Source: a bacterium
GTDB taxonomy: Bacteria; Hydrothermota; UBA3073; JACQXS01; JAQTXJ01
Assembly: GCA_028716385.1 (NCBI GenBank)
Contig: JAQUPX010000003.1
Location: 1-64,000 of the forward strand
DNA: 64,000 nt
Direction of reading: 5' to 3'
This document shows positions 1 to 64,000 of this stretch, piece by piece (position 1 is the first letter of the stretch; each line of letters opens with the position of its first letter). Made by a program: the position numbers and the translations under genes. The notes under the pieces were generated by a model, which ran no database searches, was not told the DNA's origin, and saw only the letters and a program-made list of their open reading frames with translations.

Positions 1-113
1 AGCCTGCCTTTATAAAGTTTAAGTTCTTTCCCAAGTCTTAATAAACTTTCCCCAAAATTACTTGGAAAATCAGGGCTATATAGTGCAAGATTTAAAATTG
101 TAAGATTACTCAT
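1..113 (-). CDS. Glycosyltransferase N-terminus (partial, runs off the left edge)
   Basis: An open frame starts at ATG 113-111 and continues without a stop through the left edge of the window. The 37 visible residues begin MSNLTILNLALYSPDFPSNF and continue with GESLLRLGKELKLYKG, the pattern of a GT-B glycosyltransferase N-terminal Rossmann strand followed by the first loop and helix. It is the next gene downstream of the minus-strand exopolysaccharide cluster. No clear ribosome binding site is visible. Only the N-terminus can be judged, so the family call is tentative. Confidence 0.5.
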   Translation of the reverse strand, partial: MSNLTILNLALYSPDFPSNFGESLLRLGKELKLYKGR

Positions 114-152
114 ATTTAATTTTTTATTTTAATATTGTAATATATTAAGTAA

Positions 153-1085
153 CTATATTTTTAATATGTAATGGAACATTTTTATTTTTTCCTCTATTTT
201 CTTTCTATAATTAAGATTTTCATTAGATATAGGCAATAGACTCATCAAACAAAGCAATATAATAAAAATTGTTTTTTTAACAAGAAAAACAAACAAGAAA
301 CAATATACTTTACCGTAATGTTTTCTAAAATAATATAAAATGCTTTGATAACTTTTTTCTATTCCATCTAACTTATGGGATTTATAATACCCTCCCATGT
401 AATGCTTTATAACAGCATCCGGATAATAAAAGATATGTCCACCGGTTTTTCTAAACCTAAAGCATAAATCTGCATCTTCATAAAATATAAAGATATTTTC
501 ATCAAAACCAGATAGTTCCAACATATCTTCTCTCTTGATTATAAAAAATGTCCCTGTAACTACATCCACTTTGCAGATTCTATCTACATATTTACTATTT
601 TTCTTAGGAATATATGCTCTTTTTCTAATAAGAAATTTAGATGCTTTAAGCTTGAAAATTGTAAAATTAAAATATTCTTGCAGAAACCCTGGATACTTAC
701 TATAGTTTATTTGAATATTCTCATCAAACCCTAATAATTTACCTGCAGCAAGGATTTTTAAAGGGTGTGATTTAACAAAACCTAAAAGATTCGCAATTGC
801 ATCTGGAAGAATAATAGTATCATTGTTTAATATACATATATATTCTCCTCCTGCCTCTTTTAGCCCTATATTATTTCCACGGGTAAATCCCACATTTGTT
901 TCATTACTAATAATTTTTACTGAGGGAAATTCTTTTTTAACATATTCAATACTCCCATCTGTAGAAGCATTATCTACTACAATAACTTCAAAATTAATTT
1001 TTCTAGTATTCTTAAAAATAGATTGCAAACAGCCTTTAAGCCAATGTTTACCGTTATAATTCAAAATTATTATTGAGAGTTCCAT
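153..1085 (-). CDS. Family 2 glycosyltransferase (rhamnosyltransferase-like)
   Basis: This 310-residue protein probably transfers a sugar from a nucleotide donor onto a growing surface polysaccharide at the inner membrane. It has a GT-A fold: the nucleotide-binding strand IIILNYNG at residues 5-12, VVDNASTDGS at 36-45, the metal-binding NNDT at 87-90 and the acceptor-site motif EDADLCFR at 203-210, which is typical of WbbL-like enzymes. A hydrophobic segment at about 260-287 suggests membrane anchoring. Its 5' end overlaps the 3' end of the upstream polymerase gene by 32 bases, so the two are probably co-transcribed. Donor and acceptor cannot be read from the sequence. Confidence 0.88.
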   Translation of the reverse strand: MELSIIILNYNGKHWLKGCLQSIFKNTRKINFEVIVVDNASTDGSIEYVKKEFPSVKIISNETNVGFTRGNNIGLKEAGGEYICILNNDTIILPDAIANLLGFVKSHPLKILAAGKLLGFDENIQINYSKYPGFLQEYFNFTIFKLKASKFLIRKRAYIPKKNSKYVDRICKVDVVTGTFFIIKREDMLELSGFDENIFIFYEDADLCFRFRKTGGHIFYYPDAVIKHYMGGYYKSHKLDGIEKSYQSILYYFRKHYGKVYCFLFVFLVKKTIFIILLCLMSLLPISNENLNYRKKIEEKIKMFHYILKI

Positions 1086-2724
1086 TTTGATTTTTGGTAT
1101 CTATAACATCTATTTTATACATTATCTCATTCAACCCTACAGACACTGCAGTAAGAATAATCTCAAAATAGTTAGTCAATCCTGCATATGTAAACATAGT
1201 CACCCAACTAATTATATACCCTGCTAGGAAACTTATTAAAAAACCTTTATAAACAGGCGTTTTCAATCTATGAAAAATATAAAAACCTCGCCAGATAAAA
1301 ACAATATTTAACCATATATATAATAAACAACCTACTATTCCCATAGTATTCAACAGCGTTACGAACCCACTATCCCCATAAATAACCGTCTTATAGGGCA
1401 ATGTCTTACTAAAACCTTCATCCGGGTATAGAAATCCTATTCCAAACAAAAGATTTTCTCTTATTCCACTATCTGCAAATCCTTCAAATACTTTTGCTCT
1501 TGCCCCAAATGTTCCCGAGCGTGTTTTCATTTCAGTAAAACCACTACGGAACCTATTCATCCCCCCCATAATTAATACAGTAGGTGAATTATATCTTATA
1601 CTTCCTATTAAAAACATAACGAAAAGGAACACTGAACTTGTTTTTATCATCCATCTTGCAAACATATTTTTACGTTCAGCCGGTAATAAAATCCAATTAA
1701 AAATAACAGCAAGGATACCACAATACCAACCGCTTCTGCCTAAACTTAAAAAATATGCCGTTGCAAGAAATACTACAATAATCATAAGCCAGAATCTTAA
1801 TTTTATTCTATTAGAATCTATAAACCCAACTATTCCGATTAATGCAAAAAGTACAATTCCTTCAAAGCCAAATGAGATATATCCTCTAGCCAATGAAACT
1901 CCCCAGATTAATCCTGCCGCCCCACCATAAGAAGGGAAAGGATTTATTTTTCCACCCGAGATAGCATGAATAGTATATAATATCGCAAACACAATAGAAA
2001 TAACAATCATTGCTTTAATAACAAAATTCAATTGTTCTCTGCTCTTTATAGAATAAAGAACGGCAAAAAAGAATAGAAAATAAAAATAATCTCTTGCTAT
2101 TTTGAAACTTAAAGCAATAGGATATGAATAGCGTAAAGCAGTAGTTACAATAAATAAAGAAATAATAAAACATATACCAAATATTGCTTTAGCAGTAATA
2201 GAACCAAAAATAAAGGGTATGTTTTTCCTATTAACAAATTCTTTTGTCATAAGAGGTAAAAAAGGGACTATTAATAATAAATCTCTAAGTTTAAATATCC
2301 CCCTTATACTAAAAAAATCAGGATTAATAAGATAAAACATATTTGTAATTAAAATAACAGCAATTAAAAAGACATACTCAGGTTTTTTAAAGAGAAGAAT
2401 TATATAAATATACGCAATTATAATGTATACCGGCCAAAAATCTTCCTTTGCAATTGCACTACCCATAAAATATGCTATTATCCCCATAACAACTATTGTT
2501 ATCCATTCATAAATTTGAGAAGAACCCCAATTAATACGTTCACGAAAAATTAAAAGAAAATAAGCCCCGAAAGCAACTACCATAAATACTAAAGCAAATA
2601 TTATGCCAAATAATTTTTGTATAAAAAACGTAAGTATAATAATTCCCAAAAACATCAAAATATATCTTAGTTTTATAGCTTTAAATTTATTCATAAATAT
2701 CTTTATATTATCTATATTATTCAT
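1054..2724 (-). CDS. O-antigen polymerase/ligase family membrane protein (Wzy-like)
   Basis: The 556-residue protein is mostly hydrophobic, with about a dozen predicted membrane segments and a large periplasmic loop at about residues 375-450 between the later segments, the layout of the Wzy_C/O-antigen ligase family. Such proteins polymerise repeat units on the periplasmic face or ligate chains to a carrier. The loop contains FGARAKVFEGFADSGIRENL and GIGFLYPDEGF, matching the weakly conserved Wzy_C region where members have an R-x-x-hydrophobic pattern. It starts one base after the stop of the upstream glycosyltransferase and overlaps the next gene. Sequence alone cannot separate polymerase from ligase; its place among transferase genes favours the polymerase. 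Confidence 0.8.
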   Translation of the reverse strand: MNNIDNIKIFMNKFKAIKLRYILMFLGIIILTFFIQKLFGIIFALVFMVVAFGAYFLLIFRERINWGSSQIYEWITIVVMGIIAYFMGSAIAKEDFWPVYIIIAYIYIILLFKKPEYVFLIAVILITNMFYLINPDFFSIRGIFKLRDLLLIVPFLPLMTKEFVNRKNIPFIFGSITAKAIFGICFIISLFIVTTALRYSYPIALSFKIARDYFYFLFFFAVLYSIKSREQLNFVIKAMIVISIVFAILYTIHAISGGKINPFPSYGGAAGLIWGVSLARGYISFGFEGIVLFALIGIVGFIDSNRIKLRFWLMIIVVFLATAYFLSLGRSGWYCGILAVIFNWILLPAERKNMFARWMIKTSSVFLFVMFLIGSIRYNSPTVLIMGGMNRFRSGFTEMKTRSGTFGARAKVFEGFADSGIRENLLFGIGFLYPDEGFSKTLPYKTVIYGDSGFVTLLNTMGIVGCLLYIWLNIVFIWRGFYIFHRLKTPVYKGFLISFLAGYIISWVTMFTYAGLTNYFEIILTAVSVGLNEIMYKIDVIDTKNQNGTLNNNFEL

Positions 2725-2725
2725 A

Positions 2726-4075
2726 CTATTTTTTGTGACTTATTACTTCATTTAATACCTTGCTTAATTCATAAGTCAATTGTTTTCTGTCAAATCTTTT
2801 GGCAAGCATGCTATAATTTGCTTCCGTATAAAGTTTTTTTTCTTTCCATTGTTCATAAAATTCAAGAAGAGCCATCTTTATAGAACCTACGTCTTTAGGA
2901 GGAACCGTTACCCCAAGTCTTTCAGTTCTAATAAAACTATCTGCTACACCGCCAGAAGGCACAAGAGCAAGTATAGGTTTACGTGCTCCTATATAATCAA
3001 ATAATTTACCTGTTAAAATACTCTCCCCTCCAATTTCTCCATAAATTATAAGAAGTAGAACATCCGCAATACACATTAAATTAACGGCTTCAGGATACGG
3101 AATAAAACCAAGAAATTTTATCATATTAGATAGAGGTGGAGACTTAAATTTGTTCTTATAAGAGTCCCCCATTCCACCCGCAAAAAGAACTTCGATGTTA
3201 GGCAAAATATTTGGATTTTCCTTTACTAATTCTTCTAAAGCTTTGAAAAAGTAAATAGGCGTCTGGTAGTTAAATAAATTTCCTGTATAAACAATAGTAA
3301 ATTTTTTATTAGCTTCATAACTATTCTGTTGAATAGAGTCAAAATTCTCTCCATCATAGCCATTTGTAATAGTTATGAATTTATCTTTTTGATTTGGATA
3401 GCAAGAAATAAAATACTTGGTTATGGGGAAAGTTGCCGAGACAATTGAACAAGCATTCTTAATAAATTTGTTTTCAAGTTTTTTCTCCAAAAAAACACGC
3501 CAACGATGTTTAGGAGAGAAAATAATGTGATTGAACCATAAATCGCGAAACTCCATTCCCCAAGGAATTTTAGTTTTACTATGCAAGAGATAGCCAATTA
3601 AATGAGTAGAAACAGGGACAGAAGAAGTATAAATAACATCTATTTTCTGAGTCTTTATAATATGCATACATGCTTTATAGGCAAAAGGAACCCATCCGAC
3701 ATACTGGTCGGGAATCAAGAAAAAAAGGGAAAAAATATTTTTTATACTCCGCCAAATTTTAAGTAGCCCCAAAAATATCACAGATTTAAAAGTTAAATTT
3801 TGAGATACTTTGTTGTAAATCTTTTTTTCTACGCCAAATTTTTCAAAAGAACGAGCGCGAAAAATCTGAACTCTATCACTTAACTCATTAAAAAGAGTAT
3901 TCTCAGCAGAATTACCCGGAGATACTTTAACGGTAACAATCACAGGATCCCAACCAAAGTTAGGTAAATACTTGGCGAATTTGAGAATTCTAATTCCCCC
4001 TGAAGAATGAATTGGAGGAAAGTAATAACTTATTATCAAAACTTTCCGATTAAGACCGCTGGGATTAGTCTGCAT
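2726..4075 (-). CDS. Family 4-like glycosyltransferase (GT-B fold)
   Basis: The protein has an N-terminal GT-B domain starting MQTNPSGLNRKVLIISYYFP with the loop SSGGIRI, and a C-terminal donor-binding domain with FTIVYTGNLF, the loop IKFLGFIPYPEAVNLM, and the ESILTGKLFDYIGARKPILAL segment, where the glutamate-containing E-x7 motif of retaining transferases lies. I placed the start at ATG 4075, which overlaps the end of the upstream radical SAM gene by 11 bases. A longer frame up to 4228 exists but would overlap that gene by 164 bases and adds residues unlike the family. That gives 449 residues. Sugar specificity is unknown. Confidence 0.85.
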   Translation of the reverse strand: MQTNPSGLNRKVLIISYYFPPIHSSGGIRILKFAKYLPNFGWDPVIVTVKVSPGNSAENTLFNELSDRVQIFRARSFEKFGVEKKIYNKVSQNLTFKSVIFLGLLKIWRSIKNIFSLFFLIPDQYVGWVPFAYKACMHIIKTQKIDVIYTSSVPVSTHLIGYLLHSKTKIPWGMEFRDLWFNHIIFSPKHRWRVFLEKKLENKFIKNACSIVSATFPITKYFISCYPNQKDKFITITNGYDGENFDSIQQNSYEANKKFTIVYTGNLFNYQTPIYFFKALEELVKENPNILPNIEVLFAGGMGDSYKNKFKSPPLSNMIKFLGFIPYPEAVNLMCIADVLLLIIYGEIGGESILTGKLFDYIGARKPILALVPSGGVADSFIRTERLGVTVPPKDVGSIKMALLEFYEQWKEKKLYTEANYSMLAKRFDRKQLTYELSKVLNEVISHKK

Positions 4076-5105
4076 GAAAGAAACCATTTTCCTTGCAAAG
4101 ATGACATATTGTCTGAATATTGTTATTTTCCCTACCAAGAAGAATATCACGGGCAGAAACATATTTATCGTTATTCCAGACATTTTTAAATGAAGTTCGA
4201 AACATGTTTCCAAAAGAGAACTTATCAAAAGCTACCATACAGCAAGGGAAAACATCTCCATTCCAATTAATAGTGGAGGTACGCCAAGGATTCAAACAAG
4301 TTGTAGTCTTCCTAAAAATTCTATCCTCTGCTATATTATATCTGCTATATTGAGGTACAGTTGGAATCCACAATTTATCTCTCTTGATTGAAATCGATGA
4401 TTCATATAGTATTTCTTTACCCATATCTGTACGCATTTTTTTTATGTTTAAGATTATACCAAGTTTATTAGCCATATCTTTAGCTAATTGAATTTCTGAT
4501 TGATTATAGCGAAACACCAGAAATTGCCATTTCAAGAGGGGCGATTTTATATTAAGATGTTTTTTTTCTTGAATTAACAATTTCATATTATTTATTACTC
4601 TGTCAAAGTCTCCACCAATATGATATTTCAAATATGATTCAGAAGTTGCTCCATGACATGAGATTATTAAAGTATCGAGCCCCGAACATAATAATTCTTT
4701 AGCAAATTCCTTATCTAAAATATTAAGATTAGTGCTTAGAGCAGTATTAATATATTTGCTGTTTGCATATTTTATCATAGGAATTATATTCTTATTTAAA
4801 AATGGTTCCCCCCAGTTGAAAAGATCAATATGAAGTAAATAATTCCCAATTTGATCTATAATACTTCTAAAATTGTCAAATGATAAAAACCCCTGCCTCA
4901 TTCCAGAATGGCCTTGTCCCGTTGGGCATAAAGGGCACTTTAAATTGCAAATATTACCGGTCTCTATAGTTAAGTAAAATGGCATTGAAAGAAGTTGGCT
5001 GTGATAACGATACTTGTTCTTGTATAAAAGTAAATTTAATAATTTCTTTGAGGTTAGTCTTTGTGTTTTCAAAAAACGGAAATATTTATTAAACCCCATA
5101 GTCAT
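4065..5105 (-). CDS. Radical SAM protein with SPASM domain
   Basis: The protein has the radical SAM cluster motif NICNLKCPLCPTG, with cysteines at about residues 53, 57 and 60 binding the 4Fe-4S cluster that cleaves S-adenosylmethionine. The C-terminal region has the cysteine pattern CLNPW...GDVFPCC...CHLC typical of the SPASM domain, which binds auxiliary clusters. I chose ATG 5105, which overlaps the upstream stop as TAATG and has AAGGA just upstream; a TTG at 5111 is the alternative. SPASM proteins in polysaccharide loci are thought to modify sugars or a peptide, but the substrate here is not evident. Confidence 0.85.
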   Translation of the reverse strand: MTMGFNKYFRFLKTQRLTSKKLLNLLLYKNKYRYHSQLLSMPFYLTIETGNICNLKCPLCPTGQGHSGMRQGFLSFDNFRSIIDQIGNYLLHIDLFNWGEPFLNKNIIPMIKYANSKYINTALSTNLNILDKEFAKELLCSGLDTLIISCHGATSESYLKYHIGGDFDRVINNMKLLIQEKKHLNIKSPLLKWQFLVFRYNQSEIQLAKDMANKLGIILNIKKMRTDMGKEILYESSISIKRDKLWIPTVPQYSRYNIAEDRIFRKTTTCLNPWRTSTINWNGDVFPCCMVAFDKFSFGNMFRTSFKNVWNNDKYVSARDILLGRENNNIQTICHLCKENGFFHAD

Positions 5106-5890
5106 TAACAATCCTTGCCGCTTGATAAATTATTAAGAAAATAGTTTAATCGTTCCCAATTATTTTCATAGGTAAATTTTGGACTACAATTAAAGGCATT
5201 TTCTCGAAACTTGGACATAAAACATTCGTCATATAAATATTTACTTAATTCATCATCTGTCCGGTAAGCAAATCCTATGTCATAATGACTGATTAACTCT
5301 TCACAAGCAGTAAATATATCTTTTGGCATTACGATAGGAATGCCGGATGTAAGAGCAAAGAGAAATCGGCTTGGCAAAGTGTTATGAAATCTGTAAGGCA
5401 ACACACCCGGATAAATATTATATAAAACTAAACAAGCATCAAACTGAGTCATAAAGGTAGAAAGTTCCCCCTGAAATGTTGAAAAACTATCAAATCCTTC
5501 AAAAATATGAATGTATGGCACATTAACAAGACCTAAGGCGGGTTTGCGTAAGTGAACATGAATCCTACGTTTGGTTATCTCTAACAACTGGAGTCTTACA
5601 TCAATTACAGGGTCAGAAAAAAAATCAGTGCTACCAAGAAATATTAAATGGGGTTCTTTGTCCTGAGAAGAAAGCAAAGGAAGTCTTTTTTTGAAAAAAT
5701 AATTTTCACTAAAGTATTCCATAAATATAATATCCTTGCCGGAGGAAGGATGAAAGATTTTTTTTATATATTTACGCATTGTACTTGAGGAATGAATACG
5801 AAGAGAAAGTCTGTTAATTACACTACGATAAGCTATATTATCTGATTTATATAAAAGCCACCTAAGATAATGTTTAGGAATAATTCTCAT
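5105..5890 (-). CDS. Glycosyltransferase C-terminal part (probably one gene with 5892-6311)
   Basis: This 261-residue frame lacks the usual N-terminal glycosyltransferase strand. It begins with what looks like the inter-domain region (RIHSSSTMRKYIKKIF, where GT4 enzymes typically have 'h-S-S-x-x-M') and carries a C-terminal GT-B domain: PHLIFLGSTDFFSDPVIDVR, DACLVLYNIYPGV and the donor-site stretch LPSRFLFALTSGIPIVMPK. The preceding frame (5892-6311) supplies only the N-terminal domain and ends 2 bases before this ATG in another phase. The simplest reading is one transferase of about 400 residues split by a frameshift; two separately translated halves or a sequencing error are also possible. 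Confidence 0.65.
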   Translation of the reverse strand: MRIIPKHYLRWLLYKSDNIAYRSVINRLSLRIHSSSTMRKYIKKIFHPSSGKDIIFMEYFSENYFFKKRLPLLSSQDKEPHLIFLGSTDFFSDPVIDVRLQLLEITKRRIHVHLRKPALGLVNVPYIHIFEGFDSFSTFQGELSTFMTQFDACLVLYNIYPGVLPYRFHNTLPSRFLFALTSGIPIVMPKDIFTACEELISHYDIGFAYRTDDELSKYLYDECFMSKFRENAFNCSPKFTYENNWERLNYFLNNLSSGKDC

Positions 5891-5891
5891 A

Positions 5892-6311
5892 TTATCTACC
5901 CGTTAAACTACCAGGATAACAAACTATATCATGAATTAACGGAATACCAAGATTCATATCAATTAACATTTTCATTTCGGTTAATATGCCTACACCAAAA
6001 AAACAATAGATAACGTCAGGGGTCATCAATTCGACAAATTTCCTGAGTTTTTTACGTTCCTGCTTAAAGCATTTCAGAATACCAAAATTGTTAAGAATCA
6101 TACGAAGGGAACCAAACTTACCCGCATAAGGGTTTCCATATTCATAAAGGTTACAGATAGAAAGTTTCCCAATGCCAGTAATTTCATCGGTGAAATAACT
6201 TGGATGCGTATTAACTATACAAACCTTATGTCCATACTTTAGAAACATAAATATGGTATTTTGTTCATGAAAATTGTGTGGTGTAACTTGTCCCAAATAG
6301 AGTATTTTCAT
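5892..6311 (-). CDS. Glycosyltransferase N-terminal part (probably split gene)
   Basis: The 139-residue product begins MKILYLGQVTPHNFHEQNTI and has the alternating strand/helix pattern of an N-terminal GT-B acceptor domain, ending with DVIYCFFGVG and IPLIHDIVCYPGS, where family members normally continue into the linker. It stops at TAA 5894-5892, and the missing C-terminal domain is encoded immediately downstream in a different phase. The start overlaps the upstream methyltransferase stop as ATGA, which indicates translational coupling. The stop is TAA, so selenocysteine recoding is not an explanation. Confidence 0.65.
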   Translation of the reverse strand: MKILYLGQVTPHNFHEQNTIFMFLKYGHKVCIVNTHPSYFTDEITGIGKLSICNLYEYGNPYAGKFGSLRMILNNFGILKCFKQERKKLRKFVELMTPDVIYCFFGVGILTEMKMLIDMNLGIPLIHDIVCYPGSLTGR

Positions 6312-7321
6312 TCTTTCGTAATTTCTAATTCCACAGTACCCGTTAAATTAAATTTTTCAAGAATAAATTCAAATGGGCTTATTCCTTTCATTAGAAATTT
6401 ATTTCTATAAATTTTATTTTTCTTATCATCTATTAGATAAATTCTTTCTTGCATTAAATCATTAACAAGATATTGTATACTTCCGAGAATTTCGCCACCA
6501 CTTTTATAGTTTAATTTATTAACTTTCATACCTGTTTTATAACATAATATTTTAATTGCTTTTGTTGATGGTATCCATAAATGACGAGGAGAATCTAAAG
6601 AATACCACCTACTTTTAAATATCTTAAAAAATAAATTATTACTTATAGGTACTGAAAGATATATTTTTCCCTTTGGTTTAACAATTCTTTTTATTTCTTT
6701 AAAAATTTCCACTGGATTGTTCAAATGTTCTAATACTTGTCTAAGTAAAACAATATCAAAAAAATCAGAAGGAAAATCTGTATCTAAAAGCGTTCCACAG
6801 GTAATATTATGATTTGCTCTTTTTACATGTTCTGCCGCATATTTATCTGGTTCTACCCCATAAGTCTCCCATCCTAACTTTTTAAATCTATCAAGAGTGC
6901 CTCCCATTCCACAACCAATGTCTAGCATTTTCCCTTTTCCATCAGGGGGAATAAATATATTTCCGGGTCTCGAAAAATAGAATTTCAACGGAAAAAGTAA
7001 TAATTTTTCAATCAAAATTGATTTATTTTTAATTGAAAACGGATAATTATAATAATAAAACAGTACCTTCTCTTTTAATTTATATTTTATTGATGCCAAA
7101 AAAGAGTTTTTAGTCCCAAAATCAATAGGTGCTATAAATTCATAATACACTTGTGGATAGTGTTCTTTAAGTTCTTTTACAGAAAGTTGGGGGATTAAGA
7201 ACAAGCTTTCACATCTTTTACATTGAATTACACGAAAACCCCTATTAATTGGATATACTCTATCTACAGTATTAAAAAGAGACGCCCAAGTATTTTTTCC
7301 ACATATATCACAATTTTTCAT
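6308..7321 (-). CDS. Class I SAM-dependent methyltransferase with N-terminal Zn-finger
   Basis: This is a 337-residue methyltransferase. An N-terminal metal-binding module has CDIC at residues 4-7 and CKRC at 34-37. The Rossmann domain follows, with motif I MLDIGCGMGG, motif II EPDKYAAEHV and the post-motif pattern DIVLLRQVLEHLNNP, all typical of Methyltransf_11/23 proteins in polysaccharide loci. It probably methylates a sugar or a lipid-linked intermediate in the cytoplasm. It is translationally coupled to the next gene through a 4-base ATGA overlap. The substrate is unknown. Confidence 0.85.
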   Translation of the reverse strand: MKNCDICGKNTWASLFNTVDRVYPINRGFRVIQCKRCESLFLIPQLSVKELKEHYPQVYYEFIAPIDFGTKNSFLASIKYKLKEKVLFYYYNYPFSIKNKSILIEKLLLFPLKFYFSRPGNIFIPPDGKGKMLDIGCGMGGTLDRFKKLGWETYGVEPDKYAAEHVKRANHNITCGTLLDTDFPSDFFDIVLLRQVLEHLNNPVEIFKEIKRIVKPKGKIYLSVPISNNLFFKIFKSRWYSLDSPRHLWIPSTKAIKILCYKTGMKVNKLNYKSGGEILGSIQYLVNDLMQERIYLIDDKKNKIYRNKFLMKGISPFEFILEKFNLTGTVELEITKE

Positions 7322-7433
7322 TATCGCTAATTCAGTTATAAAAAAAATTTTCCGATTTATTCTTGACTTTTACATTTTTAAATACCAGAGTTATAAGATA
7401 TTTGCAACAAATATTTTAAAAAAGCAAATAAAT

Positions 7434-8252
7434 ATGAATAAAATAAAGATATTATTAAAAATATTGATTACAGTTATCCGAAACCCAAAATGTTTATACA
7501 CGATAATAAGCTCGGATGAGGAAAAAGACAAGAGAAATTATGTAATAAAAAAATATTCCTATAAATATGGCCTTCCCTGTATAGACTTATTAGATTTGTT
7601 CCCGGAATTTGAAGAAACTATAGCCCCCTATAGTTTTTTAGAAGGAACTTCTATTGTTACTGATTTAGGTTTATTAAAAGCACTGGCAAAAAGATATCTC
7701 CGTTGCAGATATCTTGAAATAGGAACATGGCGCGGTGAAAGTATAGTAAATATTGCAAATATTGCAGAAAAATGCATTTCTATTGACCTTTCAAAAGATG
7801 AAATGAAAGAAAAAGGTTACTCAACAACTTTTATTAATCTTTGTGATTTTTTTTCTAAATCGCTTCCAAATATATCTTATATTAAAAAAGATTCCCAAAA
7901 ACTTGATTTTTCAGTTTTTAAGGAAAAATTCGACTTGATTTTTATAGATGGCGACCATTCTTATGAAAGCATAAAAAAAGACACTCAAAATGCATTTAAA
8001 GTCTTAAAAAACTCTGATTCTATAATAGTCTGGCATGATTATTTTATAAATGCTGTAGAAAAAATCAAATGGTCTGTTTTAGCAGGCATTTTAGATGGTT
8101 GCCCTAAAGAAAAAAGAGGAAATCTATATTATGTTTCAAATACTTTGTGTGCAATATATATTCAAGGAGATTTCAAGGCGAAATTTATAACTTCTCTCCA
8201 AACACCAAATAAAACCTTTACAGTCAAGTTATCCGCCAAAAAACTTATTTAG
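7434..8252 (+). CDS. Class I SAM methyltransferase (Methyltransf_24/CmcI-like)
   Basis: This 272-residue protein contains YLEIGTWRGES (motif I), CISIDLS (motif II) and FDLIFIDGDHSYESIKKD (motif IV), the signature of the Methyltransf_24 group, in which the DGDHSY stretch binds metal or substrate. It is the only plus-strand gene inside the minus-strand exopolysaccharide cluster and converges on the flippase gene, overlapping it by 4 bases at the 3' end. No ribosome binding site precedes the ATG (upstream bases are A/T only), so translation may be leaderless or weak. Its role is probably modification of a polysaccharide residue. Confidence 0.8.
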   Translation: MNKIKILLKILITVIRNPKCLYTIISSDEEKDKRNYVIKKYSYKYGLPCIDLLDLFPEFEETIAPYSFLEGTSIVTDLGLLKALAKRYLRCRYLEIGTWRGESIVNIANIAEKCISIDLSKDEMKEKGYSTTFINLCDFFSKSLPNISYIKKDSQKLDFSVFKEKFDLIFIDGDHSYESIKKDTQNAFKVLKNSDSIIVWHDYFINAVEKIKWSVLAGILDGCPKEKRGNLYYVSNTLCAIYIQGDFKAKFITSLQTPNKTFTVKLSAKKLI

Positions 8253-9469
8253 AATTTTAAATAATAATAAATACTAATTAAAGTAGTTATACTATAAGCA
8301 CAGCTAGAAGCTATTGCAGCTCCGGATATTCCTAATTTAGGGATTAAAAGAATATCTAATACAATTGTTACCGCAAATGAATATATTGCAGTAAGCGAAT
8401 TATATTCTATTTTCCCCCTACCTGCAATATAATCTTCAAATGGGCCGGAAGCTGCCATAAGGAATACACCCGGTAGCAATAAAACCAGAGGCATAAAAGC
8501 AGGAAGAAATTGTGCTCCGTATAAAAAACGAATAAGAAATTTTCCGGAGCATAATAAAATTAAGCTCATTATTATAAAAGGTATCAACATTTTACGAAAT
8601 GTATTATAGGCAAGAATTTTGCTTGTTTCTTTGCTAGAACCTGCAATTGCAGGGACCAATACTGTAGAAATAGCTACCGGAACATACCATATAAGTTCGG
8701 CCATACTAACTGCTACTGAATAAAAACCTACTTCCTTAGGACTTAGAAAAAAAGCAACAAAGAAAAAATCTAATCTTATATTAAAATAATGAGCAATACT
8801 GCCCACATAAGCTTTAACACCATAAGAAGTAGTAGTTTTGAAAACTTCTCTATTGTAAATTGGCTTAAAGTTAATAATATTTCTTAATGATAGTCCGGAT
8901 AAGCAAACTGTAAGAAATACTATAAGGATATTAATTATAACTACTGAATAAAGTCCATTAAAGTGCAATAAAAACAAAAATACTATAATTAAAACTAATA
9001 ATAATACCGCTCTTATTATATCTATTACGCTTCGTATTATAATTTTTTGTAATCCCACCAAAAAAGAAGAAAAATATGTTCCTAATAAGTATAACGGAAT
9101 AAAAAAATAAGTAACCAATTTTAACCAATAGGCAACATCAACTTTTAAAAGACTGAAAAACTTAGGTATCAGTAATGGGTATATAAGTAAAATTATTAAA
9201 CTTATACACAATGCAATAAAAATGGAATTACTTACAATCGATTGAATGTCATATTTCTTTTTACCAATAAAGTATACATTCGCAACATCAATCCCCATTG
9301 TAGCAAAACCAGCTATCATCATAGGAACTAATGTAAGCAATTTTAAAGTTCCTTTTCCTTCAGGTCCTAATACACGGGCAATAACTACTCCCATAGCTAG
9401 TGATGTAATAAAAGAAACAATTTGTGAAACTAAAATAGCAGATGAATCTCTTATTAGTTTACGATACAT
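8249..9469 (-). CDS. Polysaccharide flippase (Wzx/MATE-like)
   Basis: This 406-residue membrane protein has about 12 hydrophobic segments and starts with the charged amphipathic MYRKLIRDSSAILVSQIVSF followed by VIARVLGPEGKGTLKLL, the typical N-terminus of the Polysacc_synt/MurJ-MATE flippase superfamily. It most likely moves undecaprenyl-linked repeat units across the inner membrane for the Wzy-like polymerase at 1054-2724. The gene converges with the plus-strand methyltransferase and shares its last 4 bases. Confidence 0.85.
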   Translation of the reverse strand: MYRKLIRDSSAILVSQIVSFITSLAMGVVIARVLGPEGKGTLKLLTLVPMMIAGFATMGIDVANVYFIGKKKYDIQSIVSNSIFIALCISLIILLIYPLLIPKFFSLLKVDVAYWLKLVTYFFIPLYLLGTYFSSFLVGLQKIIIRSVIDIIRAVLLLVLIIVFLFLLHFNGLYSVVIINILIVFLTVCLSGLSLRNIINFKPIYNREVFKTTTSYGVKAYVGSIAHYFNIRLDFFFVAFFLSPKEVGFYSVAVSMAELIWYVPVAISTVLVPAIAGSSKETSKILAYNTFRKMLIPFIIMSLILLCSGKFLIRFLYGAQFLPAFMPLVLLLPGVFLMAASGPFEDYIAGRGKIEYNSLTAIYSFAVTIVLDILLIPKLGISGAAIASSCAYSITTLISIYYYLKF

Positions 9470-9589
9470 ATTTAATTATAATAAGCTATTTATAAGTCCT
9501 TTGAATCAAAATTCCACAGTTATACTCTAGAACTATACTAATAATAACTAATTTTATCAAAATTAAATATTCTTCTATAGAAGAATAAA

Positions 9590-10414
9590 TTATTTCTTCG
9601 CTTCATTTTTAACGTATCTTTTAGCATAAATATAGCCACTCGGTGATTTTCCATCCCAATTTAATTTTGTAACAAAACCCATTTTCCTTAATGCTTTTTG
9701 AATTTCATTATGTTTAAGGGGCGATAGTGTGTCATGGAATTCCATTGCTATTTTCCTGATGTTTAAAAAGTAATCAATAGGAGTAGATAAGAATATTAAT
9801 CCTTCAGCTCCTTCACAATTTAATTTCAGGAAATCAATTTGTTTGACTTTCTTGCCTATAATATTATCTATAATATATTGTAAAGTAATACTAGGTACAT
9901 CTATATAAGCTTTTTTATCTTCATGCCTATTAAAAATAAGATATTCTCTGCTATTTTCAAAAAGGAATAATTTTTCTACACCAATTTTATTGCTAACTAT
10001 ATTGTTATAAGTAATAATATTATGCAATTTATTTATATAGATATTTTTATTTAGAAACTCAAAGTTTGTTGTAAATGGCTCAAAAGCATAAACCATATTT
10101 TTGGTTTTACTTGCTGCAAACAATGTAAAAGAACCAACATGCGCACCTATATCTACAACAATATCGTTATTCTCAATAGAAAACCCGGGAGGCGTATATA
10201 TGTTGTTGAAAAACACGTTTTCTACTAAACTTCTGAAATAGAAAGTATTTTCGGGAGCACAAACTCTAACTCTGTTTCTAAATATGATTTCGCTACAATC
10301 CTTACCTTTTTTTCTATTTTGAGTAATATCTTTCCAATTTTTATATCTTAAAAAGATATCTATCCGGGTTTTTATGCTTCTAATTTTTTTCACTATAATT
10401 TTCTTAGTTTTCAT
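9590..10414 (-). CDS. FkbM family methyltransferase
   Basis: This 274-residue protein carries NDIVVDIGAHVGSFTLFAAS (motif I), VYAFEPFTTNFEFLNKNI (motif II) and IDFLKLNCEGAEGLIF, the FkbM pattern in which the D-x-x-K-x-D/N-C-E-G-A-E stretch lines the active site. FkbM enzymes O-methylate sugars or polyketides. It lies between the flippase and a glycosyltransferase, consistent with sugar methylation. The first 50 residues are basic and not recognisable. The usual aspartate of KxDVEG is replaced by asparagine-cysteine here (KLNCEG), a common variant. Confidence 0.85.
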   Translation of the reverse strand: MKTKKIIVKKIRSIKTRIDIFLRYKNWKDITQNRKKGKDCSEIIFRNRVRVCAPENTFYFRSLVENVFFNNIYTPPGFSIENNDIVVDIGAHVGSFTLFAASKTKNMVYAFEPFTTNFEFLNKNIYINKLHNIITYNNIVSNKIGVEKLFLFENSREYLIFNRHEDKKAYIDVPSITLQYIIDNIIGKKVKQIDFLKLNCEGAEGLIFLSTPIDYFLNIRKIAMEFHDTLSPLKHNEIQKALRKMGFVTKLNWDGKSPSGYIYAKRYVKNEAKK

Positions 10415-10455
10415 ATTTATACATAGATTATTATTTTCGCTTTAAAGCCCCAAAA

Positions 10456-11583
10456 TTACTTATCGGATATCAAATTAAGATATAATTTTTCCATATATAA
10501 CATATTGTTTTTATGATTCCCTTTTTCTTGAACAAGTTGATAGTTATAGTTTTTTATTTGTTCACATTCTTTTTCTGATAGTTTTAACATTTCTATAATA
10601 CTCTTACTTAAATCTTTACTATCTCTTAATTTTACAACCGCCCCATTTACACCATTCTCTATCCACTCGCAATGAGGTGGTATATCAGACACAATAGGAA
10701 TACAACCACATGCCATTCCCTCAAGCAGTGAAGCAGGCGTCCCGTCAAGACTTGTCACAGATAACATTATTTTAGAAATATTATAGAATGAAAAAAGATT
10801 TTTGTATTCTATGAATCCTGGAAATAATATGTATTTATCAACTCCTTGCTCTTTTGCAAGTTTTTCATAGTCTTCTTTTCTCCATTGCCCCCATCCGCCT
10901 AACAAAACAAATCTTGCGTCTGGGACTTCTTTTATTACATCCGACACAGATTTTATAATTATATCCGTATTACATCTTTCTTGGAATCCTCTTGCACAAA
11001 GAATTACAGGAGTGTTTTCTCTTAACCCCAACTCTTTTTTTAAATTATTATTATATTCCGATACGTTACCATAATTTTCAAAATCCATCCCCCATTGTAT
11101 ATTATAGATACTATTTCTTCTTGTTTTACTCATAAACAAAATTTTTTCTTTTATGTATTCACAATCTACAGTAATTAAATTAGCTCTTTTTAATGCATAT
11201 TTAGCTTCAGATCTATAGATAGAAGAAACTTCAGGGTCAAGCAAAACATCCCCTCCCCATGCACTAATTACTAATGGATGAAACCCCGTAGCTGATGCAT
11301 AAAAGCCGAAATCTGTAACATAATGAGCATGAAGGATATCGGGTTTTATTTTAAAATATACTAATCTAGCAATTTTTACAACAACCCGCCAGCTTAAAAT
11401 GTTTTGTAAAGGAATAGATAGACGGTTAAATCGATATAGTTTAATATAATACGTTTTAGCACCTTTTATTCCAGGAGAATTATTAAAAGAAATAACTGAA
11501 ACATTATGTTGCCTATCTACAAAGAATCTAACCCATCTTACAAAATGAATACTATTCGTATCTCCAATAAAACAAATTTTCAT
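10456..11583 (-). CDS. Family 4 glycosyltransferase
   Basis: This 375-residue GT-B enzyme starts MKICFIGDTNSIHFVRWVRF. It has HAHYVTDFGF in the acceptor domain, VILCARGFQERCNTDIIIKS at the start of the donor-binding domain, and the retaining-enzyme motif SLLEGMACGCIPIVSDIPPH at about residue 285, containing the E-x7-E-like catalytic region. It resembles PelF/RfaB-type retaining transferases in exopolysaccharide loci. The donor sugar cannot be deduced. Confidence 0.87.
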   Translation of the reverse strand: MKICFIGDTNSIHFVRWVRFFVDRQHNVSVISFNNSPGIKGAKTYYIKLYRFNRLSIPLQNILSWRVVVKIARLVYFKIKPDILHAHYVTDFGFYASATGFHPLVISAWGGDVLLDPEVSSIYRSEAKYALKRANLITVDCEYIKEKILFMSKTRRNSIYNIQWGMDFENYGNVSEYNNNLKKELGLRENTPVILCARGFQERCNTDIIIKSVSDVIKEVPDARFVLLGGWGQWRKEDYEKLAKEQGVDKYILFPGFIEYKNLFSFYNISKIMLSVTSLDGTPASLLEGMACGCIPIVSDIPPHCEWIENGVNGAVVKLRDSKDLSKSIIEMLKLSEKECEQIKNYNYQLVQEKGNHKNNMLYMEKLYLNLISDK

Positions 11584-11905
11584 CTTGTTAAAATATAAAA
11601 TTTTAATTTATTATGCGCTTCAAAAAGTGGATTTTTATACAGCTGTTTTCTGTGTTAAATCTAAATATTTATTTTTCAATCCTAGACTATCTTCAATATC
11701 TAACAATACATTGATAAAGAGAAAGGCCGTCCTTTTCCATATTTTCTGTACGAAACTATTCATTACTTTTATACCAACAATTTTTAACTTCCCTTAAATT
11801 TATATATCATTATCATTAGGGACTCGGTACCATTGAATGTCTACCCTCTTACTGAGTTTCTTATCCCCTTACTGAAATTATATATCCCCGATATTCCACG
11901 GATGA
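11584..11905. other. Intergenic, no gene recognised
   Basis: About 320 bases of A/T-rich DNA between a methyltransferase and a glycosyltransferase, both on the minus strand. A plus-strand frame near 11585-11797 has no ribosome binding site and no family features. I see no convincing terminator or promoter. A slightly more GC-rich stretch (11820-11880) repeats 'cttactga' twice about 20 bases apart; I cannot assign it a role. Confidence 0.4.
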
Positions 11906-12721
11906 TTAGCTTCGTTTACAAACAAGCATCTCCACTGTTGGACTTTCTTTAAATAATTTAGTCAGCATTAAATCTAATATAAATAATATAGGACCTAAAA
12001 AATGAGTTTTCCGTTCAAATATTGCAATCGCCTTCCACCAACTACGCAATAAAACTCTCCTCAATAAAAAATTGGATATATCTAATGGAGCAGCAGCTAA
12101 AAAATGTACGGGATGTCTACCTACTATTTCAAAACCATTTTTTGTTAATAATTGCATATATTCACTCAAAATACGACATTTTTGAAAATAAAGTATATAA
12201 GGAGTTTTATGAAGAAATAAGTCAGTTATTAAGACCATTCCCCCATTAGCACATAGACAGTGAAGATTCTTGATTGCCTGTTCAAATTTATCATCATCAA
12301 TAATATGGAATAATACATCAAATGCAGTTATAATATCAAAATTGTTTTTTACAAGTGGAACCTCATCAAACAAATTTTGAGAACCAATATCTGCCTCATA
12401 GAAAAAATAATCTGGATATTGAATAGTTAGACGTTTAGCACTAATACTTGTTATATCAATACCTGTTAAATGCTTTACATTTAACTTATCCCATATATTT
12501 ACATAAAATCCAGTTCCACAACCAATATCCAATATATTTTTTTCGTTCAAATTTTTAATTTTATATCTTGAAATTACCCGTTTCAAACTTCTTTCCTTCA
12601 TTTTATACAAATAATCATTATATTTCTTACCGAAACACACAAATCCAACACTAAAACACTTAAAATCAGATTCTAATATACTTTCCCAGTATTTTTTAGC
12701 ATTGTAAGGTTTATTTTCCAT
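11906..12721 (-). CDS. Class I SAM-dependent methyltransferase
   Basis: This 271-residue protein has motif I NILDIGCGTGFYVNIWDKL, motif II LTGIDITSISAKRL and NFDIITAFDVLFHI followed by GGMVLITDLF, the pattern of Methyltransf_11/25 enzymes. A 50-residue N-terminal extension includes the NAKKYWESIL segment often seen in sugar or lipid methyltransferases. It sits alone between two roughly 300-base spacers, so it may have its own promoter. The substrate is unknown; a role in the exopolysaccharide locus is inferred from position. Confidence 0.8.
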   Translation of the reverse strand: MENKPYNAKKYWESILESDFKCFSVGFVCFGKKYNDYLYKMKERSLKRVISRYKIKNLNEKNILDIGCGTGFYVNIWDKLNVKHLTGIDITSISAKRLTIQYPDYFFYEADIGSQNLFDEVPLVKNNFDIITAFDVLFHIIDDDKFEQAIKNLHCLCANGGMVLITDLFLHKTPYILYFQKCRILSEYMQLLTKNGFEIVGRHPVHFLAAAPLDISNFLLRRVLLRSWWKAIAIFERKTHFLGPILFILDLMLTKLFKESPTVEMLVCKRS

Positions 12722-13024
12722 ATCCTAATCAACTACGGCAAAAATCATCTATTATTTTGTATATTATCACAGTAATTACGATTCAATTTTCTTAAAATCT
12801 TAAAATGATTACTGAATATTCGGACTAATAATATTACTATTTTTTTACTGTTTCAGACAGTTTTTATCCCGTATATAATTTTCCTGAATAAAACACTTTT
12901 GGTTCAAATTTTTCTATATATTCTCTAAAAATTATTTTCAAATTATATAGTTTTTCAAAAATTCCCCAATCACATATATTCACCTAAAATTTATAAATAT
13001 CTTAATTTTCTATTTGATAAAAGT
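12722..13024. other. Intergenic A/T-rich spacer
   Basis: About 300 bases of very A/T-rich sequence between two minus-strand genes. I found no reading frame with family features and no hairpin followed by a T-run in the transcribed orientation. It may contain the promoter of the methyltransferase at 11906-12721, but no confident -35/-10 pair is visible. Confidence 0.35.
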
Positions 13025-14032
13025 TTATATTAGTTTTTCTTTCCATGTTTTAGGCACTTGTTCTGTCTCTAACTCAAGATTTTCTAAATAAGAAGGATTT
13101 TGAGGACCTAATTCTTTAGCCCATATTATCATTCTTTTTATATTTTCTATTAATGAAAATTTTTCTTTATAATCTAATAACTCTTCTGATTTTTTATAGG
13201 TAGAATATGCATATTTAACTTCTTTAGGTCTTGGAGCTAAATATATTACTTTTACAGTTTTACCAAATTCTTGCATTATAATCTTTGCCATTTCATTTAA
13301 TGTTATTGGTTCTTTTCCCCCTATATTTATTATTTCATTGCAACATTTTTTTTCAAAGCCTGCTTTACTAATACATACTATTGCATCATGTATGTAACTA
13401 AAGGCTCTCTGCTGTTCACCATCCCCATATATGTATATAGGTTTATCTCTAAGCAAAGCGTTTATCCAGATGCCTATAACATTACGATAAGGGTCTGCAA
13501 GATTTTGACGTTCTCCATAAACATTATGAGGTCTAAAAATTACATATTCAAAACGATATACATCCGCAAGTATTTTTGTAATTTCTTCCATAGATGCTTT
13601 GTTTACGCCATAGACATCGTCAGGTTTAGTCTCCATAGATTCATCAAATGGCGTATTTTGACTACCATATACGCTCATTGAAGACGTTAAAACTACTCTT
13701 TTTACTCCTTTCTTTATACTTGGAATTAAAACATTTAGATACGCCACAATTCCTCGTTCAGTACAATTGATAGGAGTAAATTGGCTTCGTCCTTCGGTCG
13801 CATCTGCTGCCAAATGATAAAGAATTTCAGGAGAAATTTCTTCTATTAAATCTTTAGTAGCAGTTTTATTTCTTAAATCTATTTTAAAAAATTTAGATTG
13901 TGGATTTATATTTCTTGTATATCCCCCGGAAAGATCATCTACCCCATAAACCGTATGCCCCTCGTTTATAAGAGAATCTACAAGCCATGACCCCATAAAC
14001 CCTGCCGCACCGGTAACCACTACTTTTGCCAT
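13025..14032 (-). CDS. NAD-dependent sugar epimerase/dehydratase
   Basis: This 335-residue extended short-chain dehydrogenase has the NAD-binding VVVTGAAGFMGSWLVD (GxxGxxG) at its N-terminus, VDDLSGG, the YHLAADATEGRS loop, a catalytic Ser region SSMSVYG and the YGVNKASMEE Tyr-x-x-x-Lys motif. RPHNVYGERQNLADPY and GDGEQQRAFSYIHD are the substrate-binding segments of UDP-glucose/GlcNAc 4-epimerase-like enzymes. It likely supplies a nucleotide sugar to the polysaccharide pathway. It begins 9 bases after the stop of the tyrosine-kinase gene, suggesting one operon. Exact substrate unproven. Confidence 0.87.
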   Translation of the reverse strand: MAKVVVTGAAGFMGSWLVDSLINEGHTVYGVDDLSGGYTRNINPQSKFFKIDLRNKTATKDLIEEISPEILYHLAADATEGRSQFTPINCTERGIVAYLNVLIPSIKKGVKRVVLTSSMSVYGSQNTPFDESMETKPDDVYGVNKASMEEITKILADVYRFEYVIFRPHNVYGERQNLADPYRNVIGIWINALLRDKPIYIYGDGEQQRAFSYIHDAIVCISKAGFEKKCCNEIINIGGKEPITLNEMAKIIMQEFGKTVKVIYLAPRPKEVKYAYSTYKKSEELLDYKEKFSLIENIKRMIIWAKELGPQNPSYLENLELETEQVPKTWKEKLI

Positions 14033-14041
14033 ACATTAAAT

Positions 14042-16174
14042 CTAAACTGATTTATTTTTATGGGGTTTAGTCTCCTGAGAAGTAGAATAATACGAGTAAT
14101 AATAGGGATACCCATACATAGGAAAGTTAATGGGTATCATATTAAGGACAATATTAAGAAGTTTGGCATTAGTATGCTCAAGCGTTTCTTTAGCTCTTGC
14201 AATCGCCAATCTATTTGTTTTACTTGCTTGAATTACCAGAATTGTACTATCTAATTTAGAAGCTAAAATAGTAGAGTCCGTAACAGAAAGGATAGGCGGG
14301 CTGTCAAATATTATACACTGAAATTCTTCTTTTAATTCTTCGATTAATTCACACATACGTTTAGATGCAATTAGTTCTGCAGGATTAGGCGGAACTTTCC
14401 CTCCCGGAAGTATACTCAAGTTTTCAATCTCTGTTTCTACTATTGCTTTTCTCATAACTTTACCGTCAAATAAAACATCCGTTAATCCAAATTCTGATTT
14501 TATTCCAAAACACCTTGTAAGACTCATTTTTCTTAAGTCTGTATCCACAAGTAAAACCTTTTTTTCTAATTGCGACATAACAATGCCTAAATTAGAAGCT
14601 ACAGTAGTTTTTCCTTCTCCAGGTAATGCAGAAGTTAAAAGAATTGTTTTTATAGATAAATCAGGACTTATAAAACTGATATTCGTTCTTAATGCCCTAT
14701 ATGCTTCATATACAGGCGAATTAATTGGATAATGAGTAAGTAATCCATTTCCATTACCGGATTTTACTGGCTTAACCTTAGGAATATTCCCTATAACTGA
14801 CATATTGAAATGCAATCTGACATCCTTAGATGTTTTAACTGTGCTTCCAACATATTCTATTACAAAAGCACTTCCTATTCCCAATGATAAACCAATAAAT
14901 ATACTTAACATCAAAACAAGTTTTATTTTAGGTTTTACAGGTATTTTAGGAGTATCTGCCCTGTCTACTATTCTTATATTTGATAATTTTCCGGCTTCCG
15001 AAAGCTTTGTTGTTTCAAAATTTTCCATTAAAATAGTATAAGTGTTATTATTTAAGTTTCTCTTCCTTTCAAGTTGTAGTAATTTAAATTCCTTTGTAGG
15101 AAATGAATATAGATATTTCTCATAGGATGTTAAAATACTATAGAAAGAATTTTTTTTTGCTGTCTCAATAGATAATTCTAGTTCTAACTTAAGAATATTA
15201 TCTATTAATTCTTCGGAAACAGACAAAGGATCTTTAGAAGAAACATTTTTATCAATAATTTTCCGCGTTTCATTCATTAATTGTTCCTTTGTTTTTTCAA
15301 TACTATTTTTTATATCCATAAGTTTTGGATCTGTTTCTAATAATCCCTGCACTATATATAAGGAAAAGTTTGTTTCAAGTGATAATAATTCTTTTCTAAG
15401 TTGTAATATATATGGCGTTGATACCCTTGTTATGTCTTCCAGAAGCGAACCTTTATGTTTATCTAATTGTTGTTTGATTGAGCTTAATTGCGTATTTATA
15501 GCATTGCAAGATGCTTCGCTTTGCACATAAAGCACATCAATGTCCGCTAATTTACGCACTAATTCTTTTGCCTCTTCCGAAAGTCCGAGTATTTTATTAG
15601 TTTCCTTAAACTCCTTTATATCTTCTTCGGCTTCTACTAATCCTCTTTCTACTTCGGGAATTTGTTTTTCTATAAACTTTCTCTGTTCGGAAAATTCTTT
15701 CCTTGCAACTAAAAGTTGTTCTTCTATAAATCCATCTACAACTGCATCTGTAATAGCCATTGCCTCTTCAATAGTACTACCCCTACCATAGACTTTTATA
15801 ATATCACTATCCACAATAGGTCTAATTGAAACTCTTTGTGATAACATATCTGCAGGGAAAGATGAATTAAGAAATTTAAGTTTTAGCCCTGAATTCAATA
15901 ACTTATCAACAGCATGTTGCATCACCGTTTCACTTTTTAGTATTTCACAATAATTTCTACTATTAGTAAGGTAATTTCCCGGATACATTGTAGCTGAACC
16001 AGAAAGTTTTGGGGGTTCGATCATTATTGTAGCGATCGATTCGTAAACTTTAGGAGTAACTATAAGGTACGAAATTGCAGTTAAAACAGTTACCGCAAAT
16101 ATACTTATCATTACCCATTTTTTTGTAAGTAAGATATAAATATACTCTTGTAAAGTAGATTCTTTTACATCCAT
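14042..16174 (-). CDS. Polysaccharide co-polymerase/tyrosine autokinase (Wzc-type)
   Basis: This 710-residue inner-membrane protein controls chain length and export. An N-terminal Wzz domain lies between two membrane segments (about residues 20-40 and 425-445), with a long coiled coil between. The C-terminal cytoplasmic BY-kinase has Walker A LTSALPGEGKTTVASNLG, Walker A' VLLVDTDLRK and Walker B CIIFDSPP. The tail after residue 685 is tyrosine-rich (FPMYGYPYYYSYYST), matching the autophosphorylated cluster of this family. It precedes the epimerase and follows the SLBB export gene, the usual order of a Wzx/Wzy-dependent locus. Kinase and co-polymerase are fused, as in Gram-negative Wzc. Confidence 0.93.
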   Translation of the reverse strand: MDVKESTLQEYIYILLTKKWVMISIFAVTVLTAISYLIVTPKVYESIATIMIEPPKLSGSATMYPGNYLTNSRNYCEILKSETVMQHAVDKLLNSGLKLKFLNSSFPADMLSQRVSIRPIVDSDIIKVYGRGSTIEEAMAITDAVVDGFIEEQLLVARKEFSEQRKFIEKQIPEVERGLVEAEEDIKEFKETNKILGLSEEAKELVRKLADIDVLYVQSEASCNAINTQLSSIKQQLDKHKGSLLEDITRVSTPYILQLRKELLSLETNFSLYIVQGLLETDPKLMDIKNSIEKTKEQLMNETRKIIDKNVSSKDPLSVSEELIDNILKLELELSIETAKKNSFYSILTSYEKYLYSFPTKEFKLLQLERKRNLNNNTYTILMENFETTKLSEAGKLSNIRIVDRADTPKIPVKPKIKLVLMLSIFIGLSLGIGSAFVIEYVGSTVKTSKDVRLHFNMSVIGNIPKVKPVKSGNGNGLLTHYPINSPVYEAYRALRTNISFISPDLSIKTILLTSALPGEGKTTVASNLGIVMSQLEKKVLLVDTDLRKMSLTRCFGIKSEFGLTDVLFDGKVMRKAIVETEIENLSILPGGKVPPNPAELIASKRMCELIEELKEEFQCIIFDSPPILSVTDSTILASKLDSTILVIQASKTNRLAIARAKETLEHTNAKLLNIVLNMIPINFPMYGYPYYYSYYSTSQETKPHKNKSV

Positions 16175-16224
16175 TTAATTATTATTTATTTTATATTTTT
16201 TTAGAGTATATATTATTTTATTAT

Positions 16225-16752
16225 TTACTTTCTAGAAATTAAATAATACATACTAACATATGCAGTTATTATAGACGCTGTTTGTGCAGCTAACGCAAAA
16301 AATTGTAAAAATTTTGGGAAAAAAGTATAAGAAGGAGATTCTGGAATAACAATCATATCTCCCGGTTTAAGCAAAGGCAATTTAGATATATCCCCATTAC
16401 TTAGATACTTTTTCAAATCCACTTTAATTATCTGAGCTGTAGGATTATTCCTTACTATCTTAACCTTTTTAAGATCTGCGCCATCCGCTGGCCCACCGGC
16501 AAAAGATATCAATCCAATAATATCTGTTGTCTTAGGGACCGAATAAAGTCCGGGTTTGACAATTTTTCCCCATACTTGAACATCTATTTGTAATTCTCTG
16601 TTTGCGCCAAGATATACATAATACTGCGGACCGCCATAAGGAATCGTTGGTGTTTCACGATATTCTCTATTGGAAGTTTCCTCAGCATACATATAAAAAG
16701 GAATAATAATACTTACAAACAACGCCATTAAAAAGCATTTTTTATTTAACAT
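16225..16752 (-). CDS. SLBB-domain polysaccharide export protein
   Basis: This protein of about 175 residues has a signal-peptide-like start (MLNKKCFLMALFVSIIIPFY), then VDVQVWGKIVKPGLYSVPKTT-like SLBB sequence, SFAGGPADGADLKKVKIVR and LLKPGDMIVIPES, which are hallmark Wza/SLBB motifs, and a C-terminal hydrophobic segment. The classical Poly_export (PES) domain that precedes SLBB in Wza is missing, so this is a short variant or an accessory subunit. I chose ATG 16752; a TTG at 16767 would add five residues. It lies upstream of the Wzc-type kinase, its expected partner. Confidence 0.8.
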   Translation of the reverse strand: MLNKKCFLMALFVSIIIPFYMYAEETSNREYRETPTIPYGGPQYYVYLGANRELQIDVQVWGKIVKPGLYSVPKTTDIIGLISFAGGPADGADLKKVKIVRNNPTAQIIKVDLKKYLSNGDISKLPLLKPGDMIVIPESPSYTFFPKFLQFFALAAQTASIITAYVSMYYLISRK

Positions 16753-16775
16753 TGTTTTCAAACCCAATTCTTATT

Positions 16776-17594
16776 TTAATTCTTGTTTCTTTTTTTGAAA
16801 AAGGTCTTCCATTTACTCTTGGGTTTCGCTTTTTCTGTCGCTATAGAATCCGCTACAAATTTAGCTCTTTGTATTTCCTGTTCTTTTTGTGCTTCATCCG
16901 ATTGTGAATACTTAATTGTAATAAAATCCTCATCCGTATCAAGAGCAATACTTCTACCGCCTACATAAACATCAAAATTGTCATCAACAGCTATAGTATG
17001 CGGAATATCCATATCATTATCTTCCCCATTATATCTTTGTATCCATACTTCTTCACCGCTGGGAGAGTATTTAATCGTAGCAATATCTTCCCAAGTCTCT
17101 TCGCCACCCCAACTTATACCCGTCACGTATACATTATTGTGCTTATCTATAGCCATTTTCATAGGGCCATCATAATCATGCGCAGCCCCGTCATATCTTC
17201 TTTCCCATATCAACTGTCCATCCGCAGAATATTTTAACGTTACGAAATCCTCAAAAGTCTCGTCTCCGCCCCAACTTATACCCGTCACAACCACATTTCC
17301 TTCACTGTCCAATTTCAAATCATACGGTTTATCCGGACCATTACCCGGACCATTATAAATCTGTTTCCATACTTCTTCTCCGGAAGGACTATATTTTATA
17401 GTTGTAATATCACAAAGCGTCTTGTCGCCAAAACCCTGACCGGTTATATACACGTTACCATAACTATCCGCTGCCATTGCATAAACACAATCCCTATAAT
17501 CCCCCGAAGCATTATACTTTCTAACCCAATCTTGCGTCTCTGCCATTAAAGTCAATGGCAACAAAATAAATGCAGCTATTTTAAGCAGTCCCAT
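16776..17594 (-). CDS. Secreted SBBP-repeat beta-propeller protein
   Basis: A signal peptide (MGLLKIAAFILLPLTLMAE) is followed by at least four copies of a repeat of about 54 residues, of the form 'Y(A/S)VAVDxxGNVYVTGxSxGG...DFxTIKYSxxGxxxWxxRYNG', typical of SBBP/Beta-propeller_5 proteins. The C-terminus is a lysine-rich tail (KPKSKWKTFFKKRNK) rather than a sorting domain. Its ATG lies within the last 14 bases of ppdK, preceded by GGAGGGGAGTC, so it is probably translated from the ppdK transcript. The function is not known; these proteins are usually extracytoplasmic. Confidence 0.8.
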   Translation of the reverse strand: MGLLKIAAFILLPLTLMAETQDWVRKYNASGDYRDCVYAMAADSYGNVYITGQGFGDKTLCDITTIKYSPSGEEVWKQIYNGPGNGPDKPYDLKLDSEGNVVVTGISWGGDETFEDFVTLKYSADGQLIWERRYDGAAHDYDGPMKMAIDKHNNVYVTGISWGGEETWEDIATIKYSPSGEEVWIQRYNGEDNDMDIPHTIAVDDNFDVYVGGRSIALDTDEDFITIKYSQSDEAQKEQEIQRAKFVADSIATEKAKPKSKWKTFFKKRNKN

Positions 17595-20253
17595 AAGACT
17601 CCCCTCCTTTTTCTTTTAATACCGCTTGTGCCGCCGCAAGTCTTGCTATTGGAACTCTATACGGCGAACAACTTACATAATTAAGTCCTACTTTATGACA
17701 AAATTCTATCGAATGAGGGTCTCCGCCATGCTCCCCGCATATACCTACTTCCAATTTGGGATTAGCCTTTCTCCCTCGCTCCGCACCCATACGAACAAGT
17801 TCCCCGACTCCAATTACATCTAACTGCTGGAACGGGTCATTCTTTAATATTCCTTTAGCAATATAATCAGGTAAAATTTTTCCTACATCATCCCTCGAGA
17901 AACCAAAAGTGGTCTGCGTTAAGTCATTCGTGCCGAAAGAGAAGAAATCCGCTTTATCGGCAATCTTCTCCGCTGTCAATGCCGCGCGCGGTATTTCTAT
18001 CATCGTTCCTACCATATACTTAATGGTTATGCCGTATTTCGCCATAACTTCTTTTGCCACTCTGTCCACGATTTCACGTTGATTAAGAAATTCTCGGGCC
18101 TCGGAGACAACCGGTATCATAATTTCAGGTATAACTTCAATCCCTTTTAGTTTTACTTCACAAGCCGCTTCAAAAACTGCACGTGCTTGCATTTCCGTTA
18201 TCTCGGGATATGAAATCCCAAGTCTACATCCCCTGTGTCCTAACATAGGATTCAACTCTGACAACGATGATATTTTGTCTCTCAACTTATCTTCCGTTAT
18301 TCCCATTTCTTCTGATAATTCTTTAATTTGCAATGCTTTGTGCGGTAAAAATTCATGCAATGGTGGGTCCAACGTTCTGATTATAACCGGGAATCCTGCC
18401 ATTTCTTTAAATATTCCAATGAAATCCTCTTTCTGCATCGGCAATAACTTATCAAGAGCTTTTCTACGATGCACCTCACTATCCGCAAGAATCATCTCAC
18501 GCACGGCTTTAATCCTGTCTTTTCCAAAAAACATATGTTCTGTCCTGCATAAACCAATACCTTCTGCTTTGAATTCACGAGCCACTTTCGCGCTCTCGGG
18601 ATTATCCGCATTCGTTCGGATACCAAGTCTTCTTATGCCATCCGCATATTCAAGAAATTCTCCGAATTCACCTTTCAATGATGCGCGAACTCTCGGAGCC
18701 TCTCCCCTGATAACTTTCCCCGAACCACCATCAATCGTAATTATTTCACCGGCTTTAATTGTATTCTTTCCTGCAGTAAATTCGTTTTTATCATAATTAA
18801 TTGATATCGTTTCACAACCGACGATACAAGCCTTCCCCATTCCACGCGCAACTACTGCCGCATGTGATGTCATACCGCCTCTCTGCGTCAAAACTCCCTC
18901 CGCCGAAGCCATACCTGCTATGTCTTCCGGTGAAGTCTCAAACCTTACAAGAATCGAAGGACGACCTTTCGCTTTTAATGCTACCGCTTCTTCAGGCGTA
19001 AACACTACTTCTCCCGATACTGCACCCGGCGAAGCAGGCAAACCAACCGCAAGAACTTCAAGTTTCGCAGTATGGTCAAGCATCGGATGTAACATTAAGT
19101 CTATGTCCGATGGTGATAAACGCATTATCGCTTCTTCTTTTGAAATCATCTTTTCTTTTACCATATCTACTGCAACCTTTACGGCCGCAACCGGTGTTCT
19201 TTTCGCATTTCTAGTCTGTAACATCCATAATTTACCTTTCTCTATCGTGAATTCTATATCCTGCATATCTTTATAATGTTTTTCGAGATTGGAACGAATC
19301 TTAATTAATTCTTTATAACTTTCCGGCATCTTTTGCTCTAAACTGTTTGCCTTTTCTTTGGAATTCTGTGCTATGTTTATGGGATACGGAGTTCTTATAC
19401 CTGCAACCACATCTTCCCCTTGCGCATTTGGCAGCCATTCTCCAAAGAAAACATTTTCTCCCGTAGCCGGATGACGCGTAAATGCAACCCCGGTTCCGGA
19501 AGTGTCACCCATATTTCCAAATACCATTGACTGGACGTTTACTGCCGTTCCCCACTCAGACGGTATCTTATTAAGTTCTCTGTATGTTTTTGCTCTTTCA
19601 CTATTCCAGGATTCAAACACCGCTCCGACAGCTCCCCATAATTGGTCAAATGGGTCTTGCGGGAAATCTTTTTTGGTATGTTCTTTTATTATCTTTTTAT
19701 ATTCGACGATAAGCGCTTCTCTTGAAAATTTACTCGCATCTAACTTATCAAACTCAGTCTTGGGAACTCCAAGAACCACGTCTCCATACATCTGTATTAA
19801 TCTGCGGTAACAGTCATAAACAAAACGAACGTCGCCTGTTTCAGCAATTAAAGTCTCAAGCGAATCATCGTTTAATCCTATATTAAGAACCGTATCCATC
19901 ATCCCGGGCATAGACGCTCTTGCTCCCGAACGCACGGACACCAATAAAGGATTATTCTTGTCACCAAACTTCTTGTTCATTACTTTTTCAACTTTTTGTA
20001 ATTTTTCTTTTACTTCATTCTCAAGTCCATCGGGATATTTTTGATTATTCTTATAATAATAATTGCATACTTCCGTAGAAATAGTAAACCCGGCAGGCAC
20101 AGAAATACCTATCTTAGTCATCTCATGCAAATTCGCGCCCTTGCCGCCCAACAAATTCTTCATCCCGGCATCACCGTCTGCTTCACCGCCGCCAAAAAAG
20201 TATACGTTACCCGTATTACCCATTTTTTCTTTTTTACTGCTACTTTTTGCCAT
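17581..20253 (-). CDS. ppdK: Pyruvate, phosphate dikinase
   Basis: PPDK interconverts pyruvate + ATP + Pi and PEP + AMP + PPi in central carbon metabolism. At 890 residues it has the full family length. The N-terminal ATP-grasp domain has GGKGANLHEM and GARASMPGMMDTVLNIG. The central phosphohistidine domain has GGMTSHAAVVARGMGKACI with the catalytic His. The C-terminal PEP/pyruvate TIM barrel has GIGLCRTEHMFF, HRGCRLGI and GICGEHGGDPHSIEF with the catalytic Cys just before. An N-terminal extension MAKSSSKKEKM precedes the usual start. GGGGGAAAATT lies upstream of the ATG. It overlaps the SBBP gene by 14 bases. Confidence 0.97.
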   Translation of the reverse strand: MAKSSSKKEKMGNTGNVYFFGGGEADGDAGMKNLLGGKGANLHEMTKIGISVPAGFTISTEVCNYYYKNNQKYPDGLENEVKEKLQKVEKVMNKKFGDKNNPLLVSVRSGARASMPGMMDTVLNIGLNDDSLETLIAETGDVRFVYDCYRRLIQMYGDVVLGVPKTEFDKLDASKFSREALIVEYKKIIKEHTKKDFPQDPFDQLWGAVGAVFESWNSERAKTYRELNKIPSEWGTAVNVQSMVFGNMGDTSGTGVAFTRHPATGENVFFGEWLPNAQGEDVVAGIRTPYPINIAQNSKEKANSLEQKMPESYKELIKIRSNLEKHYKDMQDIEFTIEKGKLWMLQTRNAKRTPVAAVKVAVDMVKEKMISKEEAIMRLSPSDIDLMLHPMLDHTAKLEVLAVGLPASPGAVSGEVVFTPEEAVALKAKGRPSILVRFETSPEDIAGMASAEGVLTQRGGMTSHAAVVARGMGKACIVGCETISINYDKNEFTAGKNTIKAGEIITIDGGSGKVIRGEAPRVRASLKGEFGEFLEYADGIRRLGIRTNADNPESAKVAREFKAEGIGLCRTEHMFFGKDRIKAVREMILADSEVHRRKALDKLLPMQKEDFIGIFKEMAGFPVIIRTLDPPLHEFLPHKALQIKELSEEMGITEDKLRDKISSLSELNPMLGHRGCRLGISYPEITEMQARAVFEAACEVKLKGIEVIPEIMIPVVSEAREFLNQREIVDRVAKEVMAKYGITIKYMVGTMIEIPRAALTAEKIADKADFFSFGTNDLTQTTFGFSRDDVGKILPDYIAKGILKNDPFQQLDVIGVGELVRMGAERGRKANPKLEVGICGEHGGDPHSIEFCHKVGLNYVSCSPYRVPIARLAAAQAVLKEKGGESYGTA

Positions 20254-20280
20254 AATTTTCCCCCTTCTTACAGAATTAAT

Positions 20281-20500
20281 TAACTAACATAAATTATAGC
20301 CGCTAAAATGTCAATCTTTTTCTTATTTTCTGTTAACTCAAAAACCAAAGGTTTCTAATTTGCACTATTTTATGTTTTTTCTCTGTGCTTTTTTCAGTGT
20401 AATTCCGTGTTAATCTGTGGCTAAAATCTCTTCTTTCTATTTAGTGTAATTTCGTGTTTTAGTGTTTTTGTGGCAAGTTGTTTGTTTTTCTCTTTTTGTA
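20281..20500. repeat. Intergenic degenerate repeat (CCGTGTTAATCTGTGGC family)
   Basis: Between the PPDK start and the propeller pseudogene the DNA consists of the dispersed repeat seen across the window. Plus-strand pieces such as TTCCGTGTTAATCTGTGGC (near 20403), TAGTGTAATTTCGTG and TTTTAGTGTTTTTGTGGCA follow one another. On the minus strand these read as CACAGATTAACACGG-like units about 10-11 bases apart. The copy at 20401-20430 is the uninterrupted version of the one at 22661-22720. Confidence 0.7.
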
Positions 20501-22540
20501 TTATTTTATAACTGTAATCTTTTTAGTTGTCTTAAATGTCCCGGCACTCAACCTCACAAAATAAACCCCCGTCTTCAACTCTTTCCCATCCAATTTAATA
20601 CTATACCTCCCCGCATCCTTCTCCCCATCAACTAAAGTCTTCACAGTCCTCCCCGAAATATCGTAAATCGTTAATTGTGTATTTGTTAATCGGGAATCGG
20701 AATTTGCAGGTATGTTATAATGAATAATCGTGCTTGTGCAAAACGGGTTTTTTCCTATTCTTAAATCCGCAATCCCCAATCCAAAATCCGCAATTGTCTG
20801 TTCTTCCACCCCTGTCGTATTATACACCGCAAGCCCACCACCATCAGTTCCAATCCAGATATTACTTCCTTCTATCCCAAGAGCTTTGATGGAGTTGTCA
20901 GGCAAACCGGAATTTGACTCATTGAACACAGTCCAGTTAGTACCGTCAAACTTTGCAACACCGCCACCATAAGTTCCAATCCAGATATTACTTCCTTCTA
21001 CTGCAAGAGCAGTAACATTGTTACAAGGCAAACCAGAATTTGAGGTGTCATACACTGCCCAACTTGTACCGTCGTACTTTGCAAGTCCACCAAAACCAGT
21101 ACCATAAATATCATAAGTACCAATCCATATATCGCCAGTCGTCCCTTCTATCCCAATGGCAGTAACGTAGTTATAAGGTAAATCGGAATTTGAGACATTG
21201 AACACATTCCAGTTAGTACCGTCAAACTTCGCAAGGCCATTCAAAGTTCCAATCCATTTATCGCCAGTCGTTCCTTCTATACCAAGAACATTTACCCAGT
21301 TAGAAGGCAACCCAGAATTTGAGGTATCATATACAGTCCAGTTCGTGCCATCAAATTTCGCAAGTCCATCCAAAGTTCCAATCCAGATATCGCCAGTCGT
21401 TTCTTCTATCTCAAGGGCATTGACACTGTCAGAAGGCAACCCGGAATTTGATTTTTGATACTTGGTCCAGTTAGTGCCATCAAACTTTGAAAGACCATTC
21501 CCATCAGTACCAATCCAGATATTACTTCCTTCTATTCCAAGAGCATTTACATAGGGACCAGAATTTAAGACGTATACAGTCCAATTAGTGCCATCAAACT
21601 TCGCAAGACCACCATTAGTGCCAATCCATTTATTACTTCCTTCTATTGTAAGTGTATGGACATAGTTACTAGGCAACCCGGAATTTGAGGTAGGAAAGGC
21701 AGTCCAGCTTGTGCCGTTAAACTTCGTAATATCACCATCACCAGTTCCAATCCAGATATCGCCAGTCGTCCCTTCTATCTCAATAGCCGAGATAAAATTA
21801 AAAGGCAACCCGGAATTTGAGGTTTTAAAAACAGTCCAGTTAGTTCCGTTAAACTTTGCAAGCCCCCCAGACCAAGTGCCAACCCAAATATTACTGTCTT
21901 CTACCCCAAGGGCATAGACACCTGTAGAAGGCAAACCGGAATTTAAAGTCGTAAACACAGTCCAGTTTGTACCGTCAAACTTTGCAAGACCAGCCCCCCA
22001 AACACCAACCCAGATACTGCTATCTTCTATTTAAAGAGCAGAAACACCGTTAGAAGGCAAACCGTAATTTGAGGAATTGAACACAGTCCAGTTAGTTCCG
22101 TCAAACTTTGCAAGACCACCACCATAAGTGCCAATCCAGATATTATTTCCTTCTATTGCAAGAGCTCGGACTTCATTATGCGGCAACCCTGAATTTGAGG
22201 TGTTAAACACAGTCCAGTTTGTACCGTCAAACTTTGCAAGCCCACTATAAGTACCAATCCAGATATCGCCAGTCGTACCTTCTATTACAAGCGCCCAAAC
22301 CTCATTATCAGGCAAACCTGAATTCGCGTGGTTATAAAACGTCATTTCTCCTGTAGTTTTGTTCATTTTTATAATTCCACTCGTATAAGTGCCAATCCAC
22401 AGTTCATTGCCGCTATCAGCAATAGCCTGAGCATATTTTGCATTGGTATAATTCGTCCACCCCGCATATTGCGCAAAGCAATTCCCAGCAATCACACTAA
22501 AAACAAAAACCGTAAAAAATAATAAATTATTTTTTCTCAT
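20501..22540 (-). pseudogene. Secreted two-component-regulator-type propeller protein, broken by a nonsense codon
   Basis: The gene encodes a signal peptide (MRKNNLLFFTVFVFSVIAG), 13 imperfect repeats of about 42-48 residues of the form 'SNSGLPxNxVxALxIEGxNIWIGTxGGLAKFDGTNWTVFN' (reg_prop-like blades), and a C-terminal type IX-like sorting domain (IYDISGRTVKTLVDG... GVYFVRLSAG). At 22033-22031 a TAA interrupts repeats 3 and 4 (SAL-stop-IEDSSIWVG) although both flanks stay in the same frame. ATG 22540 follows GGGGGAAG. Translation could restart at internal ATG 21958, but that product would lack the signal peptide. It is either a recent pseudogene or a sequencing error; TAA excludes selenocysteine. 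Confidence 0.8.
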
Positions 22541-22552
22541 CTTCCCCCTCAA

Positions 22553-22890
22553 TATACATTAACTTACAGCATATTTATCGTGAAAATGGTAAAAGTCAAG
22601 GACAAAATGACTCCCGAATATTTAATTGGAAAAGTTGAAATTTTCTTTCTGTTTTCCGTGTAATTCCGTGTTAATCCCTGCCTGCCGTTCTGTTTGGTAG
22701 GTGTGGCTAAAATCTCTTCTTTCCGTTTAGTGCAATTTTGTGCTTTAGTGTTGGAGTTTATCCCGCTAAGGCGGGGTGGTAAATTATTTATGTTTTCAAT
22801 CTTCTAATCTGTAATTCCAAAATCCCCAATCCGTATTTTCTTCCTTTAGTTTCTTTCATTCCAAAATCCCCAATCCAAATTCCAAAATCC
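22553..22890. repeat. Intergenic repeats with an inserted palindromic unit
   Basis: A copy of the dispersed repeat (TTCCGTGTTAATC ... TGTGGCTAAAATCTCTTCT) is split at 22677-22701 by a 25-base unit beginning CCTGCCTGCCGTTCTG and ending GGTAGG. Further right is TATCCCGCTAAGGCGGGGTGG and then several copies of the 'TTCCAAAATCCCCAATCC' unit (22805-22890) ending at the M23 peptidase stop. No gene is recognised here. Confidence 0.65.
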
Positions 22891-23673
22891 CTACTCCCCC
22901 ACATACAGTCTCGGATCCTTGGATTCCCCGTCCAACCACACCTCATAATGAAGATGCGGTGCCGTACTGTTCCCCGTAGAACCCACATACCCAATCACAT
23001 TCCCTTTGGAAACCTTTTCTCCGTTCGTTACGCTGTATTTCGTTAAATGCCCGTAAACCGTACCATAACCCGTTTCCTCGTTGTCAATATTCACTACATT
23101 TCCAAGAGTATCGTTCCAACCTGCAAATTTTACTACCCCATCTATAGTGCTAATCACGGTCGTCCCAAGGGAAGCGGAGAAATCCATCCCCGAATGATAA
23201 TCCGAAAACGAACGACTTACCCAATTTTTCGTCCCCTTTAAAAATGGCAACCCTGAAGGTTTTTCAGAAACATTTTCAGATAACCCACTCACATTCCCCT
23301 CTTGGTTCACGGAAATATTTTCAGCTGAACTCAATGTTTTTGACTCCACTCCCAACATATTTGCCAACTTAAAAACACGCTCCTTGAACTGGGCAAACTC
23401 TTCTTCAAAACTCTGGAGCTTTCCATACCGCTCAACAAGCTCCTTATTATGTTCTTCTAACTCTTTTATCTTTAAGTTCTTTTCTATCATATTCCCGTAC
23501 TCAAGAACAAGTCCTAAAACACCAATAATAATGCAAATAAAAACCACTTTTAACGCATTTACTCCCCTCTGCGAAAAAGCATACTTCTTTATCTTGCTCC
23601 CGTCATCAGGAATTATAACAATCGAATACTTCTTCTGCCTCTTCGTAACACCTTTTTTCTCTCTCTTAAACAT
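22891..23673 (-). CDS. M23 family metallopeptidase (membrane-anchored)
   Basis: This 260-residue protein has a cytoplasmic basic start, one membrane segment at about residues 43-62 (KVVFICIIIGVLGLVLEYG), a coiled coil (about 68-105) and a C-terminal LytM/M23 domain. Zn ligands are visible: HSGMDF (His and Asp of the HxxxD motif) and HLHYEV (HxH). Catalysis is peptidoglycan endopeptidase cleavage in the periplasm; some relatives are regulatory. The segment FSQRGVNALKV resembles members linked to division or cell-shape control. Spacers on both sides are repeat DNA, so it appears monocistronic. Confidence 0.92.
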   Translation of the reverse strand: MFKREKKGVTKRQKKYSIVIIPDDGSKIKKYAFSQRGVNALKVVFICIIIGVLGLVLEYGNMIEKNLKIKELEEHNKELVERYGKLQSFEEEFAQFKERVFKLANMLGVESKTLSSAENISVNQEGNVSGLSENVSEKPSGLPFLKGTKNWVSRSFSDYHSGMDFSASLGTTVISTIDGVVKFAGWNDTLGNVVNIDNEETGYGTVYGHLTKYSVTNGEKVSKGNVIGYVGSTGNSTAPHLHYEVWLDGESKDPRLYVGE

Positions 23674-23886
23674 TTTCCTCTTTTTTCTTTTACTCCAAAC
23701 TCTCTGTTATTTTTTCTTTTTATTATATCCCTGTTTTATTCTATTTTTTAATCCTGTCTCCCTTCCCGTTTTTTTCTCTCTGCGTACTTTGCGCCTCTGC
23801 GGTGAATTTTTCTGTTATCTGTTTCTTATTTTTTGTTGTCTTTTTTTAATTTCTTTTAATTCCAAAATCTATTACCAACCCTTGAT

Positions 23887-25053
23887 TTATCTAGGGATGG
23901 TTATCCAGCTCTGCTGGAAAATCCGCAATCCAAAATACTCTACCTCTTTCCTCGTGTTAAACCACCCCGTACTCACCCTTATCGTCCCTTCCGGGAATGT
24001 CCCCATAGTCTTATGCGCAATCGGTGAACAATGCAATCCGCACCTTACCGCTATATTATAATTTTTGTCCAGCATCTCTCCTACTTCTGACGGTCTCTTC
24101 CCCTTAACATTAAAAGAAACAACCGCAGTCTGTTTCCTACAATCTCTTACTCCGTAAATAGTTACATTATCTATTTTTTTCAACTCATCAAGTAAATATT
24201 TTGTTAATTTCTGATTCTTCTCCTTTATCGCTTCCACTCCTTCCTTCAATACAAAATCCACTCCCGCTCCCAACCCGATTATACCTATAGTATTTAATGT
24301 CCCGCTCTCGTATTTATCCGGCAAAAACTCCGGAAGAAATTCACATTCGGACTTGCTCCCGGTGCCACCAAACTTTAACGGTATCGGATTTTCTCCTTCC
24401 CCTACATACAAACACCCTGTTCCCTGGGGTCCCATAAGTCCCTTATGCCCGGAAAAAGCAAGCATATCAATGTTGTCTTTTTTTACGTCTATCGGCAGGT
24501 TTCCAATCGTCTGCGCAGCATCCACAAGAAACAACACGCCCCGCTCTTTTGCAATCTTCCCTACCTCGCGAATGGGCATTATCGTCCCAACTACATTCGA
24601 CGCAGATGTACAAACAACTAATTTCGTCTTTTTAGTAATTTTCTTTTTTATGTCATCAGGGTCTAATTCACCTTTTTCTGAACATTTAACGACTTCTAAC
24701 CTTATCTTTCCTTCTTTTTCTAAAAACCGCAGCGGTCGCATAACCGAGTTATGTTCCATACTTGTGGTAATGACTTCGTCCCCTTCTTTAACACTACCGA
24801 GAATTGCCGTATTTAGTCCCTCCGTAGCGTTAGCCGTAAAAACGACTCTTGAAGAATCTTTCGCGCCTATCAGTTTCGCAATGTTTTCTCTCGTCTCAAA
24901 AACCAACCTGCTCGTTTCCTGTGCCGACTTATAAGCAGACCGCCCGCAATTAGCCCCGATATTCTTAAAATAATCGCTCATCGCCTTTATTACACAGTCA
25001 GGTTTCGGGTAAGAAGTCGCCGCATTATCCAGGTAAACTTTCATTTTAAACAT
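23887..25053 (-). CDS. Class V aminotransferase, cysteine-desulfurase family (selenium-associated EF2568-like type)
   Basis: The sequence shows MKVYLDNAATSYPKPD, the PLP-binding Lys204 in AFSGHKGLMGPQGTG and Cys342 in RCGLHCSP, matching cysteine desulfurases that mobilise sulfur (or selenium from selenocysteine). Family knowledge: this subgroup often occurs with selD, yedE and yedF, which are all in this window about 10-20 kb away. The last 15 residues (FGLRIFQQSWITIPR) are encoded by an intergenic repeat (FGLRI plus a 'ccagc...gctgg' palindrome), so the native C-terminus probably ended near residue 373. ATGs at 25053 and 25044 are both possible. Confidence 0.85.
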   Translation of the reverse strand: MFKMKVYLDNAATSYPKPDCVIKAMSDYFKNIGANCGRSAYKSAQETSRLVFETRENIAKLIGAKDSSRVVFTANATEGLNTAILGSVKEGDEVITTSMEHNSVMRPLRFLEKEGKIRLEVVKCSEKGELDPDDIKKKITKKTKLVVCTSASNVVGTIMPIREVGKIAKERGVLFLVDAAQTIGNLPIDVKKDNIDMLAFSGHKGLMGPQGTGCLYVGEGENPIPLKFGGTGSKSECEFLPEFLPDKYESGTLNTIGIIGLGAGVDFVLKEGVEAIKEKNQKLTKYLLDELKKIDNVTIYGVRDCRKQTAVVSFNVKGKRPSEVGEMLDKNYNIAVRCGLHCSPIAHKTMGTFPEGTIRVSTGWFNTRKEVEYFGLRIFQQSWITIPR

Positions 25054-25284
25054 ACTAACCCCTTTTCTTATTCTGTCAAAATAAAAATGATTCCTCTTGT
25101 GGAAAATCCGCCTGCTTGTCCGCCATTCTTCTCGGTGGAAGGCGGACTCCCGACCTTGATATATTCTTTATAGCACTCAAGCCTCTCCGCGTCTCCTTGT
25201 CTCCACTTCTCCGCATCCCCCTTTCCCCACTTTTTCCTTGACTTTTTCTGAAAAATCCAGCAATTTAGTAAAATAAATCCAAAT

Positions 25285-26079
25285 ATGAAAAAGATTTGTT
25301 ATGTTTTTTCCATCAACCTCTTATTATTTAACGCAATATACGGAATTGGCGCACAACAGGTCCCCATACCAAAATTGATAAAAGATATTAAACCCTCCAT
25401 CGTAGGCGTTTTAGCAAGAGATATTAACCAGGCAGGGACAGGCGTGTTCCTCTCAATTAACAAAAAAACATACATCCTAACTAATGAACACGTTGTCGCC
25501 CTTAAAGATAGCGCAGGTAAAACAATCAAATATTCTGAAGATATAGTAGTAACGTTTAACCTAAAAATAAAAAGGGCGTTCTTCTTTCAGGCTGAAATAG
25601 AAAAAATAGACGAAAATTCCGATTTGGCAGCCCTTCAGTTTTATCGCCCGGTTGATATGCCGGATAGCTTGTTTGATGCCGTTTTTGTCCCTTCCAATAT
25701 ATGGAAAGAACCCGGTGACATAAAAGAAGGCGAAACCGTAATATATTCGGGATACCCCACGGGATGGGGTTTATCTTATCAGCGAAATTACCCGCTTTCA
25801 AGAATCGGAATAGTATCACAGGTAATCCCCGGCAAAGAAGATTTCCTGATAGATGCTTTCGTACAGCCCGGATATAGCGGAAGTCCGGTTTTTTTAGTCA
25901 GGGAAAATGAAAAAGATACTCTTTCAAAATGGATGTGGTATTTTATAGGAATTGCAAGAAGTTACCCCAAAATATATAAAAATGTAACCGATAGTATCAA
26001 AATAATAGAAAATCCCGGGTTCGCAAACGTTATAGGAACGGGGTTGATAAAAGAGTTTTTTAAAGTAGAAAAGCAATAA
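25285..26079 (+). CDS. Secreted trypsin-like serine protease (no PDZ)
   Basis: This 264-residue protein begins with a signal peptide (MKKICYVFSINLLLFNAIYG). It has the chymotrypsin-fold catalytic triad: His69 in LTNEHVV, Asp113 in NSDLAAL and Ser198 in QPGYSGSPV. These are HtrA-like surroundings, but there is no PDZ domain after the protease domain. It is followed after 7 bases by two envelope-protein genes on the same strand (26087-28010), probably one transcript. Periplasmic proteolysis or quality control is plausible; the substrate is unknown. No SD precedes the ATG. Confidence 0.85.
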   Translation: MKKICYVFSINLLLFNAIYGIGAQQVPIPKLIKDIKPSIVGVLARDINQAGTGVFLSINKKTYILTNEHVVALKDSAGKTIKYSEDIVVTFNLKIKRAFFFQAEIEKIDENSDLAALQFYRPVDMPDSLFDAVFVPSNIWKEPGDIKEGETVIYSGYPTGWGLSYQRNYPLSRIGIVSQVIPGKEDFLIDAFVQPGYSGSPVFLVRENEKDTLSKWMWYFIGIARSYPKIYKNVTDSIKIIENPGFANVIGTGLIKEFFKVEKQ

Positions 26080-26086
26080 GCCCTAA

Positions 26087-27004
26087 ATGATATTTCTTTG
26101 TTTAATTCTTTCTTTTGAACATATTTTTACTATACCATCCGTGAAACAACTCTCCACAAGCGATGCGCTTTTTGGTGTTTACCCGGATAAAAACGTAGAC
26201 GTACTCTGGAACCCCGTTTTCATTTCTAACCTCAACCAATATTCACTGGATTTCATTCGGCTAAAATATGTATATGATAATTTTTGTGCTCATAGAACTT
26301 TGTTCCCTTTAATGCATAAAAATAAATTTTCCCTCGGAGGAGTTATTTTTCTGGCAGAAGAAAACTTATATTCTCCGCTTCGTACCCTCCACGAACATAA
26401 TAGAGGAGAACTTTTTTTCGGATACAATGGTTGTTATGGCGTTTCAATCTTTATTGACCGCAAAGATTGGTGGTATGTACCTTCCTATACAACCGTCGGA
26501 GTAGACGGCTGGAATACCGTATTAGGCGGCAAATTGGGGGTAACGTTCGCTAAAAACAACTCCCTCTCTATGATACTTTCAAAAGAAAATACTGCTTCCG
26601 AATATGAATTTCTAACTTACCTCTCCCATACCTCAACTAAATACGGATTGACTTCTTTGATAAGCTTTCTGCCTGACCTAAAAGTTAATTTCATCGGTGC
26701 ATATCACATAACTAACCTTAATATGGGAAAATTTATACAATCAATAAAATTTGAATACCGGGAAGATGAACTTAAATACTTTATTCCTCTCGTATTAGAC
26801 TTGAAAGTATTGGAACAATTGAACCTGCAAGGTGGCTCTACTATGAAAATTACTCATCCTGTTGCCGGAATGACACATATAGAAAACTCTATTTCTATGG
26901 GATTTATGTATAAACCATTTTCTTCTTTCAAAGTCGTAGTAAATATAAACAATAAACCCTTTGATACAAGCGTCTGGGAAATCGGTTTTTCTTATGGGAA
27001 TTAA
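26087..27004 (+). CDS. Hypothetical envelope protein (outer-membrane barrel-like)
   Basis: This 305-residue protein starts with a hydrophobic signal-like segment (MIFLCLILSFEHIFTIPS). The rest is rich in alternating hydrophobic/aromatic strands and has 'GVYPDKNVDVLWNPVF', a motif that resembles the 'NPA' loop near the N-terminus of PorV/UPF0164-like barrels. I recognise no exact family. It lies 7 bases after the protease gene and overlaps the next gene by 11 bases, so the three form an operon. An outer-membrane location is inference. Confidence 0.6.
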   Translation: MIFLCLILSFEHIFTIPSVKQLSTSDALFGVYPDKNVDVLWNPVFISNLNQYSLDFIRLKYVYDNFCAHRTLFPLMHKNKFSLGGVIFLAEENLYSPLRTLHEHNRGELFFGYNGCYGVSIFIDRKDWWYVPSYTTVGVDGWNTVLGGKLGVTFAKNNSLSMILSKENTASEYEFLTYLSHTSTKYGLTSLISFLPDLKVNFIGAYHITNLNMGKFIQSIKFEYREDELKYFIPLVLDLKVLEQLNLQGGSTMKITHPVAGMTHIENSISMGFMYKPFSSFKVVVNINNKPFDTSVWEIGFSYGN

Positions 27005-28010
27005 CTTATTTATATTGTTACTGCAAATAGGTAACTATTTTTGGATTCCGGAATTATCCGTGCGCTCTGAACTCCTAAGCGAACTCTCTGCCGGAATTAT
27101 ATCTGATACCGTAACAAATGTATTCTTAAATCCTGCGTATGCCTCTAAAACAACCCAAAATATATTCTATCTCGGGCGTCAGGGAAAACCTTGTGAACCC
27201 CCTTCTTTTTCCAATATAAGAGGTATCGCAATAACCAATTTAGGACTTAGTTGTTATATGAGAATAAGAATACCTTTTTCCGCAGAAAAATTTGATGATT
27301 TGCCCGAAAAAAGAATAGGAATCGCTTACGCTCATAAAATAGGAAATAAAAGTTTAGGTATAGGCTATTTTCATAGTTATGGGGTATATGGATTTGCTGA
27401 TGAGGTACGCTCTATTGAAATAAAAGATAATTTTAGTTTAGGAATGATATTAAATAATTCTATAAGCACGGTAATAAACTTTTTTCAATTCCAACGTAGA
27501 GACACATATTCTTATCAGGGACCTTATAATTTAGATGCATCTAACATCAATATAGGTGTGAAATTTGAAGGAAAAATTAATAATTATTTTTCTATTATCT
27601 ATGCTCCTTCAAAAGACACTATTTCTCATCATACCGTTATTCTTTTTAATAGAACGGGTAAAGCATTAGTAACCACTTCTACCACGAAATTTTATATTAT
27701 TGGACAGTTAGAAAATTATTATGCCTATAATCCCTTATCTCCAGTATATTATCAAGAAGGCAAGGTTGATGACAGGACAACTTTCAGATTAGGGCTTTCT
27801 GGAGAAAAGATTTTAGGAAATTTCTCAATATTTGGTAATTTCCTGGAATATATAGGGCATTCAACCTGCACTAATTTCGTTTTCCTGTCTGACGAACCAC
27901 CCGTTTCTTTGGGAGTGTCTTTTAGAGCATCCCCTATTGAAATATGGATTAAAACATCCCCTGATATTTCTAACCCTAGCTATTGGAACATAGAATTGAG
28001 CATTCATTAA
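26994..28010 (+). CDS. Hypothetical envelope protein (outer-membrane barrel-like)
   Basis: I start this gene at ATG 26994 (MGINLFILLLQIGNYFW, a signal-like segment) rather than at the in-frame 26961 position, because the shorter start gives a cleaner signal peptide and overlaps the previous stop by only 11 bases. The 338-residue product contains VFLNPAYASKTTQNIFYL, the 'NPA' pattern of PorV/FadL-like barrels, and many short beta strands. It resembles its upstream neighbour in layout and may be a distant paralogue. No family name can be assigned from sequence alone. Confidence 0.6.
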   Translation: MGINLFILLLQIGNYFWIPELSVRSELLSELSAGIISDTVTNVFLNPAYASKTTQNIFYLGRQGKPCEPPSFSNIRGIAITNLGLSCYMRIRIPFSAEKFDDLPEKRIGIAYAHKIGNKSLGIGYFHSYGVYGFADEVRSIEIKDNFSLGMILNNSISTVINFFQFQRRDTYSYQGPYNLDASNINIGVKFEGKINNYFSIIYAPSKDTISHHTVILFNRTGKALVTTSTTKFYIIGQLENYYAYNPLSPVYYQEGKVDDRTTFRLGLSGEKILGNFSIFGNFLEYIGHSTCTNFVFLSDEPPVSLGVSFRASPIEIWIKTSPDISNPSYWNIELSIH

Positions 28011-28436
28011 ATTAAGTTGACTTTTTCTATTTTTTCCTCATCCCCTTTCTCTTTTCTCCCCCTTTTCTCTGTTTTCGTTTTTATAAGTTCTCTTTTTCTC
28101 TTCACTCTGAAATATCTTTATCCTGTTAACCTGCGCCTGCCAGCCATAGGAGGGTTTATCTGCGTCCCAATCATATCTGTTTTTCTTATCTGTTACTTTT
28201 TAACTCTCGACTATCTCCTCTTTTCTGTGTTATTCTGTAGTTATAAATTTTCTCTGTTCTGTGCTAATCCGTATTAATCTGTGTTAATCTGCGTCCAAAT
28301 TCTTTCTGTTATTTTTTCTTTTCTGTGCCTTTCTGTGTTATTCTGTGGCTAAAAATCTTCTCTGTTCTGTAATAATTTTGTGGTTTTTTATTTTTCTTCT
28401 GCTGGGTTAATCTTCCGTGGTCTCTTTCTCAAACTC
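28011..28436. repeat. Intergenic repeat array between converging genes
   Basis: About 425 bases made almost entirely of the dispersed repeat: ATCCTGTTAACCTGCG, CTAATCCGTATTAATCTGTG, TTAATCTGCGTCC, TTTCTGTGTTATTCTGTGGC, all in one orientation. At 28136-28159 a 24-base unit CCTGCCAGCCATAGGAGGGT... is inserted, flanked on each side by CTGCG (28131-28135 and 28160-28164), which looks like a target duplication. A plus-strand frame across 28017-28277 is composed of this repeat and I do not accept it as a gene. Confidence 0.7.
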
Positions 28437-30236
28437 CTAATCAATTTTAAGAATGGCATGGAAAGCTTCTTTTGGTAAGTCCACCGAGCCTTCATTTCTC
28501 ATTCTCTTTTTCCCTTCTTTTTGTTTTTCCCGTAATTTCCTTTTCCTCGTTATGTCCCCACCCGAACACCTTGCCGTTACATCCTTACGGAACGTAGGTA
28601 TCGTTTCTCTGGCAATGATTTTGCCTCCAATCGCCGCCTGAAGCGCTACTGCGAATTGATGCCTCGGGATTACTTCTTTTAATTTGATTACTAAATCCCG
28701 TGCACGCTGCTGTACTTTTTCCGCATTCACAAGAAAAGATAAGGCGTCAACCGCTTCACCGGCAACTAAAATATCCACTTTTGCCAAATCTACTTCCCGA
28801 TAATCCAGATACTCATAGTCAAAAGATGCATACCCCTTGCTTACGGATTTCAACTTATCATAAAAATCAAATAAAACTTCCGACAACGGTAATTCATAAA
28901 TAATTATGTTTCGATTCCCTTCAAGATAATTCAAAGACTGCTGAATGCCTCTTCTGGCTTGCAAAAGCGTTAATACACTGCCTACATATTCATTGGGAAC
29001 TAATATCGTAGCTTTAATGTAGGGTTCCTCGCTTTTGGCTATTTCATTGATACTCGGGAACCTTAGCGGATTGTCTACTATTATCATTTCTCCACTATCT
29101 CTTTTGGTAATATGGTACGAAACGCTTGGTGCAGTCGAAATTAAATCCAATTCATATTCACGATAAAATCTCTCGCTTATTATTTCCATATGCAATAACC
29201 CTAAAAATCCACACCTGTATCCGAGTCCAAGCGCCAACGAAGATTCAGGTTCATATATCAATGAGGCATCCGTCAATCTTAATTTTTCAACTGCATCCTG
29301 CAATTCTTTGAATGCCGTATCAGGTCCGGGATAAAAACTGCAAAAAACCATCGGTTTCAGCTCACGATACCCTTGAAGAGGTTGTTCAGCAGGGAAATTC
29401 ACCGTAGTAATAGTATCTCCTATTTTAATATCCGTAAGATTTTTTATTCCCGTTATAATATACCCTACTTCGCCTGACTGCAAAACATCCTGTGGTATCA
29501 ATCCCATTCTCATAATTCCAATTTCACTAACAGGATACGTATTATCATTAGACATCAATTTAATCTCCATACCTTGCTTTATTTGCCCTTCAAATATTCT
29601 AACGTATATAACGACTCCACGATAAGCATCAAACCAGGAATCAAAAATTAAAGCCTTTAAGGGCGTATTGGGATCCCCTTCAGGAGGAGGAATTTCATCT
29701 ACGATAGTTTCTAATAATTCTTCAACACCAATTCCTTCTTTTCCACTTGCTAAAACAGCCTTATTAGAGTTTAAGTGTAAAACTTCTTCTATTTGTTTTT
29801 TAACAAGAGGGATATCCACATTTTGCAAATCTATTTTATTAATAACCGGAATAATAATCTTATTAAGGCTTTTGGCTAATAACGTATGCGCCAAAGTCTG
29901 CGCTTCCACACCCTGGGAGGCATCAATCAAAAGGACTACGCCTTCCGTTGCGGCAAGACTGCGGGAGACTTCATAAGTAAAATCAACGTGCCCCGGAGTA
30001 TCGATAAGATTTAATATATAGGTCTTACCATCCCACGCCTTGTATTCCATCCTTATAGGGTGAGCTTTGATAGTAATCCCACGTTCGCGTTCCAAATCCA
30101 TAGTATCCAAAACCTGGTCGCGCATTTTCCTGATTTCAATGGTATGCGTGTACTCTAGGAGTCTGTCGGCTAGAGTAGACTTACCGTGATCAATATGGGC
30201 AATTATACTAAAATTCCTGATATTTGAAAGTTCCAT
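28437..30236 (-). CDS. lepA: Elongation factor 4 (LepA)
   Basis: LepA is a ribosomal GTPase acting in back-translocation or initiation quality control. This 599-residue protein has full length and the complete G domain: G1 [15 protein letters not shown]2 [12 protein letters not shown]3 DTPGHVDF, G4 NKIDL and the SAL-like G5 region. Diagnostic LepA segments include [36 protein letters not shown] and the C-terminal domain [40 protein letters not shown]-like sequence. It converges on the envelope gene at 28010 across a repeat array. Confidence 0.98.
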
Positions 30237-30650
30237 TGCTTTGCTTTTGTTACTTAATACTCTATTTTTCCCCTATGTCAAATTAAAAGTTTTTTCTCCC
30301 CTTAATTATCTGACAGCAAAATATTATCCCAATAATCAAAATATTTTTGTAGGGGCGTCTGACCATTCTGTTGTTTGTGACATCCTCCAATCTGTTTGCC
30401 TGCTCGCTCGATAGTCTGTTTACGGCTTTATTATGTAGGGTTACCACGCTGAGACTATCTGTTATTTATTTATTTTTTGTTACTATTTGAGCCTTCTGTT
30501 TATCCTGTTAATCTGCATCCAAATTCTTTCTGTTAAAAAAGACTTGACAAAATATCTAATACACTGCATCAATATATTAGTGTGGTTATAACAGGTATTA
30601 TAAATTTTATTTTATATTTTATAAATAATTTGATTAGGTAGGGAGGATAT
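30237..30650. other. Intergenic with repeats upstream of the FG-GAP gene
   Basis: About 410 bases between divergently oriented lepA and the FG-GAP gene. Copies of the dispersed repeat are present (TTATCCTGTTAATCTGCATCC near 30500). A TTGACA at 30543-30548 could be a -35 element for the plus-strand gene, but no well-placed -10 follows. A strong ribosome binding site (GGGAGGATAT) precedes ATG 30651. No gene is seen. Confidence 0.5.
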
Positions 30651-32516
30651 ATGATGATATTATTTTCGTTTTTGTTGCTCAGAGTAGTTCATACTCAAAA
30701 CGATTGGGTAGGCGGGAGCAGCGTATTAGGCCCCGTAACAAATTGGGGAACTTCTTTTTATTATGTTTCGGATAGTTTAACTTACACTACTCAGGGAGAG
30801 ATACATCCTCTTAAAGGCCAGATAAATTATTCAAACTGGGTCTCCCATACAATAGAGACAAATGCCAATATCGGATGTCACAGCATCTGGCCCGCAGACT
30901 TTGACGGTGACGGTGACATCGACCTCGCCGGATGGATAGGCAAGGCGAACCAGCTTGCCTTTTACCGTAACGATAACGGTGTTTTTACTAAAATGAATAC
31001 CTATGCTACAGTTGCAGCATCTGACTGGGGATTCCTGTCAGGAGCAGATTTTAATGGCGACGGAAGACAGGATGTGGTCGTGCCCGCGGGATTTAGTAAT
31101 ACCTTTACCCATCAAAAAGGAGTAAAATGGTATAGAAACGACGGTAATTTTAATTTCACGCCAATTTCTATCGAGCCATCCTCAGGAACGACATCCTACG
31201 CGCGAATAGATTGTCAGTGTGATGATATAGATAACGACGGTGATGTTGATTTAATCGTCGGCACGGTCTATCCTTGGTTAGGACAACCCGGAGAATTCCT
31301 GCGAATATATAAAAATAACGGTTCGGGAACGTTTTCTCTTTTTGACAGCGTTGCCGGTAATTACTGGCGCTCAAAACTTGTTGACCTTAATGGAGATGGA
31401 TATAAAGACCTTATGGTAGGCGACCCAATGACACCCAGAGGAATCGTGATTTATTTTAATAATGGTACGGGAAAATTCAATCAGGTAACTTCTCTGGTCA
31501 ATGGAGTGGATAGTATAGACGGATTAGGAAGCCGGGATTTCGATAACGATGGAGACCAGGATATTACCGCCTGTTCTAATAGGGCGTACTGGTTTGAAAA
31601 TAACGGCACAGGAACAACTTATACCCGGCACACTATATACGCCGGTTCCGCAGCTGAATTTGCTGACGGCGCTTGCTCCGAAGATATGGACCTGGACGGC
31701 AAATACGATTTGGTCGCAGGATTTACTAAACTGGCATGGTTCAGGCAAATCGGACCTGATAATTTTACTGCTTACGTCCTGGACGACTATAGCTCCATAT
31801 CCTCAAGTACCCATTGGGTAGTTCCAATTAAGATTAAATCAGGATGCATTGGTGGTGGATGGGATATTGTTGTTTGCAGACAGGGTGCATTTATGTGGTA
31901 CGCAAATAATATGGTATCTGGATTTGCTACGGGATGGTTAGAATCATCCGTTCTTGAAACTGCTTCTCAACAAAGGTCTTTTATGTTTTTCGGCTGGGAA
32001 GCTTGTCTCCCCCAACCTAATACAATTGCATTCTACTGGAGAGGCGATAATGTAGCATCCAATATAACTTCTAAAGCATGGGAGGGACCATTTTATGCAG
32101 CACAGGAAATTGATAGCATCGCATTGCCTACTAGCCCTTGTTATAGGTTTTTCCAGTATAAGGCTCAACTCTTGAAAGCAACTGTCGTTGATGCTCCCGT
32201 TTTGTATAAAGTATGGCTAAGCGATACGAACTGTCTTGGCGGTGGAATAGCGGAAAATCCGATTACACTTCAAACAGAACTCAAAACAATCGGGAACAAG
32301 GTGTTACTCTCCGTTAATAAACCGATTGAAAAAGCAACTCTTTCCGTATTTAATATCGCAGGCGAACTTGTACAGACTATTTACAACGGCAAACTTGAAG
32401 CTAAAACTTATAAATTCTCTCCAAATCTGCCTACAAAAGGAATCTACCTTGTAGTCTTAAAATCAAATACCTGCACAAAAACGGTAAAACTTATTAATAC
32501 CGAATCGTCAAAATAG
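30651..32516 (+). CDS. Secreted FG-GAP/VCBS repeat protein with sorting tail
   Basis: This 621-residue protein begins with a short signal peptide (MMILFSFLLLRVVHTQ). It has six FG-GAP/VCBS repeats, each with a Ca-binding DxDxDG-type loop: DFDGDGDIDLAG, DFNGDGRQDVVV, DIDNDGDVDLIV, DLNGDGYKDLMV, DFDNDGDQDITA and DMDLDGKYDLVA. A middle beta domain precedes a C-terminal module (VFNIAGELVQTIYNG... KGIYLVVLKS) like the type IX sorting or FlgD-like domain found on other secreted proteins here. It is probably surface-attached or secreted; the ligand is unknown. Confidence 0.87.
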   Translation: MMILFSFLLLRVVHTQNDWVGGSSVLGPVTNWGTSFYYVSDSLTYTTQGEIHPLKGQINYSNWVSHTIETNANIGCHSIWPADFDGDGDIDLAGWIGKANQLAFYRNDNGVFTKMNTYATVAASDWGFLSGADFNGDGRQDVVVPAGFSNTFTHQKGVKWYRNDGNFNFTPISIEPSSGTTSYARIDCQCDDIDNDGDVDLIVGTVYPWLGQPGEFLRIYKNNGSGTFSLFDSVAGNYWRSKLVDLNGDGYKDLMVGDPMTPRGIVIYFNNGTGKFNQVTSLVNGVDSIDGLGSRDFDNDGDQDITACSNRAYWFENNGTGTTYTRHTIYAGSAAEFADGACSEDMDLDGKYDLVAGFTKLAWFRQIGPDNFTAYVLDDYSSISSSTHWVVPIKIKSGCIGGGWDIVVCRQGAFMWYANNMVSGFATGWLESSVLETASQQRSFMFFGWEACLPQPNTIAFYWRGDNVASNITSKAWEGPFYAAQEIDSIALPTSPCYRFFQYKAQLLKATVVDAPVLYKVWLSDTNCLGGGIAENPITLQTELKTIGNKVLLSVNKPIEKATLSVFNIAGELVQTIYNGKLEAKTYKFSPNLPTKGIYLVVLKSNTCTKTVKLINTESSK

Positions 32517-32578
32517 CACACGATTGTTTGGGTTTATTATAGAAACATCCCGCTCTGGCGCATAACCTAATGTTTGTC

Positions 32579-32611
32579 ATTCCTGCGGAAGCAGGAATCC
32601 ATCTTTTTTTT
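32579..32611 (+). terminator. Rho-independent terminator after the FG-GAP gene
   Basis: The hairpin ATTCCTGC-GGAA-GCAGGAAT (32579-32598, 8 bp stem, 4-base loop) is followed by CCATC and then an eight-base T run, a good intrinsic terminator in the plus direction about 60 bases after the stop. The hairpin itself belongs to a very common dispersed palindrome (GTCATTCCTGCGGAAGCAGG), so the termination function may be secondary. Confidence 0.65.
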
Positions 32612-33321
32612 CTAATTTATTTGTAGTGGTAGGAATGTCACTTATTCGCCATTCTTCTCGGAGGAGACATTCTTGTTTGTTGTTTGATTAGATACGAGTA
32701 CACAATCTCATCTATTGTAAAAAATAAGCAACGCCTGTTCTATTTGTCATTCTGAGCACAGCGAAGAATCTGTTTCTTTGCAGGGCAAACCAGAAATTAT
32801 CCCACTACCGCAGAACTCCTTAGTTACAAAAAATTACTATTAATTAACCCTTGGATATAATCCTTAGAACTTGTTATCTATCTCTGCGGACTACAGTCCC
32901 AAGTTTGTTATGAGACCTGTCTTTTTTTCTGTGCTAATCCGTATTAATCTGTGGCAATCCCTATCTGCCAATCTGTTTGGTAAATGCGTGCAAATTCTTT
33001 CTGTTTTCCGTCTTTCGTGCTTAGTTGGAGTTTCCGATAAAAGGGCGGCTTATAGAAAGCCCTTTCCGCCTTTGGAGGATTAGGGATTGCTATCTAGAGC
33101 AAAGAGAAAGACTCTAACTTATCCAGATCAGCTAGGTCAAATCCCTGTTAAAATAAATCTGTTCTTTGTTTTTCGTGCTAATTCGCGCCTGCCCGCCGAA
33201 GGAGGGTTTATTCGTGGATGTAATCTGTCTTTTGTTCTTATTTCGTGCTCTTTTTTTGTGCTTTAGTGCTTTTGTGGCAAGTCTTTCCATCTCTGTTCCC
33301 TTTTAGTTCGCTTAGGATTTC
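32612..33321. repeat. Repeat-rich intergenic region
   Basis: About 700 bases without a gene. Recognisable pieces are: a GTCATTCTGAGCACAGCGAAG unit near 32750, the dispersed repeat (CTAATCCGTATTAATCTGTGGC near 32935, and 33170-33290), a 25-base insertion at 32960-32984 related to the one at 22677-22701, a second insertion at 33188-33210 related to the one at 28136-28159, and a CTTATCCAGATCAGCTAGG palindrome fragment near 33118. A plus-strand frame 32871-33083 consists of these repeats and has no family features. Confidence 0.65.
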
Positions 33322-33789
33322 TTAAATAATGTTTTTCAAAAGTGATAAAAACACTAACCCGTCAAAAATCTTATCCGATTTCGCAACAGAATAACTTTTA
33401 CGAATAGTGTCCCCTTCCTGTTCTAAAAGGCTCTTGAACTCTTCGTTGGAAACAGATAGTTTTTCCCTAACTATTTTGGGAGTTAATTCCAACAATCTCA
33501 TATTATTTTTATGGCAAAAAAGGTGGAGAATTGCCGAATTTGCAAAACCTTCTTCATCCCTGAGTTTTCCCATATATTTTTGAGGAGATTGATATACAAA
33601 TAAACCTGCGGAATATTTTGTTTGAATCCTTAATAATTCATCCAAAACCTTATTATACTTTTCCCCTCTGTTTTCTACGGATTCCAAAGATACATTGCCC
33701 CTATCACCTACAACTAAATTTCCGGCGTTTATGTCACATTCTAAAAAATTGATTTTCTCTTTCTCAAATCTAAATAAAATTATTTTCAT
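33322..33789 (-). CDS. Hypothetical protein, possibly RNase H/RuvC-like fold
   Basis: This 155-residue protein has no family I can name. The order of secondary structure (strands MKIILFRFEK, INFLECDI, then a helix, GLFVYQSPQ strand, helix, NNMRLLELTP strand-loop, final helix SDKIFDGLVFLSLLK with an acidic residue) resembles the RNase H-like fold of RuvC or DUF3010 proteins. Possible acidic active-site positions would be Asp19 and the Asp residues of SDKIFDG. No nuclease motif is certain. It lies alone between repeat-rich spacers, with a 70-base repeat directly upstream of its start. Confidence 0.45.
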   Translation of the reverse strand: MKIILFRFEKEKINFLECDINAGNLVVGDRGNVSLESVENRGEKYNKVLDELLRIQTKYSAGLFVYQSPQKYMGKLRDEEGFANSAILHLFCHKNNMRLLELTPKIVREKLSVSNEEFKSLLEQEGDTIRKSYSVAKSDKIFDGLVFLSLLKNII

Positions 33790-33790
33790 A

Positions 33791-33865
33791 TTAAATTACC
33801 CTGTCCTTTAGGACGGGGGTAGAAGGCTAAACCCAAAAAGTTTTCCGGGCTTTAGCCCACAACTC
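33791..33865. repeat. Two-hairpin repeat, copy A
   Basis: A stretch of about 70 bases containing CTGTCCTTTAGGACGGGGG (hairpin around TTTA) and CGGGCTTTAGCCC (hairpin around TTTA). A second copy with the same order and spacing is at 45075-45143. Copy A lies directly against the 5' end of the gene at 33322-33789. Confidence 0.75.
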
Positions 33866-34121
33866 AAGATTAAAATGATCTATGATATGTTGTATTACTA
33901 AATTGAGAATACTAAAAGTCAAGGACAAAAAAGCAACTTATAACATTTTAACCTTGAGAAAATATAAATTCCACTACCGAGCAAAACTCTTCCTGTTTAA
34001 TCCGTGACTATCCGTGTAAATCCCTGCCTGCCGGCAGGCAGGCGTGGCAAAGAATCTTTCTGTTTACTCTTATTTTTTAGTTTCTTTTCAATCCCCACTC
34101 TAAAATCAAAAATCCGCATTT
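33866..34121. repeat. Intergenic repeats with a 20-base perfect palindrome
   Basis: Between the RNase H-like gene and yedE. Contains TAATCCGTGACTATCCGTGT of the dispersed family, interrupted at 34023-34042 by the perfect palindrome CCTGCCTGCCGGCAGGCAGG, then CGTGGCAAAG. Further right are 'AAAATCAAAAATCCGCATT' pieces. No gene. Confidence 0.65.
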
Positions 34122-35159
34122 TTAAATCTTCACTTTATTTGTAAATCCAATAATAAAAAACACCCCTATCCCGATTATCATCGCTATAATGCCATTGCTC
34201 AACACGCCCGCAGCTGAACCCGCAATCATAAAATTATGCGCAACCGCCACCCCGGCAATCATCCCAAGAAAACTTATCCCTGAATCCGTATTGCCGTACC
34301 CTGCAAGAATGGTCTGCCTGAAAGGACATCCGCCTATCAAAACCGACCCCCAGCCCACAAGCAACATTCCCAGAAAACTTGCTATATAATTTGTATGAAC
34401 TCCGGGAGATACGCCCGGCTTAAATTGTCCCAACAATAAATTACCCAGAAGACAGAAAAGGAAAAACCCAAGAATCCCACTAAACAAATGGAAATCTTTC
34501 ATCAAAATAATATCCCTGATCCCACCCGCAAAACATAGCCTTGACCTCTGCGCAAAAATACCGATAAGTAATCCTGCGATAATAGAAATTACGATCGGTG
34601 CATGCCCTTTAGGAGTTAAAACAATGAAAGAAGGTTTTGCCAGAAGTAATATAAATAAACATAATGCAACAATCGGAATTATAAAACCGTTTATTTTGCT
34701 AACTTCCTGCGCTTTTCCAAGCGTAAACCCTCCCTTAAGAAATAAAGCGCCAACCCATATTCCAACGATAAATCCCAAAAGTCCGGCTAAAGCCGTCCAA
34801 TCCCCGCCGGCTAACCTGCCCAACATCCTGATGGGGCATCCGAGAAAAACAAGCGCTCCCATTGCTACAAAGAAACTAATCGTGAAACGAATAATCGGGG
34901 AAGAACCGCCAATAACCTTAAACTCCTTGGTGAAAACTCCTATAATAAAAGCGCCCAAAATAAATCCTAATATCTCCGGGCGAATGTAAGAAAGTTTTTC
35001 CGTATGATGCAATCCTAATGCGCCTGCAATGTCCCTGATAAAACAAATACCGCAAACTCCCATATTAGGGGGATTTCCTAAACTTATAAGGGATGCAAAC
35101 AATATCCCCAATACCCCCCCCGTAAGAAAAACCATCCACGAAATCTTAATCTTCCCCAT
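34122..35159 (-). CDS. yedE: YedE-type selenium/sulfur membrane transporter
   Basis: This 345-residue membrane protein has about nine to ten hydrophobic segments. The YeeE/YedE motifs recur twice: MGVCGICFIRDIAGALGL, FLGCPIRMLGRLAGGDW, RLCFAGGIRDIILMKD and IGGCPFRQTILAGYGNTDSG. The Cys-containing GCP motifs line the thiosulfate-type channel. In genomes with selD and yedF this subgroup is annotated as a selenium transporter, and yedF lies three genes upstream here. I set the start at ATG 35159, preceded by GGGGGAGGAA; the frame opens earlier but without a better signal. Confidence 0.88.
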   Translation of the reverse strand: MGKIKISWMVFLTGGVLGILFASLISLGNPPNMGVCGICFIRDIAGALGLHHTEKLSYIRPEILGFILGAFIIGVFTKEFKVIGGSSPIIRFTISFFVAMGALVFLGCPIRMLGRLAGGDWTALAGLLGFIVGIWVGALFLKGGFTLGKAQEVSKINGFIIPIVALCLFILLLAKPSFIVLTPKGHAPIVISIIAGLLIGIFAQRSRLCFAGGIRDIILMKDFHLFSGILGFFLFCLLGNLLLGQFKPGVSPGVHTNYIASFLGMLLVGWGSVLIGGCPFRQTILAGYGNTDSGISFLGMIAGVAVAHNFMIAGSAAGVLSNGIIAMIIGIGVFFIIGFTNKVKI

Positions 35160-35299
35160 TTCCTCCCCCTTAGTTAGAGTTTGTTTCGCTAGAAACATTA
35201 GTCTAACTTATCAGTGTTTCTGACTTAGATAGAGTTCGTGCCGAAGGCGCGTTACTCTGACTTATCCAGCTCCTCACAAACTAATTAATTATATGTAAA

Positions 35300-35746
35300 T
35301 TATTCTTTTTCCCTTAATATAAGTTTTGCTACTTCTACGGCAACTTCACCGGTAAAAGCAATACACTGTTCCATCTGTTCCGGCGAACCGAGTTCCATTC
35401 CATTAGTTAAAACACGACAACACAAACTTTTATGACGACTCTGAAAAGTATCGTGTAGCTCTTTGGCAAGCGCCATTGCTTTATTTACTTTGTTATCCCG
35501 TGGTTCAGTCCTACCAAAAACCAATCCTACAGCCATAATCCCGCCTGAAACTGCACCACAGGTGCAACCGGCGCATCCCATGCCCACGGGAAACCCGGAT
35601 GCCATAGCAATTACGTCATCCGTAATCGGCAAATCAAACTCATCCTTTATAGTCTTTACAATTGCTTCAGAACAGTAAAAATCTCCGTTACGATAATATT
35701 CCTCTGCCACACTTTTTATTCTATTAAGACTGCCTTCATTGTTCAT
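35300..35746 (-). CDS. C_GCAxxG_C_C family protein
   Basis: This 148-residue protein shows the family's cysteine signature: FYCSEAIV, then GMGCAGCTCGAVSGGIMAVGL and HKSLCCRVLT. The spacing is that of the redox-active, probably metal- or cluster-binding C_GCAxxG_C_C family, often found near selenium or anaerobic redox genes. It sits in the minus-strand group between yedE and a small conserved-looking gene. A role in selenium handling is inference from context only. Confidence 0.88.
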   Translation of the reverse strand: MNNEGSLNRIKSVAEEYYRNGDFYCSEAIVKTIKDEFDLPITDDVIAMASGFPVGMGCAGCTCGAVSGGIMAVGLVFGRTEPRDNKVNKAMALAKELHDTFQSRHKSLCCRVLTNGMELGSPEQMEQCIAFTGEVAVEVAKLILREKE

Positions 35747-35791
35747 TCTTCGCCCCCATCCTAAAACCTCAGTCCAATATGGACTACTATA

Positions 35792-36166
35792 TTAGGCATT
35801 AAGTGCTGATAAAAAAGCAGTTCTCAAATCTTCAAGTTGTTTTTCAGCAGAGCTTGAGGGTATTCCCGGCTGGAGCCCCACGCCGCAAAAATAAGTATCA
35901 TTAACAGGAAAAATCATCATAGTCATTTTAGAAGCTTCAACTATTAATTTATTCGGTGAACCACCATTTAGGTTCGTAAGTGAATTACCCAGTGTCTTCA
36001 TAATGGCTGTACACTGCTGAGGAAAGTAATTAGATTCTGCCTTTGGGTCTGAGTCTTCATTGACTGCAGACACTCCCTTCTGATAATTTACCAATCCGTG
36101 ACAAATGTATCCCGGGACTTTGGTAATATTGGTAACTGCTTGCTGCATTTCTTCACTGATTTTCAT
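35792..36166 (-). CDS. Small unknown protein in the yedE-yedF group (Roadblock/profilin-like?)
   Basis: This 124-residue protein has a strong ribosome binding site (AAAGGAGGAAAC before ATG). The middle (LIVEASKMTMMIFPVNDTYFCGVGL) has the two-strand pattern of Roadblock/LC7 or profilin-like domains and ends with LRTAFLSALNA. Cysteines occur at ICHG, QCTAIM and YFCGV. I do not recognise the family. It lies between the C_GCAxxG_C_C gene and yedF, so it is a candidate accessory factor for selenium metabolism. Confidence 0.6.
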   Translation of the reverse strand: MKISEEMQQAVTNITKVPGYICHGLVNYQKGVSAVNEDSDPKAESNYFPQQCTAIMKTLGNSLTNLNGGSPNKLIVEASKMTMMIFPVNDTYFCGVGLQPGIPSSSAEKQLEDLRTAFLSALNA

Positions 36167-36242
36167 GTTTCCTCCTTTACAAACCTCTTGGGCTTTAGCC
36201 CTTAGAGTTTGTTATCCAGCTCATCTGGATTAGAATTTTTCT

Positions 36243-36842
36243 TTATAAACTAATCACTTTATCCGCCCTTAAAAACGTTTCCGATATTTCAAAGAAATTT
36301 GATACTCTCCCAACCTTTAACTTGTCTTTGAGATGAAAGAAATCCAAACAGGTTCCGCATACAAGCATTTCTATACCCATTTTTTCAAGTTCTGCCAAAT
36401 TCTCTAAATGAGAAGAGCCATCAGTAACAAGCTTTACTCCGTTATTCATAAATATAATTCTATAAGGTTTTGGAGACAATTCCTTCAGCGTAGGAAAAAA
36501 AGCTTTCATCAGGATTTTACCAAGTTCGTCGTCCCCTCTTCCTACTGCATCCGAAGAAATAAACACCACTGTTTTACTCTCCTCCTCCTTATTACAAACT
36601 ATCTTTTCCCCGGAAACTTTTGAGTCCACACCCTTTGTTATCTTAATATTATATATATCTTGCGTTTCCGTCAATTCAACCTTACAACCCGAGTTTTTTG
36701 CAAACCGCGATACGTTTTCAGATGCAGGTTTGTTATCAACAATAACTTCTATGACTCCATCGGTCATCCCTTCCAATGCCTTTTTAGTTAAAATTACAGG
36801 CTGAGGACATGCTAACCCGCAAGCATCAATTTTATTTGTCAT
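36243..36842 (-). CDS. yedF: Sulfurtransferase-like selenium metabolism protein YedF
   Basis: This 199-residue protein has an N-terminal TusA/SirA domain, DACGLACPQPVILTKKAL with the CPxP motif (Cys12), and a C-terminal DsrE/F-like domain (VVFISSDAVGRGDDELGKIL ... LVCGTCLDFF). This two-domain architecture defines YedF, associated with selenium metabolism in genomes with selD. Start ATG 36842 is preceded by AAGGAG; an earlier in-frame start would add 10 unlikely residues. It belongs to the minus-strand group running from the Mop gene to yedE. Confidence 0.93.
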   Translation of the reverse strand: MTNKIDACGLACPQPVILTKKALEGMTDGVIEVIVDNKPASENVSRFAKNSGCKVELTETQDIYNIKITKGVDSKVSGEKIVCNKEEESKTVVFISSDAVGRGDDELGKILMKAFFPTLKELSPKPYRIIFMNNGVKLVTDGSSHLENLAELEKMGIEMLVCGTCLDFFHLKDKLKVGRVSNFFEISETFLRADKVISL

Positions 36843-36907
36843 ATTTACTCCTTTACTTAGAGCTTGCGACATAGGAGCAGGACTCTAAGTTATCCAGCAA
36901 AGCTGGG

Positions 36908-37117
36908 TTATTCTTTTACAATTAGAACATTTACGGCTTTAACGACAACCTTAATTTTATCTCCCTTCTTCAAACCAAGAGATTCAAGCGACTCCTTTGT
37001 CATAACGGAACTCATTTTTGACTTATCCAAAACATCAATATCAACCTGACACATTATGCCGTCTTTTACAACCTTTGTTACCTTTCCAATTAATTGATTT
37101 CTCGCTCCGTATTTCAT
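36908..37117 (-). CDS. Molybdopterin-binding TOBE (Mop) domain protein
   Basis: This 69-residue protein is a single TOBE/Mop domain: MKYGARNQLIGKVTKVVKDG, VDIDVLDKSKMSSVMTKESL, LGLKKGDKIKVVVKAVNVLI. Such proteins bind molybdate or tungstate in the cytoplasm for storage or signalling. It is the first gene of the minus-strand group leading into yedF and yedE, which links molybdenum and selenium, as in selenium-dependent molybdenum hydroxylase systems. GGGGGAAGAT precedes the ATG. No hydroxylase is in this window. Confidence 0.9.
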   Translation of the reverse strand: MKYGARNQLIGKVTKVVKDGIMCQVDIDVLDKSKMSSVMTKESLESLGLKKGDKIKVVVKAVNVLIVKE

Positions 37118-37137
37118 ATCTTCCCCCTTCTTAATAG

Positions 37138-37161
37138 TTACTATTAGTTACCATAAGTTAC
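37138..37161. repeat. TTAC tandem array, 10-base period, 3 units
   Basis: TTACTATTAG, TTACCATAAG and TTACTACTTA follow each other with exactly 10-base spacing, directly upstream of the Mop gene (ATG at 37117). The same unit forms a nine-copy array at 49360-49441 upstream of tRNA-Phe. One-helical-turn spacing would put every unit on the same face of the DNA. Confidence 0.6.
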
Positions 37162-37181
37162 TACTTAAACATATTCCCATC

Positions 37182-37233
37182 TTCATCTAATATATAGATT
37201 TGTCAAATTGAAAGTTTAGATATAACACTGGTA
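37182..37233 (-). promoter_or_regulatory. Conserved upstream element of the Mop-yedF-yedE group
   Basis: On the plus strand this reads TTCATCTAATATATAGATTT then GTCAAATTGAAAGTTTA..., ending in AACACTGGTATA. Nearly the same order (TTCATTCAATATATAAAATT, TGTCAATCTGAA, AACACTGATATA) occurs at 46337-46404 between the AIR-synthase-like gene and the divergent LysR gene. Read on the minus strand it includes TTGACA, a possible -35 element. Binding by the LysR protein is inference. Confidence 0.55.
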
Positions 37234-37294
37234 TATAATATAAAAAATCAATGATTTGATAAAAGAGTTATATTTTGGGATACAAATGAAATTA

Positions 37295-38317
37295 CTATTT
37301 AAGGGGTAGGATAAAGCGGATAGGCTGCTCCATAATTGTTTTCACCTTTTTTCCATGGAGTTCTGCAGGTGTAAATTTGTATTGCCTTACACATTTTAAT
37401 GCGGCGGAATCCAATAACGGGTGAGTCGATTTTATTACTTTTGCATCAATTACATTTCCAAGAGTATCAATGATATACCTTACATAAACGGTTCCTTCTA
37501 TTTCGCTTTTTCTTGCAAGGTCAGGGTATTCAAGTGAACCCTGATACAATAATTCAAGTTTATTCTCAACGTTTTCAAATGTAACAATTTTATCATATTC
37601 TTTAAGTTCGGAAAGAATTTCTTTTGCTTTGTTTCCTACTTTCGTATTGTTGCGCAACTTACTCAAATTTTTCATTTCAACATTCAAACTATCCGCTTTT
37701 GACAATAAGTAAAAACGAATATCCTCAAGCGCTTTTAAGGAATAACCGGAATTAGGATATTTATAAACCAACTCTTTACGTTTTAGAAATTTTTGTCCAT
37801 CGGTAAGGGAGTCCGTAAGGGTATATGCCTTTTTTAATAATTGATACGCCTTTTCTTCCTCTCCCGTTGGTTTGACAATCTTAAAATCTATTTTATTTGA
37901 AGATATTTTCTTACTATTTGTCCCCATTGTATAATATACAACCTGCGCAGTATATGCACCTTCGGATTCCAACTCATAAGCGGTAGTTATATCTAAAATA
38001 GAACTTCTGGTCCTTTGGGAAGATATTAGTTTTATGGGAAATATTTGGTCAGGTTCTATTTTGGGTTTTAACGTATCTCCTTTTGAATTGCATAATATCA
38101 GTGGCGAGGTTAATAAAGGAAGATGAAATGTTTCCCTTTTTGTTCCTGTATTTTTAACTATATACGTAAGCCATATGGGTTCGGACAGAAGAAAAGTACT
38201 TTTGCCATCTTCTAATACTATTTTTGTTTCTAGTGTTTCTGCATTTGCATTACTGCAGATAAGATAGAATAACCCGAAAACAAATACCATTCCCTTAGCA
38301 AGTTTTGTAGTTAACAT
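37295..38317 (-). CDS. TonB C-terminal-domain envelope protein
   Basis: The protein has a signal peptide (MLTTKLAKGMVFVFGLFYL to SNANA), an N-terminal beta domain, a helical linker with TPR-like spacing (AYQLLKKAYTL to LKALEDIRFYL) and a C-terminal TonB domain: YPDLARKSEIEGTVYVRYII and LLDSAALKCVRQYKFTPAEL. It lacks the usual proline-rich stalk and TM anchor, so it is a secreted TonB_C protein rather than a classical energiser. ATG 38317 is chosen because a promoter (-35 38347-38352, -10 38325-38330) lies so close that the transcript would start at or near this codon; ATG 38338 lies inside that promoter. Confidence 0.82.
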   Translation of the reverse strand: MLTTKLAKGMVFVFGLFYLICSNANAETLETKIVLEDGKSTFLLSEPIWLTYIVKNTGTKRETFHLPLLTSPLILCNSKGDTLKPKIEPDQIFPIKLISSQRTRSSILDITTAYELESEGAYTAQVVYYTMGTNSKKISSNKIDFKIVKPTGEEEKAYQLLKKAYTLTDSLTDGQKFLKRKELVYKYPNSGYSLKALEDIRFYLLSKADSLNVEMKNLSKLRNNTKVGNKAKEILSELKEYDKIVTFENVENKLELLYQGSLEYPDLARKSEIEGTVYVRYIIDTLGNVIDAKVIKSTHPLLDSAALKCVRQYKFTPAELHGKKVKTIMEQPIRFILPLK

Positions 38318-38324
38318 ATCTAAA

Positions 38325-38352
38325 AATTTAGGTTCCATCGGTTATTTGTCAA
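38325..38352 (-). promoter_or_regulatory. Promoter of the TonB-domain gene (apparently leaderless)
   Basis: In the minus orientation TTGACA (38352-38347), a 16-base spacer and TAAATT (38330-38325) form a good promoter. Transcription would begin about seven bases later, at or next to ATG 38317. There is no ribosome binding site, so the mRNA is predicted to be leaderless or nearly so. Confidence 0.6.
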
Positions 38353-38373
38353 GAGCTTTGATATAAATATGTG

Positions 38374-38405
38374 GGGTAGATGGGATGACGTCATCCCATC
38401 TACCC
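38374..38405 (-). terminator. 32-base perfect palindrome after the PQQ-repeat gene
   Basis: GGGTAGATGGGATGAC followed by its exact reverse complement, starting 10 bases after the stop of the gene at 38416-39915. It is long enough to be a strong terminator hairpin, although a T-run is lacking on the downstream side (CACATATTTATA). A diverged copy lies at 40504-40541 after the next sorting-domain gene. Confidence 0.6.
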
Positions 38406-38415
38406 TAACAATGAT

Positions 38416-39915
38416 TTATTTCAACAGAGTAAGTTTTTGGGTAGTTTTTACCCCATTTGCATTCAAAGTTAGAAAATACATTCCCGCTTTTAGTTCTTTT
38501 ACGCTTAGAGTAATACTATAACTACCCGCCGATTTTTCTTCATTCACAAGGGATTTAGCATAACTGCCGGAAATGTCATAAAGAGCTAATGAAATTTTAC
38601 CCTTTATAGGTATTTGGTATTTGATAATCGTGGACTTAATAAATGGATTTTGCCCTATTTTTAATTCCGCATTCCGAAATCTAAAATCTAAATTTGAATG
38701 TTCTTCCTCCCCTACCCATGTCCCAAAAGCATAAATATATCCATCCTGAGAAGTAACAAAAACCATTCCATTGGAAATAGCAGGAGTAGACGTAACATAT
38801 CCCCCTGTAGTATAACTCCATAAGACATTACCCGTGCTTTTATCAAGACAATACAAATCCTTTCCATTTACATATCCAGTTCCCACATAAATTTTTCCAT
38901 TTCCGCTCAATGAAGCGGCACCGACTCCGCAATGCCCACCTAATGCTCCACTTGTCCAGCTTAACACACCGCTTGTTGCGTTTCTACAGTAAGTTTTTCC
39001 GATTTCGTGCCCATAATATATTTTATCACCTTCAATAGATACGCAGGATGGGTCACCGCTGTATCCCGGTGCTGAACGCTCTGACCATATAAGTTCTCCG
39101 CTTGACGAAGCAGGAAACTCATCCATACAATACAACCACCCATCGTCCACTGAACCATATACTTTACCGTCTCCTATACTCACAGACTGGTGTGTTGTAT
39201 GACTTGCAGCAGTATATTCCCATTGAAGATCCGGTGTAGAAGAAAATTCCTTATACGCATAAAATGTCGTGGGCTGGTCTCCGGCAAAAATAGAAGCTCC
39301 CACTATTACAAGACTGTCTTTAACTGCCGGGACTACCCCATGTCCATACATCAAACTAGGATTAAACGGAGTTATCTCCCATATAAATGCACCTGTATTT
39401 GCGTTCAAACACCACATATAATTCTGGTACATAGCTCCAAAAAAAACTCTATTATCCGAAACAGTAGGTCCTGCTTCAATTTTACCTCCACTGTGATAAA
39501 ACCAAATAGAATCTCCCGTATTTGCATCAAGACAATACATATCCCCGCCCCAGGTACCAACATATAATTTCCCATTCACGACTGCAGGTGATGAAAATAT
39601 TGTATCTTTCAACTGTTTAGTCCATATAGGAGCCCCCCCGTTATGGTCAAAACAATATACACGACGGTTAGTTGAACCAACATAAACTTTTCCGTTTACT
39701 ACTGCCGGTGATGACATATGAATATATTCCCAGCTGGTTCCCAAAGCAGTTCCTATCTGATAGCTCCATCCAAGCGTACCCGTTTCCGGACCGGCATCAG
39801 TTGTAAAAGAAGTATGCGCAGCATCGTGATACATCTGCGGCCAATCTGAAGCAAAGATTAATGCCCCACTAAATTGCAAAAAGATTATTCCAAAACATAC
39901 AACTACTTTTTTCAT
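38416..39915 (-). CDS. Secreted PQQ-like beta-propeller protein with sorting tail
   Basis: This 499-residue protein has a signal peptide (MKKVVVCFGIIFLQFSGALI). At least eight PQQ/BamB-like repeats follow, such as VVNGKVYVGSTNRRVYCFD, VVNGKLYVGTWGGDMYCLDA and AISNGMVFVTSQDGYIYAFG. The C-terminal sorting domain has FIKSTIIKYQIP, LYDISGSYAKSLVNE and GMYFLTLNANGVKTTQ. The segment before the tail (NLDFRFRNAELKIGQNPF) resembles the translated intergenic repeat also found at 20730-20800. It is predicted to be secreted to the cell surface; ligand and substrate are unknown. Confidence 0.87.
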   Translation of the reverse strand: MKKVVVCFGIIFLQFSGALIFASDWPQMYHDAAHTSFTTDAGPETGTLGWSYQIGTALGTSWEYIHMSSPAVVNGKVYVGSTNRRVYCFDHNGGAPIWTKQLKDTIFSSPAVVNGKLYVGTWGGDMYCLDANTGDSIWFYHSGGKIEAGPTVSDNRVFFGAMYQNYMWCLNANTGAFIWEITPFNPSLMYGHGVVPAVKDSLVIVGASIFAGDQPTTFYAYKEFSSTPDLQWEYTAASHTTHQSVSIGDGKVYGSVDDGWLYCMDEFPASSSGELIWSERSAPGYSGDPSCVSIEGDKIYYGHEIGKTYCRNATSGVLSWTSGALGGHCGVGAASLSGNGKIYVGTGYVNGKDLYCLDKSTGNVLWSYTTGGYVTSTPAISNGMVFVTSQDGYIYAFGTWVGEEEHSNLDFRFRNAELKIGQNPFIKSTIIKYQIPIKGKISLALYDISGSYAKSLVNEEKSAGSYSITLSVKELKAGMYFLTLNANGVKTTQKLTLLK

Positions 39916-39929
39916 ATTTCCTCCTATTA

Positions 39930-40397
39930 TTATTTTTCTTTTGCTATTTTGTACATTTCCTCTAAAAGAGCAAGCAACTTCTTTGCATCTTTCACTGGCA
40001 GTTGTGTAGCAGGCGAATTCCCGTATATCCTATTCCAGGAAGGTAATTTTTTCAGTATCCCCCTTCCTTTATCCGTAAGTCGAACCCTTACGATTCTTCT
40101 GATTTTGGGGTCCACTTTCCTGCCGACCAATCCTTTTTTTACCATACCGTCAACAATTCCGGTAAGATTACTTTTTGTGCAAGAAAGGTGCTCTTTCAAT
40201 TTATAGAACGGAACATTATCTTCTTTTTGCAAGAGCCTGAGTATTTTATTTTGTGGAGGTGTAAGGTTATGCTTTGCCGTTTTTTCTTCCCACCTTTTAT
40301 ATATAAGCTTTTCCATCCACATTATAAGGGAATCTATTCTTAGTGCTTCGTCATTGGAAAGCAATGTTGTTTTAGATATAAGATGTTTCTTTTTCAT
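39930..40397 (-). CDS. MarR family transcriptional regulator
   Basis: This 155-residue protein has the winged helix-turn-helix of MarR: LTPPQNKILRLLQKEDNVPF, LKEHLSCTKSNLTGIVDGMV (recognition helix) and GLVGRKVDPKIRRIVRVRLTDKGRGIL (wing with the Asp-Arg-Arg pattern). ATG 40397 is preferred over an upstream TTG. A 33-base dyad upstream (40418-40450) is a likely self-operator. It lies between two genes for secreted sorting-domain proteins. The effector is unknown. Confidence 0.9.
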   Translation of the reverse strand: MKKKHLISKTTLLSNDEALRIDSLIMWMEKLIYKRWEEKTAKHNLTPPQNKILRLLQKEDNVPFYKLKEHLSCTKSNLTGIVDGMVKKGLVGRKVDPKIRRIVRVRLTDKGRGILKKLPSWNRIYGNSPATQLPVKDAKKLLALLEEMYKIAKEK

Positions 40398-40417
40398 AAT
40401 CTGATACAATATAACAA

Positions 40418-40450
40418 TAGTTAAGTACTAAACTGTTTAACACTTAACTA
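40418..40450. promoter_or_regulatory. 33-base dyad, candidate MarR operator
   Basis: The plus strand has TAGTTAAGTACTAAAC, a central T, then GTTTAACACTTAACTA. Fourteen of the 16 arm positions are complementary, around the inner palindrome TAAAC-n-GTTTA. It lies 20 bases upstream of the MarR ATG. Position and symmetry suit autoregulation by the MarR dimer or dimer of dimers; no binding is demonstrated. Confidence 0.6.
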
Positions 40451-40503
40451 AATATAACTGTGTAACTTTATTGGTTATTTGTCAAGAATTTTTTTATAAA
40501 TAT

Positions 40504-40541
40504 GTGGGGCAGATGGAATGACGTAATTCTATCTACCCTAA
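40504..40541 (-). terminator. Imperfect palindrome after the 40549-42270 gene (diverged copy)
   Basis: GGGGCAGATGGAATGACGTA followed by ATTCTATCTACCC, starting just after the stop of the sorting-domain gene. It is a diverged copy of the perfect palindrome at 38374-38405. Flanking bases are also shared (TTGGTTATTTGTCAAGA on one side and CTAACAATGATTTATTTCA on the other), so a segment of about 85-90 bases is duplicated. Confidence 0.6.
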
Positions 40542-40548
40542 CAATGAT

Positions 40549-42270
40549 TTATTTCAGCAGGGTAATCTTTTGTGTGAAGCTTTTACTACCGGAGGTAAGC
40601 GTAGCAAAGTATATCCCGGATGACAAACCTTTTGTATCCAGTCTTATATTATAACTCCCGGCTTGTTTTTCCTCGTTCATCAACGTTTTTACAAGCATCC
40701 CCCCTATGTCGTAAATCTTTAATGAAACTTTGGTCTTCGCAGGTAATTGATATGAAAGTGTCGCGTAAGAAATAACCGGGTTAGGGGTAATTTTCATACT
40801 TGTTTTATATCCATTAGTCATTTCTGAAATAGCCGTCACATCTACAAAAAAAGTAACAATTGTCGTATCATTGTTTAAATTGTTATCCCCTGCATATGTT
40901 GTTACGGCTGTTAACGTAAGCGTATCCGGCATTTGTGGTAAACATCTTTTTGTAAGAATAATATTTTTTGTTTCCGTGAAATTGAGGTCGGCAACGGCAC
41001 TGTCTTCATACCATCCCGTAGCTTTTATTTTTACCCCGCTAAGAGGTTTAAGCCCAAAGTTTGATACTTCCAGTATGATTTCCAGGCTATCTCCGGTTTT
41101 GTATTTAACCTGGTTTTGCGGACTTACAAATCTAGTTATCCCCGCATCGGTATCCGGCAGTGCATCAAGTAGGTTATTAACCCCCATCTTGGCAAGGTAA
41201 CTGCTAACCCAGCACATATCTTCAGTATCCGGGTCTTGCGTAGTAGAAGTTATTCCACCGTCAAAATCCGTATCATAAGACAAAAGAACATCCGTAAGAA
41301 ACTTGTGTCTGTTTTTATATTTTGTATCCCTTGATATTTCATACATTGCGTAGTGCGCGTTGCAATACGCTACATTCCATGCGTTGTCCCAGTTATACCC
41401 GTCCCCGCAATTACGCCATACCTGAAAAGTGTCAACATAACTCCCGTTAGTATCAATCCAGGCTTTTCCGCGTATCGTATCCTCCCGAAAAGTTGAATTG
41501 CATATTCCCCAAACTATAGTCCCGCTTGACATAGCCCACGTTTCTTCGGATAAACGCAGTTGTGTACTTAGTGTTATCCAATACATAAGCCTCTCACCGT
41601 ATGTTGTTGCAGTATCCGTCCAGTTATTATTATTCCTTAACATTCCGTATTTATAAAGATTACCGGCTGCCCATCCCGTTACGAATGAGTTAATGTATTT
41701 ATATGAAGGATGATAAATATTCAATGGATGACTCATAATATAATTGGCACAGGAATCCGCAAATCCATAATATGAGGAATCGCCATAGGTTTCACAATAA
41801 ACTTCCGCAGCAGTAAGCGCCCACGCAGAGTTGTGAACACGGTAATAATCATACCCCACGGCACCTTCTTCTTTCCATGGCGGGTATCTATCGCAATATG
41901 TTTTTGCATTTCTGATATTAGCACTGTATTTTGCAGTATCTCCGGTAAGTTGCCCGTATCTTGCCCAAACCCATATGGCTTCAAGCGTATTATCCGTCTG
42001 TATAACGTTTGCAAGTTCTCCCGCTTCGGCTTCAATCATACCGCCAAAATTAGTGTCTGCAGGGTTCTGCACCTGCCATTTTGTAAGAAAGTCTGCGATT
42101 TGTGCAAATTCTGCGGGATAACTGTATCTTTGAGAAAGAAAAAGCGTGTCTAATATTTTATGAGTTTTTCTATTCGTATGATATCCCGGATAGTTAATCG
42201 GAATGGTTGCGTATGCAGGAGTAACCACGATTGTTCCCAACAAAAAAAGAACCGACAGTCTTATTCTCAT
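40549..42270 (-). CDS. Secreted protein with helical toroid-like domain, CARDB-like domain and sorting tail
   Basis: This 573-residue protein has a signal peptide (MRIRLSVLFLLGTIVVTPAY). The first 370 residues are helical with repeated Trp/Tyr-rich segments (NTLEAIWVWARYGQLTGD, HNSAWALTAAEVYCETYGD, NWDNAWNVAYCNAHYAMYE), suggestive of an alpha/alpha toroid as in glycosidases or lyases. Residues of about 375-470 look like a CARDB adhesion-type beta domain (GDSLEIILEVSNFGLKPLSG). The tail (IKLYDIGGMLVKTL-like, SSGIYFATLTSG) is the sorting domain. Catalytic residues cannot be assigned, so an enzymatic role is speculation. Confidence 0.75.
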   Translation of the reverse strand: MRIRLSVLFLLGTIVVTPAYATIPINYPGYHTNRKTHKILDTLFLSQRYSYPAEFAQIADFLTKWQVQNPADTNFGGMIEAEAGELANVIQTDNTLEAIWVWARYGQLTGDTAKYSANIRNAKTYCDRYPPWKEEGAVGYDYYRVHNSAWALTAAEVYCETYGDSSYYGFADSCANYIMSHPLNIYHPSYKYINSFVTGWAAGNLYKYGMLRNNNNWTDTATTYGERLMYWITLSTQLRLSEETWAMSSGTIVWGICNSTFREDTIRGKAWIDTNGSYVDTFQVWRNCGDGYNWDNAWNVAYCNAHYAMYEISRDTKYKNRHKFLTDVLLSYDTDFDGGITSTTQDPDTEDMCWVSSYLAKMGVNNLLDALPDTDAGITRFVSPQNQVKYKTGDSLEIILEVSNFGLKPLSGVKIKATGWYEDSAVADLNFTETKNIILTKRCLPQMPDTLTLTAVTTYAGDNNLNNDTTIVTFFVDVTAISEMTNGYKTSMKITPNPVISYATLSYQLPAKTKVSLKIYDIGGMLVKTLMNEEKQAGSYNIRLDTKGLSSGIYFATLTSGSKSFTQKITLLK

Positions 42271-42509
42271 AATCCCTTAATAGCATAACTCCAAATGCCT
42301 GTCAATAGATTTTGACTGATACGTTTGATGGAAATGATTATTTGAATTCCTACCCGCGACAGATATAATCTGATTTTCTGATAACCTGATATTCTTCACA
42401 CTGATATTCTGATTCTCTGATATCCTACGGTATTTAATCTTCTAATCTCTTCATTCCAAAATCCCTGCCTACCGGACAGGCAGGCAAAATCCGCAATTAC
42501 AAGTCTTTA

Positions 42510-42833
42510 CTACTCCCCCCTCCCCGTCTTTCTCTTTACTTCCTTGTAAATATATTTCACAGGATATTTCAAAAACTTGCTCTCACAATCCTGTGAACAA
42601 AAATAATAACTTTCATCAACATATTTCAATTTTAGCGAGTGTGACTTATATACTTCCGTCCCACATACGGGATCTATGCTTCTTATTGACGTGTCCTCTT
42701 CTTTCTTTGGTGGCAACTTTTCTTCTTTCTCTTTTTTATTAAAATTAAGATTAAGATATGAACAACCAACTATCGCCCCAATTAACATATATAAAAATAT
42801 GCCCGCCACCGCCTTTGCTGTTTTCTTAACCAT
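42510..42833 (-). CDS. YHS-domain protein (lipoprotein-like)
   Basis: This protein of about 107 residues has a membrane/lipobox-like N-terminus (IFLYMLIGAIVGCSYL, with the candidate lipid Cys in GCS), a charged linker and a C-terminal YHS domain: DPVCGTEVYKSHSLKLKY then YYFCSQDCESKFLKYP. YHS domains bind metals such as copper through Cys pairs. I chose ATG 42833, preceded by GGGGGGAATA. It follows the selenoprotein gene on the same strand and could belong to the same transcript. Confidence 0.82.
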   Translation of the reverse strand: MVKKTAKAVAGIFLYMLIGAIVGCSYLNLNFNKKEKEEKLPPKKEEDTSIRSIDPVCGTEVYKSHSLKLKYVDESYYFCSQDCESKFLKYPVKYIYKEVKRKTGRGE

Positions 42834-42929
42834 TATTCCCCCCACAAACACCTGTTATTTATTATTCTTTTCCCTTTCGGTTCATTTACGACTTCACCTG
42901 TAATAGCAACATCCTTTAGTCCTGTTTTC

Positions 42930-43940
42930 TTATTTTACTAAAAGAAATTTTCTCGTTTCTCTTTGATTTCCTGCTTGCAATTCTGCAAAATAAATCCCTG
43001 AAGAAAATTCGTTGCTGTCAAAAATTACTTTGTAATCCCCTGCCGACTGTATTTTATTGACTAATATTCTTACTGCCTTGCCGGAAATATCATAAACCGT
43101 TAATTTTACATTTGTATAATCAGGTAAAGAATAAGAAATATCGGCTTTCTTATAGACCGGATTTTCAGAGATTTTTAACAAGACGGATTGATTTTTAATA
43201 TCCGGGTTTTCTTCTTTTGTTATGGTTAAAACAGATTTTTTAACTCCCTGACATACCTCTACGCTTGTTGAAGACTGCTGAAAAAAAGAAATTATACTGC
43301 AATTACTCACATCCCAACTTGAGTCTATTGCAAAACTCTGTGTTATATCAGTAGAAGCTCCTGCTGCTAATGTCTTAAAAGTGCCGGCGTAAGGCAGCAT
43401 ATCTCTTACCACGTTATACAACATACTTTCCCCTTCCCATGAATAAGGGATATTCGTCTCAACAATCATTATATGAAGAACACCATTTAACGAACCACTC
43501 GTTATGTTGGTAACATGAGCTTCAACGGTCCCGTTTCTTGTTGATGAATTATAAGAACCTGTAAGTTCTATTGTCATTTTAGGTGCAAAAACTTTACGAA
43601 GGTCAAAATAATTTCTGCTGTCGGCATAGCTCGGACTTGCCTGAAAATTCCACCCGTCATATATTACAGATGGAGTTCCCGGAATACCATAATAAGCATA
43701 TGCCCTGTCGTAAGTTTCCGTTGTTTTATAAGGGTCACCGGTACCGGAGTGAAAAGAAAGAACTGCTATTGTATCATTTGCTTCCTGTTCTAATTGATGC
43801 AGCGCCCTCGCTGTCGTTGGACAGTACGTTCAGGTAGTTGAGGTAAACTCTTCTATTACCACTACTTTTTGCATAGCTGATGCTACGTTGACCAGAGCCA
43901 CCAGAATACAGGCAATTCTTAAAAAAATATTTTTACGCAT
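42930..43940 (-). CDS. Predicted secreted selenoprotein: Omp28-like thioredoxin-fold protein (UxxC) with sorting tail
   Basis: Reading from ATG 43940 through an in-frame TGA at 43832-43830 to the stop at 42930 gives one 336-residue protein. Residues 1-22 are a signal peptide (RKNIFLRIACILVALVNVAS). The segment after it reads VVVIEEFTSTT-U-TYCPTTARA, where Omp28-like thioredoxin-fold proteins have EEFT-x-x-WC-x-x-CP. The UGA thus replaces the first Cys of CxxC, giving UxxC (Sec37, Cys40). Residues of about 25-120 are thioredoxin-like (IPGTPSVIYDGW), 122-250 the Omp28 beta domain (VVRDMLPYAGTF), and 253-336 a type IX-like sorting domain. A GC hairpin lies 16 bases after the UGA. It starts 15 bases after selD. 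Without Sec insertion the protein would be truncated at 36 residues. Confidence 0.85.
43800..43832 (-). promoter_or_regulatory. Candidate bacterial SECIS of the thioredoxin-fold selenoprotein
   Basis: After the UGA (43832-43830) and a 16-base spacer comes the hairpin CAGCG-AGGG-CGCTG (43813-43800), a 5-bp GC-rich stem with a loop in which the second base is G. This fits the loose bacterial SECIS rule (stem-loop starting some 11-16 bases after UGA, G in the first two loop positions). It lies within coding sequence, as bacterial SECIS elements do. Confidence 0.65.
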
Positions 43941-43955
43941 ATAACCCTGTTTTCG

Positions 43956-45005
43956 TTACCTTTTTATTATTATTTTCCCTTTGGGTTCATCCACAACTTT
44001 ACCGATAACAGCAGTATCTTTTAGTCCTGCTTTATTCATTTTTGAAACCATATCATTCGCTTTATTAGCCGGAACAGATATTAACAGCCCACCCGAAGTC
44101 TGCGGGTCAAACAAAACATCCTTAATCCAATCCGGCATCTTATCAGACATTTCTACGAATTTTATTCTAAAATCCTTATTTCGATAAGCTCCTCCCGGAA
44201 CCATTCCCATTTTCACAAGTTCCTCAACCCCACTAAAAATAGGAATTTTATCAACATATAGTTCTACACCAACCTTCTTTTCCCCGGTAATCATCTCGCA
44301 AATATGCCCGATAAGTCCAAAACCCGTTATGTCAGTGCAGGCGTTTACACCCGTTTCCTGCATAATTTCGGAAGCAACCCTATTCAACGCAGTCATTGAC
44401 TTAACTATTTCATTTACACTTTCACTAGACGCTAAATTAGCTTTAATCGCCGTGCTGATTATTCCGGTACCCAATGGCTTCGTAAGCACTATACTATCCC
44501 CTGCTTTCGCGCCCGTATTTCTGACTACTTTATCGGGATGAATTGTTCCCGTAACGGAAAGCCCGTATTTCAATTCCGAATCCTCAACACTGTGTCCGCC
44601 AACAAGCGTCACTTCAGCTTCTTTAATTTTTTCAAGTCCACCTTCTAATATCTTTTTAAGAACGGATATGTCTAATTTACTCACGGGGAAACCTACAATA
44701 TTCATCGCCACGATAGGTTTTCCACCCATAGCGTAAACATCCGAAAGAGCATTAGCCGCCGCAATCTGCCCAAAAAGATATGGGTCGTCAACTATAGGAG
44801 TAAAAAAATCTACCGTCTGCACGATAGCAATATCATCCGTTAACTTATAAACACCGGCATCCTCTGCATTCTCAAAACCGGCAATAAGATTCTTATCTTT
44901 TTTCTGAATCAACCCACACAGCGCCTTATCCAGTACACCTGGACCTAATTTAGCCGCTCAGCCACCGCCTTTGCTGTATTGTGTCAATTTAAAGTCGTCA
45001 CTCAT
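43956..45005 (-). CDS. selD: Selenophosphate synthase, itself a selenoprotein
   Basis: SelD makes selenophosphate from selenide and ATP, the donor for selenocysteine. From ATG 45005 (preceded by GGAGGAATA) the frame reads MSDDFKLTQYSKGGG-U-AAKLGPGVLDKAL..., with UGA at 44960-44958, and runs to 349 residues. Sec16 occupies the catalytic Cys17 position of E. coli SelD, and the following Lys19 matches E. coli Lys20 with the same spacing. Downstream motifs agree: LVGGHSVED, TKPLGTGI, DITGFGLIGHICEM and FDPQTSGGLLISVP. A start at 44912 would lose the active site. It lies between the AIR-synthase-like gene (upstream) and the secreted selenoprotein. Confidence 0.95.
44929..44960 (-). promoter_or_regulatory. 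Candidate bacterial SECIS of selD
   Basis: After the UGA (44960-44958) and 14 bases, the hairpin TCCAG-GTGTA-CTGGA (44943-44929) has a 5-bp stem and a five-base loop beginning with G. Spacing and loop composition fit a bacterial SECIS that lets SelB insert selenocysteine. Confidence 0.7.
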
Positions 45006-45074
45006 TATTCCTCCGTATTTATTAATTTTTCTTAATTCCTACCCCTAATAGATAAAAGTTGTCAGTTTCACCTA

Positions 45075-45143
45075 TTTAATTACCCCGTCCTTTAGGACGG
45101 GGGCGTAAGTCCAAACCTAAAAATTTTTCTGGGCTTTAGCCCG
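45075..45143. repeat. Two-hairpin repeat, copy B
   Basis: Contains CCGTCCTTTAGGACGGGG and TGGGCTTTAGCCC in the same order as copy A at 33791-33865, with about 30 intervening bases of partly conserved sequence. It lies between the AIR-synthase-like stop and selD. The hairpins could attenuate read-through into selD, but the same element elsewhere is not in such a position. Confidence 0.75.
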
Positions 45144-45242
45144 AAACAAACTCGTCAAACCCCTATGCCTGCATAAATTCATTATAATACTCTTCTTGAA
45201 AACTTTTCTTCCTAATGTAGAATATCTCCATTTTGCAGAAGT

Positions 45243-46298
45243 CTAATGCTTCTTCATCGCATCATAAAAAGCCTGCCAAAATGGGTCTACCCTCGGATGT
45301 TCCAATTCCCTATCCTTGCCATTTTCTCTTAATATTATTTTCTCTTTGGCATTCGTTAATTCCCCAACAATTGCCGATTTAATACCTTCTTTGGATAATA
45401 CGTTAACTACCTCTTGCGCTTTATGCGGTCTGCAAGAGACAATCAAAGTCCCTTCACTTATGGACTTATAAGGGTCAATCTTGAAATAATCGCATATCTC
45501 TTTTACGTTATTCTCTACCGGGATAAGTTCTTTCTCTACCCTTATCCCCAACCCGCTCGCTTGCGCAAGTTCATATAAGCCGCCCCAGATTCCGCATTCC
45601 GTAGCATCATGCATTGAACTTATTCCTTCGTCCCTGACTCCTACTTTTACCGCAGCCATAGCCTCTTTTACGACGGACATTTTATAAAACAACTCCTGCG
45701 ATTGCTTGGAGAATTCACTTCCAAATTCCTTTTCAAGCAGTTTAGGAAACATAGCCGCAAATATCCCGCAGGCTTCTATCGCAGGCCCTTTTGTAATAAT
45801 TATTTTATCCTTTTCTTTTGCCATTTTAGGAGTTACGTATTTGTCTTTATCCCCTATAGCCAAAACCGTAGCGCCACCAACCATCGGATAATTGCAGTTT
45901 TCATACCTCGCAGTATGTCCACAAATTACACTTATTCCAAATTTTTTACATTCTTTATGAATTGTCTCCCACATTATTTGTATCTCTTCTTCGTTTATTT
46001 CCATAGGTAAGTTAAGGTCTATTGCCATATAAACCGGAGGCAGCCCGCTTGTTACCACATCGGAAATAAGTATATGCGCAGCAAACCACGCCGCTCTCTC
46101 CCAACCATAAGCAGGAACTATAAATACGGGGTCAGTCGTTATCGCCACCGCCTGTGTCCCGATTTCTACGATTCCAACGTCTACACCATGCTGTGGGCCT
46201 ACAAGTATATTCTTATTAACGGCGCCTAAACGCGGAAATATCAGCTCGTTAAAAACCTCAGGCGATATCTTGCCAATATCCGGAAGCTTTGTTTTCAT
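45243..46298 (-). CDS. AIR synthase-related protein (HypE/SelD/ThiL superfamily)
   Basis: This 351-residue protein has the PurM-type two-domain fold: N-terminal PRLGAVNKNILVGPQHGVDVGI, the Asp-rich AITTDPVFIVPAYGWERAAW, and SDVVTSGLPPVYMAIDLNLP; then VICGHTARYENCNYPMVGGA and DATECGIWGGLYELAQASGLGI, which match the AIRS_C Gly-rich loop. Proteins of this superfamily bind ATP and activate an acyl or phosphate group. It lies directly upstream of selD and opposite the LysR gene, which suggests a role in selenium or a related cofactor, but the reaction is not known. It has no SelD-type catalytic Cys/Sec motif at its N-terminus. Confidence 0.82.
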   Translation of the reverse strand: MKTKLPDIGKISPEVFNELIFPRLGAVNKNILVGPQHGVDVGIVEIGTQAVAITTDPVFIVPAYGWERAAWFAAHILISDVVTSGLPPVYMAIDLNLPMEINEEEIQIMWETIHKECKKFGISVICGHTARYENCNYPMVGGATVLAIGDKDKYVTPKMAKEKDKIIITKGPAIEACGIFAAMFPKLLEKEFGSEFSKQSQELFYKMSVVKEAMAAVKVGVRDEGISSMHDATECGIWGGLYELAQASGLGIRVEKELIPVENNVKEICDYFKIDPYKSISEGTLIVSCRPHKAQEVVNVLSKEGIKSAIVGELTNAKEKIILRENGKDRELEHPRVDPFWQAFYDAMKKH

Positions 46299-46336
46299 CT
46301 TTTTCCCTCCCTATTTTATAAACATATATTTTGATA

Positions 46337-46404
46337 TTCATTCAATATATAAAATTTGTCAATCTGAATTTTTAAATATTCTACTAAACTAAACACTGAT
46401 ATAA
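46337..46404. promoter_or_regulatory. Shared intergenic element between the AIR-synthase-like gene and LysR
   Basis: Contains TTCATTCAATATATAAAATT, TGTCAATCTGAATTTTTAAA and AACACTGATATA, matching the order of the element at 37182-37233 with one insertion of about 15 bases. It lies between divergent genes, the usual position for LysR binding. Minus-strand TTGACA (46362-46357) may be the -35 of the AIR-synthase-like gene. Confidence 0.55.
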
Positions 46405-46407
46405 ATC

Positions 46408-46436
46408 TTGACATACTTAATAATCCGAATTAAAAA
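46408..46436 (+). promoter_or_regulatory. Candidate promoter of the LysR gene
   Basis: TTGACA at 46408-46413, a 17-base spacer and TAAAAA at 46431-46436 lie 25 bases before ATG 46461. The -35 is perfect and the -10 matches 4 of 6 consensus positions. It lies next to the shared element at 46337-46404. Confidence 0.5.
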
Positions 46437-46460
46437 CTTATACACTCGGAAACAAACAAA

Positions 46461-47345
46461 ATGATAGACTTACAGCAACTGAAAACTTTTTGCACGGTAG
46501 TAGAGAAAAAGAGTTTCACCAAAGCGCAGGAAATAGTCCATCGTACCCAATCTACAATAAGTTCTCAAATATCGGCACTGGAAAGATTTTACAATACCCC
46601 CCTGTTTGACCGTTCAGCAAGAGAAATAAAAGTCACCGAGAACGGGAAAATATTATACGAATACGCCAAAAAGATTATTGAACTTGTAGAGAAATCCAGG
46701 AATGCCATAAATTCATCAAAACAGACTCTACAGGGCGAGTTACTCATCGGTGCCAGCACAATACCCGGAACTTATATATTACCCGAAATTTTAAGTGTTT
46801 TTAAGAAAAAATATTCTGAAGTCAATATCTCTATGCAAATCACCAACAGCAAAGACATAATTAATAAAATAATTGAACATACGCTGGAAATAGGAGTAGT
46901 CGGAGAAAAGCTAAACGACAACCGTCTTGAATATATAAATATAGCAAAAGACAGAATCGTTCTTGTTGTCCCGCAAAATCATAAATGGGCAAAAATATCA
47001 AGCATTAAACTAAAAGACATTCAAAAAGAATCTTTCCTTTCGAGGGAAGAAGGTTCGGGAACCAAAGCAACGTTGGAATCCATTTTGAAAACAAAAGGCA
47101 TAACTAAATTAAACACTTCCATAAATTTGGGAAGCACCGAAGCAATAAAAGAAGGAGTAAAGGCAGGATTAGGTCCGGCTTTTATATCCGAATGGGCAAT
47201 CAAAGACAAGTCATTAAAAACAATTACCGTCGAAAACCTTGATATTGTACGTCACTTTTATATTGTATTCCTAAAAAACAGCGTAAAAAACAATATCCTA
47301 GAAACTTTTATAAAATTTATTAAAAAAGATTATTCTTTATCCTGA
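46461..47345 (+). CDS. LysR-family regulator (selenium-metabolism-associated type)
   Basis: This 294-residue protein has the N-terminal LysR helix-turn-helix DLQQLKTFCTVVEKKSFTKA and QSTISSQISALERFYNTPLF, then GELLIGASTIPGTYILPEIL and the periplasmic-binding-like effector domain. The 'GASTIPG-x-Y-x-LPE' stretch is typical of the LysR group annotated as associated with selenium metabolism. It is transcribed divergently from the AIR-synthase-like and selD genes, the normal arrangement for a LysR controlling its neighbour. The inducer is unknown. Confidence 0.88.
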   Translation: MIDLQQLKTFCTVVEKKSFTKAQEIVHRTQSTISSQISALERFYNTPLFDRSAREIKVTENGKILYEYAKKIIELVEKSRNAINSSKQTLQGELLIGASTIPGTYILPEILSVFKKKYSEVNISMQITNSKDIINKIIEHTLEIGVVGEKLNDNRLEYINIAKDRIVLVVPQNHKWAKISSIKLKDIQKESFLSREEGSGTKATLESILKTKGITKLNTSINLGSTEAIKEGVKAGLGPAFISEWAIKDKSLKTITVENLDIVRHFYIVFLKNSVKNNILETFIKFIKKDYSLS

Positions 47346-47464
47346 GTTTAACTTTTTCCTCTCCTGTTTCTTATCTTGTTTGGGATTTGGATTTAATTTT
47401 CTACTCTTATTTTCTTCTCTGTTCTCTACCTACTGCCTACTTCCTACTGTCTACTGCCTACTTC

Positions 47465-49027
47465 TTATATCTTTCTATCTATTTCTACACTTTTTTCTTT
47501 TAACGTATACACTTCTATTTTATCTCTCTGTGAATATTTCCCTGATTTAAATTCTTTTTTATTTTGTAGTTTATCGTATGTGTTTCCGGAAATAAGTATC
47601 TCCCCCGGAAGCGCCATTTTCTGTAAATGTCCCGCAATATCGGTTATTTTACTGAATACTACGTTATCTCCCTTTTGCTGGTCTTCAACAATTTTTCCCG
47701 TATTCAACCCCAGACGAACGTTAAAAGGCAATTTGAGAAAGTTTGTTGTTTTATTGAACTTGTCCAAACCATCTAATAATTGCTGAGCACCGGCAATCGC
47801 TTTATTTACGTCTTCAAACAAGTACATTGCTTCGTCACCTGCCCTACTTAACAGCCTCCCCTGGTTATTCTGGATAATAAGGTCTGCAAGTTTCCAGAAC
47901 TCCGTAAAAGAGAAAATAATGTTCTCCTGTAATTCATTCTGTTTCAACGCTGTACTTTCTACAATATCTATATCCATAGCTGTTACTTCGTGGATAAACT
48001 TCTTTTGTATATGCTCACTCAAAACGTTTTGCATTTTCAAAGATTCTTCTAGAGATAATTTATCAACGCGTATATTTCCTCCTGCAACAGATTGCGGAGT
48101 CACATTATCACTAACGGCAACTTCTTCTCCGTCATATTCTGTCGGAGGAGTTGCGCGACCTGCTATCCAAGTCATTAGTTCCCATAATACTAAAATCACT
48201 AATATTATTGGCACACCTACGTATAAGAATGTACTTAAATCAAAATTTACTTTTCCCGGGTAAATCGTCATTACTATTAAATCTAACAAAACAACTAATC
48301 CCGCTCCCGATAATACGCCCGTTAAATCAAGCCACCATTTCTTTTCCCTTATAAATAATTCTATATAATAGCTTATCATTCCCCAGATAATTGCCTGAAA
48401 AATTATCAGTGGTTGAGCTAAAAGAAACTTTCCCGAATTTGTTATTATTTTATAAAAATCATCTACGAAGAAACTATTCGCTTTAACTTGAAACCAGCTG
48501 AAATTATAGAATAAAAGTGGCAATTCCTTTAAGGAATAGAATTTATAAACAGGCGTCCCGACAACTAAATATCCCATAATTTCTTGCTGTGTAATTATCC
48601 CCAGAATACAACACCAGAAACATGCAACTCCGGCTATTACCGGACCCTTATTTTTCAACAGCAAAGGTGCGAGTATTACGATTAAAAATTCAAGGGGAAT
48701 ATGAGTTTTAAACGAAACAGAAGTAGCTAAAAACGATGTCCCCGCCACCAATAAAAACATTTCGGGAAAATCAGAAAACCAAATCGTTATTATTAAGAAA
48801 CAGAGAGCAACAACTATATAGCATAAAAAAAGTTCTATAGAATGATAAGCGATTGTTATGCTAATCGCACTCATAGTAAGCACTGTGGCAAACCTGATAA
48901 ACTTCCATCCTATCAGGCAAATTATCAAACCAAAACAAAGGCTCCACCAATTTGGGAAATACGGGAACACGTTAAGGGATAAAAAAGTTATCACTCCCAA
49001 CGCAGCAGCAATAAGAAACCCTTTCAT
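47465..49027 (-). CDS. Membrane-bound class III adenylate/guanylate cyclase-like protein
   Basis: This 520-residue protein has an N-terminal membrane half (about eight hydrophobic segments to residue 290) and a C-terminal cyclase domain (about residues 340-505). VTAMDIDIVESTALKQ holds the first metal-binding Asp, LSRAGDEAMYLFED the second, and VRLGLNTGKIV and ITDIAGHLQKMALPGEILIS follow. Class III cyclases make cAMP or cGMP. Two metal Asps appear present, but the substrate-specifying residues cannot be assigned confidently. The gene is isolated, followed by a short spacer and then the converging LysR gene. Confidence 0.8.
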   Translation of the reverse strand: MKGFLIAAALGVITFLSLNVFPYFPNWWSLCFGLIICLIGWKFIRFATVLTMSAISITIAYHSIELFLCYIVVALCFLIITIWFSDFPEMFLLVAGTSFLATSVSFKTHIPLEFLIVILAPLLLKNKGPVIAGVACFWCCILGIITQQEIMGYLVVGTPVYKFYSLKELPLLFYNFSWFQVKANSFFVDDFYKIITNSGKFLLAQPLIIFQAIIWGMISYYIELFIREKKWWLDLTGVLSGAGLVVLLDLIVMTIYPGKVNFDLSTFLYVGVPIILVILVLWELMTWIAGRATPPTEYDGEEVAVSDNVTPQSVAGGNIRVDKLSLEESLKMQNVLSEHIQKKFIHEVTAMDIDIVESTALKQNELQENIIFSFTEFWKLADLIIQNNQGRLLSRAGDEAMYLFEDVNKAIAGAQQLLDGLDKFNKTTNFLKLPFNVRLGLNTGKIVEDQQKGDNVVFSKITDIAGHLQKMALPGEILISGNTYDKLQNKKEFKSGKYSQRDKIEVYTLKEKSVEIDRKI

Positions 49028-49359
49028 TATAGTTTTACTATATCTAATTAAAATTCATATTGTCAATTATTTTATAAAAATGCATCCTTCTTTTATATTC
49101 AAACTATTTATCATGTTTTTTGCTTTTCGTATTTTCTTGATCCTGTAAATCCTGTCCTGTTTTTCTGTTTCATGTTTTTCTTTTCTTTGCGGCTTTGCGT
49201 GAGATTTTCTGTTCTTTCTTTTTACCCCCGGATTTCCTTTTTTATCCGTGTATATCCGTGTCTGGAGTTTACCCCGCATATGTATTGTGCGGGGTGGTGA
49301 GACTTGTTTGTTCTTTGTTTAGTAGAATTTGATACTTCTGTTTTAGAAGTAACAATATG
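49028..49359. repeat. Intergenic repeats between the cyclase gene and the tRNA cluster
   Basis: About 330 bases of the dispersed family (CTTTGCGGCTTTGCGTGAGA near 49178; ATCCGTGTATATCCGTG near 49243) ending in ATTGTGCGGGGTGG. No gene; a minus-strand frame at 49067-49279 is composed of the repeat. It grades into the TTAC array. Confidence 0.6.
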
Positions 49360-49441
49360 TTACTATAAATTACAGTTCTTACTATGAGTTACAGTTCTTA
49401 CTATAAATTACTATAAGTTACTATATGTTACTATTTATTAC
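49360..49441. repeat. TTAC tandem array, 9-10-base period, 9 units
   Basis: TTAC occurs at 49360, 49370, 49379, 49389, 49398, 49408, 49418, 49428 and 49438. Units vary as TTACTATAAA, TTACAGTTC, TTACTATGAG, TTACTATAAG and TTACTATATG. The same unit occurs three times at 37138-37161. The array lies 110 bases upstream of tRNA-Phe. It is not a CRISPR array (no spacers). Confidence 0.7.
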
Positions 49442-49505
49442 AATTCCCAATTTTTTTAGTGCCTTAGTGTTTTTGTGGCAATTATTTATTCTTCCCAATA
49501 TTTTC

Positions 49506-49534
49506 TTGACATAAACACTATATTAAACTAAATT
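49506..49534 (+). promoter_or_regulatory. Promoter of tRNA-Phe
   Basis: TTGACA (49506-49511), 17 bases, TAAATT (49529-49534). Expected transcription start is about 49541, twelve bases before the mature tRNA 5' end, consistent with a short leader removed by RNase P. Confidence 0.6.
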
Positions 49535-49553
49535 GACAGTTTACTATGGTTAT

Positions 49554-49626
49554 GCCAAGGTAGCTCAGTCGGTAGAGCACTAGACTGAAAATCTAGGTGT
49601 CGGCGGTCCGATTCCGCCCCTTGGCA
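49554..49626 (+). tRNA. tRNA-Phe (GAA)
   Basis: Cloverleaf: acceptor GCCAAGG/CCTTGGC with discriminator A, D arm GCTC-AGTCGGTA-GAGC, anticodon arm CTAGA-CTGAAAA-TCTAG (anticodon GAA), variable GTGTC, T arm GGCGG-TCCGATT-CCGCC. The 3' CCA is not encoded. The T loop begins TCC instead of TTC, so position 55 is C rather than the nearly invariant U that becomes pseudouridine. Confidence 0.95.
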
Positions 49627-49722
49627 TTTTTCATAAGAAGCCTTTAGAAATATTACTACTATAATCCCGAGTCCGTTGCGGGAAATATTTGATATTTAAT
49701 ATTTAATTTTTGATTTATCTCT

Positions 49723-49794
49723 GCCGGCGTGGCTCAGTGGTAGAGCAGCGGTTTCGTAAACCGCAGGTCGAAGGTTCGATTCCTTTCGCCGGCT
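49723..49794 (+). tRNA. tRNA-Thr (CGT)
   Basis: Cloverleaf of 72 bases: acceptor GCCGGCG/CGCCGGC with discriminator T, D arm GCTC-AGTGGTA-GAGC, anticodon arm GCGGT-TTCGTAA-ACCGC (anticodon CGT), variable AGGTC, T arm GAAGG-TTCGATT-CCTTT. CCA is not encoded. Its 3' 46 bases recur with two changes at 57647-57692, marking it as one boundary of a possible integrated segment. Confidence 0.95.
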
Positions 49795-50019
49795 TACCTT
49801 TTGGGATGTTCAAAATCACTTTGTGCCAATTTCTAAACTTTTATATAATATATTTACGGATTCCTGAAGATGAAATTATAACCATCCTGTTTTCTTCGTG
49901 GGTTCCTTTTTGTATGTCTTGAAGGGGGATGATAAGTTTAGTTCTAATATTTGGCAAGAGGAAAAATTAATTATTGAGATAAACTTCAATTGGTTATAAT
50001 TACCAAATAACCTTAATTT

Positions 50020-51729
50020 TTATAAATCTTGTGCTTTAATATTACCTTTGTATTCTATGAGATGACTAGGTATCCAAGAAATAAACTCGGACTTTTCCTT
50101 CTTCGGAATCCATTCTCCTTTTTTGTCCTTTGGAGCAATAAGCCATTTAGTTGACAATAAGTAACAACATTTTCTGGACCTAGTTAACGAAACAACAAAT
50201 TGACAAATTTCTACATCTGAAATATTTACCTTATCCCTCGGTAAATCTCCATTGTTCATTCCCACTATAAACACATATCCTGCTGAAAGCCCTTTACATC
50301 CTTTATAGGAGGTAAGAATAATTATTGGCTCTGTATCTAAACATCTTTCTGTTTCTTTCTGTTCTTTTGGAGTAAAATAGTTTAAAATTTCCTCGGAGGA
50401 ACTTCCTAATATTCTTTGAATATGCTCTAAAACTTCCATAGAAGGACTTATTCCTTCTTTTACCTTTTTTAAACATTCAATGATTTTTTGGTGTATGCCT
50501 ATAAAGTCGCTATTCAACAATTCTTTAATCTGCGTTCCTTCTTCAGATTTTGTGATTACATCTCTCAATTTCTCTGAATCAAAATATTCGACTAATATTC
50601 TCCATCCTAGGTTGGATTGTTCATCTTCTATTAATAATTCATATGCATTAATGGGACCATAAGTTGTCCCCTCACTTGGAGAATAAGAGACTCTACTATA
50701 CTGTTTTGAAATAAGTTTGTAGATTATTTCAAGATATTGTTTCGGTCCCGTAATAAGAACCGTAGGATATCCTTTTTCACTACTGTTTGACAAAATGATT
50801 TCTTCCTCTGGAATATTCATTATTTCTTTTTGTATATATTGGGCAAGCACTTGAGCTGTTGAAATTTGAACTGCAATTATATGAGGATACTTTAGACTAT
50901 CTTCTTCTTTGTCATCCCAATAACACTCATATTTTTTAGGTATTCTGCCTTTTAGACTCCCTAATTTTTCGGCATTAATAGTAATTTCATTTACGGCATC
51001 TACTATAACTTTTGTGCAACGTGTACAAAAAGGTAGCGGAAATTTATCATACTGCCCCGAATAATATTTCCCCCTAATATATTCGGGTGAGGAGGACCGC
51101 TCATCATATATAGCCTGATCGTCATCCCCTACAATTAATATGTTTCCTTTTTTTTCAAGTTCATCAATAAATGCGACCTCTAAAGGATTAAAATCCTGAA
51201 ATTCGTCAATTACTATTTGATTAAAATTAGAAAAAATATCTGGTCTTTTTCGTAATATTAGCAGTAACCTGTAAACAGAATCATTAAAACCCACTGCTTT
51301 ATAGTAATCCCCTCGATTTAAATAAAATTCTATTTCAGGACTTGTTTCTTTTAGTTCTCTAAATTTAATATCAAAATTATTTAAATTTCTATTAAGTATT
51401 TTAGAGTCTTCTTCTATAATTTTTGTGAGGTAAGGACATAATTCAACTCTTCCTTTTCTTTCGTGGAGTATTTTTTTACAATAAGCGTGAAATGTTTTAA
51501 CTTCTGCATAATTGCTTAGTTTTAAATTTAATTCTTCAACAAGCTTGCGTATAAAAGTCATAGCTAAATTATTACCCTTATAATTTTGCTTTAATAATTC
51601 ACCGAAAGTATAAGTTTTCCCTGTGCCTGCTCCAGAGACAATAATTTTTTTCTTGGCCGTTGAAGATAAAATATCCTCTAAACATTTTTTTCTCCCGTCT
51701 CGCTGTTCTTTTTTTATTTTTTCATCCAT
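50020..51729 (-). CDS. UvrD/Rep-like superfamily 1 helicase
   Basis: This protein of about 569 residues has helicase motifs in order: I VSGAGTGKTYTFGEL, Ia TFIRKL, II IVIDEFQDFNP, III LIVGDDDQAIYDERS, V TSYKGCKGLSAGYVFIVGMN, VI VSLTRSRKCCYLLST. This is a small UvrD-like helicase of the size seen in defence systems (GajB-like) and of stand-alone superfamily 1 helicases. No nuclease domain follows. ATG 51729 with AGGGG upstream is preferred. It lies downstream of the AbiV-SEC-C pair, inside the interval flanked by tRNA-Thr sequences, which makes a defence or mobile-element role plausible but unproven. Confidence 0.88.
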   Translation of the reverse strand: MDEKIKKEQRDGRKKCLEDILSSTAKKKIIVSGAGTGKTYTFGELLKQNYKGNNLAMTFIRKLVEELNLKLSNYAEVKTFHAYCKKILHERKGRVELCPYLTKIIEEDSKILNRNLNNFDIKFRELKETSPEIEFYLNRGDYYKAVGFNDSVYRLLLILRKRPDIFSNFNQIVIDEFQDFNPLEVAFIDELEKKGNILIVGDDDQAIYDERSSSPEYIRGKYYSGQYDKFPLPFCTRCTKVIVDAVNEITINAEKLGSLKGRIPKKYECYWDDKEEDSLKYPHIIAVQISTAQVLAQYIQKEIMNIPEEEIILSNSSEKGYPTVLITGPKQYLEIIYKLISKQYSRVSYSPSEGTTYGPINAYELLIEDEQSNLGWRILVEYFDSEKLRDVITKSEEGTQIKELLNSDFIGIHQKIIECLKKVKEGISPSMEVLEHIQRILGSSSEEILNYFTPKEQKETERCLDTEPIIILTSYKGCKGLSAGYVFIVGMNNGDLPRDKVNISDVEICQFVVSLTRSRKCCYLLSTKWLIAPKDKKGEWIPKKEKSEFISWIPSHLIEYKGNIKAQDL

Positions 51730-51849
51730 ATCTATTCCCCTTGCAAATTCTCCCACTTCCCCTTCTCCACTCTTTTCCGCCTTCTCCTAACAATCTTCTA
51801 CTGAACCTTCAAACAATCTATATCTATTTGTAGTTTTGTTACAGAACTT

Positions 51850-51927
51850 TTAGTTACAGTTGCAGACAATATATTTTTTCCCGATACCACAGGAGCAAGG
51901 ATCATTTTTGCCTATTTTTACACTCAT
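51850..51927 (-). CDS. SEC-C motif mini-protein (25 residues)
   Basis: The ATG overlaps the AbiV stop as ATGA. The product is MSVKIGKNDPCSCGIGKKYI followed by VCNCN, ending at TAA 51852-51850. It matches the SEC-C zinc motif ('NDPCPCGSGKKYKKCC', as at the SecA C-terminus) with Cys11, Cys13, Cys22; the last ligand is shifted (C-N-C instead of C-C or C-H). The four-base overlap indicates translational coupling to the AbiV-like protein. It could be a real small Zn-binding partner or a decayed C-terminal SEC-C domain split from AbiV. Confidence 0.65.
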   Translation of the reverse strand: MSVKIGKNDPCSCGIGKKYIVCNCN

Positions 51928-52676
51928 TTTATGTTTTGTTCCTCATTTTCAAGTTCAGATAAAATTTCAGACATATTTTTATTCTTACTAAGTTCCAAGA
52001 CTTTAAAAAGTAGTTTTTCATCTTTGAGTAGTATATTTAAAAATGATGATATGCCTTGATATTGTTTATATACCAAATCAATACAAAATTTCGCCTCTGT
52101 GTATAATATATCTTTCGGAGAAATTATTTTTCCTTCTTTATTAATCTCCACGTAAAATCCCAGTTGTTTACGTTTTTCAATTCCCTTAAAATGATTCATA
52201 CCTTTTTCAACTTTACCGTATCCTTTTGTCCCTAATCGTCCCATAAGTTCCATCTTACGCTTATTTTCCCGGATTACTTTATTCTTTTCTTTATTGCTTT
52301 TTTCGGAATTTTTTAATTTACTAATCATATCTGCAAAAGGAGAAATTGCTGTCACCAATAAAGTAGTAATTTCAGATATAAACTGTTTGAAATTATGATT
52401 GTATATATCATTTTTTTTGATATACATTTCCATTCCCATTATTTCGTAAAAATAGATAAGTGCTTTTGATACTTCTTCTGATGCTAACACTGCAAGACTA
52501 AACCCGTGTCCATAACTCTTTTTTGAAATAAGGATTCGGGCATCGTCAATAAACTGTTTAGCGTTTTGCAAACAGAGTTTAGTTGCTTCAACAAGAGTTT
52601 CCTTTGGATGGACTATATTAGCCTTTCCCTGTGGTTTTAACACAGTTACTTCATCTTTTTTTTGCATTTCCTCCAT
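51924..52676 (-). CDS. AbiV-family abortive-infection protein
   Basis: This 250-residue protein is helical. After a Lys-rich start it has LVEATKLCLQNAKQFIDDAR and GHGFSLAVLASEEVSKALIYFYEIMG, the AbiV family pattern; AbiV blocks phage translation in lactococci. The E-E-x-x-K segment is the most conserved part. ATG 52676 has AAGGAGAAAT upstream and removes an N-terminal extension. Its stop overlaps the SEC-C mini-protein ATG. The neighbouring UvrD-like gene and the flanking tRNA fragment support a defence or mobile context. Activity is not demonstrated. Confidence 0.75.
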   Translation of the reverse strand: MEEMQKKDEVTVLKPQGKANIVHPKETLVEATKLCLQNAKQFIDDARILISKKSYGHGFSLAVLASEEVSKALIYFYEIMGMEMYIKKNDIYNHNFKQFISEITTLLVTAISPFADMISKLKNSEKSNKEKNKVIRENKRKMELMGRLGTKGYGKVEKGMNHFKGIEKRKQLGFYVEINKEGKIISPKDILYTEAKFCIDLVYKQYQGISSFLNILLKDEKLLFKVLELSKNKNMSEILSELENEEQNIK

Positions 52677-52904
52677 ATTTCTCCTTTTCTTAAATATCAA
52701 GACTATGAAATAATCTATTACTATTAAAATATCTCCCTGTCAAGGGGTTTCTGTCCCCTGTCGGTAGAAATAAAAACGCTCCCCCGGGAACGATGGGGAA
52801 GCTCGATTGCGTTTCTAACTAACTATTTTCCACCCTCCCGGCAACTAATTCCGAGGGTTCAATCTATTTCAATTTCTCTTTAGTACAATCAAAAGAAAGT
52901 ACAA

Positions 52905-52933
52905 AAGCCCTTCTGTGTTTAGCAGAAGAGCTT
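52905..52933 (-). terminator. Rho-independent terminator after the 1140-residue secreted protein
   Basis: Minus orientation: AAGC-t-CTTCTG, loop CTAAACA, CAGAAG-g-GCTT followed by TTGTACTTT. A ten-base-pair stem with one mismatch sits about 20 bases after the stop of 52951-56373. The T-rich tail is short but suitable. Confidence 0.6.
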
Positions 52934-52950
52934 CGGTTGTTGTTATCTTT

Positions 52951-55900
52951 TTACTTCATCAATATGAGTTTCTTCGTTTCCTTATAGTCACCTGCTTTGA
53001 ATTTGATAAAATAAATTCCTTCACGAAGCTCCCCCTCTTTTATATTAACCGTGTAATAGCCCTTTTCTTTGACATCCGAATAAAAGTTTTTAACCAATCT
53101 ACCGGATACATCATAAATCTTCAAAGAAATATTCGCTTTTTCAGGTAAGCCATACTTAATTATAGTACTCTTCATAGAAGGATTTGGAGATGGTGAGAAT
53201 AATACAAATTTATCAGGGAATAAAGATTTCGCTTCTGTGCCTACACTTACTATTACAAACTTAACTGGTTCAACGTAAGAGCCTTCATCAGGGTCATCAG
53301 AAGAAATCGTAAGAGAACCAAGATGCGTTCCACTTCCAAGCCCGGCGTGATTAACTATTACAGTAACACTCTGAGAGCTACCAGGCGTAACCGTAAAACT
53401 TGTAGGAGCTACCGAAGCAATCCATGTTTGGTTCTTAGTAATATTACTTACATGCAAATTTGCCCAACCATCGTTTCTGACCGTCATTGTTTTTGAGGTG
53501 TCCTGGGGTCCCCCATAAGACACAATGGCACGAATGAAATAAGTTCTATTAAGTGTGGTGCTCCAAGAAGAACCATTATAATTCCATGCTCTACTGTTAG
53601 ATATATCAGTTGCCCCAATAGATGCAATAGTATCTATCATATTAAATCCCGCAATAAAATCACTAGTCACATGTATATTATAAGAAGAAACATCTGTTGT
53701 ATTCCACCCCTGTCCAATTGAAGACACATTGCCCGTTTCTAACAACTGACTCCCAGGAGCACTCCCAGTCCAGTTATAAAGCCCTACCTTATATGTCTGA
53801 GCTTTTCTACAGTATATCTGAATAGCCATTATCTTACAAGCCTGTGTAGGACTCATACGAGAAGCCATCCTTTTCCCAGAACCCCACCAATAAGACACCG
53901 TAAACGTTCCACTATCATATATAAGCGTGTCAAGGGCATCTTTAGAAGACAAGGATGCAAAAATCAATTCAGGTTGTTCATTTTTTTCAACTACCATTAA
54001 AGGAGCGGATTTTTTACTTTCATTAACTTTATATGCAGGGGCATTATAGGTTTCTTTTAATGGAGAAGAAAGATTCTTTTTTCCACTATAATCCCATAAA
54101 AACCTTAAGGTATCTTCGGTTACCGCTATATCTGGCAGACAGTCGTTTATTACTGGAGTACGGTATAGTCTAAATGCACTGTAAGGATTATCGGTAAATC
54201 TTGAGTAAAAGACTTCACAACGATCAGCATTTCTTGCAATAGGAAAGGGGGCATCTTTTTGAGAACACAGGGTGTCACAGATAGGAAATTCTTTTATTAC
54301 TTCTCCGGAAGTATCAACAAAAGCCCCGTAAATATCATAAGTTAAAGAGTCGTTTCTCTTGTCTTTCCATGTGATTATATATTTTTGTCCATCCCAAACC
54401 CCACAGATTGAAGCCGTTTTTTGGGAGTTACAAACAAGAAAATAAGAAAGAGTATTTCCCTGAGGAGTAACATGTTTTCCACATATATTACCGCTACCAT
54501 CTTGATATAGGACTAAATAATTTATCCCATTGAATAATACAAAAGGAGATGTACCAATAGAGTTTATAGTAAATGGAGAAGCATCTATTATAGTTCCTGT
54601 TGGAGAAATTCTTTTACCTAATATTCCGCTCCCTGTTTTTTGGTATACAACTAAGAAATTAGTTCCGTCAAATGCAATGTCAGGGGAACTCACATCATGA
54701 TTCTGGTCGCTACCCAAGGTAATAATCAAAGAAGAATCATCAGCAACAACTCCAGAGGTATCTACTCTAATTCCACGGATGCAGTACCCACTTAATGGGT
54801 ATCTTCCATCTCTCCATACTAAAAAATAGATTCCGTTTCCATAAGCTATTTGCTTGGCATCTTGATAGCCTCCCTCTGTACAAATAGGGAACCCACTTGG
54901 GTTTAACACAGTCCCGTCTTTTTTAACCCGCATCCCATGAATATCTGTATAAGTATAGCCTGAAGGATTCTCTTCATAAGCAACTAAATAATTATTACCA
55001 TCAAATGCAATGGAATAAGACACTAAAAAGGAATCCACTCCAGCAGTAAGATTAATGCTAGTGTCTAAAACATTTCCCAAAGTGTCTAAATGGCATCCAT
55101 AAATATCATTAGTATTAGTTCTATTTTCTTCCCAAATCATAAAATATTTTTCACCATCAAAGCATCCTGTGGGCGAACTTTGAGTCTGGACAGCATATGA
55201 TAAAGGAAAGTTATTAGTGTCAATTGCTGTTCCTGTAGAAGTTATTCTATTTCCAAAAATCCCGACCTCTAATCCTCCTACTGATTTAATATTTTGTGAC
55301 CCCGCTATAAAGTAATTACTTCCATTAGAAGTCGCAATATAATTACTGAGCCATCCTATTTTGTCAGAAGAAATGTTAGCAAAACTCCCGGAGGGTTGAA
55401 CAATAACACCTCTTGTCCCATAGAACCCCGCTAACACAAGCCAATTTTGTCCATTTGAAGCAACTTGTGTTGTCGAATTTCCTGCCCCTGTCCCCAAGTC
55501 AATACACTGAATAACAGTTCCATTGGTACTTACGCGTTGCCCTTCAAAGTAGTATGGATCGCTTGCATAACAGCCTGTAACTAAATAATCTGTTCCATTA
55601 AACCCAACAGAAAGACCAGCACTATAAAGACCATCTCCATAGGGAATTTCTTTTACTGTATCAATGACTTGTAAGGACGAATCCATCATTATTCCAAATT
55701 TGGTAGTTACGAGAAGATAAGATTTGTTTCCATACGCTATTGAAAAATTTGTACTTCCAGAATTAATTTTAATAATAGGAACAGGAGCAGAGTCAACTAA
55801 AATTCCATTTTTATTTACTCGACTGCTATAAAAAATAGAATCATGAGAATTTTGCCATATCACTATATAATTTTTCCCGTCAAAAATAGCAGAAACATCA

Positions 55901-56373
55901 CGAGGATATTGAAAATTAATATTTGCATCTACTTCTATAGGAATTGGTGTAGACGTTTTAATTACTCCATTATTATCTACTATTAATCCATAAATATCAC
56001 AAAAAGTATTAGAAGTCCCAGGATTATAGAGCACTCCATAGGCAATAAAAAAATTGTTGCTATCAGAAGTAACTGAATAACGAGAACAGTTTTCTCCATC
56101 CACCTTTAATTTGAGACCCAATGTATCAAGCACTGTCCCCGAAGGCGTAACTCTTGTTCCATAAAGTTCATATATGCTATTTATATATTGCACCCCCCTC
56201 CTTTGATCCTGCCAAATCACAAGATAATTTGTTCCGTTGAAAGAAATCTTAGGACTCCCCCTTGCCTTATCTGGAAAAGTATATATTATTTTAGGATCTA
56301 CCATTTGTTCTGGTAGAGTTTTAGCAGAAGATAAGAAATTTATAATATACATCAAAATAATTAAGCTATTCAT
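52951..56373 (-). CDS. 1140-residue secreted repeat protein with sorting tail
   Basis: The start is ATG 56373, preceded by AGGAGGAAAG, and the product has a signal-like MNSLIILMYIINFLSS. About 14 copies of a repeat of roughly 50-60 residues follow, of the form 'ISFNGTNYLVIWQDxRxxx.DIYGxRVxxxGTVLDxxxxxIxxxx', with Y-L/F-V-x-W and D-x-R motifs, resembling beta-propeller blades. Residues of about 780-950 form a beta-rich domain and 970-1050 a HYDIN/choice-of-anchor-like domain (MTVRNDGWANLHVSNIT, LGSLTISSDDPDEGSYVEPV). The C-terminal sorting tail has ISLKIYDVSGRLVKNF and GIYFIKFKAGDYKET. It is cell-surface exposed by inference. Confidence 0.82.
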   Translation of the reverse strand: MNSLIILMYIINFLSSAKTLPEQMVDPKIIYTFPDKARGSPKISFNGTNYLVIWQDQRRGVQYINSIYELYGTRVTPSGTVLDTLGLKLKVDGENCSRYSVTSDSNNFFIAYGVLYNPGTSNTFCDIYGLIVDNNGVIKTSTPIPIEVDANINFQYPRDVSAIFDGKNYIVIWQNSHDSIFYSSRVNKNGILVDSAPVPIIKINSGSTNFSIAYGNKSYLLVTTKFGIMMDSSLQVIDTVKEIPYGDGLYSAGLSVGFNGTDYLVTGCYASDPYYFEGQRVSTNGTVIQCIDLGTGAGNSTTQVASNGQNWLVLAGFYGTRGVIVQPSGSFANISSDKIGWLSNYIATSNGSNYFIAGSQNIKSVGGLEVGIFGNRITSTGTAIDTNNFPLSYAVQTQSSPTGCFDGEKYFMIWEENRTNTNDIYGCHLDTLGNVLDTSINLTAGVDSFLVSYSIAFDGNNYLVAYEENPSGYTYTDIHGMRVKKDGTVLNPSGFPICTEGGYQDAKQIAYGNGIYFLVWRDGRYPLSGYCIRGIRVDTSGVVADDSSLIITLGSDQNHDVSSPDIAFDGTNFLVVYQKTGSGILGKRISPTGTIIDASPFTINSIGTSPFVLFNGINYLVLYQDGSGNICGKHVTPQGNTLSYFLVCNSQKTASICGVWDGQKYIITWKDKRNDSLTYDIYGAFVDTSGEVIKEFPICDTLCSQKDAPFPIARNADRCEVFYSRFTDNPYSAFRLYRTPVINDCLPDIAVTEDTLRFLWDYSGKKNLSSPLKETYNAPAYKVNESKKSAPLMVVEKNEQPELIFASLSSKDALDTLIYDSGTFTVSYWWGSGKRMASRMSPTQACKIMAIQIYCRKAQTYKVGLYNWTGSAPGSQLLETGNVSSIGQGWNTTDVSSYNIHVTSDFIAGFNMIDTIASIGATDISNSRAWNYNGSSWSTTLNRTYFIRAIVSYGGPQDTSKTMTVRNDGWANLHVSNITKNQTWIASVAPTSFTVTPGSSQSVTVIVNHAGLGSGTHLGSLTISSDDPDEGSYVEPVKFVIVSVGTEAKSLFPDKFVLFSPSPNPSMKSTIIKYGLPEKANISLKIYDVSGRLVKNFYSDVKEKGYYTVNIKEGELREGIYFIKFKAGDYKETKKLILMK

Positions 56374-56415
56374 CTTTCCTCCTAACTTAAAATAATATTT
56401 CAATACAACTAACAA

Positions 56416-56444
56416 TTAATATTCTCAAAACCTATCTTTGTCAA
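56416..56444 (-). promoter_or_regulatory. Promoter of the 1140-residue protein gene (duplicated type)
   Basis: TTGACA (56444-56439), 17-base spacer AAGATAGGTTTTGAGAA, then TATTAA (56421-56416). An almost identical segment precedes the 65-residue gene at 57418-57446. The upstream flanks also match ('ttttttcattc...tcaaaaa'), so about 80 bases are duplicated. Confidence 0.7.
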
Positions 56445-56533
56445 TCTTTAATGCCAACTTTTTTCATTCATTCGGTGAATCAAAAAATTGAGGGGATAAA
56501 ATCTGGTGCCAAATATAGTTCTATTTACTAGGG

Positions 56534-57127
56534 TTACCGTTTTCTAATTAATTGGATAATCCAAAATATGCAGAAAATGGGTGCAAAGAGAATTACCCAT
56601 AATACTCCCCATCTAGTTTTTTTTCCAGTTGAAGAAAGAATAGCATAAGTTATTATAGTTAGGAGAACACCTGCCCAGTATACCCCTGCAAATATACCTG
56701 CTATTCCAGACTGATGTTTAGCTAGGCAAATAAACACTGCAATAAGACTGGAGGAAAGAATACACATACATATAATTTCCATTGTTTCAGGTATCATAAT
56801 TCCTTTACATTTTTCATTTGGGATAAGAAAGATTTCATATTTAGCACTATCAATAGACATCATTCCATCTACATAAAATCCATTTTTCTGTTTCTTCCAA
56901 TTCATCACTAACGTAACATGCCTTCCCTCAGAAAGAAGTGATTCGCATTCTGATATTATTGTATCATCTACAGCATCGTATTGTTTATGAAATGAAAGCT
57001 TATTTATTAAATCAATGGTTTCCCCAATTGTATCAGATGTTACAATGAGAACTTTCCCTTCATATTTTTCTATCAACTTATCAATTTCTTGTGCAATCTC
57101 TTCAACTTTTGCTCCCTTGTCATTCAT
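56534..57127 (-). CDS. Hypothetical membrane protein with three C-terminal TM segments
   Basis: This 197-residue protein has GGAGGGGGAAGAA before the ATG. Residues 1-110 are soluble (VEEIAQEIDKLIEKYEGKVL, then VTLVMNWKKQKNGFYVDGMM). Residues of about 120-195 hold three hydrophobic segments (EIICMCILSSSLIAVFICLA, AGIFAGVYWAGVLLTIITYA, VLWVILFAPIFCIFWIIQLI). No family recognised. It lies downstream of the 65-residue gene, apparently on the same transcript, within the tRNA-flanked interval. Confidence 0.6.
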   Translation of the reverse strand: MNDKGAKVEEIAQEIDKLIEKYEGKVLIVTSDTIGETIDLINKLSFHKQYDAVDDTIISECESLLSEGRHVTLVMNWKKQKNGFYVDGMMSIDSAKYEIFLIPNEKCKGIMIPETMEIICMCILSSSLIAVFICLAKHQSGIAGIFAGVYWAGVLLTIITYAILSSTGKKTRWGVLWVILFAPIFCIFWIIQLIRKR

Positions 57128-57178
57128 TTCTTCCCCCTCCCGCCAGTATATATATGTATTCTACGCTTTAAGTTTTGA

Positions 57179-57376
57179 CTACTTATTATACACAAATGCT
57201 TCTGCTTTTTGCATTGCTTCTCCTGCAGAGGATGCCTTTCCAACATGTGTTCCACCACCCCAGCTACCAAAAGAGCCCAGGGAATATACATAAACATCGT
57301 GACTAACCGCATCCCACTTAACCTGCCAAGGATGACCACTGCCAGATTTAACCGTTCCTATTTCATTTGCTGCCAT
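57179..57376 (-). CDS. Small hypothetical protein (65 residues)
   Basis: ATG 57376 has AGGAGGGGAA upstream and a good promoter at 57418-57446. The product is MAANEIGTVKSGSGHPWQVK followed by WDAVSHDVYVYSLGSFGSWG and ends in AGEAMQKAEAFVYNK. A glycine/serine-rich middle is flanked by 'VKWD' and 'KAxxAxEAMxKAEAF', suggesting a small beta-hairpin protein with a C-terminal helix. No family name is known to me. A longer frame on the same strand (57124-57339) is a shadow. Confidence 0.6.
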   Translation of the reverse strand: MAANEIGTVKSGSGHPWQVKWDAVSHDVYVYSLGSFGSWGGGTHVGKASSAGEAMQKAEAFVYNK

Positions 57377-57417
57377 TTCCCCTCCTAGTTAAAATTATCT
57401 TTTAACAAGACGAGTAC

Positions 57418-57446
57418 TCAATATTCTCAAAACCTATCTTTGTCAA
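57418..57446 (-). promoter_or_regulatory. Promoter of the 65-residue gene (duplicated type)
   Basis: TTGACA (57446-57441), spacer AAGATAGGTTTTGAGAA (17 bases), TATTGA (57423-57418). The spacer is identical to that of the promoter at 56416-56444, implying duplication and co-regulation of the 65-residue gene and the 1140-residue secreted protein. Confidence 0.7.
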
Positions 57447-57646
57447 TCTTTAAAACCTTTTTTCATTCCTTCTGTAAATCAAAAATTTGAGAATAAAATT
57501 TCTGTGACATATCTGTGCCATATGAAACTAAAAACCTCTAAAATTATAAAAATCATAATAAATATAACAAATGGATTTTAGACAGAAATAAGAGGAATTT
57601 AGGGGAGAATTCAAGTCCTACTTATGTTTACGGTTTTCCTTCTTTT

Positions 57647-57692
57647 CGGTTTTGTAAACCGCAGGTCGAAGGTTCGATTCCTTTCGCCAGCT
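57647..57692 (+). mobile_element. tRNA-Thr 3' half fragment (candidate attachment-site remnant)
   Basis: These 46 bases match the 3' half of tRNA-Thr at 49749-49794 except for two changes: anticodon CGT becomes TGT and acceptor GGC becomes AGC. It runs from the anticodon stem to the discriminator base; the D arm and 5' acceptor strand are absent, so it is not a working tRNA. This direct-repeat pair is what tRNA-targeting integration leaves behind. The changes fit derivation from a different Thr isoacceptor (TGT). Confidence 0.75.
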
Positions 57693-57732
57693 ATCTATCT
57701 GCACTATCTACACCCCCTCAATTCTTTTTTTC

Positions 57733-59200
<1,468 letters not shown>

Positions 59201-59363
59201 ATCAAAGATTAACCCTAAACTGTTATGGAATCCTGCCAATCTTTCATCTTCTGACTTTGAATTTACATGGGATTTGATAGTATTGCTATAGTCCAAAACA
59301 AGAAGATTTGATCTGTATTTCTAATTTTTAATATTTGATTTTTAATTTGATACTGGAGGAACT

Positions 59364-59747
59364 ATGAAAATTACACCCGTAGAATTAAAAAATATTGAAT
59401 TCAAAAAAACAATGCACGGTTTTGACCAGAAAGAAGTTACATCTTGCATTGAATCCGTAGCCCAGGCTTTTGAAGAACTTGTAATTGAAAAAAATAACCT
59501 TGTTGAAGAACTAAAAAAATATAAACAAAAAGCTCAATACCAGGAAAACATATCTACCGAAATACAGGATATGCTCAATAAAGCAAAAGAAGAAGCTAAT
59601 TCAATTCTTGAAATGGCTAATTCCGAAAAACAAGCCATTCTATCTGAAATATCCTCACTGAAAAACGAACATTCCGAATTTATTGCCCAATTTAAGTTTC
59701 TGCTCAACTCTTATATGCTGACGATTGATAAAATGGTCAATAAATAG
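59364..59747 (+). CDS. DivIVA-domain protein
   Basis: This 127-residue protein begins MKITPVELKNIEFKKTMHGF and continues DQKEVTSCIE, the conserved DivIVA N-terminus (the 'F-x-x-x-x-x-G-Y/F-D-x-x-E-V' motif) that binds curved membranes, followed by a coiled coil to the end. DivIVA/GpsB-type proteins organise division or wall synthesis. It has a clear site CTGGAGGAACT before ATG and is followed by gatA after 21 bases. It is short compared with the 160-230 residues of most family members. Confidence 0.85.
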   Translation: MKITPVELKNIEFKKTMHGFDQKEVTSCIESVAQAFEELVIEKNNLVEELKKYKQKAQYQENISTEIQDMLNKAKEEANSILEMANSEKQAILSEISSLKNEHSEFIAQFKFLLNSYMLTIDKMVNK

Positions 59748-59768
59748 CAAATCTAAAACCGGAACAAT

Positions 59769-61196
59769 ATGAACAGGCTACTAAACACTGATATTTCCAC
59801 ACTTAACCAAAAACTTAAAACCCGCGAAATAACCTGCACAGAACTTATTACTGAGACATTTAATAATATCCATAAAAGTAAACTAAATTCATATATCACT
59901 CTTATGGAAGAATCCGCACTCAAAAAAGCTTCTTCCCTTGATAAAAATTCTGATTTCAACCATCTCTTAACGGGAATTCCCATCGCAATAAAAGATAATA
60001 TATGTATTCGTAACTTTCCTACAACCTGCGGTTCCAAAATACTTAAAGATTTTATTCCTCCTTATAACGCAACCGTAATAGACAAATTGGAATCACTTAA
60101 TGCTATATTTGTAGGCAAAACGAACCTTGATGAATTCGCAATGGGTTCCTCTACCGAAAATTCCGCTTTTAACCCGACTCTTAATCCTTATAACCCAAAC
60201 CTTGTTCCCGGTGGTTCTTCAGGTGGCTCTGCTGCCACTGTAAAAGCAAACGAATCAATTTGCGCTCTTGGTTCGGATACAGGCGGCTCAATCAGACAAC
60301 CCGCTGCATTCTGCGGAGTCGTTGGATTGAAACCAACATATGGACTCGTATCAAGATACGGTCTTGTCGCATTCGCCTCTTCTCTAGACCAGATAGGCCC
60401 AATTACTCATTGCGCAAAAGATTCTGCTATCCTTCTCGACGCTATCGCGGGAGAAGACCCAAAAGACTCAACCAGTCGTAATTCTAAACAAACAGGACAA
60501 TATTTCAACAAACTAAATCCTGAAATTAAAAATCTAAAAATCGGCATTCCAAAAGAATATTTTGTTGAAGGAATTGCCCCTGAAATTAAAGAGAAAATTC
60601 TCTCTACTGCCAAACTTATGGAACAGTCGGGAGCCGTATTATATGATATCTCCTTACCCAATACCGAATATGCTATTGCCATTTATTATCTAATCGCCAC
60701 GGCAGAAGCTTCTTCAAATCTTGCAAGATATGATGGCGTAAAATATGGTTATAGAATCCCGGAATCGGAAAACTTAAAAACAATGTACGAGTTTACAAAA
60801 GAACAGGGTTTTGGGAAAGAAGTCAAAAGACGAATAATGCTGGGAACTTTTGGCTTACAATCGGGATATTATGACGAATACTACAATAAAGCCTGTAAAG
60901 TAAGAAATCTTATAGCATCCGACTTTGAAACTGCTTTTAAGAAAGTTGATATTATCTTAACTCCCTCAACACCAACATTACCATTCAAAATCGGGGAACG
61001 AATAACCGATCCTTTGCAAATGTATTTAAGTGACATTTTTACGGTTAGCGTAAATCTTGCAGGTTTGCCGGCAATATCTTTCAAATGCGGAGAATATAAT
61101 GGATTGCCTATAGGAGCCCAATTAATCGGGAAACCATTCAGCGAACAACTACTTCTAAATACCACGTACGCTTACGAACAAATAACTGCAATTTAA
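59769..61196 (+). CDS. gatA: Asp/Glu-tRNA(Asn/Gln) amidotransferase subunit A
   Basis: GatA supplies ammonia for conversion of Glu-tRNAGln or Asp-tRNAAsn. The 475-residue protein shows the amidase triad: Lys in GIPIAIKDNICI, the cis-Ser in PGGSSGGSAATV and the nucleophile Ser in SDTGGSIRQPAAFCGV. FASSLDQIGPI and AGLPAISFKCGEYNGLPIGA complete the family signature. GatB and GatC are not in the window. It converges on the minus-strand gene at 61193-61939, overlapping it by four bases. Confidence 0.97.
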   Translation: MNRLLNTDISTLNQKLKTREITCTELITETFNNIHKSKLNSYITLMEESALKKASSLDKNSDFNHLLTGIPIAIKDNICIRNFPTTCGSKILKDFIPPYNATVIDKLESLNAIFVGKTNLDEFAMGSSTENSAFNPTLNPYNPNLVPGGSSGGSAATVKANESICALGSDTGGSIRQPAAFCGVVGLKPTYGLVSRYGLVAFASSLDQIGPITHCAKDSAILLDAIAGEDPKDSTSRNSKQTGQYFNKLNPEIKNLKIGIPKEYFVEGIAPEIKEKILSTAKLMEQSGAVLYDISLPNTEYAIAIYYLIATAEASSNLARYDGVKYGYRIPESENLKTMYEFTKEQGFGKEVKRRIMLGTFGLQSGYYDEYYNKACKVRNLIASDFETAFKKVDIILTPSTPTLPFKIGERITDPLQMYLSDIFTVSVNLAGLPAISFKCGEYNGLPIGAQLIGKPFSEQLLLNTTYAYEQITAI

Positions 61197-61939
61197 TTTT
61201 CAATTACCTTCCTGCATCTTTTTACATATTCTTCGTTCAATCCACCCAACCTAAATATTATTACCTCGTTTACTCCGAATTCTTTTACTATTTTCAAATC
61301 TTCTTCAAGTTCATCAGGAGTAAGAATTGGTTCCGAACCGCCCACCCCAATAGCCGTGCAGCCTAACCCCATCTTAAACCTATTACCGTATTTTTTTATC
61401 CCAATTTCACAGAAATTTCGTAGCTTTTCAACCATCCCCTTCCTATCCAATTTCCCTATGAGACTCGTATATACCATTTTTGCAACGGTTGCCGTTTCAC
61501 TCTCATAAGTAAGTCCCCAGAATTTCAACCGTTTTTCTATACCCGGTAATTCAATAAGTACAAGCTTATGGCCGTTCGTATCTACAAACTCTTTTATAAA
61601 TCTCTTATTTCTAAAAAAGTTCAATGATTCCGTAAAATAAAGATGTTTTGCATGTGTCGGGTTTTCTAAATCCAACATAAGTTCAATCTTTTCATTTCTG
61701 ACTTCATTCAACACCCTTTGTAATGCTCTCCTTTTTGTAAATGGAGAAATCCAGTACCCTTCATCGTTTTTCAGGACAGGCCAGTAAACAAGAGGTATTT
61801 TTAACTTTTTCTCAAAATCACGAAACTCACTTAAACTATGGGATACTATATAAATTTTTGTATTAAAAGATTCGGGAATAAGTTTGATTTTCTCAAGATT
61901 CTCATCCGTAGGAAACTCTTCAAAAAAACTTATATTCAT
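61193..61939 (-). CDS. Hypothetical protein (TIM-barrel-like)
   Basis: This 248-residue protein starts MNISFFEEFPTDENLEKIKL. The alternating pattern (YIVSHSLSEF, IPLVYWPVL, IELMLDLENP, KLVLIELPG, FKMGLGCTAIG and EVIIFRLGGL strands, each followed by a helix) suggests a TIM barrel with the putative ligand loop GLGCTAIGVGGSEP. No family name is recognised. It lies upstream of nothing obvious on this strand and overlaps the gatA 3' end by four bases; the thioredoxin gene is 32 bases further up. Function unknown. Confidence 0.55.
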   Translation of the reverse strand: MNISFFEEFPTDENLEKIKLIPESFNTKIYIVSHSLSEFRDFEKKLKIPLVYWPVLKNDEGYWISPFTKRRALQRVLNEVRNEKIELMLDLENPTHAKHLYFTESLNFFRNKRFIKEFVDTNGHKLVLIELPGIEKRLKFWGLTYESETATVAKMVYTSLIGKLDRKGMVEKLRNFCEIGIKKYGNRFKMGLGCTAIGVGGSEPILTPDELEEDLKIVKEFGVNEVIIFRLGGLNEEYVKRCRKVIEN

Positions 61940-61970
61940 ATTCTCTAATCTTTCCGTTATCCGGACACTG

Positions 61971-62294
61971 TTAACAATTCACTAAATACGGTTCTATTTT
62001 CTTTTTTAAATCTTCTGCCGGCATTGCTCCAATCATCTGTTCTACAAGTTTTCCATCCTTAAAAATAATCAATGTTGGTATGCTTCTTATCCCATAAGTC
62101 TCCGATACATTAGGGCTATCATCTACATTAGCTTTACATACTTTAATTTTCCCTTCGTATTCCTGGGCAATTTTTTCTACTATCGGCCCAATCATCCTGC
62201 ACGCGCCACACCAGGGCGCCCAAAAATCTACCAATACTGCAAGTTTTGGATCCTTTATACCTTCATTGAAATTGGAATCCGTAAGTTCACACAT
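61971..62294 (-). CDS. trxA: Thioredoxin
   Basis: This is a 107-residue cytosolic thioredoxin, ATG 62294 preceded by GAGGAGG. It has ALVDFWAPWCGACRMIGPIV with the active site WCGAC instead of the usual WCGPC, then KANVDDSPNVSETYGIRSIP with the conserved cis-Pro (SIPT) and IIFKDGKLVEQMIGAMPAEDL. The Pro to Ala change is expected to make the redox potential less reducing, though related natural variants exist. It lies 32 bases upstream of the TIM-barrel-like gene on the same strand. Confidence 0.93.
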   Translation of the reverse strand: MCELTDSNFNEGIKDPKLAVLVDFWAPWCGACRMIGPIVEKIAQEYEGKIKVCKANVDDSPNVSETYGIRSIPTLIIFKDGKLVEQMIGAMPAEDLKKKIEPYLVNC

Positions 62295-62659
62295 CGTTCC
62301 TCCTCGTGTTATTGTTTTAGTCAATTATAGAATACTCTATTTATATTTTCTTTAATACCTTATACTGTCAAAAAGTCAACCTGTTTTTCAATAATGTTTA
62401 TATAATTAGGAAACACCTGCCTTCGTTAGGCTGGGATTTTCGCAGATAAACAGAATTAAGGACAGAGCATAAAAAAACAACAAAAACATTATCTTCCTGC
62501 GGTAGGCAGGAATTCCCACTGTCACTCCGCCTGAGGCGAACGGGATCTTCGACTTACGCCATGCCTATCGGCAGGCAAGCGGGAATGACAAAATCGGGAG
62601 CAAAAAGAAAGGGCACGGTAACACCGTGCCCCTACGAACAGAAATTATAACCGTTTGTC
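62295..62659. repeat. Intergenic palindromic repeats
   Basis: About 365 bases between trxA and the GyrI-like gene. It contains ATTATCTTCCTGCGGTAGGCAG, CACTCCGCCTGAGGCGAACGGG and ATGCCTATCGGCAGGCAAGC, all members of dispersed palindrome families, and ends in a terminator hairpin at 62602-62631. No gene. Confidence 0.6.
62602..62631 (-). terminator. Rho-independent terminator of the GyrI-like gene
   Basis: The minus strand reads GGGCACGGT-GTT-ACCGTGCCC (62631-62611) then TTTCTTTTT, an excellent 9-bp stem with a three-base loop and T-tail, about 30 bases after the stop at 62660. Confidence 0.8.
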
Positions 62660-63193
62660 TTATTTTTTTACCGGTATTTGTATCTCTGTTAAAAGTGAAT
62701 CTTCCGGAACTTCCTGGGGAGAATTCAAATAAAATTCTCTTCCCGGACCGTCGGGTTTATATCCATTCTTAAATATCCATTTGAATAGTCCTCCCCATGA
62801 AGGACCAACTTTACTATACGCACCTTTATGCACAAGAAAAGCCACTTCTACCGCCGGTATTTCTTTTATCTTTACATCCCCTGTAATTTTTTCTGCAATA
62901 CTATCTGCTACTAGAGTTATTGGAACACACACGTCATATCGACATTTTTCCGGCGCTACCTTTTTGGGGTCATCATAATAAACTCCAAAAGGCGCTCCTG
63001 CAGTTTGAATACCATTTGTTCCTGCATACTGGAAGAGCATTCCCATCGCATTTCCTATATCGGAAAAATTTCCCTGTTTCTCAACAAATAATACCTGCAT
63101 TTTATCCACAGTTTTAACCTGGACATCAGGCAGGTTAGAAGCACATCCCGCCACAAACAAAACGGCTGAAACCGCACAAAAGAACTTCAACAT
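62660..63193 (-). CDS. GyrI-like small-molecule-binding lipoprotein
   Basis: This 177-residue protein has a lipobox VLFVAGCASN (Cys acylation expected), then a GyrI/SOUL-like domain: VQVKTVDKMQVLFVEKQGNF, GMLFQYAGTNGIQTAGAPFGVYYDD, CRYDVCVPITL, VEVAFLVHKGAYSKVGPSWGGLFKWI and REFYLNSPQEVPEDSLLTEI. GyrI-like domains bind small or hydrophobic ligands; a lipoprotein version would act at the envelope. CoaE follows upstream on the same strand with about 100 bases between. Ligand unknown. Confidence 0.85.
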   Translation of the reverse strand: MLKFFCAVSAVLFVAGCASNLPDVQVKTVDKMQVLFVEKQGNFSDIGNAMGMLFQYAGTNGIQTAGAPFGVYYDDPKKVAPEKCRYDVCVPITLVADSIAEKITGDVKIKEIPAVEVAFLVHKGAYSKVGPSWGGLFKWIFKNGYKPDGPGREFYLNSPQEVPEDSLLTEIQIPVKK

Positions 63194-63295
63194 CCTTCCC
63201 CCCTTTATTAATTTATAATGTGTTATAAAACTCCATTTTAAGTAACTCTTTTTTTACACTTGTCAATTAATTTTCAAGGATATCATTTCAATTTG

Positions 63296-63889
63296 TCACT
63301 GCCCTATTGCTAACAATAATGATCCCCATACTTTTTTTACCTTAGCTCTCAAAGCACTTAAACTTGAGTCATTATCAATAATTATATCTACGAGTTTATC
63401 ACACTTATCCTGACCATAATTAACTATCTGCGACTTCATAATATTATCTATAATTTCTTTGTTATACTTTAATCTTTTTGTCCTCTTTTGCCTGCTCTCA
63501 TAACTTGACGTTACAACAATAAGCCTATCAAACCACTCCTCTATTTCCCATTGATATACCAATGCGCAATCTACTATTTTAAGGATATCATCAGGTATTT
63601 TCAGGATACGATTTTTCAATTCTTTTATAAGTAAAGGATGAATAACAGAATTTAATAATTGTAATTTGTTTTTATCGTTAAAAACTATTTTTCCCAATTT
63701 TTTCCTGTCTATCTTCCCTCTTGTTATTATTTTTTCACCAAACGTATCTATAAGTTTTGCTTTCTTTTTTTCAAGGATTTCCCAGCCAAGTTTATCTACA
63801 TTTATGATTTCACCTTTGCTGAATTCTTTTAAAAACTTAGCAACTGTGGACTTTCCTGTCCCTATATCACCTGTCACGCCAATAATCAT
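63296..63889 (-). CDS. coaE: Dephospho-CoA kinase
   Basis: CoaE phosphorylates dephospho-CoA in the last step of coenzyme A biosynthesis. The 197-residue protein has the P-loop MIIGVTGDIGTGKSTVAKFL, the IINVDKLGWEILE segment with the substrate Asp, INSVIHPLL-like VIHPLL, VDCALVYQWEIEEWFDRLIVVT and the lid YESRQKRTKRLKY. It starts at ATG 63889 with no convincing ribosome binding site. The 3' end (VKKVWGSLLLAIGQ) is close to normal length. Confidence 0.93.
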   Translation of the reverse strand: MIIGVTGDIGTGKSTVAKFLKEFSKGEIINVDKLGWEILEKKKAKLIDTFGEKIITRGKIDRKKLGKIVFNDKNKLQLLNSVIHPLLIKELKNRILKIPDDILKIVDCALVYQWEIEEWFDRLIVVTSSYESRQKRTKRLKYNKEIIDNIMKSQIVNYGQDKCDKLVDIIIDNDSSLSALRAKVKKVWGSLLLAIGQ

Positions 63890-64000
63890 ATTACCTCAAA
63901 TCAAATATTAAAAATATTAACGGTTTTCTCATCATTCCCACAATATTTTTTTCTTTTTGTATACTACTCATAATCCTTTTCACTTTTTTTGTATTTTCCA

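Follow-up and report, generated by a model that had tools for sequence, protein, structure and literature searches.

A gene for an Omp28-like protein, located at 42,930-43,940 on the minus strand of the window (the whole stretch of 64,000 nucleotides that was analysed), contains an in-frame UGA and is, as judged by sequence comparison, a selenoprotein gene and not a pseudogene. This conclusion follows from the column in which relatives have either UGA or a Cys codon, the co-occurrence of UGA copies with selA, a hairpin after the codon and the purifying selection that acts downstream of it. By comparison we established the reading of the UGA, the family and fold of the product, its C-terminal tail and the machinery for selenocysteine (Sec). 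Taken as a whole, the explanation that accounts best for these data, and which we consider very probable, is that of an exported Omp28 protein that reads UGA as Sec and acts as a thiol/selenol-disulfide oxidoreductase at the cell surface.

The frame starts with an ATG at 43,940 and extends to 42,933, followed by the TAA stop at 42,932-42,930; it has 336 codons if UGA is counted as Sec (the features described below between 42,510 and 45,005 are also on the minus strand). There is a single in-frame TGA, at 43,832-43,830, which corresponds to residue 37 (TSTT-U-TYCP), and 299 codons lie beyond it, in agreement with the sequence-only reading, which had proposed that the frame stays open through this codon. 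The UGA occupies the first position of a UxxC motif, where the first Cys of CxxC would be expected, and the presumed resolving residue, Cys40 (43,821-43,823), is kept, as had also been claimed. The sole ATG-started standard ORF in the same frame begins at 43,577 and has neither signal peptide nor CxxC. Initiation at this internal ATG, after the UGA, was ruled out: the homologues begin upstream of the UGA, are full length and carry a signal peptide before the U or C, which was the check on starts suggested beforehand.

Six Omp28-like genes were found in the genome, and the six of them have UGA at the same site. When 100 genomes of the phylum were searched with a profile constructed from these paralogues, 54 gave relatives, the source genome of the window counted in; this and the other genome counts for Omp28 relatives are counts among the matches listed. 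Seventy-six members were read at the DNA level. At the site 48 of them had TGA and the other 28 a Cys codon, with TAA or TAG in none, so that the catalytic Cys column is kept as Sec or Cys in every member, and the +3 position was Cys in 76/76 (Cys40 is invariant in A3 too). In all six paralogues and in all 48 UGA relatives checked the UGA falls on this one column. A selA match was obtained in 27/27 genomes with a listed UGA copy versus 1/27 with only uninterrupted copies (Fisher p = 3e-14 among the listed matches, an optimistic value because the genomes are related); in one of the former, G005, selA is in two pieces that are below the cut-off. The dN/dS ratio after the UGA was 0.04-0.35 in 14 pairs, and for the gene at 42,930-43,940 it was 0.35 versus the nearest paralogue and 0.28 versus the orthologue of that paralogue; the purifying selection downstream of the UGA therefore indicates that this part is translated. 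It could be argued that translation does end at the UGA, the gene being a pseudogene or a Cys codon having been misread in sequencing, considering that UGA ends 2 of the 29 long ORFs of the window as an ordinary stop. Such a reading is highly improbable, given that the UGA stands at exactly one codon in six separate paralogues and in a total of 48 members, that UGA members are confined to Sec genomes, that selection persists past the codon and that the hairpin described below is selected at synonymous sites. Both decay and error were refuted by the comparison with the paralogues and the 76 relatives and by the dN/dS values.

The tree of the family required at least 8 Sec/Cys changes, at least 6 of them forced by well-supported branches; the tree is unrooted and does not fix their direction. 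From these sequences, Sec and Cys appear to have replaced each other several times across the phylum-wide Omp28 family. It was also possible to see some local patterns around the site. The long-form Cys members of the clade L030-L048 (e.g., L032 and L041) have ATW-C or GTW-C, and in the Sec members of this clade the Trp is mostly replaced (ATT-U, ATA-U, and ATN-U), ATW-U being kept in L031 and L035. A group diverged from the others (L093, L094, and L095) is formed by short Sec members of about 236-262 aa, lipoprotein-like and devoid of a sorting tail, with motifs such as FFTDDM-U-PFC.

The machinery for Sec insertion, for which a search in the same genome had been recommended, was complete: selA (578.7 bits), selB (372.6 bits) and a tRNA-Sec (70.3 bits with Rfam; anticodon UCA according to ARAGORN) are located together at C1:488548-493983, in about 5.5 kb, and selD is in the window itself, next to the gene. 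An alternative genetic code, in which the organism would read UGA as a sense codon genome-wide, was also contemplated and has nothing in its favour beyond the in-frame UGA. In the window UGA terminates the two ORFs already mentioned, and the scan for read-through UGA gave selD as the only plausible case besides the gene under study; among about 150 matches to the sorting tail in the genome, internal UGA is limited to the six Omp28 genes, and the full Sec machinery is present. Since UGA is a normal stop and the interruption is confined to the Omp28 genes among tail-bearing matches, the code is not altered, and this alternative was rejected as having a negligible probability.

A SECIS-like hairpin, CAGCG-AGGG-CGCTG, is found at 43,800-43,813 and starts 16 nt after the UGA, with a perfect 5-bp stem and the loop AGGG; the GC hairpin with G in the apical loop that the sequence-only reading had described is thus present as claimed. 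The suggested SECIS prediction gave a divided result: none of 300 synonymous recodings that preserve the peptide did as well as the hairpin (p = 1/301), whereas folding of the 48 nt of the SECIS region alone did not favour it (z +0.38, not significant) and the Rfam search for the SECIS family gave no match. In the relatives from the phylum, a hairpin with a stem of at least 4 pairs, an energy of -3 kcal/mol or lower and a start 13-18 nt after the codon was present in 45/48 Sec copies versus 9/28 Cys copies. Considering that folding against dinucleotide shuffles separated Sec and Cys copies only weakly (p 0.005-0.012), the synonymous-recoding test was added, and its null was beaten at p < 0.05 by 37/48 Sec versus 1/28 Cys copies. 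The z-values of the two classes differed with a Mann-Whitney p = 1e-10, which is optimistic because the copies are related. The stem also covaries: in a Sec clade of 23 rows, C-G changes to U-A in eight sequences, and the covariation score was reached in 0/500 shuffles, with no slid register coming close.

The architecture of the protein was in accordance with what had been proposed for its two sides of the UGA. Residues 1-22 (MRKNIFLRIACILVALVNVASA; 43,875-43,940) fit a predicted signal peptide, read from the sequence and modelled as a helix at 3-20, and signal peptides or lipoprotein signals are found in nearly all relatives. The thioredoxin-like domain covers residues 25-117 (43,590-43,868), and it is followed by the Omp28 beta domain, residues 118-240 (43,221-43,589; PF11551), and by a type IX secretion system (T9SS) type A C-terminal sorting domain, residues 254-336 (42,933-43,181; TIGR04183 and PF18962). 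These last two domains exceed the curated cut-offs: PF11551 matched residues 80-237 with 44.0 bits (gathering 34.9), and it was matched at E<=1e-3 in 38 of 40 relatives, while the sorting domain scored 40.6 bits with TIGR04183 (cut-off 23) and 35.7 with PF18962 (27). None of the Pfam thioredoxin models gave a match to the protein over its cut-off. The AlphaFold2 model, obtained with a 40-row alignment, had a mean pLDDT of 92, with values of about 95 over the thioredoxin-like domain and low confidence in the linker 243-250. It predicts a strand at 27-33, the UxxC (37-40) at the N-terminal end of helix 1 (40-57), and Pro90 (43,671-43,673), a candidate cis-proline in a GTP motif, just before the strand 91-94, an arrangement known from thioredoxins; the beta domain has its strands at 122-236, and the tail forms a separate beta-rich unit at 254-334. 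Pro90 is invariant in the six paralogues and conserved in at least 90% of 40 relatives. Transglutaminases headed the fold search (TM about 0.3), but these matches were set aside because they reflect beta-sandwich domains held in common. The genome has a T9SS translocon component, SprA (413 bits, cut-off 200), and a PorU-like sortase that is barely over its cut-off (423.6 versus 420 bits). When the genome contigs were scanned with the window protein, the sole match was to the sorting domain.

Judging from the fold, the UxxC and the tail, the most likely role is that of a thiol/selenol-disulfide oxidoreductase at the surface. In the mechanism that we propose, SelB and Sec-tRNA(UCA), guided by the short hairpin that follows at a distance of about 16 nt, would read UGA37 as Sec. 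The chain would then leave the cytoplasm by the Sec pathway, and the type IX system would hand the protein over to the outer surface by means of the C-terminal sorting domain. There, Sec37-x-x-Cys40, which opens helix 1 and faces Pro90, would work as the thiol/selenol-disulfide redox centre, probably with disulfides, peroxides or selenium/sulfur compounds outside the cell as substrates. Surface location, chemistry and substrate are thus what we infer for the window protein, and the gain in reactivity from Sec that the sequence-only reading proposed is likewise putative.

The claim that no Sec-containing Omp28 or sorting-domain protein had been described was wrong. The NCBIfam family NF045500 is named "Omp28-related selenoprotein"; it has been equated in a 2026 review (PMC13188914) with the hypothetical protein GOS_C, which Zhang and Gladyshev predicted in 2008 on the basis of 74 sequences from the ocean that showed UxxC and a Trx-like fold (PMC2398784). 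Exported Omp28-related selenoproteins are therefore already known as a kind. The window protein resembles NF045500 in the UGA-encoded UxxC within a thioredoxin-like domain followed by the Omp28 domain, in the signal peptide and in the several copies per genome; the UxxC, which in the window protein reads TSTT-U-TYC-P, is also seen in L103-L114 and L116-L120, and 3 of the 5 NF045500 members scanned (L112, L113, and L116) have a TIGR04183 tail over the cut-off. However, it reaches only 71.5 bits versus a cut-off of 200, it aligns to model positions 28-277 of 377, and instead of the C-terminal region of the model it has the sorting domain directly after the beta domain; in its phylum, moreover, Sec and Cys alternate repeatedly. 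No NF045500 match at E<=1e-30 was obtained in 147 genomes of this phylum. In Neomarinimicrobiota, the phylum of locus L025, 18/199 genomes were over the NF045500 cut-off, nearly always with one UGA, and up to seven matches occurred in one genome. By these sequence comparisons the window protein is a cousin placed outside the curated family.

Two other families and one single protein share part of this architecture. NF033782, the Omp28 family outer membrane lipoprotein, has the same PF11551 domain, but the window protein scored 61.4 bits versus a cut-off of 150, has Sec for Cys and carries a T9SS tail in place of the lipobox; among the paralogues only L006 is lipoprotein-like. DUF1223 (PF06764; PDB 2axo) was the best thioredoxin-type Foldseek match (TM 0.63 by target length), and the motif FTS-x-x-C-x-x-CP is common to both, although the score was 20.2 bits versus a gathering value of 30.7, and DUF1223 is a Cys form without sorting tail. 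HBP35 of P. gingivalis (PDB 5y1a), which we take to be a thioredoxin-domain cargo of the T9SS, is similar in that the T9SS tail takes a thioredoxin-like domain to the surface; it differs in being Cys-based and not Omp28, and its sequence match stays below the threshold (E 0.46). The literature search gave no paper joining a selenoprotein with Omp28 or with a sorting domain; for selenoproteins and type IX secretion nothing relevant was retrieved, the sole match being a rabbit nutrition study, and the selenoproteome reviews searched do not discuss secreted selenoproteins (the terms "secreted" and "signal peptide" are not used). What is new here is a subfamily in which Sec and Cys are exchanged throughout the phylum, its presence in six copies within a single genome, the hairpin evidence, a T9SS tail together with T9SS genes, and a recurring selD neighbourhood.

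This neighbourhood begins at the locus itself. The gene directly follows selD, as had been noted, and the end of selD (selenophosphate synthetase; 43,956-45,005) is 15 bp upstream. The window selD has an in-frame UGA at the catalytic position (44,960-44,958; GGG-U-AAKLGP), as have most selD genes found in the phylum. Further upstream, 45,243-46,298 encodes a second AIR-synthase-like protein whose best match is HypE, below the cut-off (97.6 versus 251.6 bits). Directly after the Omp28 gene there is a stretch of 79 nt (42,858-42,936) that is 80% identical to 43,963-44,041, in the 3' end of selD, and downstream of it an ORF for a YHS-domain lipoprotein-like protein (42,510-42,851), whose first codons (42,805-42,824) are identical at 19/20 nt to the part of selD around its Sec codon (44,961-44,980). 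Both the 79-nt stretch and the start of the YHS ORF are probably remnants of a duplicated selD. Since the Omp28 gene lies between selD and such a remnant, its adjacency to selD could be an accident of that duplication.

Nine genomes from three families of the phylum, the genome of the window included, have selD in the vicinity of an Omp28 gene. In the families f12 and f15 (L125-L132), Omp28 genes with Sec or Cys adjoin selD in clusters that also hold an FtrB-like protein, a double-cubane reductase, its activase and a SAM methyltransferase, and some of them MtaA-like and corrinoid proteins; clusters of this last kind, known as type I mlp clusters, have been associated with the use of methyl-selenium (PMC10418091). 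In G027, G033 and G054, a second copy of selD, with no UGA in the matched stretch, is beside a Cys Omp28 gene. Taking into account these clusters, and that the window gene follows selD too, the same selenoprotein might serve for selenium acquisition, with the surface Sec/Cys protein reducing or capturing extracellular selenium compounds for the SelD pathway. We consider this job unlikely. Cys copies are common in genomes without a selA or selD match; the window gene belongs to a subclade other than that of the f12/f15 copies, it has none of the other cluster genes nearby, and its adjacency to selD may stem from the duplication; and the other five Omp28 copies of the genome are not near selD. 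Some Cys copies have different neighbours instead: in four genomes without selA (G014, G050, G078, and G087), Cys-type Omp28 is found with an AhpC/TSA (TlpA-like) redoxin and a DUF6029 protein, families that were scanned on the G014 copies, and this association points to a part in an extracytoplasmic thiol system. The cassette was seen at L134, L139, L140 and L141, and at L140 there are eight Omp28 genes in one cluster.

A surface thiol/selenol-disulfide oxidoreductase is then the role that we prefer for the window protein, and, thanks to the selD and methyl-selenium-type neighbourhoods of its relatives, a link to selenium supply can be put to the test. In the wider form of that link, which we find unlikely, the Sec/Cys Omp28 proteins of the phylum would be the surface arm of selenium assimilation: exported by the T9SS, they would capture (methyl-)selenium compounds outside the cell, or reduce them, for the benefit of a SelD/double-cubane/corrinoid pathway. 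If this were true, selenium would be used to collect selenium. Standard gene calling truncates the Omp28 Sec genes, and a large family in an uncultured phylum has been overlooked. Its existence raises the question of how a selenol can stay intact while the protein is exported and sorted to the surface. Six such genes in one genome and the phylum-wide exchange of Sec and Cys at one column constitute a natural experiment on when Sec repays its cost outside the cell.
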